In this document: piece after piece, positions 1-56,231 of the stretch
Layout of the letters: the number at the start of each line of letters is the position of its first letter
Position numbering within the stretch: the first letter of the stretch is position 1
NCBI GenBank assembly: GCA_017464805.1
Contig: JAFTYE010000015.1
Location: 1 to 56,231 of the forward strand
From: Clostridia bacterium
Lineage (GTDB): Bacteria > Bacillota > Clostridia > Oscillospirales > CAG-272
Direction: 5' to 3'
Length of the DNA stretch: 56,231 nucleotides
The notes under the pieces: generated by a model
Databases searched by the model: none
The model's input: only the letters and a program-made list of their open reading frames with translations
What the model was told of the DNA's origin: nothing
Program-made: the position numbers and the translations under genes

Positions 1-1
1 C

Positions 2-1042
2 GAAATTGAAGAAAGCGGCGAGAACGCCGGCTATTGGAAACCGCAGGAGACGGACGGTGATACCGTTACCGTCATCAACCATTCCAACGTGGGTTTGAAG
101 GTTTCCGTCGCCTATACTCCATCGGAATCCAACGGCGTTACCGGCAGCATTGAAAACAGCACCTTTGACGTGGCTATGCCTGTGGTCGGCTCTGACTACG
201 ACAGTGCTCCCAAAGGCTCTGCCAAGGTGGTGCTTGATAACGCATCCGTTCCCGCAAGCTGGAGCAACGAAGGCGCAACCACCATCGGCTCCGTAACCGT
301 GACGCTGGAATCCATAATCATCATCGATGCAACGAGTATCACGGGAAATGAACTGAATGGCATTCTTATGGATGTTTTGAGCAACGGCACAACAGACATT
401 TCCGTTACCCTGGCAGCAGATGCGGGAGAGGAAATGTTCACCGGCATAAGAAACGCGCTGCTTGATTCTGCGGTGGCGGACGGAAGCATCAATCTGACCC
501 TTACCGGCGTTAAATGGATTCCGTACTCTGCATTCGAGGAAGTTAAAGAACTAAAGAGTGTCAGTCTTCCCGACGCAGAAGTAATTGATTCAAGTTCCTT
601 CTACGGATGTTCTTATCTACAGGTCATTAACCTTCCGAAGGCTGTTACGATTTATGCTGATGCCTTCTATCAATGTGACCTTCGCTCAGTTGTGTTGCCC
701 GAAGTAACAAAGCTAGGTGCGAGAGCCTTTGAGAGCAATGTGAATCTGACCGAATTTTCTGCCCCCAAAGCAACAGCGGTTTACTTGGGTCACTCCTCTG
801 ATAGTACCTGGAAAAACTGCACCAGTCTGAAAACCTTGGTTCTTTCTGCAGCAGGGCTTAAATTATATGATACATATCAAGGCGATCTGACAACAACAAA
901 TATAAACCTGACGCTGAACAGTGACCAGAAGGATAACGTGACAGTCCATGCCGATGGTACAGCAACGTGGACTACGACAAGCGCATCTACTGGCAACCCT
1001 GTCTTGAGTTATACCTTCAATTCCATCACATTTGCAGACTAA
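2..1042 (+). CDS. Secreted WxSMEF-family surface protein with leucine-rich repeats (5' truncated)
   Basis: The reading frame is open to the left edge, so the start and any signal peptide lie outside the window. The first ~100 visible residues match the second half of the domain shared by the next three proteins: a VTVINHSN segment, then an IGSVTVTLE strand. After that come about four BspA-type leucine-rich repeats (consensus like L..V.LPEVT.LGARAF). Such repeats usually serve adhesion or ligand binding at the cell surface. No sorting motif or C-terminal membrane segment is visible, so attachment may depend on partner proteins. The next gene begins 18 nt downstream with its own ribosome binding site, which suggests one operon. 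Family unnamed; function not known. Confidence 0.8.
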   Translation, partial: EIEESGENAGYWKPQETDGDTVTVINHSNVGLKVSVAYTPSESNGVTGSIENSTFDVAMPVVGSDYDSAPKGSAKVVLDNASVPASWSNEGATTIGSVTVTLESIIIIDATSITGNELNGILMDVLSNGTTDISVTLAADAGEEMFTGIRNALLDSAVADGSINLTLTGVKWIPYSAFEEVKELKSVSLPDAEVIDSSSFYGCSYLQVINLPKAVTIYADAFYQCDLRSVVLPEVTKLGARAFESNVNLTEFSAPKATAVYLGHSSDSTWKNCTSLKTLVLSAAGLKLYDTYQGDLTTTNINLTLNSDQKDNVTVHADGTATWTTTSASTGNPVLSYTFNSITFAD

Positions 1043-1060
1043 CGAAAGGAGAGAACCAAA

Positions 1061-2545
1061 ATGAAAAAACTGATTAGCTTGATTCTATCTTTGGTGCTCG
1101 TCCTTTCTATGAGCATCACTGCATTTGCCGCAGAAGCTGCCGATAACAATACTGCGGTGGTAAAAGGAAGCTATACAGCATCCGATGGCGGCATTGTTTA
1201 CTCCGTGGACGTAGCGTGGGGCAGTATGGAATTTGATTACGAGGTGCCTGCCGGTGTGTGGAATGAGCAGACCCATTCCTATGAATCCGGCGCTGCAAAG
1301 TGGACTTATGCCACGGGAGCCAATGCGGTGAAAGTGACCAACAGTTCCAATGCAGCGGTTACGGTAAATGTCACGACAAATATCCTTCTTTCCGGCATTA
1401 CGGCATCTGTTGAGGGCGGAAGCTTCACACTCGGCAGTGCGGCGGAAAATGCCACCACCGAGATAGAAGGCCAAGCAACCGACAGCACTGCTTACATCAC
1501 TCTTTCAGGTACACTGACGGACAAGACAGCCAGCAAAATGGTCATCGGTACTGTTACAGTAAGTATCAAAGATGAAACCGCAGCTGCTTTGACTGAGGAA
1601 GAAATCAATACAGCCGTTGCGGCTCTGAAAAACGGCGAAACCGTCACTCTGAGCAATGTTTCTGCAGAAAATCATGCGGCAATCGTAGCTGCTCTGGACG
1701 AAAGCAGTAATGGTGCCCTGATCAGCCGCTCCGGTGCAGGTCTTTCCACCACCTATATGCTGAAAGAGACCTTCGCAGCAGCCCTGAGTGAATGGTCAGA
1801 CGGCACAACCCTGACACTGTTGGATAACGTCACCGAACATCAGAATAACATTGAGGTTACCGACAAAAAGGTTACCCTTGATCTCAACGGAAAGACACTG
1901 GGACTGTCTTCATCGAGCAATAAGAGCATCATAGTGAACGAGAGCGTTGCCGGCAGCACCCACTTGACCATCCGAGACAGCGGCACCGGCGGTACGGTCA
2001 CTGCATATTTAATATCGTTAGATATTGAAGGTGGCACAGCTACCCTTGAAAGCGGAACCTTGAATTCCATGGTGAGATGTTTTGGCGGCACGTTCATCAT
2101 GACCGGCGGCACGGTGAATAACAGCACCAATGGAATCGAAAATTATGGTGGAACGGTATGGATCTCCGGCGGTGAAATAAGCGCAACACTTACCGGCATC
2201 TGGAATGAAGCTACTACTCATATTTCCGGCAATCCGTCCATTGCAGGCAAAGTAGCGTTGCGGAATTACGGTACTATGTTCGTGTCCGGTAATCCTACTT
2301 TTGCGGAGGGTAACAAGGCAGATTTCGAAGTTTATGCCCCCGTCACACTGAACACCCAACCTGCCGAGGGTGAGAAATGGTCGGTATCCGTTCCTAGTGA
2401 TGTGGCTGAGGACATCATCTTTGCTGTACCCGGCGAAGGCGTGACACTGGACATAGACAGATTCGAATATGTGAACTTGTATTTTTATTACTCCTATAAG
2501 CTCATAAAGAATGATGATGGCTCTCTGGCACTGGTCAAACAGTAA
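1061..2545 (+). CDS. Secreted WxSMEF-family protein with beta-helix-like repeats
   Basis: 494 residues. The N-terminal signal peptide has a Lys-Lys start, a hydrophobic core and ends AFAAE. Residues ~30-170 form the shared domain: YSVDVAWGSMEF, then W...H.Y, then KVTNSSNAAVTVNVT, closing with VIGTVTVSI. The C-terminal half has short Gly/Thr-rich repeats such as GGTFIMTGGTV and GGTVWISGGEI, resembling right-handed beta-helix or pectate-lyase-like solenoids found in adhesins and polysaccharide-binding proteins. No catalytic residues can be assigned. There is no LPXTG motif and no C-terminal membrane helix. The start follows an AAAGGAGAG ribosome binding site. It sits 18 nt after the LRR gene and 56 nt before the next paralogue. 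Export is well supported; role is inferred only. Confidence 0.8.
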   Translation: MKKLISLILSLVLVLSMSITAFAAEAADNNTAVVKGSYTASDGGIVYSVDVAWGSMEFDYEVPAGVWNEQTHSYESGAAKWTYATGANAVKVTNSSNAAVTVNVTTNILLSGITASVEGGSFTLGSAAENATTEIEGQATDSTAYITLSGTLTDKTASKMVIGTVTVSIKDETAAALTEEEINTAVAALKNGETVTLSNVSAENHAAIVAALDESSNGALISRSGAGLSTTYMLKETFAAALSEWSDGTTLTLLDNVTEHQNNIEVTDKKVTLDLNGKTLGLSSSSNKSIIVNESVAGSTHLTIRDSGTGGTVTAYLISLDIEGGTATLESGTLNSMVRCFGGTFIMTGGTVNNSTNGIENYGGTVWISGGEISATLTGIWNEATTHISGNPSIAGKVALRNYGTMFVSGNPTFAEGNKADFEVYAPVTLNTQPAEGEKWSVSVPSDVAEDIIFAVPGEGVTLDIDRFEYVNLYFYYSYKLIKNDDGSLALVKQ

Positions 2546-2601
2546 CCGATCAACCGAAATAAAAAAATAAAAATAAAACATTCCAGAAAGGAACAAAAAC
2601 T

Positions 2602-3132
2602 ATGAAGAAACTTATCACCATCCTCCTCGCCGTCGCTATGATGGCAACCCTGTCCGTTACCGCTTTTGCGGCAGAATCCGAGCTGAATAACGACAAGAAA
2701 ACCGAGACCATTGATGTCAAGGCAAAGTACACAAGCGGCGTAACCGACGCAGGCACCATTTACAGCGTGGATCTGTCCTGGGAGTCTATGGAGTTCACCT
2801 ACAGCGCATCCGGTAAGAACACCTGGAACCCCGACACCCACAAGTATGAAGTTGTTGACGAAGGCGGCGCTTGGAACCACTCCACCAGCACCATTACCGT
2901 GACCAACCACTCCAATGCAGAGGTTACCGCAAAGTTTACCTTTGCTCCCGTTGCGGGCGGCACTGTGACCGGCAGCTTCAACAACACATCCGTTGTGCTT
3001 CCTTCCGCAGAAAATAAGGCAACCGACGCTACAGAGCTGACCGGCACCTCCACCTTCACCATCGGCGGCAGCGTGGATTCCGCTCAGACCGAGTTTGCTA
3101 AGGTCGGTACCATCACCGTCACCATTGAGTAA
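2602..3132 (+). CDS. Secreted WxSMEF-family single-domain protein
   Basis: 176 residues: a signal peptide ending TAFAAE followed by one copy of the domain shared with both neighbours. Visible signature in order: TIDVKAKY right after the signal peptide, YSVDLSWESMEFTY, W-N-P-D-T-H-K-Y, ITVTNHSNAEVT, and the final strand VGTITVTIE. This looks like a small all-beta extracellular subunit. It carries no extra domain, so it may be the basic building block of the array. Start chosen at the ATG after GAAAGGA. It is followed 38 nt later by a paralogue of almost equal size and signal peptide, consistent with tandem duplication. Function unknown. Confidence 0.8.
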   Translation: MKKLITILLAVAMMATLSVTAFAAESELNNDKKTETIDVKAKYTSGVTDAGTIYSVDLSWESMEFTYSASGKNTWNPDTHKYEVVDEGGAWNHSTSTITVTNHSNAEVTAKFTFAPVAGGTVTGSFNNTSVVLPSAENKATDATELTGTSTFTIGGSVDSAQTEFAKVGTITVTIE

Positions 3133-3170
3133 GTTGATTTCAAAACCATTATAGAAAGGAACAAAGAACT

Positions 3171-3710
3171 ATGAAAAAGATTTTTGCTGTTCTTCTTGCG
3201 GCTCTTATGCTCATGAGCCTGTCCGTAACCGCTTTCGCAGCGGAGCTTCCTACAGATGCTACCGACGATCCTAAGTCTAAGGACGTTACCGCAAAATATG
3301 TTGGCGCTACCTCTGGTGGTGTTGTTTACAAGGTCGATATCGAATGGGGTTCTATGGAGTTTACATACACCGCTGCTTCTAATGGCAATTGGGATCCCGA
3401 GAGCCACACCTACACTGATGCTACCGAGGCTAAGTGGACTTACACTGAGGGCGCAAATGCGGTTAAGGTGACCAACCATTCCAACGCCGATGTTACTGTC
3501 AATATTACAAACACCAACGTGATCGAGGGCATCACCTTTACTTGGGATAAGACTTCTCTTTCACTTACTACCGCAGATAACGCAACCGCCGAGGGCGAGG
3601 CCGGTACTCCTACCACCGATACTGCAAAGCTCACCGTTTCCGGTGATTTGACAGAAACCGAGGAGAAGGTAACCATCGGTACCGTTACTCTGACTCTTAA
3701 CGAAGGCTGA
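3171..3710 (+). CDS. Secreted WxSMEF-family single-domain protein (second copy)
   Basis: 179 residues with a signal peptide (ends TAFAAE) and the same single beta-type domain as the previous gene: KDVTAKY, YKVDIEWGSMEFTY, W-D-P-E-S-H-T-Y, VKVTNHSNADVTVNIT and IGTVTLTLNEG at the C-terminus. Similarity to the previous paralogue is confined to these signature positions, so the duplication is not recent. The ribosome binding site is GAAAGGA. A strong GC-rich hairpin begins 11 nt after the stop codon and probably ends or attenuates transcription of the first four genes. Secreted; function unknown. Confidence 0.8.
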   Translation: MKKIFAVLLAALMLMSLSVTAFAAELPTDATDDPKSKDVTAKYVGATSGGVVYKVDIEWGSMEFTYTAASNGNWDPESHTYTDATEAKWTYTEGANAVKVTNHSNADVTVNITNTNVIEGITFTWDKTSLSLTTADNATAEGEAGTPTTDTAKLTVSGDLTETEEKVTIGTVTLTLNEG

Positions 3711-3720
3711 TTCTTATATG

Positions 3721-3751
3721 TCAAGGCGGGGTAAATCCTGCCCCGCCTTGA
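3721..3751 (+). terminator. Hairpin terminator or attenuator inside the surface-protein array
   Basis: Perfect 11-bp inverted repeat (TCAAGGCGGGG / CCCCGCCTTGA) with a 9-nt loop, just after the fourth secreted protein. The trailing sequence has only a weak T tract (GATTTTTGC a few bases later), so partial readthrough into the two anchor-type genes is plausible. This would make the small subunits more abundant than the anchors. Confidence 0.65.
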
Positions 3752-3817
3752 CCTCTGATTTTTGCTCACAAACTCGGTTTGCGGTCAAAAATGAGAGTTT
3801 CCAAAGGAGGTCTCGTG

Positions 3818-4330
3818 ATGAAGAAAACACAAAAAAAGAATAAATATCTGCCCCTGTATGCGGCGGTTGCAATATGCCTTGTTTCGGTGGTATCGCTGAT
3901 CGTGGTACTGTGCTTACCGGAAAAATCCGTAACGGGAGAGTTCGTTCCGCCGTCCTTTGACAGTTCCGCCGTTGCAGGCGCGCCCGATGTTCCCGATGAT
4001 CTCGGCTACAGTGAGCTGTACCGCGAGGGAATGAATTTCACCGCCTGGGTCTGCGGCAACGTGACGATGGATGGGAATACGGCAACGGTTTATCTAACCA
4101 ACCCCGAAGATAACGACGTGTGGATGAAGCTCCGCATTTTGGATGCCGAGGGCAATATCCTCGGTGAAACGGGGCTGATAAAGCCCGGTGAGTATGTGAA
4201 ATCGGTAGAATTGACAAAGACACTTGCCGTTGGCACGACCATAAAAATGAAGATCATGACCTATGAACCCGACACCTATTACAGCGCCGGCGCTGTTTCA
4301 ATGAACACCAAGATTGGAGGTGCATCGTAA
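3818..4330 (+). CDS. Membrane-anchored extracellular protein of the surface array
   Basis: 170 residues. The start is placed at the ATG following AAAGGAGGTCTCGTG, an excellent ribosome binding site; an upstream in-frame ATG at 3779 lacks one. A basic N-terminus (Lys-rich, residues 2-10) precedes one hydrophobic segment (~12-33), giving a signal-anchor with the rest outside. The outer part is beta-rich, with VTMDGNTATVYLTNPEDNDVW and ILDAEGNILGETGLIKPGEY, resembling an Ig-like fold that responds to chain extension or ligand. It stops 2 nt before the next gene, so the two are translationally linked. Family not recognised. Likely an anchor or assembly partner of the secreted paralogues, by context only. 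Confidence 0.75.
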   Translation: MKKTQKKNKYLPLYAAVAICLVSVVSLIVVLCLPEKSVTGEFVPPSFDSSAVAGAPDVPDDLGYSELYREGMNFTAWVCGNVTMDGNTATVYLTNPEDNDVWMKLRILDAEGNILGETGLIKPGEYVKSVELTKTLAVGTTIKMKIMTYEPDTYYSAGAVSMNTKIGGAS

Positions 4331-4332
4331 GA

Positions 4333-5091
4333 ATGAAAAGAATACTTACATTTGTTCTTGTTCTGCTATTGGCTTTGACCGTGAGTGTCACGGTATTTGC
4401 CGCAGAGGATAAAACCATCGACGTTATGGCAAAGTATGAGGATACATCCGAGTACACGGTGAACGTGTCGGAGGGCGGCGCGGAATACGTAGACAAGGAC
4501 GGAACAAAGGTCAGCGTGTCGGGTATCCCCGATGAAGCAAAAACGCTCGTTGTCATTCCCGTAGATGAAGCAGACACCGACGCATACGCTTGGTTTAAGG
4601 ATACGGTTCAGAATGAGAATATCGAGAACAGCATATCCCCCTACGCCGTGTATCTTTACAATGGTAACGGAGAATCCGTCAGCTCTGCGGGCGCAACCGT
4701 AACCGTTCCCGTTCCCGAAGGCTACACCGATCCCATCGTATATGCGATTGACAAGGACGGCAATCCCACAAAGCTCACGGCAGAGGTCAAGGACGGAACC
4801 ATCACGTTCACCTCGGACGGTTCATTGCACTTCGTCGTTGCCGACGAGAAGGAAACTACCCCGGGCACCGATCCAACTCCCGGAACTGATCCCACTCCCG
4901 GCACGGAGCCAAACGATCCCGACGATCCGACTCCATCGGACGATGAGCCAAGCCTCGGCTTTCTTTGGTGGCTCATTCCTTTGGGTGTCGTAACACTCGG
5001 CGGCGGTGGATTTGCAATCTATTGGTTTGTTATCAAGAAAAGAACTTGGGCAGACCTGATTGCGGTGTTTAAGAGAAAGAAGAAAGAATAA
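4333..5091 (+). CDS. Secreted surface protein with C-terminal membrane anchor
   Basis: 252 residues. It has a signal peptide (ends TVFAAE) and then TIDVMAKYE, echoing the DVxAKY motif that opens the mature WxSMEF proteins. Middle region is beta-type with no catalytic motif. Residues ~170-205 are a low-complexity linker with repeated TPGTDP units and many Asp/Pro. A hydrophobic segment follows (~212-234, starting FLWWLIPLG) with a basic tail ending KRKKKE. This is a wall-spanning stalk plus stop-transfer anchor, not an LPXTG sorting signal, because no such motif precedes the helix. It is the last gene of the array and is followed by two hairpins. It could hold the secreted subunits at the membrane; that is inference. 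Confidence 0.75.
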   Translation: MKRILTFVLVLLLALTVSVTVFAAEDKTIDVMAKYEDTSEYTVNVSEGGAEYVDKDGTKVSVSGIPDEAKTLVVIPVDEADTDAYAWFKDTVQNENIENSISPYAVYLYNGNGESVSSAGATVTVPVPEGYTDPIVYAIDKDGNPTKLTAEVKDGTITFTSDGSLHFVVADEKETTPGTDPTPGTDPTPGTEPNDPDDPTPSDDEPSLGFLWWLIPLGVVTLGGGGFAIYWFVIKKRTWADLIAVFKRKKKE

Positions 5092-5136
5092 AGAGCCTGC
5101 GACGCACAAAGTACGCACAGACCCTTACAAAAATTC

Positions 5137-5169
5137 GCGGCAGGCTACGAATAAAACGTAGCTTGCCGC
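5137..5169 (+). terminator. Hairpin after the surface-protein array
   Basis: Thirteen-base-pair stem (GCGGCAGGCTACG / CGTAGCTTGCCGC, one G-T pair) with a 7-nt loop, followed by CCTTTT. First of two stacked terminators. Confidence 0.75.
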
Positions 5170-5186
5170 CCTTTTGTTAAACCCTC

Positions 5187-5214
5187 GGACTGTGTTACGG
5201 CACAGTCCTTTTTT
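5187..5214 (+). terminator. Intrinsic terminator
   Basis: Perfect 8-bp stem GGACTGTG / CACAGTCC with a 6-nt loop followed directly by six T residues: a classic rho-independent terminator. It isolates the surface array from the tRNA genes. Confidence 0.85.
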
Positions 5215-5357
5215 ATACCGTTTTTACGGACGAAAAAGAACATTCCCTCACTCTACTCGTTAAATTGTTTACAAATGTTTTTTTGAAAATAACGAAAAAA
5301 GGGGAGACCCGGCGACTGAAAAATCGCAAAATCTCCCCTGAAAAGTCGATTATTTAA

Positions 5358-5372
5358 GTTCAAATCCCACCC
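5358..5372 (+). repeat. tRNA 3'-end-like fragment
   Basis: GTTCAAATCCCACCC is identical to the T-loop and T-stem 3' strand of the initiator tRNA gene at 5504-5518, but on the opposite strand. It stands alone, with no tRNA body around it, in the gene-free stretch between the surface array and the tRNA cluster. It may be a relic of a lost tRNA or of an attachment site; the match is short. The rest of 5215-5430 holds a hairpin GGGGAGA/TCTCCCC (5301-5338) and no gene. Confidence 0.4.
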
Positions 5373-5430
5373 ACACGGCGTTTTTGGCGTTTGGCATCTA
5401 CAAAAATCACTACCTGAAAAATGGGTAGAA

Positions 5431-5464
5431 AAAAGCCCAGACGCCTTGTGACATCTGGGCTTTT
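5431..5464 (-). terminator. Terminator of the tRNA-Leu / tRNA-fMet unit
   Basis: Inverted repeat AAAAGCCCAGA / TCTGGGCTTTT, 11 bp, 12-nt loop. Read on the minus strand it follows the initiator tRNA by about 30 nt and runs into a T-rich tract. Confidence 0.8.
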
Positions 5465-5494
5465 CGTGTTGGCATCTATTTTGTCAACACAACA

Positions 5495-5572
<78 letters not shown>

Positions 5573-5578
5573 ATATAA

Positions 5579-5666
5579 TGGTGCCGGAAACCGGGATCGA
5601 ACCGGCACGAGATTAGGTCTCACGGGATTTTAAGTCCCGGGCGTCTGCCAATTCCGCCATTCCGGC
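5579..5666 (-). tRNA. tRNA-Leu (UAA)
   Basis: An 88-nt gene including CCA with the long variable arm of class II tRNAs. The anticodon loop has TAA, the acceptor stem is GCCGGAA paired with TTCCGGC, and the T loop is GTTCGATCC. It is first in a two-tRNA unit, 6 nt before the initiator tRNA. Confidence 0.95.
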
Positions 5667-5711
5667 ATGATCTCGTACAAGTGTATCTCCGTTATCTCCT
5701 TGTGCTTTATT

Positions 5712-5740
5712 AGTATAGCATTCTTTTTTTCGTTTGTCAA
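5712..5740 (-). promoter_or_regulatory. Promoter of the tRNA-Leu / tRNA-fMet unit
   Basis: Minus strand TTGACA, 17-nt spacer, TATACT: near-consensus housekeeping sigma promoter about 45 nt upstream of tRNA-Leu. Confidence 0.85.
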
Positions 5741-5887
5741 TAGGTTTTGCACTTTTTTGCGGGAGTTTTCCGACTTTTCATCGTCTTTTTTCGCTCTTTT
5801 GCGCCACACGGGCTACCCCAAAAACAAATACACGGGGACTCGTTCATATTCTTTTCATATATTGGCGTGTTTTTGTTCACATTTCTC

Positions 5888-5896
5888 TGCTATAAT
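5888..5896 (+). promoter_or_regulatory. Extended -10 promoter of the CAU tRNA
   Basis: TGCTATAAT is a perfect extended -10 element 20 nt before the tRNA. No good -35 hexamer is seen at 16-18 nt. The stretch 5741-5887 holds no gene. Confidence 0.7.
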
Positions 5897-5916
5897 AAAC
5901 TGTCAGCCAACAAAGC

Positions 5917-5993
5917 GGGCCATTAGCTCAGTTGGTTAGAGCTACCGGCTCATAACCGGTTGGTCGTAGGTTCGAGTCCTACATGGCCCACCA
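5917..5993 (+). tRNA. tRNA with CAU anticodon (elongator Met or lysidine-modified Ile2)
   Basis: A 77-nt gene with CCA encoded. Acceptor GGGCCAT/ATGGCCC, anticodon stem ACCGG/CCGGT around CTCATAA, T stem GTAGG/CCTAC all pair perfectly. G1-C72 rules out an initiator. The body (TTAGCTCAGTTGGTTAGAGC, GGTCGTAGGTTCGAGTCCTAC) resembles Firmicutes Ile2 tRNAs that read AUA after lysidine modification, but elongator tRNA-Met in Clostridia can look similar. I cannot decide from sequence alone. Confidence 0.92.
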
Positions 5994-6026
5994 AAAATCC
6001 CGAATGCGTTAGCGTTTGGGATTTTT
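5994..6026 (+). terminator. Terminator of the CAU tRNA
   Basis: AAAATCCCGAATGC pairs with GCGTTTGGGATTTT (G-T wobble allowed) and ends in a T run, directly after the CCA end. Confidence 0.8.
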
Positions 6027-6090
6027 ACTTTTTTACGCTTCACTCACCACGAAAACCGTATTCGCCCTTTTTATCTTGCTTTCTGTAAAA

Positions 6091-6123
6091 CTTGTTGACA
6101 TATCAACAAGTTTGTGGTATGAT
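6091..6123 (+). promoter_or_regulatory. Promoter with overlapping palindromic operator for the OYE/AcnX operon
   Basis: TTGACA at 6095-6100, a 17-nt spacer and TATGAT at 6118-6123. The perfect palindrome CTTGTTGACATATCAACAAG (6091-6110, 8-bp arms, 4-nt centre) covers the -35 box, which is the layout of a repressor-controlled promoter. The regulator is not identifiable here; a TetR-, MarR- or GntR-type dimer is typical for such sites. Confidence 0.8.
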
Positions 6124-6160
6124 AAGAGGGTAAATATTTCCATGCGGAAAGGATAACGGT

Positions 6161-8230
6161 ATGAATGCAATAGATAAGAAGTACGAGGCGCTTTTTACAC
6201 CCTGGAAAATCGGGAACGTAAAGATCAAAAACCGCATCGTCATGTGTCCGATGGGCGGCACGTCCCTGTTCGGCTGGTTTGAGTTGGGCGGCTGTCATTT
6301 CGACAAAGAGGCAGCGAAGCTGTTCCTCGAGCGTGCGAAAAACAATGTCGGCCTGATCATTCCCGGTATTGCGCCTCTGCGCGATACCTTCTTTGGCAAG
6401 TGGCTTTGGCAGAATCCCAAAATGTTTGAAGAGCTCAAGGAGTTTATGGATGAGATCCACAAGACGGGAGCGAAGCTGTTCGTTCAGCTGACCGCAGGCA
6501 TGGGGCGCTCTTGGGCGATCACGGAGCTGGTTGCTCCCTTGCACAAAAACAAATTCACCCGTGCGCTGATCAAGCCGATCATTGATACCTCACATGAGCT
6601 GGCAAGCCCTAGCCCCCAGCCCTCCCGCTGGGCGCACGACATCGAATGTCCCGAAATGACCGTGGAGCAGATCCACGAGATCATCGAGGCGTTTGCCAAG
6701 ACGGCAAAGCTCTGCCGCGACGCGGGCGTAGACGGCGTTGAGGTACACGCCGTGCACGAGGGTTACCTCTTGGACCAGTTTGCCATCGAATTCTTCAACA
6801 AGCGCACCGACGAATACGGCGGCAGCTTTGAAAACCGCTACCGCTTCGCCACCGAGGTCGTAGCTGCTATCAAGGAGGCATGCGGCAAGGATTATCCCGT
6901 ATCTCTGCGCTACTCGGTCGAGTCCAAGATGAAAGGTTTCTGCGAGGGCGCGATGCCGGGCGAGGAGTATACCGAGGTCGGCCGTGCCATGGAGGAATCC
7001 GAGCGAGCCGCCAGGTATCTGCAGGATGCGGGCTATGATATGCTCAACGCCGATAACGGTACCTACGATTCCTGGTACTGGGCGCATCCCCCGATGTACA
7101 TGCCAGAAAACTGTAACCTTGCGGATGTTTCGCACATCAAGCAGTTCGTGGATATCCCCGTCGTCTGCGCGGGCCGTATGGACCCCGAGGTAGGTGCACA
7201 GGCCGTTGCCGAGGGCAAGATCGATGCCGTGGGCATCGCCCGTCAGTTCCTCGTTGATCCCGCTTGGATCACCAAGCTGATCGAGGATCGGCTTGAGGAT
7301 ATTAAGCCCTGCATCTGCTGTCATGCGGGTTGTTTCAACTTCTCCTCGTCTAAGGGGCATGCCAATACGCAGGATTTGACCGACACCATGGGCCTTGCGC
7401 GCTGTGCGCTCAACCCCCGCACCATGCAGTCGAAGAAGTATCACCTGGAGCCTGCCAAACAGCCGAAGAAGATCGCCGTCATCGGTGGTGGTATCGGCGG
7501 CATGGAGGCGGCCATCGTCTGTGCCAAGAGAGGACACTCGGTCACCCTGTACGAAAAGAGCGATCGCCTTGGCGGTGTGTTCGTGGCGGCGGCCGCCCCC
7601 TCCTTCAAGGAAAAGGATCGTGCCCTGATCGCGTGGTATATCCGCGAGCTTGCCAAGCATCCCGTTGAGGTCAAGATGAACACTGAGGTCAAGGACATCG
7701 CCACCCTCGATGCCGACGAGATCATCGTGGCAACGGGTGCGGTCGCCAAGCGCATCCCCGTGAAGGGCGCGGACACCGCGGTCGAGGCCATCGACTTTTT
7801 GCTCGGCAACAAGGAGGTCGGCGAGAACGTCACTGTCATCGGCGGCGGCCTGACGGGTTGTGAGATTGCTTACGAGCTGTATTTGCAGGGCAAAAAGCCC
7901 ACCATCGTGGAGATGCAGGACGACCTCATCACGACCAAGGGCATCTGCCTTGCCAACACCAGCTACCTGCGCGATTTCTTCAAGACCAACAAGATCCCCG
8001 TCTACCTAGAAACGGGTGTTTCGGAGATAAAAGAAGGAAGCGTGACCCTGTGCGACAAGGAAGGGAGGACCTTTGCGGTCGAGGCCGACTCGGTCATTCT
8101 GTCGGTCGGTTATAACCCCGCCCCTGTTGCGAAAAAGGGCAAGCATGTCCATGTCATTGGTGACGCCGCCAAGGTCGGCAACCTGCGCACTGTTATCTGG
8201 GGTGCGTGGGACGTATGTATGAAGCTGTAA
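6161..8230 (+). CDS. Old-yellow-enzyme family NADH:flavin oxidoreductase (2,4-dienoyl-CoA reductase / BaiCD type)
   Basis: 689 residues, cytoplasmic. Residues ~8-375 form an FMN-binding TIM barrel with the family motif TDEYGGSFENRYRF. Cysteines 384, 386 or 387, 391 and 415 fit the 4Fe-4S site that links FMN to FAD in FadH-like enzymes. Two nucleotide-binding Rossmann motifs follow: GGGIGG (442-447) for FAD and GGGLTG (561-566) for NAD(P)H. This class reduces alpha,beta-unsaturated acids, enones or CoA thioesters. It is first in an operon with both aconitase X subunits, so it may reduce the alkene made by that dehydratase. The start follows GAAAGGA. Substrate unknown; bile-acid BaiCD/BaiH and 2-enoate reductases are relatives, not proven equivalents. 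Confidence 0.9.
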   Translation: MNAIDKKYEALFTPWKIGNVKIKNRIVMCPMGGTSLFGWFELGGCHFDKEAAKLFLERAKNNVGLIIPGIAPLRDTFFGKWLWQNPKMFEELKEFMDEIHKTGAKLFVQLTAGMGRSWAITELVAPLHKNKFTRALIKPIIDTSHELASPSPQPSRWAHDIECPEMTVEQIHEIIEAFAKTAKLCRDAGVDGVEVHAVHEGYLLDQFAIEFFNKRTDEYGGSFENRYRFATEVVAAIKEACGKDYPVSLRYSVESKMKGFCEGAMPGEEYTEVGRAMEESERAARYLQDAGYDMLNADNGTYDSWYWAHPPMYMPENCNLADVSHIKQFVDIPVVCAGRMDPEVGAQAVAEGKIDAVGIARQFLVDPAWITKLIEDRLEDIKPCICCHAGCFNFSSSKGHANTQDLTDTMGLARCALNPRTMQSKKYHLEPAKQPKKIAVIGGGIGGMEAAIVCAKRGHSVTLYEKSDRLGGVFVAAAAPSFKEKDRALIAWYIRELAKHPVEVKMNTEVKDIATLDADEIIVATGAVAKRIPVKGADTAVEAIDFLLGNKEVGENVTVIGGGLTGCEIAYELYLQGKKPTIVEMQDDLITTKGICLANTSYLRDFFKTNKIPVYLETGVSEIKEGSVTLCDKEGRTFAVEADSVILSVGYNPAPVAKKGKHVHVIGDAAKVGNLRTVIWGAWDVCMKL

Positions 8231-8243
8231 GGAGGAAAATACC

Positions 8244-9521
8244 GTGATACTTACCAAAGAACAACAAGCTATTTTGGACGGTGAGAAGGGCGAGGTGCTG
8301 GCCAAGGTCATGAAGACCATGGTCATGTACGGCGATGCCTTCGGGGCAGAGAAGCTCGTGCCCATCACCTCAAAGTACAACCACCTTGTGACCTCATTCG
8401 GCCTGAAGGTCATGTCCCCTGTCTACGACCTGATGCAGACTCTCCTCGACGCGGGTGTGGCATCGGGACAGAAGTTCTCGGTTGACCCCAGACCCCTGGA
8501 CAAAAACGTTCCCGCGAGCTTCCTGCAGAATTTTGTGTTTAACAAATTCATGTACACCAAGCAGGATTTTTATGAAAAGCAGCTTGCCGAGCTCGGCCTT
8601 CTGGACGAAAATGCCTTCAGCTGCACCTGCTATATGGACGAAATGGGCAACAAGCCCGAGAAGGGCGAGGTGCTCTCCTGGGCGGAATCCAGTGCCGTCG
8701 TATATGCGAACTCCGTCCTCGGTGCCAGATGCAACCGCAACTCGGGCATCATCGACATCATGGGCTCCATCGTCGGCTATGTCCCCTACTTCGGTCTGCT
8801 GACCGACGAGGGCAGACGCACCACCTGGATCGTGCGCGTGAATACCACCAAAAAGCCCGAGGCACAGCTGCTCGGCTCCGCCATCGGCATGCAGGTCATG
8901 GAGGACGTTCCCTACGTCGTCGGCCTTGATAAATGGTTGGGCACGGAGCTTGACGATGCCGCCTGCTCCTACTTAAAGGACTTCGGTGCCGCCACCGCCT
9001 CCAACGGTGCGGTCGGTCTGTACCATATCGCAAATCTCACCCCCGAGGCAGTGGAGCTTGGTGAGAGCCTGATCGCCGAGGGTGCACGCGAGTACGTCAT
9101 CGACGATGCGGAGCTTGAAAGAGTACAGCGCGAATACCCCGTTATGTGGAAGAATCCCGACGCTACCCCAAAGCTCTGTTTTGTGGGTTGCCCGCACCTC
9201 TCTCTCGAGCAGCTCAAGGACTGGACGGACAAGATTGAAGCATCCCTCGCCGCAAACGGCAAAAAGAAGGTCACGGTTCCCACCGTTCTGACCGCCGCCC
9301 CGAAGGTGCTGGAGGCCTTCCGCGCTACCGAATATGCCACGCGCCTTACGGCCACAGGTGTTGTCACCTCGTACATCTGTCCTCTGATGTATATGAACAA
9401 TCCGCTTTGTAAGAAGATGCCCGTCATCACTTCGTCGAATAAGCTGCGTACCTACACCAGCGCACGCTACTACACCGACGCGGAAATTCTCTCTGCCATC
9501 ACGGGAGGTAAGAACGCATGA
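8244..9521 (+). CDS. Aconitase X catalytic (large) subunit
   Basis: 425 residues, GTG start 13 nt after the reductase, with an AAGGAGGAAAA ribosome binding site. It matches the stand-alone catalytic domain of aconitase X (formerly DUF521): SSAVVYANSVLGARCNRNSG near residues 150-170 and CFVGCPHLS near 310 are family hallmarks, and Cys residues there and in CTC (~128-130) could bind the cluster. Known members dehydrate cis-3-hydroxy-L-proline or (R)-mevalonate 5-phosphate. Neither pathway is present nearby: there is no delta-1-pyrroline-2-carboxylate reductase, proline racemase or mevalonate gene. The substrate is therefore open, probably a hydroxy acid whose alkene product feeds the neighbouring reductase. 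It overlaps the small-subunit gene by 4 nt. Confidence 0.88.
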   Translation: MILTKEQQAILDGEKGEVLAKVMKTMVMYGDAFGAEKLVPITSKYNHLVTSFGLKVMSPVYDLMQTLLDAGVASGQKFSVDPRPLDKNVPASFLQNFVFNKFMYTKQDFYEKQLAELGLLDENAFSCTCYMDEMGNKPEKGEVLSWAESSAVVYANSVLGARCNRNSGIIDIMGSIVGYVPYFGLLTDEGRRTTWIVRVNTTKKPEAQLLGSAIGMQVMEDVPYVVGLDKWLGTELDDAACSYLKDFGAATASNGAVGLYHIANLTPEAVELGESLIAEGAREYVIDDAELERVQREYPVMWKNPDATPKLCFVGCPHLSLEQLKDWTDKIEASLAANGKKKVTVPTVLTAAPKVLEAFRATEYATRLTATGVVTSYICPLMYMNNPLCKKMPVITSSNKLRTYTSARYYTDAEILSAITGGKNA

Positions 9522-9961
9522 AACTGTTCCAAGGAAGAGTCATCACCCCCGGCGAGGTAACGGCGGAGGCCGTTGTTACCACGCAGGGCTTCAATACCCT
9601 CGCATCCCTTCAAATGGCACTCCAGTTCGGCGATAAGGAGGTCAAGTGCGGCGATCAGAACAACCCCGAGCTGCACGGCAAGCCCCTGATCGGCCGTGCG
9701 CTCTGCCTGCCGCAGACCATCGGCTCTACCACGGGAGGTCTTGTGCTGTACTGTGCCTGTGCCATGAAGAAAAACCCTGCCTGTCTTCTATTTTCCGGCC
9801 CTATTGACTCGCTTGCCGCGGCAGGCGCGGTGCTGGCTGATGTGTGGGTGGACGGCGTGAGCATGCCTGTTGTCGATTCGCTCGGTGAGGAGTTCCTCTC
9901 CTATGTCAAGGATGGCATGAAGGTCACCGTCCGCGACGGTGGTATCGTGGAAGTGGAATAA
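9518..9961 (+). CDS. Aconitase X swivel (small) subunit
   Basis: 147 residues, start overlapping the large-subunit stop as ATGA. This is the DUF126 swivel domain: an N-terminal GRVITPGEVTAEA strand, a GSTTGG motif (~76-81) containing the serine that contacts substrate in characterised members, and CAMKKNPACLLFSGPIDSLAAAGA after it. Split large and small subunits are the normal bacterial arrangement. The conserved DKEVKCGDQNNPELHGK insert near residues 32-48 corresponds to the loop covering the active site. Last gene of the operon; a long hairpin follows within 10 nt. Confidence 0.88.
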   Translation: MKLFQGRVITPGEVTAEAVVTTQGFNTLASLQMALQFGDKEVKCGDQNNPELHGKPLIGRALCLPQTIGSTTGGLVLYCACAMKKNPACLLFSGPIDSLAAAGAVLADVWVDGVSMPVVDSLGEEFLSYVKDGMKVTVRDGGIVEVE

Positions 9962-9970
9962 ACGAAAAAA

Positions 9971-10016
9971 CGGAGAGACGGCATTGTGTCCTAAAGAACA
10001 CAATGCCGTCTCTCCG
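9971..10016 (-). terminator. Long hairpin between convergent genes
   Basis: Perfect 19-bp stem (9971-9989 / 9998-10016) with an 8-nt loop. The T-rich side is on the minus strand (six T after the stem), so it terminates the araC-type gene; by stability it probably also stops the acnX operon. Confidence 0.85.
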
Positions 10017-10024
10017 TTCAGGTA

Positions 10025-10846
10025 TCAGGGTCGCTCGCGGAAATAGCTCGGGCTATGTCCCGTGACGCGGCGAAATACGGTCGAAAAATAGGCAGGATCC
10101 TCATAACCGAGGGAGTAGGCAACCTCGCCCACACTCCTCCCCTCACGCAGGCGCAAAATCGCCTCGTTCATTTTGCGCGTGCGAACGTACTGCATGACCC
10201 CCATGCCCGCATAGCGGGCAAAGATCTTTTTGAGTAGGGAAGGGCTGATATGCAGCTGCTCCGAAAGGGAAGCGATGCTGATGGTACCGGAGAGATGCTC
10301 CTCGATTGCACGCAATGCGCGCTTGTAGTTGGTCGCGCCTGCCGAATGGTCGTGGCTTTTGGCATGCCCCTGTCGCAGGGAAAGGAGCAGGATCTCCAAT
10401 TCGCAAATGCCCTGCTGCACGGCGCGCTCGCCGCCCGGCAGGATGTTTCCCATCTTGTAGAAATCCGTTTCTACGGTGGAGGATTGTATTAATGCAAGCG
10501 CGCGGCGTGCACGCGCGATGTCCTCCTCCGTGATGGCAAATCGGTGCTTCGGATAATCGGGTAAGAGATCGGCATCAAAGGAAAAGATCAGAATGCGTGC
10601 GGTTCTGCGACCGACGTTTCGCAGACTGTGAAACTCCATGCGCGGATGATAGATGGCGGCAGGGGCGCACATCTCATATGTGCTCTCTCCCGCCGTGAAG
10701 GCCAACGAGCCGTCCAGCAGCATAATGACCTCGTGATAATCGTGCGTTTCCCCGCGGAAGATGTAATCGCTGGAAAGCTCCCGCTCAAACAGGGAATACA
10801 ATCCCGTGATCCGCGCAAGCTGTGGGGTAGACAGACGCTTTGCCAT
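10025..10846 (-). CDS. AraC-family transcriptional regulator
   Basis: 273 residues. An N-terminal cupin-like sensor domain (~20-110, with HDYHEVIMLLDGSLAF) precedes a C-terminal double helix-turn-helix (~175-273). The second helix-turn-helix has the canonical VAYSLGYEDPAYFSTVFRRVTGHSPSYFR signature, shown here as family pattern GY-DPAYFS-F-R--G-SP--YR. It is divergent from the sugar isomerase/epimerase gene and convergent with the aconitase X operon. Likely a sugar- or sugar-acid-responsive activator of the divergent gene, perhaps of the whole locus. Effector unknown. Confidence 0.88.
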   Translation of the reverse strand: MAKRLSTPQLARITGLYSLFERELSSDYIFRGETHDYHEVIMLLDGSLAFTAGESTYEMCAPAAIYHPRMEFHSLRNVGRRTARILIFSFDADLLPDYPKHRFAITEEDIARARRALALIQSSTVETDFYKMGNILPGGERAVQQGICELEILLLSLRQGHAKSHDHSAGATNYKRALRAIEEHLSGTISIASLSEQLHISPSLLKKIFARYAGMGVMQYVRTRKMNEAILRLREGRSVGEVAYSLGYEDPAYFSTVFRRVTGHSPSYFRERP

Positions 10847-10881
10847 AACTCCTCACTGTATGTCTGAATTCAAAGTTTTTG

Positions 10882-10924
10882 TGTCCGAATATCAATTTGA
10901 TAGACAAAACGGACATGATACAAT
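10882..10924 (+). promoter_or_regulatory. Promoter and operator-like repeats before the TIM-barrel isomerase gene
   Basis: TTGATA (10897-10902), 16-nt spacer, TACAAT (10919-10924). A small palindrome ATCAATTTGAT (10891-10901) overlaps the -35 box, and a wider inverted pair TGTCCG (10882-10887) / CGGACA (10910-10915) brackets it. This is where the divergent AraC-type protein could bind. Confidence 0.65.
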
Positions 10925-10967
10925 ATCAATATAACATAAAAATACCATTCTGTCAAGGAGAAATATT

Positions 10968-11804
10968 ATGAAGATCGGCGCACTTATCAGCATCGGAAGA
11001 AGCAGAAACATCGACGAGCAGTTCCGCTCCCTGCATGAGTTGGAGCTGAATTGCTGTCAGACGCTCTTTTGGGACACGTCTATGTACACGCAGGAAGTGG
11101 CGGATCAGCTGAAGGCCGCCTCGGCTAAGTACGGTGTGGAGATCACCGCTATCTGGGCAGGATGGGCAGGCCCGATGGAATGGGACTTCAAGAGTGGCCC
11201 TGCAACCCTTGGACTCGTTCCTACCGCTTACCGTGATTCCCGTCTGAAGGAGCTTTTTCGCGCAAGTGACTTTTTGCAGATGGTAGGCGTGACCGACATG
11301 ATTACCCATGTGGGTTTTTTGCCCGAGAACCCGAACGATCCCGACTTCGTCGGCGTGGTGGCCGCACTTCGCTCTCTGTGCAAGCATCTGAAAAACCGCG
11401 GTCAGTACTTTCTCTTTGAAACGGGACAGGAGACCCCCACCACCATGCTCCGCGCCATCGAGCATATCGGCACGGGCAACGTAGGCATCAACTTTGATAC
11501 CGCCAACCTTATCTGCTACGGCAAGGCAAATTCCGCCGATGCACTCGAGGTGTTCGGCAAGTACGTACGCAATACGCATTGCAAGGATGGTCTTTATCCC
11601 ACCTGCGGCGATTACCTCGGTGAGGAAGTGCCGCTCGGTCAAGGCAAGGCGAACCTGCCCGCCGTATTCGGCAAGCTGAAGGAGCTTGGTTATAAAGGTC
11701 CTTACGTCATTGAGCGTGAGATCACGGGCGATCAGCAGATCGCGGATATCAAAATGGGTCGCGACCTTATCCGCTCTGTTCTCCGTGATCTGGATATTGA
11801 ATAA
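10968..11804 (+). CDS. Sugar phosphate isomerase/epimerase-like TIM-barrel protein
   Basis: 278 residues in the xylose isomerase-like / AP endonuclease family 2 fold. Metal-site segments are visible in order: a glutamate in FLFETGQE (~145-152), NFDTANLI (~165-172, Asp ligand), THCKDG (~195-200, His ligand) and VIEREI (~247-252, final Glu). Members isomerise or epimerise keto sugars, inositol derivatives or hydroxy acids. It stands alone between the divergent araC-type gene and a hairpin, with an AAGGAGAAA ribosome binding site. Exact substrate cannot be read from the sequence. Confidence 0.85.
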   Translation: MKIGALISIGRSRNIDEQFRSLHELELNCCQTLFWDTSMYTQEVADQLKAASAKYGVEITAIWAGWAGPMEWDFKSGPATLGLVPTAYRDSRLKELFRASDFLQMVGVTDMITHVGFLPENPNDPDFVGVVAALRSLCKHLKNRGQYFLFETGQETPTTMLRAIEHIGTGNVGINFDTANLICYGKANSADALEVFGKYVRNTHCKDGLYPTCGDYLGEEVPLGQGKANLPAVFGKLKELGYKGPYVIEREITGDQQIADIKMGRDLIRSVLRDLDIE

Positions 11805-11812
11805 AAAAGAGA

Positions 11813-11847
11813 GAACCGTCCGCATCGCTTTGCGATGCGGACGGTTC
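11813..11847. terminator. Hairpin after the isomerase gene
   Basis: Perfect 16-bp stem GAACCGTCCGCATCGC / GCGATGCGGACGGTTC with a TTT loop, starting 8 nt after the stop codon. An A run precedes it, but there is no T run after it on the plus strand, so it may act by stability alone or serve 3'-end protection. Confidence 0.65.
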
Positions 11848-11899
11848 GTGTTACTGTGCTGCGCGAGGTTAGGTTCCGCACGCCGAGTCGGTTGTGGCG

Positions 11900-12050
11900 G
11901 AATGCGTACGGGAAGACGCTTCGCTGGATTCACACCTCGATGCTTACAAGCGAGCTTGACGCATCTTCGGGTGAAAGCGAACCCATGCGACGGGGCATGT
12001 TTCGGTAAAGAAAGGGTTCACTTCTCGTCGCCGTGCCGTTTGCGGCACGG
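11900..12050. other. Gene-free stretch with nested inverted repeats
   Basis: Between the isomerase hairpin and tRNA-Glu. It holds TTCAC..CC..GATGC / GCATC..GGGTGAA (11929-11943 / 11961-11975), then GAACCC / GGGTTC (11979-11984 / 12014-12019) enclosing ATGC/GCAT, then CCGTGCCG TTTG CGGCACGG (12031-12050). Three adjacent stems suggest a folded RNA or a recombination relic. A weak open frame passes through but continues into the tRNA gene, so it is not a gene. Confidence 0.4.
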
Positions 12051-12105
12051 GGTCACCAAAAAAAAGAGAGCACTGCGGTGCAGTGCTCTCTTTTTTTTGG
12101 TGACC
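12051..12105. terminator. 26-bp inverted repeat: terminator of tRNA-Glu that also copies the tRNA 3' end
   Basis: The core GAGAGCACTGC GGT GCAGTGCTCTC with A8/T8 flanks is a bidirectional terminator for the minus-strand tRNA. The repeat extends perfectly to GGTCACC / GGTGACC, so the left arm (12051-12057) is an inverted copy of the last 7 nt of the tRNA gene. Arms 12051-12076 and 12080-12105. Confidence 0.85.
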
Positions 12106-12172
12106 CGTACGGGAATCGAACCCATGTTTTCAGCGTGAGAGGCTGATGTCTTAACCGCTTGACCAACGGGCC
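12098..12172 (-). tRNA. tRNA-Glu (CUC)
   Basis: A 75-nt gene with CCA encoded. The anticodon loop CTCTCAC gives CTC; the T loop is TTCGATT, and the acceptor GGCCCGT pairs with ACGGGTC (one G-T). Confidence 0.93.
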
Positions 12173-12191
12173 GCTTTTGCGGAACGTTGAT

Positions 12192-12220
12192 ATTATATCA
12201 TAGCGTTTTCGAAATTGCAA
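12192..12220 (-). promoter_or_regulatory. Promoter of tRNA-Glu
   Basis: Minus strand TTGCAA, 17-nt spacer, TATAAT, ending about 20 nt before the tRNA. Confidence 0.85.
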
Positions 12221-12244
12221 TAGGTTTTTGAAAAAAAGATAATT

Positions 12245-13144
12245 TTATTTTTCCGCGTAGGAGAAATCCTGTGGAAAGGCGAACGGAATGTTCTTTTCAC
12301 CGAAATACAAAGCCGCCTCGTCAATCCAGGAAAAGCACTTGTTCATCGCCGTTCCGTCGTATACCTCGTACTCGTGGGTGAAGAGGATGAAGCATTTGTC
12401 CGTTGGTGTAGCTCCCCACTTTTGAGCAAGTATCTCGTAGATCGACTGCTCACGGTAATTCTCAAAGCGAACGTCGGTTGGCAGATAAACGCGATTGTTA
12501 TAGAACAGATAGTCACTTTCGAGCAGAACAGCATTTTCCTCGGCCGTCAGGTCGTAGGAAATGCGTGTGTCGTCAGCGGCAAGAAAGCCAAGCGCACCGG
12601 GTGCCGCCTCGCTCATGCCGCGAAGCGCCTCCGCACTTCCCGCAAAGTTGTGTAGACGCGGGATGCGGTCAATGCAGTCGTAGCTGCCCGTCATGGCATA
12701 CACATCCGATACAAAATGCTCCCATTCGGTCTTGCCGCGCGTGTAATCTGCCTCGGCAAAGTTGCCGTCCCCGTCCGAGTGCAGACCGATCTTTAACCAA
12801 TCGGATGCCGCCTGCCATTCGATCTGATAGCAACTCGGCTGGTCGTGCAAAATATCCTTCCATACGTACAGGCTGAAGGTCGCGCCGTAGCCCTCGCGCG
12901 CCTCGCGTAAAGCGGCAAGGAAGGGTTCTTCCCAGATGGAAGCGTAGTTCTTTTCCTTCAGATTGCGGAAGCAATGCTCCACGTCATCAAAGGAGATGTG
13001 CAAAAAGGGCGTCAAGGCGAGGGGTGCTTCGTTCGTCGGCGGATCGTCCCCCTCATCTCCGCCCGTGGGCGGTACGGTCGGTGTGCAGGCAAACAGCATA
13101 GCGGCACACAACAAAAGCAAACTGATACGAAACAGGGCTTTCAT
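12245..13144 (-). CDS. Polysaccharide deacetylase-like lipoprotein
   Basis: 299 residues. A lipoprotein signal peptide (basic start, Leu-rich core, lipobox LFAC with Cys at ~20) is followed by a Pro/Gly/Asp-rich linker, so it should sit on the outer face of the membrane. The mature part has FLHISFDDV (~50), resembling the TFDDG motif of NodB-type deacetylases, then GLHSDGDG (~125), IPRLHNFAGS (~165) and LFTHEYEV (~255), in the right order for the family's metal and catalytic motifs. Spacing is divergent, so activity is uncertain. It has its own promoter and stops 73 nt before tRNA-Glu. Confidence 0.7.
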   Translation of the reverse strand: MKALFRISLLLLCAAMLFACTPTVPPTGGDEGDDPPTNEAPLALTPFLHISFDDVEHCFRNLKEKNYASIWEEPFLAALREAREGYGATFSLYVWKDILHDQPSCYQIEWQAASDWLKIGLHSDGDGNFAEADYTRGKTEWEHFVSDVYAMTGSYDCIDRIPRLHNFAGSAEALRGMSEAAPGALGFLAADDTRISYDLTAEENAVLLESDYLFYNNRVYLPTDVRFENYREQSIYEILAQKWGATPTDKCFILFTHEYEVYDGTAMNKCFSWIDEAALYFGEKNIPFAFPQDFSYAEK

Positions 13145-13171
13145 ACGAAATCCTCCTTTCCTCTTGTTTAT

Positions 13172-13200
13172 AGGATACTAAAAAATCGAAAGTTTGTCAA
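13172..13200 (-). promoter_or_regulatory. Promoter of the lipoprotein gene
   Basis: Minus strand TTGACA, 17-nt spacer, TATCCT, about 30 nt before the start codon; the ribosome binding site is AAAGGAGGA. Confidence 0.8.
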
Positions 13201-13324
13201 TACACAGGATAGTTTTTCCGTTTTTCCCAAGGAAAATCCTTCTAAAGAGTGAAGAACACAGGCTGCGCGGGAAGAGGTAAGCATTTCCTTGGAAAAGAGT
13301 GGTTTTTTTACCGGTTTTCTGGCC

Positions 13325-13353
13325 TTGCCCGCGCTATCCAATTCTGCTACAAT
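13325..13353 (+). promoter_or_regulatory. Promoter of the sleB-like gene
   Basis: TTGCCC, 17-nt spacer, TACAAT, 43 nt before the start codon. It fits the vegetative sigma consensus more than a sporulation sigma. Confidence 0.7.
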
Positions 13354-13396
13354 ATGGTCGTGACGTAAGTCAAGACAACAAGAAAGGAGGAAAAGC

Positions 13397-14296
13397 ATGC
13401 AAGTAAAACGAAGGCATCTTTTCACAAAAACGCTGGCTGCGGTGATGGCTTGCCTGCTCTTTGCTGCCGCTCTTGCGGTCGGCATGAGCGCGGCAAACGC
13501 GTGGCCGCGCGGGGAGATCACCGACAGGGTACATAGTCACTACGAAAACATACCCGTTTCGGTGCGTGGTGGAGAAGCATCCATCACCGACTGCTACCTG
13601 ATTAAGGAGATTACCTACGCGCCTCTTCGTTCCTTTGCGGATGCGATTTGCCCAGGGGCGGAGGTCAGCTTCGACGCCGCCACACGAACCGCGTACGTGA
13701 ATGCGGACGGCCTGTGGCTCATCGTGAAGGAAGGCTCCTATTACATGGTGGCAAACGGCCGCTATCTGTATGCGGACACACCCGCAGTGATTTTGGACGA
13801 TGGACGCATGTACGTGCCGATCCGCTCGATTGCCAAGGCACTTGGTGTGGGGATCGAATGGATCTTTTCCAGTCGTTCCATCGAGGTAACGGGCAGCTAT
13901 GCGCCCATCCTTTCGGGGGACAAGTTCTACCGTGAGGATGAGGTCTATTGGCTTTCCCGCATCATCTCGGCGGAGAGCCGCGGCGAGCCGCTGCTTGGCC
14001 AGATCGCCGTGGGCAACGTGGTGCTCAACCGTGTTAAGAGCCCTGATTTCCCGAATACCATCTGGGGTGTGATCTTTGACCGCAAGTGGGGGGTGCAGTT
14101 CAGCCCCGTGCAGAACGGCACTGTCTATGCGGAGCCCTATTATCTTTCGGTGGTTGCGGCCAAGATCTGTCTGGAGGGCGTGACGGTGTCCGACAAGGTC
14201 CTCTATTTTCTCGAGCCGTCCAAGGCGACCTCTGCCTGGATCCCGAACAATCGTTCCTTCGCCTTTAAGATCGGAAGTCATTATTTCTACTACTGA
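13397..14296 (+). CDS. Cell-wall hydrolase with stalk domain and SleB catalytic domain
   Basis: 299 residues, exported: signal peptide of ~37 residues ending ANAW. Residues ~50-165 form a copper amine oxidase N-terminal-like stalk domain (APLRSFADA, YVPIRSIAKALG repeats), which often holds wall enzymes. Residues ~180-299 are a SleB/Hydrolase_2 domain: VYWLSRIISAESRGEPLLGQ carries the catalytic Glu, and AVGNVVLNRV and VQFSPV follow. SleB enzymes are lytic transglycosylases acting on spore cortex muropeptides. The domain order is that of clostridial stand-alone SleB-like proteins without the YpeB partner, which is absent here. It supports a spore-forming host but could also act in vegetative wall turnover. 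Confidence 0.85.
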   Translation: MQVKRRHLFTKTLAAVMACLLFAAALAVGMSAANAWPRGEITDRVHSHYENIPVSVRGGEASITDCYLIKEITYAPLRSFADAICPGAEVSFDAATRTAYVNADGLWLIVKEGSYYMVANGRYLYADTPAVILDDGRMYVPIRSIAKALGVGIEWIFSSRSIEVTGSYAPILSGDKFYREDEVYWLSRIISAESRGEPLLGQIAVGNVVLNRVKSPDFPNTIWGVIFDRKWGVQFSPVQNGTVYAEPYYLSVVAAKICLEGVTVSDKVLYFLEPSKATSAWIPNNRSFAFKIGSHYFYY

Positions 14297-14309
14297 TCCC
14301 AAAAAAGTG

Positions 14310-14338
14310 TTGCAATCGGGCGAAACATGGTGTATACT
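14310..14338 (+). promoter_or_regulatory. Promoter of the phosphoribosyltransferase gene
   Basis: TTGCAA, 17-nt spacer, TATACT; 35 nt before the chosen start. Confidence 0.8.
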
Positions 14339-14373
14339 ATATTTGTAAAAAGTTGGAAAACGAGGTTTTTCTT

Positions 14374-14928
14374 ATGGTATACACGATGTGTATCGCAGGC
14401 CTGTCTCGCGACTTGAAGATCTGTCCCTTGAACGAAAATCTGTCCATTGCGGGCTTCATCATGTTCGGCGACGTGGAGCTGACCGAGGCATGCGCCGCAG
14501 CTCTTCTCAAAAAAGCACCTGCCTTTGACGTCTTAATCACGGCGGAGTCCAAGGGCATTCCGCTTGCCTACGAGATGGCAAGACAGGCGGGTATGAACCG
14601 CTGGCTGCTGGCGCGCAAGGGAATCAAGGCATACATGAGCAACGTGGTGAAGCATGAGGTTACCTCCATCACCACGAGCCATAAGCAGACCCTGTATCTC
14701 GACGGTGACGATGCCGCATACATGAAGGGCAAGCGCGTTCTGGTCGTGGATGATGTGATCAGCACGGGTGAGTCGCTGGAAGCACTTTGCAGTCTGGTGC
14801 GCGCCTCGGGCGGTGAGATCGTCGGTATGATGACGGTTCTTGCCGAGGGAGAGGCACAGGAGCGCAAGGATATCACGTATCTTGAAAAGCTGCCCCTGTT
14901 CCACCCAGACGGGACTCCCATCGAGTAA
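14374..14928 (+). CDS. Adenine/xanthine-type phosphoribosyltransferase
   Basis: 184 residues from an ATG 8 nt after a GAGG ribosome binding site; an in-frame TTG at 14353 lacks one. The type I PRTase fold is marked by the PRPP-binding loop RVLVVDDVISTGESLEAL (residues ~121-138) and by the TAESKGIPLAYEMAR segment. These resemble adenine phosphoribosyltransferases, which make AMP from adenine in salvage, but it is not close enough to call apt. A xanthine or regulatory PRTase is equally possible. Own promoter and terminator; monocistronic. Confidence 0.8.
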   Translation: MVYTMCIAGLSRDLKICPLNENLSIAGFIMFGDVELTEACAAALLKKAPAFDVLITAESKGIPLAYEMARQAGMNRWLLARKGIKAYMSNVVKHEVTSITTSHKQTLYLDGDDAAYMKGKRVLVVDDVISTGESLEALCSLVRASGGEIVGMMTVLAEGEAQERKDITYLEKLPLFHPDGTPIE

Positions 14929-14930
14929 AG

Positions 14931-14963
14931 AAAAACGGACGAGCGACGCTCGTCCGTTTTTTA
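14931..14963 (+). terminator. Terminator of the phosphoribosyltransferase gene
   Basis: AAAAACGGACGAGC / GCTCGTCCGTTTTT with a 3-nt loop and T run. Confidence 0.9.
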
Positions 14964-14987
14964 TTTTTGTAAAAAATAAAAACCGCC

Positions 14988-15016
14988 TTGCACCGGACAG
15001 TTTTTTGTGCTATAAT
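14988..15016 (+). promoter_or_regulatory. Promoter of the DUF1846 gene
   Basis: TTGCAC, 17-nt spacer, TATAAT; 40 nt before the start codon. Confidence 0.85.
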
Positions 15017-15055
15017 GAGGGGTAGTGAGAAGAACGCACAAGGACGGGAGCGACC

Positions 15056-16543
15056 ATGAACAAAATCGGCTTTGACAGTGAACAATATCTATCCATGCAG
15101 TCCGCGCGAATAGAAGAACGGCTTGGCGAATTCGGCGGCAAGCTGTACCTGGAATTCGGCGGCAAGTTGTTTGACGACTTTCACGCCGCGCGCGTGCTTC
15201 CGGGCTTTGCCCCCGACAACAAGATCAAAATGCTGGAAAAGCTGAAGGATCGCGCCGAAATCGTGATCGTTATCAGCTCACAGGATATCGCCATGAACAA
15301 GGTGCGCGCCGACCTCGGCATCACCTATGATGCGGACGTATTGCGTCTCATCGACATCTTCCGTTCTTACGGCCTGTACGTCGGCTCAATTGTTTTGACC
15401 AAATTCGCCGAGGATAACGAGGCAGCCAAGATCTTTCAGCGTCGCCTGGAAAAACTGGGCTTCCGAGTCTACCGCCACTATCCCATTAAAGGCTATCCGA
15501 GCAATGTGCCCTATATCGTCAGCGACGAGGGCTTCGGCAAAAACGAATATATCGAAACCGAGCGCAATCTGGTCGTCGTGACCGCCCCCGGCCCCGGCAG
15601 CGGGAAGATGGCCACCTGCCTGTCCCAACTCTATCATGAGTTCCGCCGCGGGCAGAAGGCGGGTTACGCAAAATACGAGACCTTCCCCATCTGGAATCTG
15701 CCCCTGATGCATCCCGTCAACGTGGCCTACGAGGCAGCTACCGCCGACCTCAACGACCGCAACATGATCGACCCCTGGCACCTTGCCGCCTACGGCGAAT
15801 CCACCGTCAACTATAACCGCGACGTGGAAATTTTTCCCGTCCTCAACACCATCTTTGAAAAGCTCATGGGCTCCTCACCCTACAAGTCCCCCACCGACAT
15901 GGGTGTCAACATGGCGGGCTATTGCATCTCGGACGATGATGTATGCTGTGAAGCATCCCGTCAGGAGATCCTTCGCCGTTACTATAAGGCACTGGTCGGG
16001 GAGATCAAGCATCACCGTGATTCCACCGAATCAGACAAAATTGCTCTCTTGATGCAGAGCCTGCATATCGACGTGGATGACCGCGCGGTGGCGGTTGCTG
16101 CCCGCGCTCGTGCCGCGGAGTGCAACTGTCCTGCCGCCGCCATCGAGCTACCCGACGGGCAAATTGTGACCGGCCGTACTACCGATCTGTTCGGTTGCTC
16201 CGCTTCCATGATCCTCAATGCCCTGAAAACGCTGGCCGGCATCGAGGACGACGTCAAGCTCATCGATCGCAGCTGTATCGTGCCTGTGCAGGAGCTGAAA
16301 ACCCGTTACCTCGGTGGCAAGAACCCCCGTCTGCACGTGGATGAGATGCTGGTCGCGCTATGCTCCTCCGCCGCGGCCAATCCTGTGGCCCAGCTTGCCA
16401 TGGAGCAACTGCCCAAGTTGGCAGGCTGCGAGGTGCATACTACCGTTATCCTTTCGCACATCGACGAGAAAATGTTCCGCCAGCTTGGTGTTCGCCTGAC
16501 CTCCGAGCCGGTCTACCGCGATAAGACCCTTTACCACGAATAA
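15056..16543 (+). CDS. DUF1846 family protein
   Basis: 495 residues, the usual length for this family of cytoplasmic proteins of Gram-positive bacteria. Recognisable segments: the N-terminal GFDSEQYLSMQSARI, FGGKLYLEFGGKLFDD, APGPGSGKMATCLSQLYHE (~178-196, a P-loop-like Gly-rich turn) and PTDMGVNMAGYCISDD (~280-295). Structures of relatives show a Rossmann-like nucleotide-binding fold, but no reaction is established. Monocistronic with a strong promoter. Function unknown. Confidence 0.9.
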   Translation: MNKIGFDSEQYLSMQSARIEERLGEFGGKLYLEFGGKLFDDFHAARVLPGFAPDNKIKMLEKLKDRAEIVIVISSQDIAMNKVRADLGITYDADVLRLIDIFRSYGLYVGSIVLTKFAEDNEAAKIFQRRLEKLGFRVYRHYPIKGYPSNVPYIVSDEGFGKNEYIETERNLVVVTAPGPGSGKMATCLSQLYHEFRRGQKAGYAKYETFPIWNLPLMHPVNVAYEAATADLNDRNMIDPWHLAAYGESTVNYNRDVEIFPVLNTIFEKLMGSSPYKSPTDMGVNMAGYCISDDDVCCEASRQEILRRYYKALVGEIKHHRDSTESDKIALLMQSLHIDVDDRAVAVAARARAAECNCPAAAIELPDGQIVTGRTTDLFGCSASMILNALKTLAGIEDDVKLIDRSCIVPVQELKTRYLGGKNPRLHVDEMLVALCSSAAANPVAQLAMEQLPKLAGCEVHTTVILSHIDEKMFRQLGVRLTSEPVYRDKTLYHE

Positions 16544-16546
16544 CGC

Positions 16547-16570
16547 AAGGGGAGGGGATACTCCCCTTTT
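16547..16570 (+). terminator. Terminator of the DUF1846 gene
   Basis: AAGGGGAG / CTCCCCTT 8-bp stem, 6-nt loop, then TT. Confidence 0.75.
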
Positions 16571-16680
16571 GCATTTGCCGAAAAGTCCATATTTTTTCCC
16601 GAAATATTCATTTTTTCGCGCCTTTTCCTATGGTATCATGCAAATAGAAGACTATTTTCACGATATAGGAGAAGAACAAT

Positions 16681-18486
16681 ATGGCAAAAAATCGTTATGT
16701 TGGTGCATACCCCAAAATCGGCATCCGCCCCATCGTGGACGGCCGCCGCGGACCGCTTCGCTTGCGTGAGTCGCTGGAGGACCAGGTCATGGCTCTGGCA
16801 CAGGCGGCCAAAAAGCTCTTTGAAGAAAATCTGTTTTGCTCGAACGGCGAGCCTGTTCAGGTGGTGGTCGCCGATTCCAGTATCGGCCGCGTGTCCGAGG
16901 CGGCGGCCTGTGCGGACAAATTCAGACGCGAGGGTGTGGACATCACGCTCTCCGTTACCCCCTGCTGGTGCTACGGCTCCGAAACCATGGACATGGATCC
17001 CTGTACCATCAAGGGTGTGTGGGGCTTCAACGGCACGGAGCGCCCCGGTGCGGTCTACCTCGCGGCGGTGCTCGCCTCCCATGCACAAAAGGGCCTGCCC
17101 GCCTTCGGCATCTACGGACATGAGGTGCAGGACAGAGATCAGGTCACCGAGATACCCGAGGACATAAAGGAAAAACTGCTCCGCTTTGGCCGCGCGGCAC
17201 TCGCCGTTGCCACCATGAGGGGCAAAAGCTATCTGCAGATCGGCTCGCAGTGCATGGGCATCGGCGGTTCGATCATGGACCAGGATGTGATGGAATCCTA
17301 CTTCGGTATGCGCGTGGAATCGGTCGATGAGGTCGAGATCCTGCGCCGCATGGAGGAAGGAATTTACAATCAAGAGGAATATGAAAAGGCTCTTGCCTGG
17401 ACGCGCGCTCACTGCAAGGAGGGGCGTGACGATAACCCCGCCGCCGTCAAGTTTACCGACGAGCAAAAGGAAAAGCAATGGGAATTCACCGTGAAGATGT
17501 ACTGCATCATCAAAGACCTGATGGCAGGCAACCCGAACCTTCCCGCCGGTTTTGAGGAGGAGATGGTTGGACACAACGCCATTGTCGGCGGCTTCCAGGG
17601 ACAGCGTCAGTGGACCGATCATTGGCCGAACTGCGATTATCCCGAGGCATTTCTTTCTTCCAGCTTTGACTACGAGGGCGCGCGCGAGCCATACACCCTC
17701 GCCACCGAGAACGACATCCTCAACGGCATGGGCATGCTGATGATGCGCCTGCTGACTCACCGTGCACAGATCTTTGCAGACGTGCGCACCTTCTGGTCGC
17801 CCGAGGCAACCCATCGCGTCACGGGCTACGACCTTGCGGGCAAGGCCAAGGAAAACGGCGGTATCATCCACCTGCTCAATTCGGGTGCCGCTTGCCTTGA
17901 TGCGTGCGGAGAGTGCCGCGACGAAAACGGAAACGCCATCATGAAGAAATGGTGGGACGTGACCGATGAGGATATCGAAAAGATGACCGCCGCCACCGTC
18001 TGGTGCGAGGCGGGCTTCGATAACTTCCGCGGAGGCGGCTTCTCCTCGCACTTCGTGACCCGTGCGGAGATGCCGGTCACCATGATCCGCCTCAACCTCG
18101 TCAAGGGCCTTGGCCCCGTGATGCAGATCGCCGAGGGCTGGACGGTTCATCTGCCGGAGGAAGTCACCGATGTGCTGATGGAGCGTACCAACCCCACCTG
18201 GCCCTGCACGTGGTTTGTTCCGCGTTGCGACAGCCGCGAGGGTAGCCCCTTCTGCACCGCCTACGACGTGATGAACAACTGGGGTGCCAACCACGGCGCG
18301 ATCAGCTACGGTCACATCGGTGCTGACCTGATCACCCTTTGCTCCATGCTTCGCATTCCCGTTTGTATGCACAACGTGCCGGAGTCCGACATCTTCCGCC
18401 CTGCCGCATGGGGAGCATTCGGTATGGATAAGGAGGGGCAGGACTATCGCGCCTGTGCGACCTACGGTCCCCTTTATAAGAAATAA
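16681..18486 (+). CDS. fucI: L-fucose isomerase
   Basis: 601 residues, close to the ~590 of characterised FucI. It converts L-fucose to L-fuculose using Mn2+. Family segments in order: [15 protein letters not shown] at the N-terminus, [17 protein letters not shown] (~97-113), [12 protein letters not shown] (~186-197), [15 protein letters not shown] (~302-316) and [10 protein letters not shown] (~365-374), which includes the metal-binding region. The start follows ATAGGAGAAGAACAAT. It is first of three genes whose products act in sequence. No clear promoter is seen in 16571-16680; the leader is AT-rich. D-arabinose could be a side substrate. Confidence 0.95.
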
Positions 18487-18521
18487 AGGCCGCACGGCGG
18501 CAGAAAGTGACAGTTACGCCT

Positions 18522-18962
18522 ATGCTGAAAGGAATTTCTCCGATCCTGTCCCCCGTACTCCTGAAGGTGCTTTGCGAAATGGGTCATGGGGATTATCTGG
18601 TCCTGGCAGATGCCAATTTCCCTGTGGAATCGATCGGCAAGGATGCCGTCATCGTTCGTGCGGACGGCATCGGGATCCCGGATCTTTTGCGTGCGATGTT
18701 GCCGCTTTTTCCGCTTGATACCTACGTGGCAGAGCCGGTACAGCTGATGCAGGCAGTGCCGGGTGATCCTGTCGAGACTCCGATCTGGGATGAATACCGT
18801 GCCATCGTGAAGGAGTTTGATGGTCGCGGCGCGGATGTCATTGGGGAAACGGAGAGATTTGCGTTTTACGAAAAGGCTCGTGGCGCCTATGCGATCATCG
18901 CAACGGGCGAGCGCGCGGTTTACGGAAATATCATTTTACAGAAAGGCGTTGTAACAGTATGA
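18522..18962 (+). CDS. fucU: L-fucose mutarotase (RbsD/FucU family)
   Basis: 146 residues starting MLKGI, as in known FucU proteins; a GTG at 18507 is also in frame and neither has a strong ribosome binding site, so translation may be coupled to fucI. Motifs: MGHGD (18-22, catalytic His in the family), DANFP (28-32) and RFAFYEKARGAYAIIATGERAVYGN (~106-130, partner of the active site). It interconverts alpha- and beta-L-fucopyranose and supplies the anomer used by the isomerase. Overlaps the kinase gene by 4 nt. Confidence 0.92.
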   Translation: MLKGISPILSPVLLKVLCEMGHGDYLVLADANFPVESIGKDAVIVRADGIGIPDLLRAMLPLFPLDTYVAEPVQLMQAVPGDPVETPIWDEYRAIVKEFDGRGADVIGETERFAFYEKARGAYAIIATGERAVYGNIILQKGVVTV

Positions 18963-20377
18963 AAAACCCTACCTATTACTTGGCTATCGACTTCGGCGCA
19001 TCCAGCGGCAGACACATTCTCGGCCATCTCGAGGACGGCGAGATGAAGCTGGAAGAGGTCTATCGCTTTGAAAACGGCGTGTCCGAGAAAAACGGACACC
19101 TGTGCTGGGACTTCGATCACCTTTGGAATGAGGTGCTCGCCGGCCTGCGCCGTTGCCGCGAGATCGGCAAGATTCCTTCGTACATGGGCATTGATACCTG
19201 GGGCGTGGACTTCGTCTTGCTTGACGGTGAGGATCGTGTCCTCGGCGACACCGTTGCTTACCGCGACTCCCGCACCGACGGCATGGCAGAGGTCGTCTAC
19301 AAAAAGATCAGTGCCGAGGAGCTGTTCCGTCGCACGGGTGTGGTCTATCAGCCCTTCAACACGCTCTATCAGCTGGTTGCTCTGCGTGAGCAGGAGCCTG
19401 CGCTCCTTGCCGAGGCCAAGAGCCTGCTCCTTGTGCCCGCCTACTTTAACTTCCTGCTCACGGGCGAGAAGCTGAATGAGTATACCATGGCCTCGACTTC
19501 GCAGCTGGTGGATGCCGAAACGAGAAATTGGGATTACGAGCTGCTTGGTAAGCTCAACCTGCCTGCCGAGATTTTTGGGGATATGCACATGCCCGGGGAG
19601 CTGGTGGGCACCTTCACAAAAGAGGTGCGTGAGGCTGTCGGCTTTGATTGCCGCGTGCTTCTGCCCGCCTGTCACGATACCGCATCGGCCGTGGCTGCCG
19701 TGCCTTGTGAGGAAGATTTCTTCGCTTACATCAGCTCGGGCACCTGGTCGCTCTTCGGTACCGAGCTGCGCGAGGCTAACACCCTGCGCGAGAGCTTTGA
19801 GGCAGGCTTTACCAATGAGGGCGGCTACGAGGGTCGCTATCGCTTCCTCAAAAACATCATGGGCCTTTGGATGATCCAGTCTGCCCGCCGTGAGTGGAAG
19901 GCAGAGGGCAAGGACCTTTCTTTTGCCGAGATCTGTGCCGAGGCAAGCAAGTGTGACGACTTCGCCGCCCGCGTGGCGGTCGAGGATAACCGCTTCCTCG
20001 CGCCCGACAGTATGATCGCCGAGGTGCAGGCGGCCTGCCGCGAGACGGGCGGACCCGTGCCCGAAACGGTCGGGGAGATCGCCGCTGTCATCTATCATAG
20101 CCTCGCAGATTGCTACGCACGCACGATGGAGCAGATGGAAAGCATCACGGGCGAGCATTTTGAGGCACTCTGCATCGTCGGCGGCGGTAGCCAGGCCGAC
20201 TACCTAAACGAGCTGACCGCCAAAGCAGTCGGTCGCCCCGTATTGGCAGGTCCTTCGGAAGCGACCGCCATCGGTAACCTTGCCGTGCAGATGATCGCCT
20301 CGGGCGAGATCGAGAATCTTCTCGAAGCCCGTCACCTCATCAAAAAGTCCTTCGCCGTCAAGCGCATTGAGGCGTAA
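18959..20377 (+). CDS. rhaB: FGGY carbohydrate kinase, rhamnulokinase family, probable L-fuculokinase here
   Basis: 472 residues. The ATP-binding opening AIDFGASSGRHILG, DTWGVDFVLLD, AYRDSRTDGM, GVVYQPFNTLYQL and the C-terminal GGGSQADYLNELTA with GPSEATAIGNLA are hallmarks of rhamnulokinase-type FGGY kinases. The context (fucI, fucU, ATGA overlap) says the natural substrate is L-fuculose, giving L-fuculose 1-phosphate. Rhamnulokinase-like proteins serve both sugars in gut Firmicutes. Neither an aldolase nor a transporter is next to it. Last gene of the operon. Confidence 0.88.
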   Translation: MKNPTYYLAIDFGASSGRHILGHLEDGEMKLEEVYRFENGVSEKNGHLCWDFDHLWNEVLAGLRRCREIGKIPSYMGIDTWGVDFVLLDGEDRVLGDTVAYRDSRTDGMAEVVYKKISAEELFRRTGVVYQPFNTLYQLVALREQEPALLAEAKSLLLVPAYFNFLLTGEKLNEYTMASTSQLVDAETRNWDYELLGKLNLPAEIFGDMHMPGELVGTFTKEVREAVGFDCRVLLPACHDTASAVAAVPCEEDFFAYISSGTWSLFGTELREANTLRESFEAGFTNEGGYEGRYRFLKNIMGLWMIQSARREWKAEGKDLSFAEICAEASKCDDFAARVAVEDNRFLAPDSMIAEVQAACRETGGPVPETVGEIAAVIYHSLADCYARTMEQMESITGEHFEALCIVGGGSQADYLNELTAKAVGRPVLAGPSEATAIGNLAVQMIASGEIENLLEARHLIKKSFAVKRIEA

Positions 20378-20391
20378 AAACCAAAAAAAGA

Positions 20392-20426
20392 GCACCCCGT
20401 GTGTCGCTTTGCGACACACGGGGTGC
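20392..20426 (+). terminator. Terminator of the fucose operon; left copy of a 29-nt hairpin repeat
   Basis: Perfect 16-bp stem GCACCCCGTGTGTCGC / GCGACACACGGGGTGC, TTT loop, then TTCTTTT. Its core (20395-20423) matches 21303-21331 at 26 of 29 positions. Confidence 0.9.
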
Positions 20427-20431
20427 TTCTT

Positions 20432-20560
20432 TTAAGAAGAAAGACTTTTTAATGCAAAATCAAGACTGGATAACACATTGCCGATTTCCACGGCTAGTTC
20501 CTTGTTAACGTGCAAAGAAAAGGTTATGCGATCGGTCGAAATGCCGGTTTCGTTGATAAA
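20432..20560 (-). pseudogene. Out-of-frame C-terminal tail of the PH-like membrane protein
   Basis: On the minus strand, in the frame shifted by one base from the upstream gene, this region encodes GFINETGISTDRITFSL, then HVNKELAVEIGNVL and an amphipathic end LSSLDFALKSLSS before a stop at 20432-20434. It reads like the natural last strand and helix of a PH-like domain. The upstream gene instead runs 12 codons further in its own frame and stops at 20524. One missing base near 20560 would explain this. Confidence 0.6.
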
Positions 20561-20970
20561 ACCGTAACATTGGGTATGTCATTTCGTTGGATGAAAATTA
20601 ACAATAGGCACTGATTGCGATTTTTGATGGTGCTTGCTATGAGCAAGCTGATGGCTGAGGGCAAAATTAACAATGTGAGCAAAAGCAATGGAAAAAACAG
20701 AAAATATGCGCGGAATAAAAAGAGAAGCAAATAAAGTATAGCAAGAATAACGATAATGATCGTGGAAACAATAGGAAAATTTTGATTATCGTGAATATAC
20801 GTAGAAGATATATTTGCAATCCATCGAAAAGGGATGGCCTTTGGTCGGTTGATCCCATCCTTGCTGGGGCTTGAAAAAACAATTCGCTTGTCTGTTATAA
20901 AGAGTTGTTCGCTATGTGTTGTTTCATAATGCTGTTTTATTGTTTCATCGGCTAACAATGTTAACTCCAT
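20524..20970 (-). CDS. Small PH-like domain membrane protein, probably frameshifted
   Basis: 148 residues from an ATG 10 nt after AAAGGA; an in-frame TTG 9 nt upstream is a poorer start. Residues 1-55 resemble the first half of a bacterial PH-like domain (LADETI, LFITDKRIVF, IPFRWIANIS). Two adjacent hydrophobic segments (~65-90 and ~92-112) give a membrane hairpin. The last dozen residues (VLSTKPAFRPIA) look unrelated, and a better tail lies in another frame downstream. Low GC compared with neighbours points to transfer. Divergent from the XRE regulator, with which it shares operators. Function unknown. Confidence 0.7.
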   Translation of the reverse strand: MELTLLADETIKQHYETTHSEQLFITDKRIVFSSPSKDGINRPKAIPFRWIANISSTYIHDNQNFPIVSTIIIVILAILYLLLFLFRAYFLFFPLLLLTLLILPSAISLLIASTIKNRNQCLLLIFIQRNDIPNVTVLSTKPAFRPIA

Positions 20971-21004
20971 AATACACAATTCCTTTAATAAAAATCCACA
21001 TATC

Positions 21005-21073
21005 TAATGTATACATTATATTATGCCGATGTCTATCATGTCAAGAGACTTTCGGTATATAATTTATACATTA
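21005..21073. promoter_or_regulatory. Paired 14-bp operators and divergent promoters of the XRE cassette
   Basis: TAATGTATACATTA (21005-21018, perfect palindrome) and TAATTTATACATTA (21060-21073) differ at one base. The left one overlaps the minus-strand -10 TATAAT (21015-21020), whose -35 TTGACA lies at 21039-21044 (18-nt spacer). The right one overlaps the plus-strand -10 TATAAT (21058-21063). A regulator bound at both would shut off both genes. Confidence 0.8.
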
Positions 21074-21092
21074 GATAATGCGGGGGTGTACA

Positions 21093-21296
21093 ATGCGATT
21101 AAGGATACTGGATATATTGAAGAAAAAGGGAAAGACGAAATATTGGCTTTATAGCCAGCTTGGCCTTAGTTATCAGAACTTTAATAAAATCGTCAACAAC
21201 GAAACAAGTGGCATCAAATTTGAAAATCTGCAAGCCCTCTGCGATATTTTGGAATGCACGCCGAATGACCTTTTTGAAGAGTATTATCAGAAATAA
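21093..21296 (+). CDS. Small XRE/Cro-C1 type transcriptional regulator
   Basis: 67 residues, essentially a single helix-turn-helix: MRLRILDILKKKGKT, then YWLYSQLGLSYQNFNKIV as the DNA-binding helices, and FENLQALCDILECTPNDLF closing the five-helix fold. The ATG at 21093 follows GGGGGTG; an in-frame ATG at 21078 sits within the operator. Such minimal Cro-like proteins usually bind a palindrome as dimers, matching the two operators upstream. Likely represses itself and the divergent membrane protein gene. AT-rich, probably acquired. Confidence 0.9.
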   Translation: MRLRILDILKKKGKTKYWLYSQLGLSYQNFNKIVNNETSGIKFENLQALCDILECTPNDLFEEYYQK

Positions 21297-21299
21297 GAA

Positions 21300-21334
21300 C
21301 ATCCCCGTGTGTCGTTTCGCGCCACACGGGGATG
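21300..21334. terminator. Bidirectional terminator between xre and polA; right copy of the hairpin repeat
   Basis: CATCCCCGTGTG / CACACGGGGATG, 12-bp stem with an inner extension. It lies 3 nt after xre and 16 nt after the polA stop codon. Core 21303-21331 nearly repeats 20395-20423. Confidence 0.8.
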
Positions 21335-21350
21335 CTTGTATCTCAATGTT

Positions 21351-23876
21351 TTATTCCAGCCACGTTTTCGTGACGGCTACGTCCACCGTTAGGGGGACAG
21401 ACAGGTCTGCCGCCGCGCCCATTTCCTCGGAAAGGATCAGGGCCACGCGCTCAGCGACCGACTTGTGCGCTTCTACAATTAGCTCGTCGTGTACCTGCAT
21501 CACAAGGCGGGCGTCCAGCCCCTCGGCTTTCAGGCGGCGATCCACGCGGAGCATGGCGATCTTCATGATATCCGCGGCGGTGCCCTGGATCGGGCTGTTC
21601 ATGGCCACGCGTTCGCCAAACTTGCGGGTCATCTTGTTCTGCACACGCAGCTCGGGGATCGAGCGGCGGCGACCGTACAGGGTGGTGGAGTAGCCCTTTT
21701 CGTAGGCAGCCTCGACAACCGCGTCAAGATAGGCGGCGATGCCGGGATAGGTGGCGAAATAGGAGTCAATATACGCTTTGGCGGCGGCGGTCGAGATGCC
21801 GAGATCGCCTGCCAGCGAGAACGCGCCGATGCCGTACACGATGCCGAAGTTTACCGCCTTCGCCTGGCGGCGAAGCTCCGGTGTCACCTCGTCCTTTTCC
21901 ACACCGAATACCGCGGCGGCGGTGGCGGTGTGGATGTCCTCACCCGAACGGAAGGCCTCGATCATCCTCTCGTCCCCTGCCATGTGGGCAAGAAGCCGCA
22001 GCTCGATCTGCGAATAGTCCGCGTCCACGAGCAGGTATTCCTCGTTTTCGGGAATGAAGAAGCGGCGCATCTCCCGCCCAAGCTCGGTGCGAATGGGAAT
22101 GTTCTGTAAATTCGGCTCGGCCGAGGACAGTCGCCCCGTCGCGGTGAGTGCCTGCTTGAAATCGGTGTGGATGCGGTCGGCCTCGTCCGCCGCGTGAAGA
22201 AGGCCAACGGCGTAGGTTGCGTAGAGCTTGGCAATCTGACGGTAGTCGAGGATCTCCCCCACGATGGGGTGAATGCGGCGCAGGCGGTTCAGCGTTTCCA
22301 CGTCGGTGGAATAGCCCGTTTTGGTCTTTTTCTCGGTAGGAAGTCCCAGCTTTTCAAACAAGATCACGCCAAGTTGCTTTGGCGAGTTGATGTTGAACTC
22401 CTCGCCCGCGAGGTAATAGATACGCTCGGTCAGGGCGTGCATCGCCTTTTCTAACTGCTCTCGGAAGGCCTCCAGACCTGTACGGTCGATCTTAAAGCCC
22501 GTCGTTTCCATTTCGGCAAGCAGCATCGCAAGCGGCAGCTCGATCTTTTGCAAGAGGGTGGTCGCACCGCCTTCCTCAACACGCGCGGCAAGCGTGTCGC
22601 GCAATGCGGGGAGCAGATGCGCGCATGGCTCTCCCTCACTGACTGTTGCGGACAGATAGGCGGTCAGCAGGGCAGGGAGCGCAGGCGTGCCACCTGCCGC
22701 GTCCACCGCATAGGCATACAGCATCACGTCCTGCGGAATACCGCCAAGCGGCACGCCGAGTGCATGCAGGGTGTGGTACAGAGCCTTGGCATCGTAGGTG
22801 ATGACCGTGCGGCTCCCGTCAAACAGGGGTGCAAGCTCCCGAGCATCTCCCGTAAAGGTGACGTGACAGCCGCCTACCGAAAGATGCCAACCGTTTTCGT
22901 CGGTAGTGACCGCCACTTCGCCCGTCATGGCCAGAATGGTCTTCGCATCCGCGGGGGCGTAATCGGTCTTTTCGCAGGGGCAGGCCTCTCTCTGTTCCTC
23001 GGCCTTGTCGGGGGTGTCCAGCTCAAGCTTGCGGATCAATCCCGAAAATTCCAGCTCGACAAACTTTTCACGCAGGGCAGGACGATCAATGCCGTGATAG
23101 GCAAGGTCGGAAAGCGACTTGTCGATGGGCGCGTCGCGCAGGATGGTGACCAATTTTTTGGAAAGGTAGGCCAGCTCACGTCCGGCTTCCAGCTTGGCTC
23201 GCAGACCTTTGGTGATATCGGGCGCGTCGAGGTTCTCGTAGACCGTATCAAGGGACCCGTGTGTCGCAATCAGGCGAAAAGCGGTCTTCTCGCCCACCCC
23301 GGGAACACCGGGAATGTTGTCAGAGGAGTCGCCCATCAGAGCCTTGACATCCACGAACTGCTCCGGCTCCACGCCGTACTTCGCAAAGAAGGCGTCGCGG
23401 TCGAACAGGGCAGTTTCGCTGTTGCCTGCGAGAAGAACCGACACGCGCGGCGAGATCAGCTGCAACAGATCTCGGTCGCCCGAAAGAATATAGACGTGCA
23501 GATCAGGGTCGGACTCGGTCATCGCGGATACCGTGCCAAGGATGTCGTCCGCCTCGTAGCCGGGTAGCTCCAGGCGGCAAAAGCCCATGCGCTCCGCGCA
23601 GTATTTCGCATCGTCCAGCTGGGCGTGCAGTTCCTCGGGCATACCGTGGCGGTTTGCCTTGTATGCGTCGTACAGTTCCTTGCGGAAGGTAGGGGCGTGC
23701 ACGTCAAAGGCGATGGCAGCGTAATCGGGTGACAGGTGGGAAAGCTCGCGGTGAAGCACATTCACCAATCCGAAAATGGCATTGGTGAAGCGACCGTTCT
23801 TGTCTGTGAGCGCGCGGATGCCGAAAAACGCGCGGTTGAGGATGCTGTTGCCATCGATGATCAAAAGCTTTTTCAT
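21351..23876 (-). CDS. polA: DNA polymerase I
   Basis: 841 residues. Residues 1-~290 are the 5'-3' exonuclease that removes RNA primers (IDGNSILNRAFFG, LPGYEADDILG, GDSSDNIPGVPGVGEKTA). Residues ~310-470 keep the 3'-5' exonuclease fold, but the DxE metal motif is replaced, so proofreading is probably lost, as in many Firmicutes. Residues ~480-841 are the polymerase: motif A DADYSQIELRLLAHMAGD, motif B RRQAKAVNFGIVYGIG, motif C VMQVHDELIVEA. It fills gaps in replication and repair. The gene upstream ends 47 nt away with a hairpin between, leaving little room for a separate promoter, so polA may depend on readthrough. Confidence 0.97.
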   Translation of the reverse strand: MKKLLIIDGNSILNRAFFGIRALTDKNGRFTNAIFGLVNVLHRELSHLSPDYAAIAFDVHAPTFRKELYDAYKANRHGMPEELHAQLDDAKYCAERMGFCRLELPGYEADDILGTVSAMTESDPDLHVYILSGDRDLLQLISPRVSVLLAGNSETALFDRDAFFAKYGVEPEQFVDVKALMGDSSDNIPGVPGVGEKTAFRLIATHGSLDTVYENLDAPDITKGLRAKLEAGRELAYLSKKLVTILRDAPIDKSLSDLAYHGIDRPALREKFVELEFSGLIRKLELDTPDKAEEQREACPCEKTDYAPADAKTILAMTGEVAVTTDENGWHLSVGGCHVTFTGDARELAPLFDGSRTVITYDAKALYHTLHALGVPLGGIPQDVMLYAYAVDAAGGTPALPALLTAYLSATVSEGEPCAHLLPALRDTLAARVEEGGATTLLQKIELPLAMLLAEMETTGFKIDRTGLEAFREQLEKAMHALTERIYYLAGEEFNINSPKQLGVILFEKLGLPTEKKTKTGYSTDVETLNRLRRIHPIVGEILDYRQIAKLYATYAVGLLHAADEADRIHTDFKQALTATGRLSSAEPNLQNIPIRTELGREMRRFFIPENEEYLLVDADYSQIELRLLAHMAGDERMIEAFRSGEDIHTATAAAVFGVEKDEVTPELRRQAKAVNFGIVYGIGAFSLAGDLGISTAAAKAYIDSYFATYPGIAAYLDAVVEAAYEKGYSTTLYGRRRSIPELRVQNKMTRKFGERVAMNSPIQGTAADIMKIAMLRVDRRLKAEGLDARLVMQVHDELIVEAHKSVAERVALILSEEMGAAADLSVPLTVDVAVTKTWLE

Positions 23877-23892
23877 ATTCGTTCCTCTTAAA

Positions 23893-23918
23893 ATCGGGAG
23901 GGTGCGTTCCCTCCCGAT
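23893..23918 (-). terminator. Hairpin between the membrane-protein gene and polA
   Basis: ATCGGGAGGG / CCCTCCCGAT 10-bp stem, 6-nt loop, then TTTT on the minus strand. It ends 17 nt before the polA start codon. Confidence 0.75.
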
Positions 23919-23922
23919 CGTT

Positions 23923-24855
23923 TTAGTTTTCTGTTTCTTCAGTGCCGGATTCTTCCTTGACTATCTCTCCTTCGTCTGTTTCCTCGTCCTCTGCATCAGC
24001 CGTCTCAATCTCCTCCTCGCCGTCCTGTAGGAAAACGCGGATCAGCGGATGGGTCACAGGCAACTCGCGCGGTAGCATCTGCAACAGACGCGCAAGAAGG
24101 TACAGACCGAACGCGAGCAGTACGAAATCATAAACGATCGACAGCACCAGCTCCTTGCCTCGCAGGATTGCATACAGGATGTTCGGAACGGAAGCGGTCA
24201 GCGAAAGGATCAAACCGAACGAGGTCAAGAGATATTGCAGGAGAGGAGCTCCCCGACCGAAAAGGCCACGGCATTCCCCGAGCGCATAGCAGGCAAGAAT
24301 CGAGAAGGCAAAGAGCGAAAGGAGCTTGGTGGGGGAATTCATCTGCGAGCTCATATCAAAATACAGGATCAGCGCAACCATCAGGCAGAAGAAGGAGAAG
24401 GAGAGCCCCAGCATGCCGCGTGCGGTGGTCTGCGGCGATACGGGGACCAAAAAGCAACCGAAATAGACGGCTGCCGCACAGGCCAGCAGGGCAGAAAGCA
24501 GCATCAGTGTCCCGACAAAGCCTGTGGTTTGGGTAAAGGCGATGACCGTGAAGATTGCATACACGGCAAGCGATACCGTAGAGAGACCTGCGGAAAAGAG
24601 CACGCTCAATGTTCCCGCGTAGGACGGGGTGGACAGCTCGCGTCGCAAAACGATTGCAAATGCAAGAAACACAACAAGTGCGACCGCAAGGATCACGGTG
24701 ACGGCCGTGTGTGCGGGAGCGGAGTTCGCAAAATACCCGCGTCCCTGTTCGTACTCCGTAAACAGGGACACGCTTTGTAAAATCACAGTGATAAGCGCAA
24801 GAATAGGTGCGGCGGCAACCGCCGGAATGAGCCAATGCTTTTTCTGTATCTTCAT
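23923..24855 (-). CDS. Polytopic membrane protein with acidic tail
   Basis: 310 residues from the ATG that follows CGAGG by 9 nt; 19 more residues upstream are open but lack a ribosome binding site. About eight hydrophobic segments fill residues 8-270. The last ~35 residues are highly acidic (EEEIETADAEDEETDEGE) and should be cytoplasmic. No catalytic or transporter motif is recognised. It sits upstream of polA in the same direction with a hairpin between them. Function unknown. Confidence 0.75.
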   Translation of the reverse strand: MKIQKKHWLIPAVAAAPILALITVILQSVSLFTEYEQGRGYFANSAPAHTAVTVILAVALVVFLAFAIVLRRELSTPSYAGTLSVLFSAGLSTVSLAVYAIFTVIAFTQTTGFVGTLMLLSALLACAAAVYFGCFLVPVSPQTTARGMLGLSFSFFCLMVALILYFDMSSQMNSPTKLLSLFAFSILACYALGECRGLFGRGAPLLQYLLTSFGLILSLTASVPNILYAILRGKELVLSIVYDFVLLAFGLYLLARLLQMLPRELPVTHPLIRVFLQDGEEEIETADAEDEETDEGEIVKEESGTEETEN

Positions 24856-24869
24856 GCACAAGTACCTCG

Positions 24870-25280
24870 TGAGAAAAGTCTTTCCTATATTGTAGCGCAA
24901 ACTTGTTAACAAAATGTATACAATTTACCATTTATGAGAATTTTTTTTGCCGCATGCGGCAAAAAACCGTCTTTTTCCCGGATCGCCCATGGAAAACGTG
25001 TCGGAAAGCTTGGCGAAAAGGGTCTCGGAAATGAAAGGTTTCCTTCCTTATTTAATTATATAAGGGGGGGAGGAGAGGGTGGCATGATAGCAAAAAACAT
25101 CAAAAAGAACAAAAAAATTAGGAAAATTCGGGTTGCTTGTTCGTAGTAGGCTACGAAAAAACACCCAAAAACGCCTTCTTTTAGTCATTATTAGTTCGTT
25201 TTTATGCAACTTGTATAAAAACACCCCCAAAATGTTGGAAAAATTTCTACATATAAAACGCAAAAAAATGAATATTTCTC
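24870..25280. other. Gene-free, AT-rich stretch before the ribosomal supercluster
   Basis: Contains a 24-nt palindrome (T6 GCCGCATGCGGC A6, 24943-24966), a run of eight G (25063-25070), a hairpin TCGTAG TAGG CTACGA (25141-25156) and a 20-codon open frame at 25084-25146. No conserved gene is recognised. Confidence 0.6.
25084..25146 (+). CDS. Possible very short basic peptide
   Basis: Twenty codons (ATG to TAG) encoding MIAKNIKKNKKIRKIRVACS, nine Lys/Arg. It is preceded by GGGGAGGAGAGGGTGGC, a strong Shine-Dalgarno-like sequence at good spacing. Composition is AT-rich and no relative is known to me. It may be chance in a purine-rich region. Confidence 0.25.
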   Translation: MIAKNIKKNKKIRKIRVACS

Positions 25281-25309
25281 TTGCAAAAGCAGGAAAAATC
25301 CTGTATAAT
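25281..25309 (+). promoter_or_regulatory. Main promoter of the S10-spc-alpha supercluster
   Basis: TTGCAA, 17-nt spacer, TATAAT, about 260 nt before rpsJ. No comparable promoter is visible before the terminator at 41275, so most of the 27 genes likely depend on it. Confidence 0.85.
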
Positions 25310-25314
25310 AGAAA

Positions 25315-25560
25315 GGCTTGATATGCGATGAAGCGAGAGGTTGCCGCTTTTTGGCGGGTAATTTTCGTGGAGTATGTCCGATAACCGGGCGACAGCAAGA
25401 TTTTCGGGCTCCTTTTCTTGGGGGCTGCGAACCCGTGCTTTCCCATCCGGGCTTATCTGTGCGGCAGATATTCCCCGGTTTTTGTCAGGGCGAAAAAGAA
25501 ACGCCCGGCACGGTGTGAACATGCTGAACCCCCAAGCACAAGCAAAATTTAAGAAGGAGG
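25315..25560 (+). promoter_or_regulatory. Structured leader of the S10 operon
   Basis: About 250 nt of GC-rich untranslated RNA between the promoter and rpsJ. It contains several short inverted repeats (for example GGGCGACAGCAAG and GTCAGGGCGAAAAAG segments) and no intrinsic terminator. Leaders of S10 operons in other bacteria bind L4 for feedback control; whether this one does is unknown. A reading frame open through it lacks a ribosome binding site. Confidence 0.55.
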
Positions 25561-25568
25561 CAAAAATC

Positions 25569-25880
25569 ATGGCAGCAAAAGAGAAAATCAGAGTAAGACT
25601 GAAGAGCTTTGACCACACCCTCGTCGATGCCGCAGCGGAGAAGGTCGTGGAAATTGCGAAAAGAAACGGCAGTGCCGTTTCGGGTCCCGTTCCGCTTCCT
25701 ACGGAAAAAGAGATCGTAACCATTCTGCGTGCCGTCCACAAGTACAAGGACAGCCGTGAACAGTTCGAGACCCGGACCCACAAGAGACTGATCGACATTC
25801 TGAATCCCACGCAGAAGACCATCGAGGCTCTGATGAGCATCGAGCTTCCCGCCGGCGTACAGATTGAGATCAAAGCGTGA
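25569..25880 (+). CDS. rpsJ: Ribosomal protein S10
   Basis: 103 residues, full length. Start at the ATG after AAGAAGGAGGCAAAAATC; the frame is open further upstream but only the leader is there. [15 protein letters not shown] at the N-terminus and PTRTHKR-type loop [11 protein letters not shown] are diagnostic. S10 sits in the 30S head; it is also a NusB partner in antitermination. First gene of the supercluster; a 96-nt structured spacer separates it from rplC. Confidence 0.98.
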
Positions 25881-25913
25881 CCTTGCGGTAAGCCGCCGCG
25901 ACCTCACGGTCAA

Positions 25914-25952
25914 GTTGACGTCACCGCGAAAACGGTAATCCAAAACGTCAAC
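25914..25952 (+). other. Stem-loop in the rpsJ-rplC spacer
   Basis: GTTGACGT (25914-25921) pairs with ACGTCAAC (25945-25952) and encloses ACCG..CGGT. It is in the only long spacer of the S10 part and could be an RNA processing or regulatory structure. Confidence 0.45.
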
Positions 25953-25976
25953 CAATAACCAAATGGAGGAAAAACC

Positions 25977-26606
25977 ATGAAAAAAGGCATTATCGGAAAG
26001 AAGTTGGGTATGACCCAGATCTTTGATGAGAAGGGCAACGTGATCCCTGTAACCCTCATCGAAGCAGGCCCCTGTGCAGTGGCACAGAAGAAGACCGTTG
26101 AAACCGACGGTTACGAAGCCATTCAGCTCGCTTACTGCGACGCGAAGGCGAAGCACGTAAACAAAGCGGAGGCCGGCCATTTTAAGAAGGCAGGCATCGG
26201 TGCCAAGAAGTATCTGAAGGAATTCCGCATCGCGGATTGCACCGCCAACGTAGGTGACGTTATATCCGTCGATACCTTCGCCGCAGGCGAGAAGGTCGAC
26301 ATCACCGGTATAACCAAGGGCCACGGTTACACGGGCGCGATCAAGAGATGGAATCATCATATGCTGGGCGCAACCCACGGCGTGGGCCCCATCCACCGTC
26401 AGGTCGGTTCCATGGGTGCAAACTCCACCCCGTCCCGCGTTTACAAGAACAAGAAGATGGCTGGTCAGTACGGTAACGAACAGGTAACGGTTCTGAACCT
26501 CGCCGTCGTCAAGATCGATGCAGAAAAGAACCTGATCGCAGTGAAGGGCGCCGTTCCCGGTGCAAAGGGCGGCATCGTCTTCATCCGCGACTCGGTAAAA
26601 GCATAA
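25977..26606 (+). CDS. rplC: Ribosomal protein L3
   Basis: 209 residues. KKGIIGKKLGMTQIFDEKGN opens the protein as in all bacterial L3; the long finger loop GPIHRQVGSMGANSTPSRVYKNKKMAGQYG carries the Gln that is methylated in relatives. L3 binds 23S rRNA near the peptidyl transferase centre and helps start 50S assembly. Ribosome binding site GGAGG. 18 nt before rplD. Confidence 0.98.
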   Translation: MKKGIIGKKLGMTQIFDEKGNVIPVTLIEAGPCAVAQKKTVETDGYEAIQLAYCDAKAKHVNKAEAGHFKKAGIGAKKYLKEFRIADCTANVGDVISVDTFAAGEKVDITGITKGHGYTGAIKRWNHHMLGATHGVGPIHRQVGSMGANSTPSRVYKNKKMAGQYGNEQVTVLNLAVVKIDAEKNLIAVKGAVPGAKGGIVFIRDSVKA

Positions 26607-26624
26607 CGGAAGGAGGAAAAAACA

Positions 26625-27251
26625 ATGCCTAATATGAAAGTTGTAGATATGGCGGGCAAGGAAGTCGGCACGATGGAACTGTCCGAGACTGTATTCGGCG
26701 CAAACGTAAACAGTGCCGTCCTCCATACCGCTGTTAAAGCATATCTTGCCAACCAGAGACAGGGCACGCAGTCCACTCTGACCCGTACCGAGGTTTCCGG
26801 CGGCGGTAAGAAGCCGTGGAAGCAGAAGGGTACCGGCCGTGCAAGACAGGGCTCTACCCGCGCTCCCCAGTGGACGCACGGTGGTGTAGCACTCGGCCCG
26901 AAGCCCCGTTGCTACCGCATCACCATGAACAAGAAGGAGAAGCAGGCAGCTCTCTTCGGCGCTATGTCCGCCAAGGTTGCTGAGAACGAGATGATCGTGG
27001 TCGACGCGATCTCCGCTACCTCTTACAAGACCAAGGCAATGGTCGCTATGCTGAACGCCCTGGGCGCCGAGAAAAAGGCCCTGATCGTTCTGCCCGCCGT
27101 TGATCCCGTGGTTGTCAAGAGCTGCGCCAACATCCCCGGCGTGAAGACCACCGTCTATAACGCCGTGAACGTGTACGACATCCTCAACTGCGATAAGTTC
27201 ATCGTAGCCAAGGAGGCCGTTGAGAAAATCGAGGAGGTATATGCGAAATGA
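26625..27251 (+). CDS. rplD: Ribosomal protein L4
   Basis: 208 residues. The extended loop QRQGTQSTLTRTEVSGGGKKPWKQKGTGRARQGS lines the peptide exit tunnel; its parts KPWKQKGTGRAR and TRAPQWTHGG are diagnostic. In many bacteria L4 represses its own operon through the S10 leader. Overlaps rplW by 4 nt. Confidence 0.98.
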   Translation: MPNMKVVDMAGKEVGTMELSETVFGANVNSAVLHTAVKAYLANQRQGTQSTLTRTEVSGGGKKPWKQKGTGRARQGSTRAPQWTHGGVALGPKPRCYRITMNKKEKQAALFGAMSAKVAENEMIVVDAISATSYKTKAMVAMLNALGAEKKALIVLPAVDPVVVKSCANIPGVKTTVYNAVNVYDILNCDKFIVAKEAVEKIEEVYAK

Positions 27252-27544
27252 TGAAGTCTGCTGATACCATCATCGTAAAGCCGGTCATCACCGAAAGAAG
27301 CATGGACGGCGTTGCAAACAAGCGCTACACCTTCGAGGTAATGGACAGCGCAACGAAGCCCGAGATCGCTCACGCTGTTGAGGAAATGTTCGGCGTTAAG
27401 GTTAAGAGCGTCAACACCATCAACATGAAAAAGAAGCCGAAGCGCATGGGTGTTCACACCGGTTACAAGAGCGCGTGGAAGAAAGCGGTCGTAACCCTCA
27501 CTGCTGATTCAAAGACCATCGCGTTCTTTGACAGTATGAACTAA
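27248..27544 (+). CDS. rplW: Ribosomal protein L23
   Basis: 98 residues. IIVKPVITERSM near the start and VKSVNTINMKKKPKRMG are diagnostic. L23 lies at the tunnel exit and docks trigger factor and SRP. Two adjacent ATGs overlap the rplD stop; the first is used here, the second would remove one Met. Confidence 0.97.
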   Translation: MMKSADTIIVKPVITERSMDGVANKRYTFEVMDSATKPEIAHAVEEMFGVKVKSVNTINMKKKPKRMGVHTGYKSAWKKAVVTLTADSKTIAFFDSMN

Positions 27545-27562
27545 GTTGGGAGGATATGAAGA

Positions 27563-28393
27563 ATGCCAACCATGAAGTATAAGCCGACAACGCCCTCGCG
27601 CCGTCACATGATCACCCCCTCCTTCGAGGAGCTGACCAAGTTCGAGCCCGAGAAGTCGCTGCTCGCCAAAAAGAAAAAGCACGCAGGCCGTAACAGCTAC
27701 GGCAAGATCACCGTTCGTCATCACGGCGGCGGTAACAAGCTGAAGTACAGAATCATCGACTTTAAGCGTCAGGATACCGAGGCCGCAAAGGTCATCGGCG
27801 TTGAGTACGACCCCAACCGTACCGCATACATTGCTCTGCTCGAGAACGAGAGCGGCAAGAAGAGCTACGTTGTGGCTCCTGTAGGCGTTACCGACGGTGA
27901 TGTCCTCTACTCCGGCGCAGACGCGGATATCAAGCCCGGCAACACCCTGCCGATCGCCAACATCCCCGTCGGTACTATTATCCACAATATTGAGCTTTAC
28001 CCCGGTAAGGGCGCACAGCTCGTTCGTTCTGCCGGCGCAGCTGCACAGCTGATGGCAAAAGAGAACGGTGTCGCTCAAGTAAGACTTCCTTCCGGTGAAG
28101 TTCGTATCGTTCGTCTGGACTGCAAGGCTACGATCGGTCAGGTCGGTAACGTCGAGCACGATACCATCAAGATCGGTAAAGCCGGTAAGACCCGTCACAT
28201 GGGTATCCGCCCGACCGTCCGCGGCTCGGTCATGAACCCCTGCGATCACCCCCATGGTGGTGGTGAGGGTCGTGCACCTATCGGTCGTCCCGGCCCGGTT
28301 ACCCCTTGGGGTAAGCCTGCTCTGGGTTATAAGACCAGAAGCAAAAAGGCAAGAACGAACAAGTTCATCGTAAAGCGTAGAAACGCGAAGTAA
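27563..28393 (+). CDS. rplB: Ribosomal protein L2
   Basis: 276 residues. [11 protein letters not shown] at the N-terminus, [13 protein letters not shown], and the C-terminal [33 protein letters not shown], whose His in DHPHGGG is essential for peptidyl transfer in characterised ribosomes. Primary 23S rRNA binder. 12 nt before rpsS. Confidence 0.98.
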
Positions 28394-28405
28394 GGAGGAG
28401 CATTC

Positions 28406-28687
28406 ATGAGCAGAAGCCTGAAGAAAGCACCTTATGTTGAAGAAAAGCTCTTCAACAGAGTCGTTGCTATGAACGAAAAGGGTGAAAAGAAGGTCCTCAA
28501 GACCTGGTCTCGCTCGTCCACCATCTTCCCGGAGTTTGTCGGTCATACGATCGCCGTTCACGACGGCAGAAAGCATGTTCCGGTATACGTCGTAGAGGAT
28601 ATGGTCGGCCACAAGCTGGGCGAGTTCGCACCCACGCGTACCTTCAAGGGACATGCCGGTTCGAAAACCTCGAACAACGGTAAATAA
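28406..28687 (+). CDS. rpsS: Ribosomal protein S19
   Basis: 93 residues. [14 protein letters not shown] at the start, [30 protein letters not shown] and [13 protein letters not shown] are diagnostic. It binds 16S rRNA in the 30S head with S13. Ribosome binding site GGAGGAG. Confidence 0.98.
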
Positions 28688-28710
28688 TAGAGGAGGCAAA
28701 GCCTGATATT

Positions 28711-29067
28711 ATGGAAGCAGCAAAGGCACATCTTAAATATGTGAGAATCTCTCCCCGCAAGGTTAAGATCGTTCTCGACTTGATCCGTGGGAAAGATACC
28801 GATACTGCGATGGCTATTCTGAAGAATACCCATAAGGCTGCATCGGAATATCTCATTAAGCTCTTAAAAAGCGCAGTAGCGAATGCAGAGCATAACTTCA
28901 ACATGGACGCATCCAACCTGTATGTGTCGGAATGCTTTGTTTGCCCCGGCCCCACTCTGAAGAGAGTTCAGCCGCGCGCACAGGGCAGAGCGTTCAGCAT
29001 TTTGAAGAGAACCAGCCACGTAACGCTGGTCGTGAAAGAAAAGAATTCGGAGAAGGAGGCTGTTTAA
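28711..29067 (+). CDS. rplV: Ribosomal protein L22
   Basis: 118 residues. [22 protein letters not shown] opens the fold; [20 protein letters not shown] is the tunnel hairpin where macrolide-resistance mutations occur in other species. The C-terminal end KNSEKEAV is a short charged tail. Two nucleotides separate it from rpsC. Confidence 0.98.
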
Positions 29068-29069
29068 TC

Positions 29070-29825
29070 ATGGGACAGAAAGTTCATCCCCACGGTCTGC
29101 GCGTTGGCGTGATCAGTGGTTGGGATTCCAGATGGTTCGTATCGGATGAGAAATTCGGTGATACCCTGGTGTCCGATGTAAAGGTAAGAAAGTACCTCAA
29201 AGAGAAGTTGCAGGCAGCCGGCGTTCCGAAGATCGAGATCGAGCGTGACAACGCCCGCGTAAGAGTGTTCATCCACTGTGCGAAGCCCGGCATGGTAATT
29301 GGCCGCGGCGGTGCAGAGATCGAGAAGCTCCGCGTTGAGCTGGAGACCATTGTCGGTGCTCCTGTTGTTGTCAACGTTGTAGAGATTAAGACCCCCGACC
29401 TGAATGCACAGCTCGTTGCCGAGAGCATTTGCGCACAGCTGGAGAAGAGAACCTCCTTCCGCCGCGCTATGAAGCTCGCCATCGGCAGAACCATGCGCCT
29501 CGGCGCAAAGGGTATCAAGGTTTCCTGCGGCGGCCGTCTTGGTGGCGCGGAGATCGCCCGTACCGAGCACTATCATGAGGGTACCATTCCGCTTCAAACC
29601 CTCAGAGCCGACATCGACTACGGCTTCTTTGAAGCACAGACCACCTACGGCAAGATCGGCGTAAAGGTTTGGATCTACAAGGGTGAGGTGCTGAACGACA
29701 GCAATGCTCCTCGCTTTGAGCGCCAGGAACGCCGTCCCCGCCGTAACAACGACCGCCGCGACGGTAACCGTCCCGCCGGCCGCCGTTTCGGTGACAGAAA
29801 CAAGGCAGAGGGAGGTAACAAGTAA
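29070..29825 (+). CDS. rpsC: Ribosomal protein S3
   Basis: 251 residues from ATG 29070 ([13 protein letters not shown]), after GAAGGAGG; a longer frame upstream overlaps rplV and is not used. The KH domain is marked by [15 protein letters not shown]. The C-terminal ~35 residues are an Arg/Asn/Gly-rich tail ([16 protein letters not shown]), a frequent variable extension that probably contacts RNA. S3 forms the mRNA entry helicase site. Shares one base with the rplP start. Confidence 0.97.
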
Positions 29826-30262
29826 TGTTAATGCCGAAGAGAGTTAAGTTCCGCCGGCAGCAGCGCGGCAGACTTAAGGGCAAGGCAATGCGCGGCAACA
29901 CCATCACCAATGGTGAATACGCACTTGTTGCAACCGAGCCTGCATGGATCACCAGTAACCAGATCGAGGCTGCCCGTATCGCTATGACGCGTTACACCAA
30001 GCGTGGCGGTCAGGTTTGGATCAAGATTTTCCCGGATAAGCCCGTAACCGAGAAGCCGGCCGAGACTCGAATGGGTTCCGGTAAGGGCTCGCCCGAATAT
30101 TGGGTAGCCGTGGTAAAGCCCGGTCGCGTTATGTTTGAGATGGCAGGTGTGGATGAGGCCGTTGCAAGAGAGGCTATGCGTCTTGCAGGCCACAAGCTGC
30201 CTATCAAGTGTAAGTTTATGACCAAGGCTGACAGCGACAAAATTGTTGAAATGGAGGGTTAA
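29825..30262 (+). CDS. rplP: Ribosomal protein L16
   Basis: 145 residues. [15 protein letters not shown] at the start, [26 protein letters not shown] and VMFEMAGV are diagnostic. It organises the A-site side of the 50S. Start overlaps the rpsC stop as TAATG, so it is likely translationally coupled. Confidence 0.98.
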
Positions 30263-30265
30263 GCA

Positions 30266-30454
30266 GTGAAAGCACAGGAACTCAGACAGCTTTCGGCAGA
30301 GCAACTGAACGAAAAGCTGAAAGAATTGAAGCATGAACTTTTTAATCTCCGTTTCCAGCACGCCATCAACCAGCTTGAAAACCCGCACAAGATCGGCGAA
30401 GTGAAGCACGATATCGCTCGTGTGATGACCGTTCTTGCCGAGAAGAATGCGTAA
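30266..30454 (+). CDS. rpmC: Ribosomal protein L29
   Basis: 62 residues, GTG start after GGAGGG. A two-helix protein: [18 protein letters not shown], then [20 protein letters not shown] and the conserved RVMTVLAEK. It neighbours L23 at the tunnel exit. Three nucleotides after rplP. Confidence 0.97.
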
Positions 30455-30469
30455 GGGGAGGAAAAGAAC

Positions 30470-30730
30470 ATGACTGAAACGAGAGCACTCAGAAAGGTGA
30501 GAGTCGGTAAGGTCGTCAGCGACAAGATGGATAAGACCATCGTTGTTGCCATCGAGGACAACGTCCGCCACCCCAAGTACGGTAAGATCATCAAGCGCAC
30601 CGTGAAGATCAGTGCACATGACGAGCTGAACCAGTGCGGTATCGGAGACAAAGTATCCGTTATGGAGACAAGACCCCTGTCCAAGACCAAGAGATGGCGT
30701 CTTGTCGAGATCGTCGAAAAGGCAAAATAA
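30470..30730 (+). CDS. rpsQ: Ribosomal protein S17
   Basis: 86 residues with an OB fold. [31 protein letters not shown] and [23 protein letters not shown] are diagnostic. It binds 16S rRNA early in 30S assembly. A 55-nt spacer follows. Confidence 0.98.
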
Positions 30731-30785
30731 TCACACATTTCAGTAGGTAGGTCAAAAAGCTTACCGAAAAAGGAGGAAAGCATAA

Positions 30786-31154
30786 GTGATTCAGCAACAA
30801 TCGTTAATGAAAGTCGCCGATAATACCGGCGCAAAAGAGCTGATGTGCATCCGTGTGCTCGGTGGTTCCGGCCGCCGTTATGCCAACATCGGCGATATCG
30901 TGGTTGCAGCCGTGAAAAAGGCTGCCCCCGGCGGCGTTGTGAAGAAGGGTGCAGTCGTCAAGGCTGTTATCGTCCGCTCTGTAAAGGGTCTTCGCCGTGC
31001 AGATGGCTCCTACATCAAGTTTGATGAGAACGCAGCCGTTGTAATTAAAGAGGATAAGACCCCCGTGGGTACCCGTATCTTTGGCCCTGTGGCAAGAGAG
31101 CTCCGCGACCATGATTTCACGAAGATCATGTCCCTGGCTCCTGAAGTTCTGTAA
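30786..31154 (+). CDS. rplN: Ribosomal protein L14
   Basis: 122 residues, GTG start after [44 protein letters not shown] at the N-terminus and [10 protein letters not shown] near the C-terminus are diagnostic. It forms an intersubunit bridge and is the docking site of ribosome silencing factor RsfS. First gene of the spc part. Confidence 0.98.
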
Positions 31155-31170
31155 GAGGAGGTAGACGAAA

Positions 31171-31533
31171 ATGAAGAGTCTTCATGTAAAAAAGGGCGAC
31201 ACCGTTATCGTTATCTCCGGCGACGACAGAAAGAACGATAAGGGCGAAAACACCATCGCCAAGGTTATCGCAACCTCTCCCGAGGAGGGCAAGGTCATTG
31301 TAGAGGGCGTCAACGTCGTTTCTAAGCACCAGAAGGCCCGTAAGCAGGGAGAGACTGGCGGCATCATCAAGGTCGAGGGTGCCTTCTACGCTTCCAAGGT
31401 TCAGTTGGTCTGCACCAACTCGTCCTGCGAAAAGTACAACAAAGCGATCCGCGCCAAGGCTTCCTTCAAGGAAGGCAAGAATGGTAAGCAGGTCAAAGTT
31501 CGCGTTTGCCCCAAGTGCGGCAAAGAAATCTAA
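31171..31533 (+). CDS. rplX: Ribosomal protein L24 with C-terminal zinc-ribbon-like extension
   Basis: 120 residues. The KOW motif [20 protein letters not shown] is at the start; [21 protein letters not shown] is the conserved middle. The C-terminal third has Cys pairs CTNSSC and CPKC. Many L24 proteins have a CxxC...CxxC ribbon here; in this one the first pair is spaced CxxxxC and the domain is longer than usual, so zinc binding is plausible but not certain. One of the first proteins to bind 23S rRNA. Confidence 0.97.
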
Positions 31534-31547
31534 GGGAGGTAACGAAC

Positions 31548-32087
31548 ATGTCCAGATTCAGTGAACTGTATAAGAACGAAGTTGCCCCCGCATTGATGGC
31601 AAAGTTTAACTACAAGAGCCCGATGCAGATTCCGAAGTTCGATAAGATCGTTATCAACGTCGGCGCAGGCGACGCAAAAGAAAATTCCAAGGTGATCGAC
31701 GAGGTCATTGAGGAGCTCAGCCTTATCTCCGGTCAGCGCGCAGTTCCGACCTATGCCAAGAAGTCGGTTGCAAACTTCAAGCTGAGAGAAGGCATGAAGA
31801 TCGGCGCGAAGGTTACCCTCCGCGGCGAGCGCATGTACGAATTCATGGATCGTCTTTTTAGCTTCGCGCTCCCTCGTGTGCGTGACTTTAAGGGCATCAA
31901 CCCCAACGCTTTTGACGGCCGTGGCAACTACTCCCTCGGTCTGAAGGAGCAGCTGATCTTCCCTGAGATCGAGTACGATAAGGTTGAGAAGATCCGCGGC
32001 ATGGATATCGTTTTCGTAACGACCGCCAACACCGATGAAGAAGCAAGAGAGCTGCTCACTAAGATGGGCGCGCCCTTTGCGAAATAA
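31548..32087 (+). CDS. rplE: Ribosomal protein L5
   Basis: 179 residues from ATG 31548, after GGGAGGTAACGAAC; the frame extends upstream into rplX but without reason. [41 protein letters not shown] and [23 protein letters not shown] are diagnostic. It binds 5S rRNA in the central protuberance. Confidence 0.98.
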
Positions 32088-32105
32088 TGGGAAGGAAGAC
32101 GTAAC

Positions 32106-32291
32106 ATGGCTAAGAAATCTATGGTTCTCAAGCAGCAGGCTACCCCCAAATTCTCTACCCGTGCTTACAACCGGTGCAAGATCTGTGGTCGCCCCCATGC
32201 TTATCTCCGTAAATACGGAATCTGCCGTATCTGCTTCCGCGGCCTTGCATACAAGGGCGAGATCCCGGGCGTCAGAAAGGCTTCTTGGTAA
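32106..32291 (+). CDS. rpsN: Ribosomal protein S14, zinc-binding type
   Basis: 61 residues, the short Gram-positive form. Two zinc-binding pairs, CKIC (24-27) and CRIC (40-43), and the ending [11 protein letters not shown]. It is the C+ form made when zinc is sufficient; no zinc-free paralogue is in this window. A 111-nt spacer follows, with a hairpin GCCGCCCGTTGGGCGGC. Confidence 0.98.
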
Positions 32292-32402
32292 TCTAACATT
32301 CTCTATCTGCCGGCAGGAAAGAATTTCTTTTACCACCGGACAGGCGGCCGCCCGTTGGGCGGCAGCAAGATAACATGAACTTGCATACAGGAGGATAATA
32401 AC

Positions 32403-32801
32403 ATGCAAATTTCAGATGTCATTGCAGACATGCTCACCAGAATCAGAAATGCAAACGACGCAAAGCACGCGACCGTTGACATTCCTGCTTCCAACATGAA
32501 AAAGGCCATCGCCGACATTCTGCTCGCCGAGGGCTACATCAAGAATTTCCAAATCGTAGAGGACGGCAAGCAGGGGATCATCCGCATCACCCTGAAGTAC
32601 ACCGCCGGTAAGCAGAAGGTCATTCACGGACTGCGCCGCGTTTCCAAGCCCGGCCTGCGTATCTACACCAACTGCGAGGATATGCCCAAGGTCATGAACG
32701 GCCTCGGCATCGCCATCGTTTCCACGTCCAAGGGTATCATGACCGACAAGAGCGCACGCGCTGCCAACGTTGGCGGCGAGGTCCTCGCGTTCGTCTGGTA
32801 A
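32403..32801 (+). CDS. rpsH: Ribosomal protein S8
   Basis: 132 residues. [16 protein letters not shown] at the N-terminus, [13 protein letters not shown] in the middle and [18 protein letters not shown] near the C-terminus are diagnostic. S8 binds 16S rRNA helix 21, and in E. coli it represses the spc operon at the rplE site. Ribosome binding site AGGAGG. Confidence 0.98.
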
Positions 32802-32820
32802 GAATAGGAGGTATAGAATA

Positions 32821-33360
32821 ATGTCTAGAATTGGTAGAGCTCCTATTAACGTGCCCGCAAACGTAACCGTTACCGTTGCTGCAGGCAACGAGGTTACCGT
32901 AAAGGGCCCCCTCGGCACCCTGTCCCACACCTTTGCCGACTGCGTTTCCTTCGCACAGGAAGGTGCTGTCTTGACCGTATCCCGCGCAAGCGACGAGGCA
33001 GAGCATCGTGCCCTGCACGGTCTGTCCCGCACCCTGCTGAACAACATGGTCGTGGGCGTCACCACCGGTTATGCCAAGACCCTCCAGATCAACGGTGTTG
33101 GTTACAGAGCAGAGAAGCAGGGCAAGCGCCTTGTGCTTTCTCTCGGTTACTCCCACCCCGTTTACTTTGAGGAAGGCAACGGCATCACCTTTGAGTTGCC
33201 CGACAATACCACTATCGTGGTAAAGGGCATTGACAAGCAGGTCGTTGGCCAGATTGCTGCCGAGATCCGCGCTAAGAGACCGCCGGAACCCTACCTTGGT
33301 AAGGGTATCCGCTACGTTGGCGAAAAGATCCGCCGCAAGGCCGGTAAGACCGGTAAATAA
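32821..33360 (+). CDS. rplF: Ribosomal protein L6
   Basis: 179 residues from ATG 32821 (MSRIGRAPINVP), after AGGAGGTATAGAATA. VTVKGPLGTLSH and the C-terminal RPPEPYLGKGIRYVGE are diagnostic. Located near the sarcin-ricin loop and the GTPase centre. An upstream extension overlaps rpsH in another frame and is rejected. Confidence 0.98.
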   Translation: MSRIGRAPINVPANVTVTVAAGNEVTVKGPLGTLSHTFADCVSFAQEGAVLTVSRASDEAEHRALHGLSRTLLNNMVVGVTTGYAKTLQINGVGYRAEKQGKRLVLSLGYSHPVYFEEGNGITFELPDNTTIVVKGIDKQVVGQIAAEIRAKRPPEPYLGKGIRYVGEKIRRKAGKTGK

Positions 33361-33378
33361 TGAAAGGAGTGCAGACAA

Positions 33379-33738
33379 ATGGTTAAGAGAATCGATAGCA
33401 ATGCACAGCGTCTTAAAAGACACAAGAGAGTCAGGGCGAAGATCTCCGGCACTCCCGAAATGCCCCGTCTTGCTGTATATCGTTCCAATGCGAACATCTA
33501 TGCACAGATCATTGATGACGTTGCCGGCGTAACGCTTTGTGCAGCTGCCAGCAATGAAAAGGGCTTCGAAGGCATCGGCTCCAACAAGGAAGCTGCCAAG
33601 AAGGTCGGTCTTGCGCTCGCAGAGCGCGCTCTCGCAAAGGGCATCACCGCAGTTGTGTTTGACCGCGGCGGTTATGTCTATCACGGTCGTGTATCGGAGC
33701 TGGCTGCAGGTGCCCGCGAGGGCGGCCTGAAGTTCTGA
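33379..33738 (+). CDS. rplR: Ribosomal protein L18
   Basis: 119 residues. [37 protein letters not shown] and the C-terminal [24 protein letters not shown] are diagnostic. It binds 5S rRNA with L5. A 54-nt spacer follows, with a weak TTTCAAAA/TTTTGAAA stem. Confidence 0.98.
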
Positions 33739-33792
33739 TTCCGGTTTATACACGGTTTCAAAACTTTTTTGAAATTTTAAGGAGTAAGACAA

Positions 33793-34296
33793 ATGGCAAA
33801 GAATTTTGATCCCGCCACCCTGGATCTGCAGGAAAAGCTGGTTGCTCTCAACCGCGTTTCCAAGACCGTTAAGGGTGGTCGTATCGCTCGCTTTGCGGCT
33901 ATCATGGTTGTCGGCGACGGCAATGGTCATGTAGGCTATGGTCTCGGCAAGGCTGCTGAGGTTCCGGACGCTATTCGCAAGGGTATCGAGGATGCAAAGA
34001 AAAACATGATCGAGGTTTCCCTGAAGGGTACCACGATTCCTCACGAGGTTCTCTCCGAGTTCGGTGCAGGTAAGGTTCTGCTGAAGCCCGCTCCCGAAGG
34101 TACCGGTATCATCGCAGGCCAGACGGTTCGTGCCGTTCTCGAGCTTGCGGGTATCAAGAACATTCGTGCAAAGAGCCTTCGCTCGAGCAACCCTACGAAC
34201 GTGGTAAAGGCCACCTTCGAGGGTCTGCGTATGCTTCGTACGGCTGAAGAAGTTGCTGCTCTGCGCGGTATCAGCGTAGACGCTGTGAAGGGTTAA
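33793..34296 (+). CDS. rpsE: Ribosomal protein S5
   Basis: 167 residues. The fidelity loop is in [47 protein letters not shown] and [16 protein letters not shown] are diagnostic. Residues in this loop give spectinomycin resistance when changed in other species; nothing unusual is seen here. Confidence 0.98.
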
Positions 34297-34309
34297 GGAG
34301 GTCGGAACG

Positions 34310-34489
34310 ATGGAAAAGGTTAAAGTTGTTCTGGTCAAGAGCCTGATCGGTGCTAACCCGAAGCAGAAGGCAACTGCCGCTTCGCTCGGCCTGCGTAAGA
34401 TCGGCGATGTGAACGTTCACGCGAACGACGCCGTCCTTGCCGGCAAGGTTGCGATTATCCGTCACCTTGTCAAGATTGAAACCGTTTAA
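34310..34489 (+). CDS. rpmD: Ribosomal protein L30
   Basis: 59 residues, full length for this small protein. VKVVLVKSLIGANPKQKATAASLGLRKIGD is the diagnostic core. Start follows TAAGGAGGTCGGAACG, 13 nt after rpsE. In its canonical place between rpsE and rplO. Confidence 0.97.
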   Translation: MEKVKVVLVKSLIGANPKQKATAASLGLRKIGDVNVHANDAVLAGKVAIIRHLVKIETV

Positions 34490-34519
34490 GCGGAATACGA
34501 ATTAAGGAGGAAAAACCCA

Positions 34520-34966
34520 ATGAAGCTCCATGAACTTTCTCCCGCAGAAGGCTCCGTAAAGAACGGCTTCCGCAAGGGAAGAGGCCCCGGTTCCGGTAAC
34601 GGAAAGACGGCAGGTAAGGGTCACAAGGGTCAGAATGCCCGTTCCGGCGGCGGTGTGCGCCCCGGCTTCGAAGGCGGTCAGCTCCCGCTGTACAGACGCC
34701 TGCCCAAGAGAGGCTTTTATAACAAATTCGGCAAGAACTACACTCTTGTCAACGTAGAGACCTTGAACAAAAAGTTCGAGGACGGTGCTGTGGTTGACGC
34801 GGCAGCACTGCTTTCTTCCGGTGTTGTGAGCCAGCTTGCTGCTGACGGGATCAAGGTCCTCGGCAGAGGTGAGCTCACCAAAAAACTCACCGTAAAGGCA
34901 GCCATCTTTTCGGCAACCGCTAAAGAAAAGATAGAAGCAGCAGGTGGAAAGACTGAGGTGGTATAA
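34520..34966 (+). CDS. rplO: Ribosomal protein L15
   Basis: 148 residues. [15 protein letters not shown], then [26 protein letters not shown] and [17 protein letters not shown] are diagnostic. Late-assembly 50S protein. Its stop codon directly abuts the secY start. Confidence 0.98.
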
Positions 34967-36364
34967 ATGCTTCAGACTTTGAGGAACGCTTTTAAGGTAC
35001 CTGAAATCAGAAACAAGCTTTTGTTTGTCGGCCTGATTCTCATTCTCTACCGTATCGGCGCAGTCATGCCTGTTCCGTTTGTAGATTCTGCTCTCATGAA
35101 CATCTATCTTGAACAACAAGGCAGCGGTTCTATCCTTAACTATCTGAACATTTTGTCCGGTAGTGCGTTCGGCTACGGTACGCTCTTTGCGTTATCCGTA
35201 TCCCCGTATATCACCTCTTCGATCGTGTTGCAGCTGCTCGACGTTGCTTTCCCGAAGTGGTTTGGCGGTCCTACCGCTGATCCCCAGGAAAAGCGCAAGA
35301 AGATGACGGTCTGGACCCGTATCATCACGGTTCTACTTGCCATTATCACCAGCTACGGCTACTACGTCATCATGAAGAACAACGGCGTTCTGGATGCACG
35401 CGGTGAGACCGTGCTCGGCGGTATCGTGATCGTTGTTTGCTACTGCGTTGGCGCGGCTCTCATTATGTGGTTGGCCGAGAAGATCGAGGAAAAGGGTATC
35501 GGTAACGGTATCTCCCTTATCCTTCTTGCCAACATCCTGTCCGGTGTCAGCGGCACCATCAGCAATTTTATCTACGTGATTGAGGAAGGCTTCCACGATC
35601 ACGGTGAAGGTATTGAGTGGGGTCACGCAATCCTGAATATCGTTCTTACGGTGCTTTGCTTGGTTATCATGCTGGCGATCATCGTGTTCGTGATCTGGAT
35701 CACCGGTTCCGAGCGTCGCATCCCCGTCAAGTACGCCAAGCGCGTGGTTGGCCGTAAGATGTACGGCGGTCAGAGTTCGCATCTGCCGCTCAAGATCAAC
35801 ATGTCCGGCGTTATGCCCGTTATCTTCGCAAGCTCGATCATCTCGTTGCCCGCTACCATCATCAGTCTGTGCGGCGCAACCAATCACAGCTTCTGGAAGT
35901 ACGTGTACGCCATATTCAGTCCGCTCTTCGATCCCAATGCGGAATCGACGACTACCTCGTCGGCAAGCTGGTTGAACCTCATTTATATGCTCATCCTGTT
36001 CCTGCTCATTCTCGGGTTCGCTTACTTCTACGTCACGATCAGCTTTGATCCCGTAGAGGTTTCCAACAACCTGCAGAAGCAGGGCGGACAGATTCCCGGT
36101 ATCCGTCAGGGTACTCCCACGGCAGAATACATCAAGCGTATCCTGTCCAAGGTCACGCTGATGGGCGCCTTCTTCCTCTCCTTTATTGCGATCTTCCCGC
36201 CGCTCGTTTCTTGGGTAGCGACGATGGTCGGCAGTGATTTCGCCTTCGCGAGCATCGCGTTCGGCGGTACCTCCCTGCTCATCGTTGTCGGTGTTATTCA
36301 GGAGACTGCAAGAGAGATCGAGGCACAGCTTACCATGCGGAACTACAAGGGCTTTTTGAACTGA
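34967..36364 (+). CDS. secY: Preprotein translocase subunit SecY
   Basis: 465 residues, ten transmembrane segments. It forms the protein-conducting channel of the Sec system with SecE and SecG, which are not in this window. Diagnostic segments: FGYGTLFALSVSPYITSSIVLQLL (TM2 plug side), the cytoplasmic loop GSERRIPVKYAKR, MSGVMPVIFASSI and the ending MRNYKGFLN. A hydrophilic insert near residues 310-325 (PNAESTTTSSA) lies in an outer loop. It would export the secreted proteins of region 1. Confidence 0.98.
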   Translation: MLQTLRNAFKVPEIRNKLLFVGLILILYRIGAVMPVPFVDSALMNIYLEQQGSGSILNYLNILSGSAFGYGTLFALSVSPYITSSIVLQLLDVAFPKWFGGPTADPQEKRKKMTVWTRIITVLLAIITSYGYYVIMKNNGVLDARGETVLGGIVIVVCYCVGAALIMWLAEKIEEKGIGNGISLILLANILSGVSGTISNFIYVIEEGFHDHGEGIEWGHAILNIVLTVLCLVIMLAIIVFVIWITGSERRIPVKYAKRVVGRKMYGGQSSHLPLKINMSGVMPVIFASSIISLPATIISLCGATNHSFWKYVYAIFSPLFDPNAESTTTSSASWLNLIYMLILFLLILGFAYFYVTISFDPVEVSNNLQKQGGQIPGIRQGTPTAEYIKRILSKVTLMGAFFLSFIAIFPPLVSWVATMVGSDFAFASIAFGGTSLLIVVGVIQETAREIEAQLTMRNYKGFLN

Positions 36365-36383
36365 TACACAGGGAGAAAAGAAC

Positions 36384-37022
36384 ATGAAAATCATTTTTCT
36401 GGGTGCTCCCGGAGCTGGGAAAGGCACGCAAGCAGAAATCGTATCCGAGCGTCTCGGCATTCCCACCATCTCGACCGGTGCCATCATTCGTGGCGCGATC
36501 AAAAGCGGTACGGAAATGGGACTTGCCGCCAAAAAGTACACCGATGCAGGTGCACTTGTGCCTGACGAGGTGGTCATCGGCATCATCCGCGAGCGTCTTG
36601 CGGAGCCCGATTGCGAGAACGGCTATATTTTAGACGGCTTCCCGCGCACGGTTCCTCAAGCAGAGGCTCTTGACGTCATGGGCGTGAAGATGGATGCCGT
36701 GATCAGCTTGGAGGTTGCGGACGATAAGATCGTAGAGCGTATGAGCGGCCGTCGCGTTTGTGATAAATGCGGTGCGTCTTATCACGTTCTCTACAATCCG
36801 TCGGCAAAGGGTACGACATGCGATAAGTGCGGCAATGAGCTTTCCATCCGTCGCGATGACGCACCCGAGGTGGTCAAAAGCCGCCTGGCAGTTTATCATG
36901 AATCGACCGAACCCCTCAAAGATTTCTATGCCAAAAAGGGCGTTCTTCGCTTGGTAGAAGGGCAGGAGAAATTGGAGGATACCACGGCACTGACGCTTGC
37001 GGCACTGGAGGCGAGTAAATGA
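36384..37022 (+). CDS. adk: Adenylate kinase
   Basis: 212 residues. P-loop GAPGAGKGTQAE (7-18), NMP site ISTGAIIR, LDGFPRT (~81-87), and the LID with two zinc pairs CDKC (~131-134) and CDKC (~151-154), typical of Gram-positive enzymes. It interconverts ATP, ADP and AMP. Ends in an ATGA overlap with map. Confidence 0.98.
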   Translation: MKIIFLGAPGAGKGTQAEIVSERLGIPTISTGAIIRGAIKSGTEMGLAAKKYTDAGALVPDEVVIGIIRERLAEPDCENGYILDGFPRTVPQAEALDVMGVKMDAVISLEVADDKIVERMSGRRVCDKCGASYHVLYNPSAKGTTCDKCGNELSIRRDDAPEVVKSRLAVYHESTEPLKDFYAKKGVLRLVEGQEKLEDTTALTLAALEASK

Positions 37023-37777
37023 TCTCGCTCAAAACGCCCGAGCAGCTTCGCCATATGCGCGAGGCGGGCAAAATAACCGCCGAGGTGCTCCTGTACGCGA
37101 AAAGCATCCTGCGGGACGGTATGTCCACGCTGGAGCTGGATCACAAGATCCGCGCGTTTATTGAGCATCACGGCGGCAAGCCCTCCTTCCTCGGCTACGG
37201 CGGATTTCCCGGAAGTGCCTGCATCAGCCTCAACGATGAGGTCATCCACGGCATCCCATCAAGCAAACGCATTATCCGCGATGGGGATCTTGTAAAAGTG
37301 GATGTTGGTGTCACCTACCGCGGCTATATAGGTGATAGTGCCCGAACCTTCGGGGTCGGGGAAATCAGTGAGCAGGCAAAGCAGTTGATCGAGGCAACGC
37401 GCGACTCCTTCTTCAAAGGAATGGAGGCCGCCGTTTCGGGCAATCGCATCGGGGATATCGGCCATGCAGTGGAATCTCGCGTCACCGCCGCAGGCTATTC
37501 GGTGGTGCGACAGTACGTGGGTCATGGCGTAGGCCGTGAGCTGCATGAGGAGCCTGAGGTTCCCAACTACGGCACACCGGGGCGAGGCGCACGCCTGTAT
37601 CCCGGTATGACGTTGGCAATCGAGCCGATGGTCAACGTAGGCAAGGCAGAAGTACGTGTCCTCTCGGACGGATGGACAGTCGTCACAAAGGACGGCTCGC
37701 TATCCGCACACTACGAGAATACGATCGTCATCACCGATAACGGTCCAATGATTTTAACCGATGCATCCGCAGGCTAA
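37019..37777 (+). CDS. map: Methionine aminopeptidase, type I
   Basis: 252 residues. It removes the N-terminal Met from new proteins. Metal ligands appear in KVDVGVTYRGYIGDSARTF (two Asp), VGHGVGRELHEEPEVPNYG (His), LAIEPMV (Glu) and AHYENTIVIT (Glu). No zinc-finger N-terminal extension. Overlaps adk by 4 nt and precedes infA by 9 nt. Confidence 0.98.
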   Translation: MISLKTPEQLRHMREAGKITAEVLLYAKSILRDGMSTLELDHKIRAFIEHHGGKPSFLGYGGFPGSACISLNDEVIHGIPSSKRIIRDGDLVKVDVGVTYRGYIGDSARTFGVGEISEQAKQLIEATRDSFFKGMEAAVSGNRIGDIGHAVESRVTAAGYSVVRQYVGHGVGRELHEEPEVPNYGTPGRGARLYPGMTLAIEPMVNVGKAEVRVLSDGWTVVTKDGSLSAHYENTIVITDNGPMILTDASAG

Positions 37778-37786
37778 GGAGGAACT

Positions 37787-38005
37787 ATGCCAAAGGACGA
37801 CGTGATTGAATTTGAAGGCGTAGTTGTGGAGGCTCTCCCCAACACCGTTTTCAAGGTAAAGCTCCCCAATGGGCACATTGTGACTGCCCACATTTCGGGT
37901 AAGCTTCGTATGAACTATATCAAGATTCTCCCCGGTGATACCGTAACCGTTGAGGTGTCGGTCTACGACCTGACCAAGGGACGCATCACCTGGAGAAAAA
38001 AGTAA
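37787..38005 (+). CDS. infA: Translation initiation factor IF-1
   Basis: 72 residues, a single OB fold. [28 protein letters not shown] and [27 protein letters not shown] are diagnostic. It blocks the A site during initiation. The ribosome binding site is AAGGAGG. Confidence 0.98.
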
Positions 38006-38033
38006 TTTTATCTTTGAAAGGAAAGGTAAGCAC

Positions 38034-38147
38034 ATGAAAGTCAGACCTTCCGTTAAGAAAATCTGTGAAAAGTGCAAGATCATCAAAAGAAAAGGCACAG
38101 TCATGGTTATCTGTGAGAATCCCAAGCACAAGCAGAGACAGGGCTGA
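38034..38147 (+). CDS. rpmJ: Ribosomal protein L36, zinc-binding type
   Basis: 37 residues: [21 protein letters not shown], then [17 protein letters not shown], a further Cys and a His make the zinc site of the C+ form. Ribosome binding site GAAAGGAAAGG. Canonical place between infA and rpsM. Confidence 0.97.
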
Positions 38148-38220
38148 TTTCCTTTCGGGTGACATGCAACGACCGCTGTCAAGGACAGTGAATTATGAAA
38201 ATAAGGAGTGAAATATCCAT

Positions 38221-38589
38221 ATGGCTCGTATAGCAGGTGTTGATATTCCGAACCTCAAGCGTGTAGAGATCGCACTGACCTACATCTACGGAATCGGCCG
38301 CAAAAGCGCGCAGGACATCCTGGCAAAGACCGGTATCAATCCCGATACCCGTGCTAAGGATCTGACCGAGCAGGAAGTGGCTCTGCTCCGTGATGAAATC
38401 GAGGCAAATTACACTGTGGAGGGTGACCTTCGCCGTAACGTTGCCCTGAACATCAAGAGAATGGTAGAGGTGAACTGCTACCGCGGCATTCGCCATCGTA
38501 AAGGCCTGCCGGTAAGAGGTCAACGCACCAAGACCAACGCAAGAACCAGAAAAGGTCCTGCAAAGACCATCGCAAATAAGAAGAAGTAA
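38221..38589 (+). CDS. rpsM: Ribosomal protein S13
   Basis: 122 residues. [25 protein letters not shown] at the start and [27 protein letters not shown] at the end are diagnostic. It contacts the P-site tRNA and forms bridges to the 50S. First gene of the alpha part. Confidence 0.98.
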
Positions 38590-38601
38590 GGAGGGAGAGT
38601 C

Positions 38602-38991
38602 ATGGCTACGCAGAAAGTTGTTAAAAAGCGCCGCGAGCGCAAGAACGTGGAGAAGGGCGCCGCACATATTCGTGCAACCTTCAACAACACCATCGTTACC
38701 ATCACCGATATGGCCGGTAACGCTATTTCCTGGGCATCTGCCGGCGAGCTCGGCTTCAAGGGCTCGAGAAAGTCTACTCCCTATGCGGCACAGACCGCTG
38801 CTGAGCAGGCTGCACGCCTGGCAATCGAACACGGCATGAAGACCGTTGAAGTTTATGTGAAGGGCCCCGGTGCAGGTCGTGAATCTGCCATCCGCGCTCT
38901 CGCTACCGCCGGTCTGAACATTACGCTGATTCGGGACGTAACCCCCATTCCGCACAACGGTTGTCGTCCTCCGAAGCGCCGCCGCGTTTAA
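38602..38991 (+). CDS. rpsK: Ribosomal protein S11
   Basis: 129 residues. [34 protein letters not shown] and the ending [15 protein letters not shown] are diagnostic. It lies on the 30S platform near the mRNA exit. 12 nt after rpsM. Confidence 0.98.
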
Positions 38992-39013
38992 TTTTAGAGG
39001 AGGTTAAAGAACT

Positions 39014-39640
39014 ATGGCAAGATATACTGGACCGAGCTGCAAGCTCTGCCGCAGAGAAGGCTGCAAGCTGTTTCTGAAAGGCGAGCGTTGCACCTCCGGT
39101 AAATGTGCATTTGATCACAGAAGCACTGCCCCCGGCCAGCACGGCGCAGCCCGTAAGAAGGTCGGTGAATACGGCATGCACATGCGTGAAAAGCAGAAGG
39201 CACGTCGTTACTACGGGGTTCTCGAGGGTCAGTTCAAGAGATACTTCGAGATGGCCGAAAAGATGGAAGGCATGACCGGTGCAAACCTGTTCGCCATCCT
39301 CGAGTCCCGTCTGGATAACGTTGTTTACAGAATGGGTTTGGCTGCCAGCCGTAAGGAAGCTCGTCAGCTCGTTCTGCACGCGCACTTCACCCTCAACGGT
39401 AAAAAGGTAACCATTCCTTCTTTGCTCGTGAAGGCAGGCGATGTGGTCGCTGTGAAGGAGGCATCCCGCGACAGCGAGAAGATCAAGGCTCTCTCCGAGG
39501 GTATGGCTACCCACGTAGCTCCCAAGTGGCTTGACGTGAATGCCGCAGACCTCGCTGCAAAGGTGCTGACCGCTCCTACCAGAGAAGACGTCGACTTCCC
39601 GTTCACCGAGCAGCTGATCGTCGAGTTCTATTCCAAGTAA
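39014..39640 (+). CDS. rpsD: Ribosomal protein S4, zinc-binding type
   Basis: 208 residues. The N-terminus [25 protein letters not shown] has four Cys of the C+ zinc form. The S4 RNA-binding domain is [36 protein letters not shown]. It starts 30S assembly; in many bacteria it also represses its own operon. A 135-nt spacer without a clear promoter follows. Confidence 0.98.
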
Positions 39641-39775
39641 TGCCCCTCCGTTCGCCGTGCGGCGGCGGAAGGTGCATTGCTTGACGCTCCGATCGGCGAA
39701 ATACGCAAATGGTACGGTTTTGTGTTCCTTTTAGGAAGCAAGTTTCCCACATTTTCATATTAGGAGGATTCTAAA

Positions 39776-40750
39776 ATGATTGAAATAGAGAAGCCCAATA
39801 TCACGACCGCCATGCAGAGTGAGGACGGTGCAGAGGGCGAGTTCGTTGTCGAGCCTCTTGAGCGTGGCTACGGCACGACCCTCGGTAACTCCCTGCGTCG
39901 TATCCTGCTCAGCTCGCTTCCCGGTTATGCAGCAACCTCGATCAAGATCGATGGCGTGATCCACGAGATCAGCTCGGTTGACGGCGTCAAAGAGGATGTT
40001 CCGGAGATCGTTTTGAACGTCAAGGGCATCATCGCCAAGCTGCATACCAACACCCCCAAAACGGTTGTTATCGACGTAACGGGTCCTTGCACCGTTACCG
40101 CTGGGGATATCACCCCCGATGCGGACATTGAGATTCTCAATCCCGCAAAGCATATCGCTACGGTAAGCGCCAATTCCCGTTTTTACATGGAGCTGACCTT
40201 CGGCAGCGGCCGCGGTTACGTATCGGCTGATAAGAATAAGCAGGCATACGTTTCAACCATCGGCGCAGGCGTCGGTGCTCCCGTCGGTATGATCTTCGTG
40301 GATTCCATCTTCACCCCTGTTTACAAGGTGGAGTATAAGGTGGAAAACACCCGTGTCGGCAACATCACCGACTACGATAAGCTCACGATGAAGGTGCTCA
40401 CCAACGGAACCCTTTCCGCAAAAGAGGCACTTTCGCTCGGCGCCAAGATTCTCAACGAGCATCTCAACCTGTTTGTAGACATGTCCGACGAAGCCAAGAA
40501 GGCAGAGATCATGGTCGAACGGGAAGAGACGAAGAAGGAAAAGGTCCTTGAGATGACCATTGAGGAACTTGACCTGTCGGTTCGTAGCTTCAACTGCTTG
40601 AAGCGTGCCGGCATTGATAACGTCGAAGATCTGATCAACCGCACCGAGGAAGATATGATCAAGGTCAGAAACCTCGGTAGAAAGTCTCTCGAAGAAGTTA
40701 TCGGCAAACTCCACTCGCTCGGTCTCGGCCTGAAAAAGTCCGAAGAGTGA
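39776..40750 (+). CDS. rpoA: RNA polymerase alpha subunit
   Basis: 324 residues. The N-terminal dimerisation domain has [28 protein letters not shown]; the C-terminal domain (from ~245) has [28 protein letters not shown] and [20 protein letters not shown], which bind UP elements and activators. Ribosome binding site AGGAGG. Confidence 0.98.
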
Positions 40751-40780
40751 TTGGGAGAATACGAATAGGAGGTAAAGAAT

Positions 40781-41266
40781 ATGCCCGGAACCAGAAAACT
40801 CGGCAGAAAAACTGCGCATAGAATGCTTATGCTCAGAGGTCTTGTGACCTACCTGCTTGAAAACGGCAAGATCGAAACGACGCTCACCCGTGCAAAAGAG
40901 GTAAGCGCCCTTGCCGATCAGATGATTACCCTTGGTAAGAAAGGCACCCTAGCGGCTCGCCGCGAGGCTCTCGCTTTCATCACAAAAGAAGCGGTCGTAA
41001 AGAAGGTTTTTGATCAGCTGGCAACCGTTTACGAAGCAAAGAACGGCGGCTATACGCAGATCTACAAACTTGGCCCGCGTCGCGGCGACGGTGCTGATAT
41101 GGCCCTGATCCGTCTTGTCCCCGTTGTAGAGGAGAAGAAGGAGGAAGCTCCCGCTCCCAAGGCCAAGAAGGCAACCAAGAAAGCAGCTGCCAAAAAGGAA
41201 GCACCCGTAGAGGAGGCTCCCACAGCAGAAGCGGCTCCCGTAGAGGAAGCACCTGCCGAGGCGTAA
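40781..41266 (+). CDS. rplQ: Ribosomal protein L17 with Ala/Lys/Glu-rich extension
   Basis: 161 residues, about 40 longer than the usual ~115-125. The conserved part is complete ([23 protein letters not shown] through [19 protein letters not shown]). Residues ~116-161 are low complexity, alternating [12 protein letters not shown] stretches and EEAP repeats. Such tails occur in scattered lineages and are likely disordered. Last gene of the supercluster. Confidence 0.97.
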
Positions 41267-41274
41267 GCTCACCA

Positions 41275-41318
41275 AAAAGACTGCAACAGACTTTGTCTGT
41301 TGCGGTCTTTTGCTTTTT
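41275..41318 (+). terminator. Terminator of the ribosomal supercluster
   Basis: AAAAGACTGCAACAGA pairs with TCTGTTGCGGTCTTTT (one T-G) around CTTTG, followed by GCTTTTTT. Confidence 0.9.
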
Positions 41319-41321
41319 TGC

Positions 41322-41350
41322 TTGACTTTGACGCGAAAGTAGTATACAAT
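41322..41350 (+). promoter_or_regulatory. Promoter of the peptidase-capA-birA unit
   Basis: TTGACT, 17-nt spacer, TACAAT, 27 nt before the start codon. Confidence 0.85.
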
Positions 41351-41376
41351 AGTGATATCAAAACAAGAGGTGTGCT

Positions 41377-42513
41377 ATGCTTCAAAACCTTGTAACGTTT
41401 ATCCAAGAAAATATGTCCGCGCTTCGCGCCACGCTCAAGGAGCTTTGCCTCATCCCCGCGCCCTCCCTCTTTGAGGACGTGCGCGCGGCCTATTGCAAGG
41501 CTTGGCTGGAAGGCATCGGTGCCAAGGGCGTTTATATCGACGAAGCCAAGAACGTGATCTATCCTCATAACTGTGAGGGGAGCTCCGCAATCACGGTGGT
41601 GGTCGCCCATACCGATACCGTTTTCCCTGACCGTGAGCCGATGCCCTATCGCGAGGAAAACGGCCGTATTTATTGCCCCGGTGTGGGAGACGATACTGCT
41701 TCGCTCGTTGTGATGATGTATGCGGTCAAATATATGCTCGAAAATGATATCCGTCCCGCAGGGGGTATTCTGTTCGTTGCCAACTCCTGCGAGGAGGGGC
41801 TTGGCAATCTGCTTGGCACCCGAACGGTGATGCAGGCATACAAGGGGCGTGTGCGGCAGTTTGTTTCGCTCGATTCTCACATTCTGCAAATTGCCGATAC
41901 CTGCGTCGGATCTCACCGCTATGAGGTCGAGACCTTGACCGAGGGCGGTCATTCTTATCTGGATTTTGGTAACCGCAGTGCCATGCTCTCGCTTGCGGAA
42001 ATGATCTCGGCCATCTATGCCATCCCGATCCCGCAAAAGGAAGGGAAGAAGACCACCGTCAATGTGGGAATCGTGGAAAGCGGCACGTCGGTCAACACCA
42101 TTCCGCAGAGTGCCAAAATGCTGTGCGAATACCGCTCGGACGATGTGGAAGCCCTTACCTACATGGAAGGTCAGTTCGCCCGCATCTTTGCCGAGGCCGA
42201 CTGTGAGCATACCCGCGTGCGTGTGACACGCGTGGGCGATCGCCCCTGTGCGGGCAAGGTGAACGTGGCAGAGCTTGATCGCCTGCGTAACACCTGCCGC
42301 ACGTTGATCGAGGAGATCACGGGCGGTTCCGTTGAGTTTGAATCCTCTTCTACCGACTGTAACATTCCGCTTTCACTCGGCATCCCCGCCATCTGCATCG
42401 GTGTGTATGACGGTGGCGGAACGCACACGAGAGAAGAATACATCGAAGCGGCATCCCTGCCCACTGGTCTGGCGATCGCCGTCAAAGCACTTTGCAAGCT
42501 GACAGAGGTGTGA
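41377..42513 (+). CDS. M20 family metallopeptidase
   Basis: 378 residues, no signal peptide. Zinc-site motifs in order: VAHTDTVF (~74-81), CPGVGDDTASLV (~105-116), NSCEEGLGN (~140-148, catalytic and metal Glu) and GTHTREEY near the C-terminus (last His ligand). The lid/dimerisation domain lies in between. Relatives cleave di- or tripeptides or deacylate amino acids. The substrate is not evident. It is the first gene of a tight three-gene unit. Confidence 0.88.
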   Translation: MLQNLVTFIQENMSALRATLKELCLIPAPSLFEDVRAAYCKAWLEGIGAKGVYIDEAKNVIYPHNCEGSSAITVVVAHTDTVFPDREPMPYREENGRIYCPGVGDDTASLVVMMYAVKYMLENDIRPAGGILFVANSCEEGLGNLLGTRTVMQAYKGRVRQFVSLDSHILQIADTCVGSHRYEVETLTEGGHSYLDFGNRSAMLSLAEMISAIYAIPIPQKEGKKTTVNVGIVESGTSVNTIPQSAKMLCEYRSDDVEALTYMEGQFARIFAEADCEHTRVRVTRVGDRPCAGKVNVAELDRLRNTCRTLIEEITGGSVEFESSSTDCNIPLSLGIPAICIGVYDGGGTHTREEYIEAASLPTGLAIAVKALCKLTEV

Positions 42514-42514
42514 T

Positions 42515-43807
42515 ATGAAATTTACCGCAGCAGGAGATGCCATTATCCAGAGAAGAATGCAACAGGATTTTGTTGGAATTTCGGAGATCGCGCCCTTTAT
42601 TATGCAGGGGGATGCCCGCTTTTTTAACCTGGAAACCACCCTCAACCGCGAGGGCGAGTGCTTTGCCTCACAGTTCAGCGGCGGCACGTGGATCCGCACC
42701 AACCCGCAGTGCCTTTCCGATTCGGTCGCCTTTGGCTTCAATATGACAAACGTCAATAACAATCACGCGCTTGACTTTTCCTACGAGGGCTTCTATCGAA
42801 CGATGGAAGCGGTGAATGAAAGCGGCATGGTACATGCCGGCGTGGGCTATAATCTGGATGAGGCGTCCGTCCCCCGCTATTTGGACACCAAAAACGGCCG
42901 TGTGGCCTTGATAAGCGTTTGTTCTACCTTTGAACCGTGTATGATGGCAGGCAAGCAGGCGCGTCGCGTCAAGGGTCGCCCCGGTGTCAACGGCCTGCGT
43001 CTTCGGCGCGTGGTGCACGTGGAAGAACAGGATATTGCCATGATCCGCGAGCTTGCCAAAAAGTGCCGTGTGAATGCGGAGATCGAGATCGACCGCGCCG
43101 CAGGCTACTTCCCGCCGCTTCCCGAAAATGAAGCGGAATTTGGCAGTATGCGATTTGCCGTCGGAGAACCGGGACTGCACCTTTTCGTGTATGAGGAAGA
43201 CCTCGACCGTGTGAAAAAGGCCATCTATGAGGCCAAGCTTCAGGCCGATTATATTATGATCTCCCTGCACTCGCACGAGATCGACGGTGCCAATCATGAA
43301 GAGATCCCCGCCTTTTTGCGTGAATTTGCCCACGACTGTATCGACGCGGGTGCACACACGGTGGTCGGTCACGGCCCGCACCTCTTGCGCCCAATCGAGG
43401 TCTACCGCGATCGCCCGATCTTTTACTCGCTCGGCGACTTCATTCTCCAGCTTTACAACGTCGAGCTGGCCCCCGAGGATTTCTACAACAGCTGGGGTCT
43501 TACCTCGGATGCTACCGTGCACGAGCTGCTGAAGACCCGATCCGCTGATTTTACACGCGGACTTATGGAAAAGCGTTGTATGGCCCTCACGGTCGTGCCT
43601 TATTGGGAAACCGATGCGGACGGCAAATTGATAAAGCTGCAGCTTTTGCCGATCGAGCTGGATATGACGGGGCACCATGCCGATCGCGGCCTGCCGCGAA
43701 AGGCAACGGATCTTGCCTGGTTCAAGGATTATTTCGGGAACATGTGCGCGCCCTACGATATCCGCTTCACCATCCGTGAGGATGATGTGATCGATTGTGC
43801 TTGGTAA
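42515..43807 (+). CDS. CapA-like metallophosphoesterase-fold protein
   Basis: 430 residues. Motifs follow the CapA / PgsA pattern: GDAIIQRR near the start, FFNLETTLN (~34-42), NVNNNHALDF (~78-87), SLHSHE, AHDCIDAGAHTVVGHGPHLLRPIEVY and IFYSLGDFI (~303-311). In Bacillus, CapA takes part in poly-gamma-glutamate export, but this protein has no membrane anchor or signal peptide and no capBC partners. It may be a phosphoesterase of another pathway. Starts 1 nt after the peptidase stop. Confidence 0.85.
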   Translation: MKFTAAGDAIIQRRMQQDFVGISEIAPFIMQGDARFFNLETTLNREGECFASQFSGGTWIRTNPQCLSDSVAFGFNMTNVNNNHALDFSYEGFYRTMEAVNESGMVHAGVGYNLDEASVPRYLDTKNGRVALISVCSTFEPCMMAGKQARRVKGRPGVNGLRLRRVVHVEEQDIAMIRELAKKCRVNAEIEIDRAAGYFPPLPENEAEFGSMRFAVGEPGLHLFVYEEDLDRVKKAIYEAKLQADYIMISLHSHEIDGANHEEIPAFLREFAHDCIDAGAHTVVGHGPHLLRPIEVYRDRPIFYSLGDFILQLYNVELAPEDFYNSWGLTSDATVHELLKTRSADFTRGLMEKRCMALTVVPYWETDADGKLIKLQLLPIELDMTGHHADRGLPRKATDLAWFKDYFGNMCAPYDIRFTIREDDVIDCAW

Positions 43808-43820
43808 GGGAGAGTGGGAT

Positions 43821-44588
43821 ATGCAGGATGCGCTTTCGTTAGAGGCTATCAAAGAGCAGCTTGGGGAATTGCCTGTTTATCTGTATAAGGAGATCGACTC
43901 CACAAACAACGAGGCCAAGCGGCTGATCGCGCGTGGCGAGGACGGCATGGCCCTGATCGTGGCCGAGGGACAAACGGCAGGCCGCGGCAGGCAAGGGAAG
44001 AGCTTTTACTCCCCCGAGCAGACAGGCATTTACATGACGCTCTCCTTGCCGACCGATCTTGCCATACCCGATGCCGTGGCGGTCACTACCTCGGCGGCTG
44101 TGGCGGTCTTTTCTGCCATCCGCGAGCAGACGGGAATCGAAACCGAGATCAAATGGGTCAACGACCTCTATCTCGATGGCAAAAAGGTCTGCGGCATCCT
44201 GACCGAGGCCATCTCGGATCCGGAAACCGCCACAATCCGACACATGATAATCGGCGTTGGTTTGAATGTCCATACGGTCGCCTTTCCCGACAACTTGCAG
44301 GGGATTGCCACCTCGCTGTCCCCCAAGGGGGTCAGCCGTAATCGCATGATCGCCGCCATCGTGGATGCACTGGTGGACACCTTGCGCGCCGATCGCGCCG
44401 AGGTCCTAGCGCTCTACCGCCGTCACTCGATGGTGCTGGGCCGTGAAATCACCTATCAACAGAACGGCGAGGTCTTTTTCGCTCGTGCCTTGGATATTGA
44501 CGAAAATGGCGGTTTGCTTGTTAAGCATGCGGATGGCTCGCGCACGACTCTTCAAAGCGGGGAGATCTCTCTGCGCGTGCAAAAATGA
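43821..44588 (+). CDS. birA: Biotin--[acetyl-CoA-carboxylase] ligase, class I
   Basis: 255 residues from an ATG after AAGGGAGAG. The biotinoyl-AMP loop is AGRGRQGKSFYSP (~62-74), with DSTNNEAKRL before it and IKWVNDLYLDGKKVCGILTE and IIGVGLNVH after it. It attaches biotin to carboxylase carrier proteins. There is no N-terminal winged helix, so it cannot act as the DNA-binding BirA repressor. Starts 14 nt after the CapA-like gene. Confidence 0.92.
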   Translation: MQDALSLEAIKEQLGELPVYLYKEIDSTNNEAKRLIARGEDGMALIVAEGQTAGRGRQGKSFYSPEQTGIYMTLSLPTDLAIPDAVAVTTSAAVAVFSAIREQTGIETEIKWVNDLYLDGKKVCGILTEAISDPETATIRHMIIGVGLNVHTVAFPDNLQGIATSLSPKGVSRNRMIAAIVDALVDTLRADRAEVLALYRRHSMVLGREITYQQNGEVFFARALDIDENGGLLVKHADGSRTTLQSGEISLRVQK

Positions 44589-44614
44589 CCAGAAACGGCA
44601 CCTGTGTGCCGCAA

Positions 44615-44645
44615 AACCGCCCCCGAGCAACGCTCGGGGGCGGTT
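44615..44645. terminator. Bidirectional terminator between birA and prfC
   Basis: AACCGCCCCCGAGC / GCTCGGGGGCGGTT, 14-bp perfect stem with a 3-nt loop; GTTT follows on plus and TTG on minus. A smaller hairpin CGGCAC CTGT GTGCCG (44596-44611) precedes it. Confidence 0.8.
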
Positions 44646-44647
44646 GT

Positions 44648-46246
44648 TTACATTTCATCAAATTCACAAAGCTCAAGGCCGGGGTTTTTGTCTAAAGCCC
44701 AATCAATGGCCCAATTGCCAGGGAAGATGAGCAGATAGTTGCCGTGGTAGTCCTGTACCAGGCGCGTATCGCTGCCAAGGGTCAGCTTGGTCGGGTCAAA
44801 GTCCTTGTCCGTGCGAACGCGGCGGATGATCTGGTGCGGCAGATTGGTGCGGTAAAAGGTCACACCGTACTCGTCCTTCAGACGGTATTCCAGCACCTCG
44901 AACTGCAACACACCGACCACGCCCACGATCACGCGCTCCATGCCGCGTCCCGGCTCGAAGAATATCTGGATTGCACCCTCCTGGGCGATCTGCTCCATGC
45001 CCTTCTGGAACTGCTTGCGCTTCATGGAGTCGGTCTGCTCTACCATCGCAAAATGCTCGGGCGCGAAGGTCGGGATCTTGTCAAAGCGAAGCCCCTTAAG
45101 ACTCACATCGCATACTGTATCCCCGATGGAGAAGATGCCGGGGTCGAACACGCCGATGATGTCGCCCGCGTAGGCGCGGTCGATAACCTCGCGCTCCTGC
45201 GCCATCATCTGTTGGGGCTGGGAAAGGCGGAACGCCTTGCCTCCCTGGGTGTGGAAGTATTCCACGCCGCGCTCAAACTCGCCCGAGCAGATGCGCATAA
45301 AGGCGATGCGGTCGCGGTGTGCCTTGTTCATGTTCGCCTGAATTTTGAATACAAAGGCAGAGAAGTGGGGATCAAAGGGATCTACCGTCTCCTCGCCCGC
45401 GCGACGGGGCAGAGGAGAGGTCGTCATACGCAAAAAGGCTTCCAGGAAGGGCTCCACGCCAAAGTTAGTCAGTGCCGAGCCGAAGAAGACGGGCGAAAGC
45501 TCGCCGCGCCGTACACGCTCCAGGTCAAATTCATAGCCCGCTACGTCCACCAGCTCCACCTGCTCGACCAGCTCGGTGCGGCGGCGTTCGCCGATCAGCT
45601 CGTCTAACTTTTCAGTGTCGGTGATGTCGCAGTGGATGCCCGAAATGCGGTTGCGCCCCTGATGGAACTGGTCAAAAGCCAGAACCTCGCGTTTTTCACG
45701 GTCGTACACGCCGCGGAAATCTTGTCCGCAGCCGATCGGCCAGTTCATCGGATAGGTGCCGATGTTGAACTCATGCTCCAACTCGTCGAGAAGGTCAAAG
45801 GGGTCGCGCGACTCTCGGTCAAGCTTGTTGATGAAGGTAAAGATCGGAATGTGGCGCATTGCGCAAACGCGGAAGAGCTTGCGCGTCTGCGGCTCGATAC
45901 CCTTTGCCGCGTCGATGACCATGACCGCAGAATCCGCTGCCATCAGCGTGCGGTAGGTATCCTCCGAGAAGTCCTGGTGCCCGGGGGTGTCCAGAATATT
46001 GATGCAAAAATCCTCATACTCAAACTGCATCACCGAGGAGGTGATGGAGATACCGCGTTGCTTTTCCAGCGCCATCCAGTCAGAGGTAGCGTGGTGGTCG
46101 CTTGCCTTGCCCTTGACGCTACCCGCAGATTGGATCGCGCCGCCGTACAGCAGCAGCTTTTCGGTCAGCGTGGTCTTGCCCGCGTCGGGGTGCGAGATGA
46201 TCGCAAAGGTACGCCGCCTGTTGATCTGTTTTGCTAAATCCGTCAT
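44648..46246 (-). CDS. prfC: Peptide chain release factor 3
   Basis: 532 residues from the ATG (MTDLAKQINRRRTFAIISHPDAGKTT) after ACGGAGCAAG; 40 extra codons upstream are not used. GTPase motifs: SHPDAGKTTLTEK (G1), RGISITSSVMQF (G2), DTPGHQDFSEDTYRTL (G3) and NKLD (G4). The ending is a family-type domain III. RF3 recycles RF1/RF2 after peptide release. Own promoter; single gene. Confidence 0.97.
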   Translation of the reverse strand: MTDLAKQINRRRTFAIISHPDAGKTTLTEKLLLYGGAIQSAGSVKGKASDHHATSDWMALEKQRGISITSSVMQFEYEDFCINILDTPGHQDFSEDTYRTLMAADSAVMVIDAAKGIEPQTRKLFRVCAMRHIPIFTFINKLDRESRDPFDLLDELEHEFNIGTYPMNWPIGCGQDFRGVYDREKREVLAFDQFHQGRNRISGIHCDITDTEKLDELIGERRRTELVEQVELVDVAGYEFDLERVRRGELSPVFFGSALTNFGVEPFLEAFLRMTTSPLPRRAGEETVDPFDPHFSAFVFKIQANMNKAHRDRIAFMRICSGEFERGVEYFHTQGGKAFRLSQPQQMMAQEREVIDRAYAGDIIGVFDPGIFSIGDTVCDVSLKGLRFDKIPTFAPEHFAMVEQTDSMKRKQFQKGMEQIAQEGAIQIFFEPGRGMERVIVGVVGVLQFEVLEYRLKDEYGVTFYRTNLPHQIIRRVRTDKDFDPTKLTLGSDTRLVQDYHGNYLLIFPGNWAIDWALDKNPGLELCEFDEM

Positions 46247-46279
46247 ATCTTGCTCCGTTTTCTCATTTTCAACTTTACC

Positions 46280-46308
46280 ATTATACCCTATTTCGCCCGA
46301 ATATGCAA
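46280..46308 (-). promoter_or_regulatory. Promoter of prfC
   Basis: Minus strand TTGCAT, 17-nt spacer, TATAAT, about 35 nt before the start codon. Confidence 0.85.
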
Positions 46309-46330
46309 GTCTTTTTGCAAAAAGGGTGCA

Positions 46331-46357
46331 AAAAAAGCCGCTTTCGCGGCTTTTTTT
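46331..46357 (-). terminator. Terminator of the small membrane-protein gene
   Basis: AAAAAAGCCGC TTTC GCGGCTTTTTT, 6 nt after the stop codon; symmetric, so it may work both ways. Confidence 0.85.
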
Positions 46358-46362
46358 GTAAA

Positions 46363-46836
46363 TCATTCGCGATCAACTTTGGCGGGTTCCTCTTCCACGA
46401 CCACCACGGCCTCTTCTACTGGCGGCTTTTCAAAGTACGCGCGGAACAGATCAAACAGGATCCAAGCGTGGAACAGGATATCGAACAGGCTGTCGGTAAC
46501 GATCTCGGCAAGGATGAGAGCGATCAACACTGCGGTGTCTACCGCCATGACGATGCCTGCCACCAAAAAGCACCATTTGTGTTTTTTGGCATACACGCCG
46601 AGCAAAACAAGACCGACAAGGAACGCGACGGCAATGATCGCACCGCCGATAAAGAAGAGCGGCATCTCGGCAAAGGCGCCGAGTACCGTACAGAACAGCA
46701 ATGTGAAATAGGGAATGGTGGCGGAGAACAGAAAGTAAACGCTGGATTCGGTAAAGGCGAGCGCGCAGTTTACCACCGTCAGCGCGACCAACAGAAAGAG
46801 CGAATAGCGTGCAGTTTTTTTGTTGTTTGTTAACAT
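46363..46836 (-). CDS. Small four-helix membrane protein
   Basis: 157 residues. ATG 46836 lies at good distance from AGAAAGGATGG; an ATG at 46848 sits inside that site. Four hydrophobic segments (~12-32, 37-58, 62-82, 88-110) and a cytoplasmic end rich in Glu/Val (VEEAVVVVEEEPAK). No family recognised. Own promoter and terminator. Function unknown. Confidence 0.75.
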   Translation of the reverse strand: MLTNNKKTARYSLFLLVALTVVNCALAFTESSVYFLFSATIPYFTLLFCTVLGAFAEMPLFFIGGAIIAVAFLVGLVLLGVYAKKHKWCFLVAGIVMAVDTAVLIALILAEIVTDSLFDILFHAWILFDLFRAYFEKPPVEEAVVVVEEEPAKVDRE

Positions 46837-46880
46837 AGAAAAGTCCATCCTTTCTTGGGGATCTTCCCCCGATTGCTCCC

Positions 46881-46909
46881 ATTATAGCACCTTTCGGCAG
46901 TTTTGTCAA
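46881..46909 (-). promoter_or_regulatory. Promoter of the small membrane-protein gene
   Basis: Minus strand TTGACA, 17-nt spacer, TATAAT: near-perfect consensus. Confidence 0.9.
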
Positions 46910-46914
46910 GAAAA

Positions 46915-46940
46915 AGCCAAGAGCCGAAAGGCTCTTGGCT
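46915..46940 (-). terminator. Terminator of the MacB-like ABC gene
   Basis: AGCCAAGAGCC GAAA GGCTCTTGGCT, 11-bp stem, T tract on the minus strand; overlaps the next promoter region. Confidence 0.85.
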
Positions 46941-46945
46941 TTGGA

Positions 46946-49900
46946 TTATTCGGAGCGCAGTGCCACAACGGGATCCTTCTTTGCCGCGATGCGGGAGGGG
47001 ATCAGGCCTGCGATAAAGGTTAGGAGCATGCTGATACCGATTAGGATCAGCGCGCCAGCCCAAGGCAAGGTGGCCTGTAGATTCGGGATGCCTGTCAGCG
47101 CGTACAGAATGATGTTGATGACCACAATCAGAAGAAGCGTGACCACGATACCAATCAAGCCCGACACAAAGCCGATGGAGAGCGTTTCCGCATTGAATAC
47201 ACGGGAAATATCGCCCTTCGACGCGCCGATCGCACGCAGAATGCCGATCTCCTTGGTGCGTTCCAGTACCGAAATATAGGTGATGATGCCAATCATGATC
47301 GAGGAAACGATAAGCGAAATTGCCACGAATGCGATCAGCACGTAGGAGATCGCATTGATGATCGTGGTAACCGAGGACATGAGCAGAGCCACGTAGTCAG
47401 TGTAGTTGATCTTGTCCTCCTCCGAAACGCTCTTGTTGTAATCCGCGATCGCGTCGGTGATGACCTCCTTGTATTCAAAGGTCTCCACATAGATCACAAT
47501 GGAAGAGGGCGAATCCTTATCCACCATGCCGAAAGCCGCGAGGTTATCCTCGTAGGTAGTCTTCGCAGTGTCCTTGGGCATGTGCAGATCGTAAAGATTT
47601 GCGTATGCCGCCTCGTCCGGCTGCATGGCCAGCATGCCGCCGAGAATGCCCGCCGCCTTCGTGGCACGGTAAGCCTCATCCTTTACCTGTGCGGACAGGT
47701 AGGCATTTCCCTGAATGGTGAGTAGATCGTCGAGGTGTTTGTCGATCTCCGCATCCGTGCGCCCCATGAGATAAGCGGTATACGCCTCCTTCGGCAAGGC
47801 GGTCAGTAGCTCGTAGTTTTCGAGCAGGTAGCCTATCTTTGCCATGCGATCAGGCGGCGTGCCCAGCATACCCAACACGCCTTGCTTATACGTGGCAAGC
47901 TCCATGGGTGTGATGGCATCCAGCTGCGCCTCCAAGCCCGCCACCGCCTGCATGCGGTAAAATTCCTTTGTAGCGGATTCCAACGACGTGCGGATCAGGT
48001 CGGTAAGTGCCGCATCATCCAGTCGCTCAATATAGCTGTTGAGAAGATCAGAGGAGATCTCTGCGCCCGTCTGCTTCATCATGTTTTTGATGAACTCTTC
48101 CATTTGCGCGCGCGTGGTCAGTTCCTTCATCTGATCATCCACGGTAGCCTTTAACTGCTCCTCGGGCATAACGGAAACAATGGCAACGAGAAGATCGTAC
48201 TTTTCCTTGTCGGTCAGGCGAGACAGATAAGCGTCAAACTCCGCCTTTTTCTGCTCGTCGTTCTTTTCTTCCTCGGAAAGTGCAAAGGGCTTGCCGGTCA
48301 GTACGTCGTAGTTTTCGTTGCCCTCTTCGAGCTGATACTGTACGATCTCACTGTTCATCACGCGGTCGATCATATAATCGGTCAGATGATAGGTGTAGCC
48401 CAGCGAGCCGCTTATGGCCGTAGAGGTCGTTCCCTCCGCGGGCTTGATAATACCCGTGATTTTCAGCTTCAACGACTCGGCCGGCGTATCCAGCTTGATC
48501 CACTGACGCTTTTCGCCGTCCGCTACATTTTCATTTTCGACATAGTAATCGGTCGGCACGGACAGGGAAAGCGGGATGGAAAGGATCTCGTTGAACGACC
48601 AATCCTGAACCACCGCATCATAGGTCTGCTGTGCCATGATGGCCGCCATAATGTCCGAAAGCTCGCTGCGATCCTGTAAATCGAGGGCGTACAGCGTCAT
48701 GTCCGAAAGCTCGTTGCGCGAGTTGACGATCAGAACGATCTCATCCTTCGCCTCGGGCCATTTGCCCGAAAGAAGCTCGTATTGGTCTTTGAGCATAGGA
48801 CTGACGGCATCGCGCTCGCCGCTTGCATTCGTTTTGCCGGGAATCAGCTCCTGCCAGATGTTCATGGCGGCAGCCGAGGACATCATGGAGGAATAAGAGG
48901 TCATCATCGAGGAGGAAGAAACGTCACCAAGCACCGAGTTGAACACCTCGGAGGCGTCTACCTTCACCGGCTTTTTGGATTTTCCTTGGGTGTACACATC
49001 AAATTTGGTGTTATACAAGAATTGCTTGGCAGCCGTATGGTCATCAAAGACCTCGGGGTGCTCTTCCATGTATTTGGCGAAGGCACCCAGATTGTTTTTC
49101 TTGGTGTCCGCGCTGATGAAGGTATTCATCAGCTCATACATGACGATGTTGGAGTAGATTTTGTTAGGATCGCGCTCACCCTCCTCCGAGGACGAGGAGG
49201 CACCCATGAGGGAGATCATCATGGAGGACATATCCAGCTCCTCCGCTTGCAGGGTGATGGGGTAGGAGGAGAGGGTCTCCTGCTGGACGCTGTTGATGTA
49301 TAGCTGCACGCCATTGGAAACCGATAGGATCAGCGCAATGCCGATGATGCCGATCGAGCCCGCAAAGCTGGTGAGGAAGGAGCGCGCCTTCTTGGTCATG
49401 AGGTTGTTGAGCGAAAGGCCGAGAGCCGTGAAAAAGGACATGGACGTGCGCTTGGTCTTGGGATCCTTTTTCTTCTTTTGTTCCTTTTTGGAGAGAACGT
49501 GCGTGGCCGCCTGCGCCTTTAGTTCCTCCACGGTGCAGGGATTGGTGTCTCCCGTGATGCGGCCGTCCAGCAGACGGATGATGCGGGAGGAATACTGCTC
49601 GGCCAGCTCCGGGTTGTGGGTGACCATAATGACCAAGCGATCACGCGAGATCTCTTTGAGGATCTCCATGATCTGCACGCTGGTTGCCGAGTCAAGCGCA
49701 CCCGTCGGCTCGTCTGCAAGCAGGATCTCGGGATCGTTTACCAACGCCCGTGCAATCGCCACACGCTGCATCTGACCGCCCGACATCTGATTCGGCTTCT
49801 TATTCAGCTGATCACCCAGTCCCACGCGCTTAAGTGCCGCCGCTGCACGCTCGCGTCGCTCTGCCTTGGATACGCCCGACAGTGTCAAAGCCAGCTCTAC

Positions 49901-50209
49901 GTTCGCGAGCACCGTTTGATGGGGGATGAGGTTGTAGCTTTGGAACACAAATCCGACCGAATGGTTGCGATAGGAGTCCCAGTCCGCGTCGCGGAACTCT
50001 TTTGTGGAGCGACCGCCGATGATCAGGTCGCCCGAGGTGTACTGGTCAAGACCGCCGATGACGTTCAGCAGGGTCGTTTTTCCGCATCCGGAGGGGCCCA
50101 GAATGGATACGAATTCGCTTTTGCGGAAGGACAGGTCTACGCCATCCAGCGCGCGGACCTCGCCGCCCGCGGTGCCGTAAACCTTGGTGATCTCTTTGAG
50201 TTGCAGCAT
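46946..50209 (-). CDS. MacB-type ABC transporter: fused ATPase and FtsX-like permease
   Basis: 1087 residues. Residues 1-225 are the ATPase: Walker A GPSGCGKT (38-45), signature MSGGQMQRVAIARAL, Walker B ILLADEPTGALDSA. A Lys-rich linker (~240-260) leads to the permease: one membrane segment at ~280-305, a ~600-residue extracellular region, and three C-terminal segments (~955-1075) with SVLERTKEIGILRAIGAS, the FtsX hallmark. Such proteins export peptides, antibiotics or lipoproteins, or send signals to wall enzymes by mechanotransmission. The large outer domain and absence of a separate membrane-fusion protein fit the Gram-positive type. Second in a two-gene unit, 18 nt after a YjdF-like gene. 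Confidence 0.92.
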   Translation of the reverse strand: MLQLKEITKVYGTAGGEVRALDGVDLSFRKSEFVSILGPSGCGKTTLLNVIGGLDQYTSGDLIIGGRSTKEFRDADWDSYRNHSVGFVFQSYNLIPHQTVLANVELALTLSGVSKAERRERAAAALKRVGLGDQLNKKPNQMSGGQMQRVAIARALVNDPEILLADEPTGALDSATSVQIMEILKEISRDRLVIMVTHNPELAEQYSSRIIRLLDGRITGDTNPCTVEELKAQAATHVLSKKEQKKKKDPKTKRTSMSFFTALGLSLNNLMTKKARSFLTSFAGSIGIIGIALILSVSNGVQLYINSVQQETLSSYPITLQAEELDMSSMMISLMGASSSSEEGERDPNKIYSNIVMYELMNTFISADTKKNNLGAFAKYMEEHPEVFDDHTAAKQFLYNTKFDVYTQGKSKKPVKVDASEVFNSVLGDVSSSSMMTSYSSMMSSAAAMNIWQELIPGKTNASGERDAVSPMLKDQYELLSGKWPEAKDEIVLIVNSRNELSDMTLYALDLQDRSELSDIMAAIMAQQTYDAVVQDWSFNEILSIPLSLSVPTDYYVENENVADGEKRQWIKLDTPAESLKLKITGIIKPAEGTTSTAISGSLGYTYHLTDYMIDRVMNSEIVQYQLEEGNENYDVLTGKPFALSEEEKNDEQKKAEFDAYLSRLTDKEKYDLLVAIVSVMPEEQLKATVDDQMKELTTRAQMEEFIKNMMKQTGAEISSDLLNSYIERLDDAALTDLIRTSLESATKEFYRMQAVAGLEAQLDAITPMELATYKQGVLGMLGTPPDRMAKIGYLLENYELLTALPKEAYTAYLMGRTDAEIDKHLDDLLTIQGNAYLSAQVKDEAYRATKAAGILGGMLAMQPDEAAYANLYDLHMPKDTAKTTYEDNLAAFGMVDKDSPSSIVIYVETFEYKEVITDAIADYNKSVSEEDKINYTDYVALLMSSVTTIINAISYVLIAFVAISLIVSSIMIGIITYISVLERTKEIGILRAIGASKGDISRVFNAETLSIGFVSGLIGIVVTLLLIVVINIILYALTGIPNLQATLPWAGALILIGISMLLTFIAGLIPSRIAAKKDPVVALRSE

Positions 50210-50227
50210 GAATGTATATGTTCCTTT

Positions 50228-50971
50228 TTATAGATTTTCAGAAAGTTCGGCGATCGCGCCGTTGCGTTGTTTGACGGTGCGAACGTCCTTTCGCAGATAG
50301 GCGTGTACCCACCCCTTGCGATGCAGGGAAAAGAGACCGATCAGGGAGGCCGCCAGCGCGCCGACCGAATCCACGATCAGGTCCTTCATCGTGTCGGCAA
50401 GAGCCGCCTGTCCGATGAGCACCTCACCCGAGGAAGTGATGAATTTCTGCATGTTCAACCCCAGCGCATAGTCGGCGACAAATTCATAGATCTCCCATAC
50501 CGCGCCGATGGTGACCGAAAAGCAGAAGGCAAACAGCGCGACAAAAAATGGAGATAACGCCATGCGTATTTTGACCCCGTGGTTGAGGATGGCGATCAGC
50601 ATGTAGGCAAAGAAGCCCGTCATCACGCTGCTCATTGCGTGCAAAATATCATCCCAGTGCGGCACATAGTAATAAAAGGAGGCGATCTCTCCCAAAAAAA
50701 TGGCGCAATACAAAAAGACGATATACATAATGTGCAAAACAACGGGAATGTCGATCTGCCAACGGTGGATGAACAGTGCGGGAATATGAATGACCAGCAC
50801 GCCCAAAACACACTGCACCAGCATCAGGGAATAGTCACTGCGCGGCCGCGTGGCCGTTTCGGGGTCGTAGATAGCGATCAGAACGATCAAATAAACGATC
50901 GGCACTAGAAAACTCACCAGCACGACGTAATAAAGAATTCGTTGAAATCGGTATTTTGTTTCTTCTCTCAT
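50228..50971 (-). CDS. YjdF-like (DUF2238-type) membrane protein
   Basis: 247 residues with about six hydrophobic segments. YVPHWDDILHAMSSVMTGFFAYML, GAVWEIYEFVADYALG and ALADTMKDLIVDSVGALAASLIGL match the acidic/His motifs of the YjdF (DUF2238) family, whose function is not established. It is the first gene of the unit with the MacB-like ABC protein. It may assist that transporter. Confidence 0.75.
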   Translation of the reverse strand: MREETKYRFQRILYYVVLVSFLVPIVYLIVLIAIYDPETATRPRSDYSLMLVQCVLGVLVIHIPALFIHRWQIDIPVVLHIMYIVFLYCAIFLGEIASFYYYVPHWDDILHAMSSVMTGFFAYMLIAILNHGVKIRMALSPFFVALFAFCFSVTIGAVWEIYEFVADYALGLNMQKFITSSGEVLIGQAALADTMKDLIVDSVGALAASLIGLFSLHRKGWVHAYLRKDVRTVKQRNGAIAELSENL

Positions 50972-51030
50972 AATGATAACCCTTTTGCCTTTTCTTTGAA
51001 AGCGGGCCGTTAAGGCCCGGATACACTATC

Positions 51031-51060
51031 ATTATACATATTATACACCAAGTATAGCAA
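51031..51060 (-). promoter_or_regulatory. Promoter of the YjdF-like / MacB-like unit
   Basis: Minus strand TTGCTA, 18-nt spacer, TATAAT. In the transcribed leader a hairpin CGGGCC / GGCCCG (51003-51019) follows. Confidence 0.7.
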
Positions 51061-51137
51061 GGATATTTTAACGAAATGTTATGAAAATGTTTTTATTAAA
51101 AAAATTTATAAAAATAACAGAAAAATTTACACATGAC

Positions 51138-51166
51138 TTGACAGATGTCAATGACGGTGTTATAAT
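51138..51166 (+). promoter_or_regulatory. Promoter with palindromic operator of the niaR-type gene
   Basis: TTGACA (51138-51143), 17-nt spacer, TATAAT (51161-51166). TTGACAGATGTCAA (51138-51151) is an inverted repeat with a 2-nt centre covering the -35 box, flanked by further partial symmetry (ATGAC/AATGAC). It resembles published NiaR sites in having TGACA/TGTCA halves. Autoregulation likely. Confidence 0.75.
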
Positions 51167-51202
51167 GTAAGGGTCGAAAATTTCAAGATAGGTGGTGAAG
51201 CT

Positions 51203-51715
51203 ATGAAGGCGGAGAAAAGAAGAAAGGGAATTGTCAATCTTCTTCTGGCAGAGGACGGACCGATATCGGGCGGCGAGCTTTCCGCGCGCTTCGGCGTGTC
51301 CCGTCAGATCATCGTTCACGACATTTCCGTCCTAAAAGCAGAGGGCTTTGAGATCCTTTCCACGCATAGCGGCTACGTCATGCGCGCCTCTCCCCTCATT
51401 GAGCGGGTGTTCAAGGTACATCATACAACGGAGGAGACGGAGGACGAGCTGAATCTGATCGTTGATCTTGAGGGCACGGTCGTGGATGTGTTCGTGTGGC
51501 ATAAGGCCTACGGTAAAATGGCCGCCAAGCTGAATATCACCACGCGCGAGCAGGTGACACAGTTTATCGAAAACATCCGAAGCGGCAAATCCGTCGAGTT
51601 GATGAGCGTGACAGGCGGCTATCACTACCACACCGTCCGTGCAGAAACGCAGGATGAGCTGGACAAGATCGGAGAAGCCCTTGAAAAACGGGGATACATC
51701 GCCCCCGGCAATTAA
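51203..51715 (+). CDS. niaR: Niacin-responsive transcriptional repressor, NiaR (YrxA) type
   Basis: 170 residues. Residues ~5-60 are a winged helix of the HTH_11 type (ISGGELSARFGVSRQIIVHDISVLK). Residues ~70-170 are the 3H domain, named for three His stretches: VHHTTEE, VDVFVWHKAYG and GGYHYHTV; the His residues bind metal and niacin in relatives. NiaR represses niacin uptake and NAD synthesis genes. The next gene encodes a permease, 38 nt downstream. Ribosome binding site AGGTGGTG. Confidence 0.9.
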   Translation: MKAEKRRKGIVNLLLAEDGPISGGELSARFGVSRQIIVHDISVLKAEGFEILSTHSGYVMRASPLIERVFKVHHTTEETEDELNLIVDLEGTVVDVFVWHKAYGKMAAKLNITTREQVTQFIENIRSGKSVELMSVTGGYHYHTVRAETQDELDKIGEALEKRGYIAPGN

Positions 51716-51753
51716 ACAAGCCAAACCTTTTGAACAAACAGGAGTAAAGGACA

Positions 51754-52842
51754 ATGAAAACCTCATTCAAAGCATTTCTTGAAAAGCAAAATGTCAAGCC
51801 GTCCGCCAAGCTGTATTTTATCGACGCCATGAGTGCCATGGCCATGGGCCTTTTCGCCTCGCTTCTGATCGGCACCATCCTTGGTGTCTTCGGCAAGATC
51901 TGGCCCGAGCTGACCTTCTTCTCGGATATCTCCACCTACGGCATCGCCGTCAGCGGCGCGGCCATGGCCGTTGCCATAGCAAATGCCCTGAAGGCACCGC
52001 CCCTTGTCATGTATTCCATGCTGATCGTGGGCTATGCCGCCAATATGCTGGGCGGCGCGGGCGGACCGCTTGCCGTGTTTTTGCTTTCCATCCCCACGGT
52101 TGAGATCGGTAAGCTGGTATCGAAGACCACCAAGGTGGATATCCTTGTCACCCCTGCCGTCACCGTGCTGGCAGGTTGCGGGCTTTCTGCCGTGTTGGCC
52201 CCTGTGATCAAGGTATTGGCAGGCTATGTCACCTTCTTCATTGACTTTGCCATGACCCAGCAGCCTCTTGTGATGGGCATTCTCGTATCGGTCGTGATCG
52301 GTGTGGCACTTACCCTACCCATCTCCTCTGCCGCGATCTGCGCCGCGTTGGTACTCTCGGGCATGGGGGCAAACGGCACGGAGGGTCTAGCCCTTGCGGG
52401 TGGTGCTGCCGTGGCAGGCTGCTGCGCGCAGATGATCGGCTTTGCCGTCATGAGCTTCCGCGACAACAGATGGGGCGGTCTGGTCTCTGTGGGCGTAGGT
52501 ACGTCCATGCTCCTAATGCCCAACATCATCCGTAACCCGCGCATCTGGATTGCGCCCACGCTTGTGTCCGCCATTACAGGTCCGCTCGCTACCTGCGTGT
52601 TCGGACTGAAGATGTACGGTGCGGCCATCAATTCGGGCATGGGTACCTGTGGCTTCCTGGGGCCGATCGGCATCATCCTCGGCTGGTTCGGCGGGGAATA
52701 TCCCACTGCCGTCGGTGCCATGGACTGGATCGGACTGGCACTGATCTGCTTCATCATCCCTGCTGTCGGATGCCTGCTCCTTGACGCCCTGTTCCGTAAG
52801 ATCGGCTGGATCAAGGATGGGGATCTGACGCTTGGCACTTGA
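51754..52842 (+). CDS. PTS EIIC-like membrane permease (PF13303-type)
   Basis: 362 residues, about ten hydrophobic segments with many Gly/Ala. ALKAPPLVMYSMLIVGYAANMLGGAGGPLAVFLLSI and MGTCGFLGPIGIILGWFGG match the family of EIIC-like proteins that lack EIIA and EIIB domains. No phosphorylation domain is present or adjacent, so it may work as a secondary transporter. Being in one unit with niaR makes nicotinate, nicotinamide or a precursor a candidate substrate; this is inference. Confidence 0.82.
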   Translation: MKTSFKAFLEKQNVKPSAKLYFIDAMSAMAMGLFASLLIGTILGVFGKIWPELTFFSDISTYGIAVSGAAMAVAIANALKAPPLVMYSMLIVGYAANMLGGAGGPLAVFLLSIPTVEIGKLVSKTTKVDILVTPAVTVLAGCGLSAVLAPVIKVLAGYVTFFIDFAMTQQPLVMGILVSVVIGVALTLPISSAAICAALVLSGMGANGTEGLALAGGAAVAGCCAQMIGFAVMSFRDNRWGGLVSVGVGTSMLLMPNIIRNPRIWIAPTLVSAITGPLATCVFGLKMYGAAINSGMGTCGFLGPIGIILGWFGGEYPTAVGAMDWIGLALICFIIPAVGCLLLDALFRKIGWIKDGDLTLGT

Positions 52843-52854
52843 CCGCGTGATGTG

Positions 52855-52881
52855 AAAAAGAGGCTGAACGGCCTCTTTTTT
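52855..52881 (+). terminator. Terminator of the niaR-permease unit
   Basis: AAAAAGAGGC / GCCTCTTTTT around TGAACG, followed by T. Confidence 0.85.
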
Positions 52882-52934
52882 CTTGCAGTTTTTATGTGTT
52901 TTTTGGCAAAAATTCACGGAATTTCCGAAAACTC

Positions 52935-52963
52935 TTGACAAGTTTTTTTCGGTATGATAACAT
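52935..52963 (+). promoter_or_regulatory. Promoter of the ABC exporter gene
   Basis: TTGACA, 17-nt spacer, TAACAT; 48 nt before the start codon. Confidence 0.65.
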
Positions 52964-53010
52964 GACCTCGCAACGAAGCCGCCAACGTGGCGCAAAGGGG
53001 GATCTACGCT

Positions 53011-54834
53011 ATGAATAAAGAAAAAACGCACATTCCCGCATCCCAAAAGGACGTCTTCACGGATGAAGAGGTCATTGCCCTTGAGCAGGACTTCATTGAT
53101 ACCTATCTGATGAAGGGAACGAGCTCGTGGCGAATTTTGTTCCGCATGTACCGTCGCTTCTGGCGCGAGCTGCTCATTTCCATGCTCTTTTACATCGTGA
53201 AGAACAGCCCTGTGCTCGTGTTGCCCATCGTCACCTCCAATATTATCAATGCCGTAACGTACCCCGACGGCAATGTGGTCGCCAAGCTGCTGATCAACAT
53301 CGGCGTGATGATGTTTTTGCTTCTTTTGAACATCCCCACGCACATGCTCTTCGTCCGCTACCACAGTCTGGTTATCAGACGAGTAGAGGCAGCTCTGCGC
53401 GGCGCGATGGTTCGTAAGCTCCAGCAGCTTTCCATCCGTTTTCATCGTGAAATGCAAAGCGGCCGTATTCAGTCCAAGCTGATGCGCGACGTGGAAACGG
53501 TACAGGCACTGTCCAATCAGATCTTTACCACCATTCCTAGCCTGATTATCAACATGACCACGGCTCTGGTCGTGGTGACCACCATGAACCTCGGTGTCTT
53601 CGCATTCTTTTTGCTCTGCGTTCCCGTGGCGGGCTTCACCACCTTCGCCTTCCGAAAGAAGCTGCGACAGTATAACCATGAATTTCGCCAGCGTACCGAA
53701 TACACCTCGGCGGGGTTGATGGATATGGTCGAGATGACCGAGATTACACGCGCCCATGCCCTTGAAAACCGAGAGATCAAAAAAATGACCTCGCGCCTCA
53801 GCGAGGTGGCCAATTCAGGCTACCGCCTGGATATGATACAGGCACTTTTCGGAGCTTGCCACTGGGTCGTTTTCAGCGTTTTCCAGCTACTCTGCCTTTC
53901 CTTCTCGGCTTTTCTTGCCTATCGGGGAGATATCCTTGTGGGCGATATTTCGCTTTACCAGTCTTACTTTTCCAGCCTCACATCTGAGGTGGCTATGATC
54001 ATCGGCATGCTGCCCACCATCACCAAGGGCTTTGAATCGATTTCCTCGATTGGCGAGATCCTGTCTGCCCGCGACATCGAGGACAACGAGGGCAAGATCA
54101 AAATGCCGATCCTACGGGGTGAATACGACTTCCGCGGTGTCACCTTCCACTATGAGGATGAGTTACCCATCCTGCGCGGCCTTGACCTGCACGTAAAGGC
54201 GGGCGAAACGATCGCCATCGTGGGCGAAAGCGGTTCGGGAAAGACCACCATTCTGAATCTCGTCATCGGCTTCCACAAGGCGGTGTCGGGCGAGGTGCTC
54301 ATCGACGGCAAAAACATTGAGGACATCGACCTGCACAGCTACCGCAGTCACATTGCCATCGTGCCGCAGAACAGCGTGCTCTTCACGGGCACCATCCGTG
54401 ATAATATTACTTACGGTGTCCCGAACGCCACCGAGGAGACCATCCGTGCCGCACTGGAAGCGGCCAGACTCTCTGACTTCATCGCCACGTTGCCAAACGG
54501 CGTAGACACGATGCTGGAGGAGCACGGTGCGAATCTCTCGGGAGGCCAACGTCAGCGTTTGTCGATCGCACGCGCCATCATCCGCGATCCCGACGTCATT
54601 ATTTTGGATGAGGCGACCTCGGCCCTGGACAGCATCTCCGAAAAGGAGATCCAAAAGGCCATCAACAACATGGCAAAGAATCGCACTACCTTTATCGTAG
54701 CGCATCGCCTGTCCACCATCCGCAACGCCGACCGCATTGCCGTGCTCAAGGACGGTGTGTGTGTGGAGATCGGTACCTATGAGGAGCTGATGGCGAAGGA
54801 AGGCGAGTTCTACCGTATGCAAACGGTGGTATGA
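53011..54834 (+). CDS. ABC exporter half-transporter (MsbA/MDR type)
   Basis: 607 residues from the ATG after AAAGGGGGA; eight codons upstream are open but unlikely. Residues ~45-330 form a six-helix exporter domain. Residues ~355-607 are the ATPase: Walker A GESGSGKTT, Q-loop VPQNSVLFTGTIRDNI, signature LSGGQRQRLSIARAI, Walker B VIILDEATSALDS and H-loop VAHRLSTI. It must dimerise; no second half-transporter is adjacent, so a homodimer is likely. Substrate (lipid, peptide, drug) unknown. Confidence 0.92.
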   Translation: MNKEKTHIPASQKDVFTDEEVIALEQDFIDTYLMKGTSSWRILFRMYRRFWRELLISMLFYIVKNSPVLVLPIVTSNIINAVTYPDGNVVAKLLINIGVMMFLLLLNIPTHMLFVRYHSLVIRRVEAALRGAMVRKLQQLSIRFHREMQSGRIQSKLMRDVETVQALSNQIFTTIPSLIINMTTALVVVTTMNLGVFAFFLLCVPVAGFTTFAFRKKLRQYNHEFRQRTEYTSAGLMDMVEMTEITRAHALENREIKKMTSRLSEVANSGYRLDMIQALFGACHWVVFSVFQLLCLSFSAFLAYRGDILVGDISLYQSYFSSLTSEVAMIIGMLPTITKGFESISSIGEILSARDIEDNEGKIKMPILRGEYDFRGVTFHYEDELPILRGLDLHVKAGETIAIVGESGSGKTTILNLVIGFHKAVSGEVLIDGKNIEDIDLHSYRSHIAIVPQNSVLFTGTIRDNITYGVPNATEETIRAALEAARLSDFIATLPNGVDTMLEEHGANLSGGQRQRLSIARAIIRDPDVIILDEATSALDSISEKEIQKAINNMAKNRTTFIVAHRLSTIRNADRIAVLKDGVCVEIGTYEELMAKEGEFYRMQTVV

Positions 54835-54846
54835 CCGCATGAAAAG

Positions 54847-54878
54847 AAAAAACGGCATTCCCTGTGGAATGCCGTTTT
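54847..54878. terminator. Bidirectional terminator
   Basis: AAAAACGGCATTCC / GGAATGCCGTTTTT with a CTGT loop between the convergent ABC exporter and alkyltransferase-like genes. Confidence 0.85.
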
Positions 54879-55195
54879 TATCTTTTCATCAGCGGGATGT
54901 AGCGGTAACGGTCAAGATCGACTCTACCGTCCGATAAAAATTCGACTCCCTCCGCCGAAAGTAGGGCTCGTTGTACCTCGTCGCCGCCAAAGGCAAAGGA
55001 GGGGGCAAGCCTACCCTCGTGATTGACCACACGGTGGCAAGGGATCTCCCCGGGGGAGGGATTGCGGTGTAGGGCGTAGCCCACCACGCGACAAAGGCGC
55101 GGGTTCCCACTTGCGGCGGCCACGCCGCCGTAGGTCATCACCCGGCCGCGCGGAATGCCCCGGACGATCTCGTAAATCTTCTCATAGGTATTCAT
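54878..55195 (-). CDS. Alkyltransferase-like / O6-methylguanine-DNA methyltransferase domain protein
   Basis: 105 residues, only the C-terminal DNA-binding and active-site domain (MGMT proteins are ~160-180). The active-site motif IPCHRVV (~50-56) keeps the nucleophilic Cys, unlike ATL proteins where it is Trp or Ala. RGRVMTYGGVAAASGNPRLCRVVGYALHRNPSPGEIP is the helix-turn-helix with Arg finger region. Its start shares one base with the coaW stop, so the two are co-translated. Could repair alkylated guanine or flag it for nucleotide excision repair. Confidence 0.88.
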   Translation of the reverse strand: MNTYEKIYEIVRGIPRGRVMTYGGVAAASGNPRLCRVVGYALHRNPSPGEIPCHRVVNHEGRLAPSFAFGGDEVQRALLSAEGVEFLSDGRVDLDRYRYIPLMKR

Positions 55196-56025
55196 CAGCC
55201 GCAAAGTGCCGTGCCGATCACGGTCGCATACTGCGCGTTTTCGGGGATCATGAAGTTCACCGAGAACATCGAAGACAACGAGGCAAACACGTCCTTGGCG
55301 TAGGTGATGCGGGAAAGGTTGCCCGTCAACACGATGTCTCCCACACCGCGGGAGCGCGCCGCGAACAAAGCCAGCATACCGATGGTCTCAAACACCGTGT
55401 TCATGATACCAAGCGCCACGTCTGCGGGACTTGCCACGTCCGAGAGTTTGCCGAAATTCGAGGCGGTCATGTGGTCGGGCAGGGTTACGTTCTTGTCCTT
55501 TTTTGTGATGTCGCCCACGCGCAGATCCACGTGGGAAAGATCGCCCTGTGCCGCCAACTCCTCCAAATGCTCGATCTCCTCGATGCCGAGGATCTTCTTG
55601 GAAAGGCCCATCATCGTGCCGCCGCCAACACCCGTGCCGCCGAGGTAATCGGCATCCTGACCCTTGCGCGCATGCACAATGGCCGTGCCTGTTCCCATGC
55701 TGACCACGATCGCCTCATCCAAATGCGATAGGTACAGGCCGCCAAGGCCGATGCTCTTGAACTCCGGTACCGACGAGCAGGGAAGCTCGTAAATAGGCTT
55801 GGAAAGGTAGGAGGAACCGACACCCGTGGTCAGCACCTGCTCGATATCCGAAAGGGTCAGGCCGTTTTGGTCGGTGAATTTGCCAAACGCGCCGTATATG
55901 GATGTGACGGGGTCGGCCGCCTTTACAAAAAGCGGGGAAATGAGTTCTCGCTTCTCCCCCACCTTGCGAAAGCCGACGATCTTGGTCGTGCTGCCGCCTA
56001 CATCAATTCCGATCACAACGCCCAT
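55195..56025 (-). CDS. coaW: Type II pantothenate kinase
   Basis: 276 residues. IGIDVGGSTTKIVGF (phosphate 1), VSMGTGTAIVHARKGQ (phosphate 2) and LGGTGVGGGTMMGLSKKILG are diagnostic of the eukaryotic-like, CoA-insensitive bacterial kinase known from Staphylococcus. It phosphorylates pantothenate, the first step of coenzyme A synthesis. The ATG 8 nt after GGAGG is preferred over one 6 nt earlier. Confidence 0.93.
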   Translation of the reverse strand: MGVVIGIDVGGSTTKIVGFRKVGEKRELISPLFVKAADPVTSIYGAFGKFTDQNGLTLSDIEQVLTTGVGSSYLSKPIYELPCSSVPEFKSIGLGGLYLSHLDEAIVVSMGTGTAIVHARKGQDADYLGGTGVGGGTMMGLSKKILGIEEIEHLEELAAQGDLSHVDLRVGDITKKDKNVTLPDHMTASNFGKLSDVASPADVALGIMNTVFETIGMLALFAARSRGVGDIVLTGNLSRITYAKDVFASLSSMFSVNFMIPENAQYATVIGTALCG

Positions 56026-56056
56026 CTGCATTACCTCCGATTTTTTCTATCGTCTT

Positions 56057-56085
56057 ATTGTAGCATAAGCACGCGCAAAAAGCAA
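56057..56085 (-). promoter_or_regulatory. Promoter of coaW
   Basis: Minus strand TTGCTT, 17-nt spacer, TACAAT, about 30 nt before the start codon. Confidence 0.8.
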
Positions 56086-56158
56086 GGAAAGATGTATATT
56101 TTTTGCATCACAGCTTATACTACCGATAACCGCCAAGCGGAGAAAGAAGGGAATTGTG

Positions 56159-56231
56159 ATGGAAAACAAAATGAACAAGAATCAGAACCAAATCAGAAGA
56201 ATCAGAACAAAAATAAAAAACATAACCAGAA
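56159..56231 (+). CDS. Start of an Asn/Gln/Lys-rich protein (cut by the window edge)
   Basis: ATG after AGAAAGAAGGG, 24 codons visible. It begins MENKMNKNQNQ and then turns to IRRIRTKIK in frame. In the next frame the sequence continues as KNQNKNKKHNQ, the composition expected of small Asn/Gln-rich clostridial proteins, so a base may be missing in the CAAATCAG stretch. Unknown function. Confidence 0.4.
   Translation, partial: MENKMNKNQNQIRRIRTKIKNITR

Follow-up and report, generated by a model that had tools for sequence, protein, structure and literature searches.

Six consecutive genes at one edge of the window, which is the whole stretch of 56,231 nucleotides analysed here and spans an entire contig, belong by their sequences to a conserved gene cluster whose protein families are new. 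We lean slightly towards the view that these genes specify a surface complex, perhaps a fibre, that is put together non-covalently, with subunits that would be joined by strand donation; both the strand exchange and any fibre are what we infer from sequence patterns. The cluster illustrates one way in which gut Clostridia may assemble a surface structure with no need of polymerising sortases.

Genes of the window and their protein families

Four consecutive genes had been described as sharing one domain, and this was borne out: the beta-type domain, here called DOM, is common to the forward-strand genes at 2-1042, 1061-2545, 2602-3132 and 3171-3710. Compared with gene 4 (3171-3710), gene 2 shows 48% identity (E 3e-36) and gene 3 shows 40% identity (E 6e-29), and gene 1 was recovered with the DOM profile (E 8e-19), the alignment beginning at profile position 48. 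Gene 1 (2-1042) runs off the contig edge and its start codon is missing; its product, DOM protein 1, consists of DOM followed by the leucine-rich repeats that had been foreseen, which are of the BspA type (LRR_5, 2.6e-15). DOM protein 2 (1061-2545) carries a signal peptide, an N-terminal DOM and a long C-terminal part of no known family, with no Pfam family scoring over cut-off; the beta-helix-like repeats earlier ascribed to it can be seen by eye, but match none of the libraries searched. Its N-terminal strand heptamer, AVVKGSY (1154-1174), is off consensus. The remaining two genes carry the domain alone, as had been claimed. DOM-only protein 1 (2602-3132) is composed of a signal peptide, a strand and DOM with no further module, and DOM-only protein 2 (3171-3710) was assigned by its DOM match; heptamer matches place putative donor strands at 2710-2730 (IDVKAKY) and 3279-3299 (KDVTAKY), respectively. 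In the DOM-only proteins the last beta-strand is followed by a few residues at most, and they bear no sorting signal.

The DOM genes are followed on the same strand by ANC1 (3818-4330) and then P5 (4333-5091). Between the DOM genes and ANC1 lies a strong hairpin (3720-3752; 14 pairs, −27.8 kcal/mol), a terminator-like or mRNA-stabilising element. ANC1 is the N-terminally anchored membrane protein of the original prediction: a single N-terminal hydrophobic, transmembrane segment precedes a conserved extracytoplasmic part, and the protein is homologous to ANC2 of related clusters (hhalign 98.1%). An in-frame TTG is present upstream, at 3779. P5, predicted to be C-terminally anchored and to start with DVxAKY, has a signal peptide, then the putative donor strand IDVMAKY at its mature N-terminus (residues 29-35; 4417-4437), a region of no known family, a Pro/Thr-rich linker and a C-terminal hydrophobic anchor (4954-5034). 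The anchor is visible by eye and in the P5 alignment; the crude hydrophobicity rule that we used flagged only the signal peptide. Two terminator-like hairpins 3' of P5 (5137-5208, consensus matches only) mark the probable end of the operon.

DOM and ANC1 are protein families unnamed in the libraries searched. A search for a described DOM family, set beforehand as a possible refutation, returned none, including when 38 DOM members were compared with Pfam, and no library searched gave a name to ANC1. Weak Pfam matches of DOM (FctA 0.0026, DUF4006 and others, each in 1/38 members) and of ANC1 (DUF5719 0.0015 in 2/22; DUF5643 0.017 in 5/22) were taken as chance. No fifth DOM copy was found in the window's own genome (91.7% complete), in which one extra match of 39 residues had an E of 0.18.

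Conservation of the cluster and the sortase signal of P5

A domain-only search found DOM in 18/394 genomes of the order; it replaced an earlier count of 144/394, which had consisted mostly of signal-peptide matches. A strong ANC1 match (E<=1e-14) occurs in 12/394 genomes, 11 of which also have DOM (hypergeometric 5e-16; 1e-14 with the own genome excluded), this limit having been chosen after the results of the ANC1 search were known; with a looser limit (E<=1e-5), 12 of 19 genomes have DOM (hypergeometric 3e-14). Of the two anchors named in the original prediction, ANC1 does accompany DOM elsewhere, which passes the second refutation set beforehand, and P5 was found in 12/23 fetched ANC1-bearing loci. 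In relatives, the full cluster is composed of a large surface protein with a C-terminal DOM, ANC2, one to four DOM-only proteins, often a strong hairpin, ANC1 and P5. Neither ANC2 nor the large protein, the proposed tip, was found in the own genome, where they would sit past the contig edge. The multi-subunit complex built by strand exchange that had been envisaged gains sequence support from the N-terminal strand described below, but the large tip and ANC2 lying upstream in relatives had been overlooked. No relative was confirmed on viral contigs. On plasmids neither the DOM-only protein nor ANC2 had a match; ANC relatives turned up there with other queries.

A hairpin of −20 kcal/mol or stronger precedes ANC1 in 18/28 cases, as compared with 3/26 for ANC2, 0/13 for P5 and 4/62 in the random comparison. 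Placed ahead of ANC1 and P5, such a hairpin would yield shaft subunits in excess over the base and chaperone. Near-identity of DNA between locus L060 and the window was at one point thought to reach the strand of P5; this was rejected, as a finer alignment ends the near-identity at about the end of ANC1.

Nine of the 20 stretches fetched around DOM contain neither ANC1 nor ANC2 (three lie at contig ends), which favours a reading of the DOM proteins as paralogous secreted adhesins acting singly, adjoined by membrane proteins unrelated in function. We consider this improbable, since the order and co-occurrence of the genes hold across families of the order as well as in Blautia, Lachnospiraceae and human-faecal records, the co-occurrence statistics speak against it, and relatives have a common strand and a hairpin at the same junction. 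LRR, cohesin, CBM26 or InlB-type repeats are found in the large DOM proteins, and because of these modules a joint structure of the kind that we favour would probably present binding modules that face host or plant material.

The original prediction had also noted that no sortase or LPXTG signal is present. This holds for the window P5, which has no P-x-TG motif and no TGD, and for the own genome, 91.7% complete, in which sortase (PF04203) had no match; it does not extend to relatives, where 10/12 aligned P5 proteins end in a TGD sortase-type signal and a hydrophobic tail. Because of this majority, the lack of a sortase signal in the window P5 is, judged by the alignment, a special state. Sortase was found in 9/10 genomes with a TGD-bearing P5 and in 0/2 without TGD, the L060 genome having a TGD-bearing P5 yet no sortase match. 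The TGD-type tails in 10/12 proteins and the sortases in 9/11 relatives might be taken to indicate a sortase-assembled pilus with unusual pilins, but the DOM-only proteins lack a sorting signal, and cluster genes are present, with no sortase found, in both the own genome and the L069 genome; we hold such a pilus to be very improbable.

The N-terminal strand and the proposed assembly

The heptamer xDVxAxY, with alternating V, A/G and Y, stands at the mature N-terminus of the DOM-only proteins and of P5. Scored with a matrix from other loci, it matched (p<0.05) in 13/13 P5 proteins and 27/30 proteins with an N-terminal DOM, and in 0/10 tips; in this test a crude hydrophobicity rule set the signal-peptide ends, manual trimming gave six proteins a later start, and the matrix scoring the window P5 still included L060, which is close to the window. 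The best P5 match in L071 is not N-terminal, and the match in L040 is weak. Two of the three large DOM proteins located in mid-operon match at their N-terminus (p<0.05), and the third, of L063, has GDVTASY at residue 128, behind a CBM26; hundreds of residues separate strand and DOM in L061, L063 and L066. DOM matches in open frames longer than 800 residues (n = 8) begin at profile position 7-17, and those in frames under 330 residues (n = 30) begin at position 1-5 in 23 cases and 13-15 in seven. Pairwise strand tests inside single clusters, whose power is low and most of which fell short of significance, gave p<0.05 in 3/11 cases in Clostridia and 6/21 in Bacilli (one of these 21 probably not being a genuine gene). 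By eye, about 5-10 residues separate the strand of DOM-only proteins from the one that follows, and it could pair within its own domain.

This is the distribution that donor-strand assembly would predict, with the tip as acceptor, the DOM-only proteins as donor and acceptor, and P5 as donor and anchor. In the proposed assembly, DOM would be a putative beta-sandwich with a groove that receives a strand from its neighbour. The large protein with a C-terminal DOM would form the tip as an acceptor only, and the shaft would be built of DOM-only proteins together with DOM proteins carrying extra modules, each acting as donor and acceptor. P5 would serve as the base and would only donate a strand; in most relatives sortase would fix it to the wall, and here it would be held in the membrane. 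ANC1 and ANC2, both membrane-anchored, would likely be assembly chaperones or platforms, holding DOM subunits until a strand arrives.

Comparison with known surface assembly systems

Chaperone-usher pili have an acceptor-only tip, a donor-plus-acceptor shaft and accessory proteins, and the proposed DOM assembly would follow the same logic. In Clostridia neither an outer membrane nor an usher is expected; Pfam searches for a PapD-type chaperone or an usher gave no match in the six window proteins or in 22 ANC1 members.

The TasA/TapA system of Bacillus is also non-covalent, and its polymerising subunit and initiator share an N-terminal strand (PMC9674648, PMC10151520), the N-terminus of TapA resembling the TasA donor strand (PMC9674648). 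A strand common to subunit and base is likewise found here, at the level of sequence. The DOM cluster differs in having a tip with adhesive modules, a wall- or membrane-tied base and paired ANC proteins, and 38 DOM members showed no Pfam match to camelysin/TasA up to E 0.01.

ANC relatives, detected by profile (E 4e-9 in L104, 3e-12 in L149), occur in a further type of cluster in Enterococcus, Melissococcus, Listeria and Ruminococcus albus, together with a solo protein; all but those of R. albus also have a small LPXTG protein. Annotations, where present, label the genes of these clusters as hypothetical, LPXTG-anchor or BspA-type LRR proteins, and the DOM profile does not recognise the solo domain. 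With protein starts set by eye in nine such clusters, similarity of the LPXTG peptide to the solo N-terminus reached p<0.05 in 6/9 (combined 1.5e-8), and similarity to the N-terminus of the large protein did so in 1/7 (combined 0.06); these values are to be read together with an automatic run, which was significant in 1/6 and in which proteins without a signal peptide were mis-trimmed.

The closest likeness in gene plan is to the Csc/WxL clusters, which combine CscA (DUF916-DUF3324), CscB (small WxL), CscC (large WxL) and CscD (small LPXTG), that is, domain-only proteins, a large protein with that domain at its end, and membrane-anchored and wall-anchored proteins (PMC1534035). The same plan, with solo and large C-terminal proteins next to membrane-anchored and small wall-anchored ones, is found in relatives of the window, the large C-terminal protein not being seen in the window itself. 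The membrane proteins of the DOM cluster differ from those of Csc in being N-terminally anchored and paired, and P5 has a long conserved region, whereas CscD is a short peptide (PMC1534035). An identity of DOM with WxL was rejected (hhalign probability 0.1; no PF13731 match among 38 DOM members). PF13731 found nothing in the own genome, the same search finding Lactococcus lactis among the controls. Two W-x-L motifs occur in 0/38 DOM rows (one motif in two rows), as compared with three of six WxL controls with two motifs and five with at least one. DUF916 and DUF3324 had no match in 22 ANC1 members up to E 0.1, and three ANC2 proteins matched no family up to 0.01.

The shared gene plan is also an argument for a wall-attachment platform like that proposed for WxL, in which DOM would bind carbohydrate or peptidoglycan and pin large adhesins to the wall, the strand would be part of its own domain, and P5 would begin with it only through descent from a DOM protein. 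The C-terminal position of DOM in large proteins with varied modules, as an attachment module should have, and one cohesin-DOM fusion fit this reading. We nevertheless regard it as rather unlikely: P5 retains the strand but, by profile, no other part of DOM (the window P5 matches DOM over its first 46 residues only, plus one insignificant stretch), the strand and DOM are far apart in three mid-operon proteins, the tip DOM has no strand, and DOM and WxL share no profile similarity.

The strand-donation reading finds partial parallels in the WxL clusters themselves. AlphaFold models in PMC10599100 insert a strand of DUF916 into a gap in WxL, and the N-terminal strand of small WxL proteins recurs in 9/20 small LPXTG proteins of WxL clusters, scored with a matrix from 32/39 small WxL proteins with the own locus kept in and with the L105 LPXTG protein, lost to trimming, counted as negative. 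The window P5 reaches 24 of 47 bits, below cut-off, against NF053819, the NCBIfam small LPXTG family, its best stretch being residues 1-30. Siezen 2006 (PMC1534035) called the small LPXTG alignment uninformative. We tentatively raise a wider possibility, which we consider less likely than not, of a widespread monoderm counterpart of chaperone-usher assembly: N-terminal donor strands would join subunits in Csc-like clusters of unrelated domain families (DOM, WxL and the Enterococcus/Listeria ANC solo domains), the tiny LPXTG peptides would be wall-tied donor strands anchoring the assembly, and membrane-anchored ANC or DUF916 proteins would be chaperones that fill the groove first. If strand donation is true, it would assign a testable function to the WxL/Csc small LPXTG peptides, which were first described with their role still open, and donor-strand assembly would be a general rule of Gram-positive surface building and not a peculiarity of TasA.

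An unnamed gene cluster and its relatives

The window is one entire contig of its own genome (1.76 Mb, 91.7% complete), and the cluster therefore starts at a contig edge. Its six co-directional genes encode four proteins with a common beta-type domain (DOM), followed by an N-terminally anchored membrane protein (ANC1; 3818-4330) and a C-terminally anchored one (P5; 4333-5091). The first DOM protein carries LRR and has its start cut off (2-1042); a further one (1061-2545) and two DOM-only proteins, made up of signal peptide, strand and DOM (2602-3132 and 3171-3710), complete the set. No library searched gave DOM a name: neither Pfam nor NCBIfam named it in the six window proteins, 38 DOM members retrieved just five weak Pfam matches, each from one member, and matches to PDB sequences up to E 10 (one protein and the profile) were confined to the first 58 profile positions, which comprise the signal peptide and strand. 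For ANC1, the best Pfam match of 22 members had an E-value of 0.0015 (DUF5719, below the cut-off for the window protein) and the best PDB match of the profile an E-value of 1.1. The protein families of the cluster are new.

In relatives, the usual order is a surface protein with a C-terminal DOM, ANC2 (a homologue of ANC1; hhalign 98.1%, E 1e-13), one to four DOM-only proteins, ANC1 and P5, with a second large DOM protein sometimes among the DOM-only genes between ANC2 and ANC1. ANC2 was recognised in 16/23 ANC1 loci and P5 in 12/23. The head surface proteins span 354 to 2,247 residues when intact; in L103, an unverified human-faecal record that holds the entire cluster, the head is a bare 170-residue DOM. 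Nine of the ten large DOM proteins scanned had a Pfam match (E<=0.001), and their modules include cohesin, CBM26, InlB-type repeats, a glycine-rich domain and GLUG; Pfam placed a cohesin within a 366-residue DOM protein. Cohesin modules joined to a C-terminal DOM were seen at L051:3335-4435 (Pfam 1.2e-6) and, by eye, at L055:9821-10756, where the gene adjoins that of a 1423-residue protein with a dockerin-like end, again by eye. A link of such fusions to plant-fibre enzyme complexes is possible.

Identity to the related locus L060 varies along the window: 96-100% over 2557-3356, 99-100% over 3754-4253, 61-66% at 3457-3653 (the latter half of the second DOM-only protein) and below 60% in P5 from 4354 onward; the strongly divergent stretches (3457-3753 and 4354-5091) have neighbours of 96-100% identity. 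This mosaic suggests that exchange, together with selection on exposed parts, may have shaped the cluster. Beyond the cluster, tRNA genes (5495-5993) lie ahead of what we take to be a flavin oxidoreductase-like gene and genes for the large and small parts of an aconitase X-like protein (6161-9961). An S10-Clostridia ribosomal protein leader (Rfam RF03136) lies at 25319-25392, and the genes 3' of it are presumably ribosomal protein genes.

Co-occurrence of domain and anchors, and the sorting signal

DOM alone as query was found in 18/394 genomes of the same order, in nine labelled families, and ANC1 in 19/394 at E<=1e-5 or 12/394 at E<=1e-14. DOM was present in 11 of the 12 stricter ANC1 genomes (hypergeometric 5e-16; 1e-14 with our own genome removed) and in 12/19 at the looser threshold (3e-14). 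Within the genus the system is rare: a single DOM-only protein used as query gave matches (E<=0.001) in 2/60 genomes, own included; in a phylum-wide sample (n=348) ANC1 was found in our own genome and, weakly, in one other.

Searching a named collection with ANC1 retrieved 23 loci, one of them a Blautia record, the others titled as gut of roe deer, water deer, goat and sheep or as other MAGs. A DOM profile matched in 20/23; with the four contigs that had supplied query rows and L060 (ANC1 99% identical to the window's) set aside, it matched in 15 of the remaining 18. The loci without DOM were L069 and L082, both at contig ends, and L081, where ANC1 is a remnant with internal stops. This remnant (L081:8851-9300, Ruminococcus sp. 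zg-924) lies directly 3' of an apparent sortase pilus operon (4047-8761; judged by eye), in which three genes resemble sortases. With DOM as bait, 11/20 fetched stretches held ANC1 or ANC2 and 9/20 neither, three of the latter (L048, L056, L059) sitting at contig ends.

In ten of the 12 P5 proteins that were aligned, a set that includes the window's, TGD precedes a hydrophobic, basic C-terminal tail, and seven of the ten have it in a P-x-TG form; the window and L069 proteins have plain hydrophobic tails, alike. A sortase (PF04203) was matched in 9/11 relatives, of unstated completeness, but in neither the L069 nor the L060 genome. With the window's genome counted as well, 9/10 TGD genomes have one vs 0/2 others (one-sided Fisher ~0.045, hand-worked). 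The original prediction that sortase and LPXTG signal are absent was borne out, as PF04203 had no match in our own genome (91.7% complete) and the window P5 tail is plain hydrophobic. Given the pattern across relatives, this absence looks like a joint loss of sorting signal and enzyme, and the membrane tail would replace the lost signal.

A shared N-terminal strand

Proteins with an N-terminal DOM carry a heptamer, xDVxAxY, right behind the signal peptide, with V, A/G and Y alternating. Proteins were scored with a matrix derived from 30 of these sequences, each time excluding the protein's own locus, and compared with 2,000 shuffles of ~45 N-terminal mature residues; the strand was significant (p<0.05) in 13/13 P5 proteins, 27/30 N-terminal-DOM proteins, 2/3 mid-operon large proteins and 0/10 cluster-head proteins. 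Two exceptions concern position: in the L071 P5 the match lies away from the N-terminus, and in L063_6075 GDVTASY first appears at residue 128, behind a starch-binding module. In the search of 394 genomes, DOM matches start at profile positions 7-17 in frames >800 residues (n=8); in frames <330 residues (n=30), 23 start at 1-5 and seven at 13-15. The L103 head is a DOM without strand. In L061_6684, L063_6075 and L066_7128 the strand lies within the N-terminal part, and a strandless DOM occupies the extreme end. This distribution, as read from the sequences, fits the needs of donor-strand assembly, in which the large head protein (tip) would be acceptor only, the DOM-only proteins (shaft) donor and acceptor, and P5 (base) donor only.

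A hairpin of 14 pairs (-27.8 kcal/mol; 3720-3752) separates the DOM genes from ANC1. Hairpins of <=-20 kcal/mol occur within 150 bases 5' of the gene in 18/28 cases for ANC1, 3/26 for ANC2, 0/13 for P5 and 4/62 random stretches of these loci (Mann-Whitney 1e-6 vs random). The enrichment is due in part to shared ancestry, since the stem GTCAAGG...CCTTGAC recurs in the window, L060, L061, L063, L066, L069 and L074; the remaining loci have other stems, and some hairpins have no T-rich tail. Such a hairpin would give shaft subunits in excess.

Comparison with ANC-type, Csc/WxL and TasA/TapA systems

In nine clusters with ANC relatives, mostly from Enterococcaceae and with protein starts set by eye, the small LPXTG protein has an N-terminus similar to the solo protein's in 6/9 (combined 1.5e-8; strongest in L149, score 60, 20 residues aligned) and to the large protein's in 1/7 (combined 0.06); with automatic starts, the LPXTG-solo test was significant in 1/6. 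Four Enterococcus/Melissococcus clusters have small LPXTG-type proteins without signal peptide (L159:6083-6325, L160:6070-6342, L161:6065-6334, L166:7708-7953), with the strand at the very start and in-frame stop codons just 5'. The L166 cluster, on a 985 kb Enterococcus raffinosus plasmid, has an IS110-family transposase (5549-6778) between ANC and solo genes. Ruminococcus albus 7 plasmid pRUMAL01 (L164:5836-8148) encodes three proteins annotated as hypothetical: an ANC relative, a solo protein, and one that combines a similar N-terminal region with repeats. L104 (OR848117.1) and related phage-filed 'Listeria phage LM' records hold chromosomal-looking genes, by eye; their ANC gene is 98.7% identical to the copy in a 2.9 Mb Listeria monocytogenes record, itself filed in a plasmid collection.

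The gene plan is that of Csc/WxL clusters, as far as described in the available text of PMC1534035 and PMC10599100; however, DOM differs from WxL and ANC from DUF916. Identity of DOM with WxL was rejected by Pfam (38 members), hhalign and a W-x-L motif count, and that of ANC with DUF916 by the lack of a Pfam match (22 ANC1 members, three ANC2 proteins). In the available text of these sources, an AlphaFold prediction has a DUF916 strand filling a gap in WxL (PMC10599100), and the WxL N-terminal strand sits on a long loose linker, with rearrangement suspected (PMC9772566); the term 'donor strand' occurs zero times in either, and WxL clusters were therefore tested here for strand recurrence. In 20 fetched stretches plus L105 and L106, the small-WxL strand (SxGxVxF) was significant (p<0.05) in 9/20 small LPXTG proteins and 0/8 large proteins; a small-LPXTG model had matches in 29/29 genomes of one family. 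Among the open-access papers listed by literature searches, in part the top entries of longer lists, no title or abstract start puts forward strand donation as a feature of Csc or WxL clusters. If our reading is right, the donor-strand principle would also be common to this cluster and TasA/TapA, to judge from the available text of PMC9674648. The cluster is known in its plan, which is Csc-like, and, if the reading holds, would be so in principle too, through donor-strand assembly.
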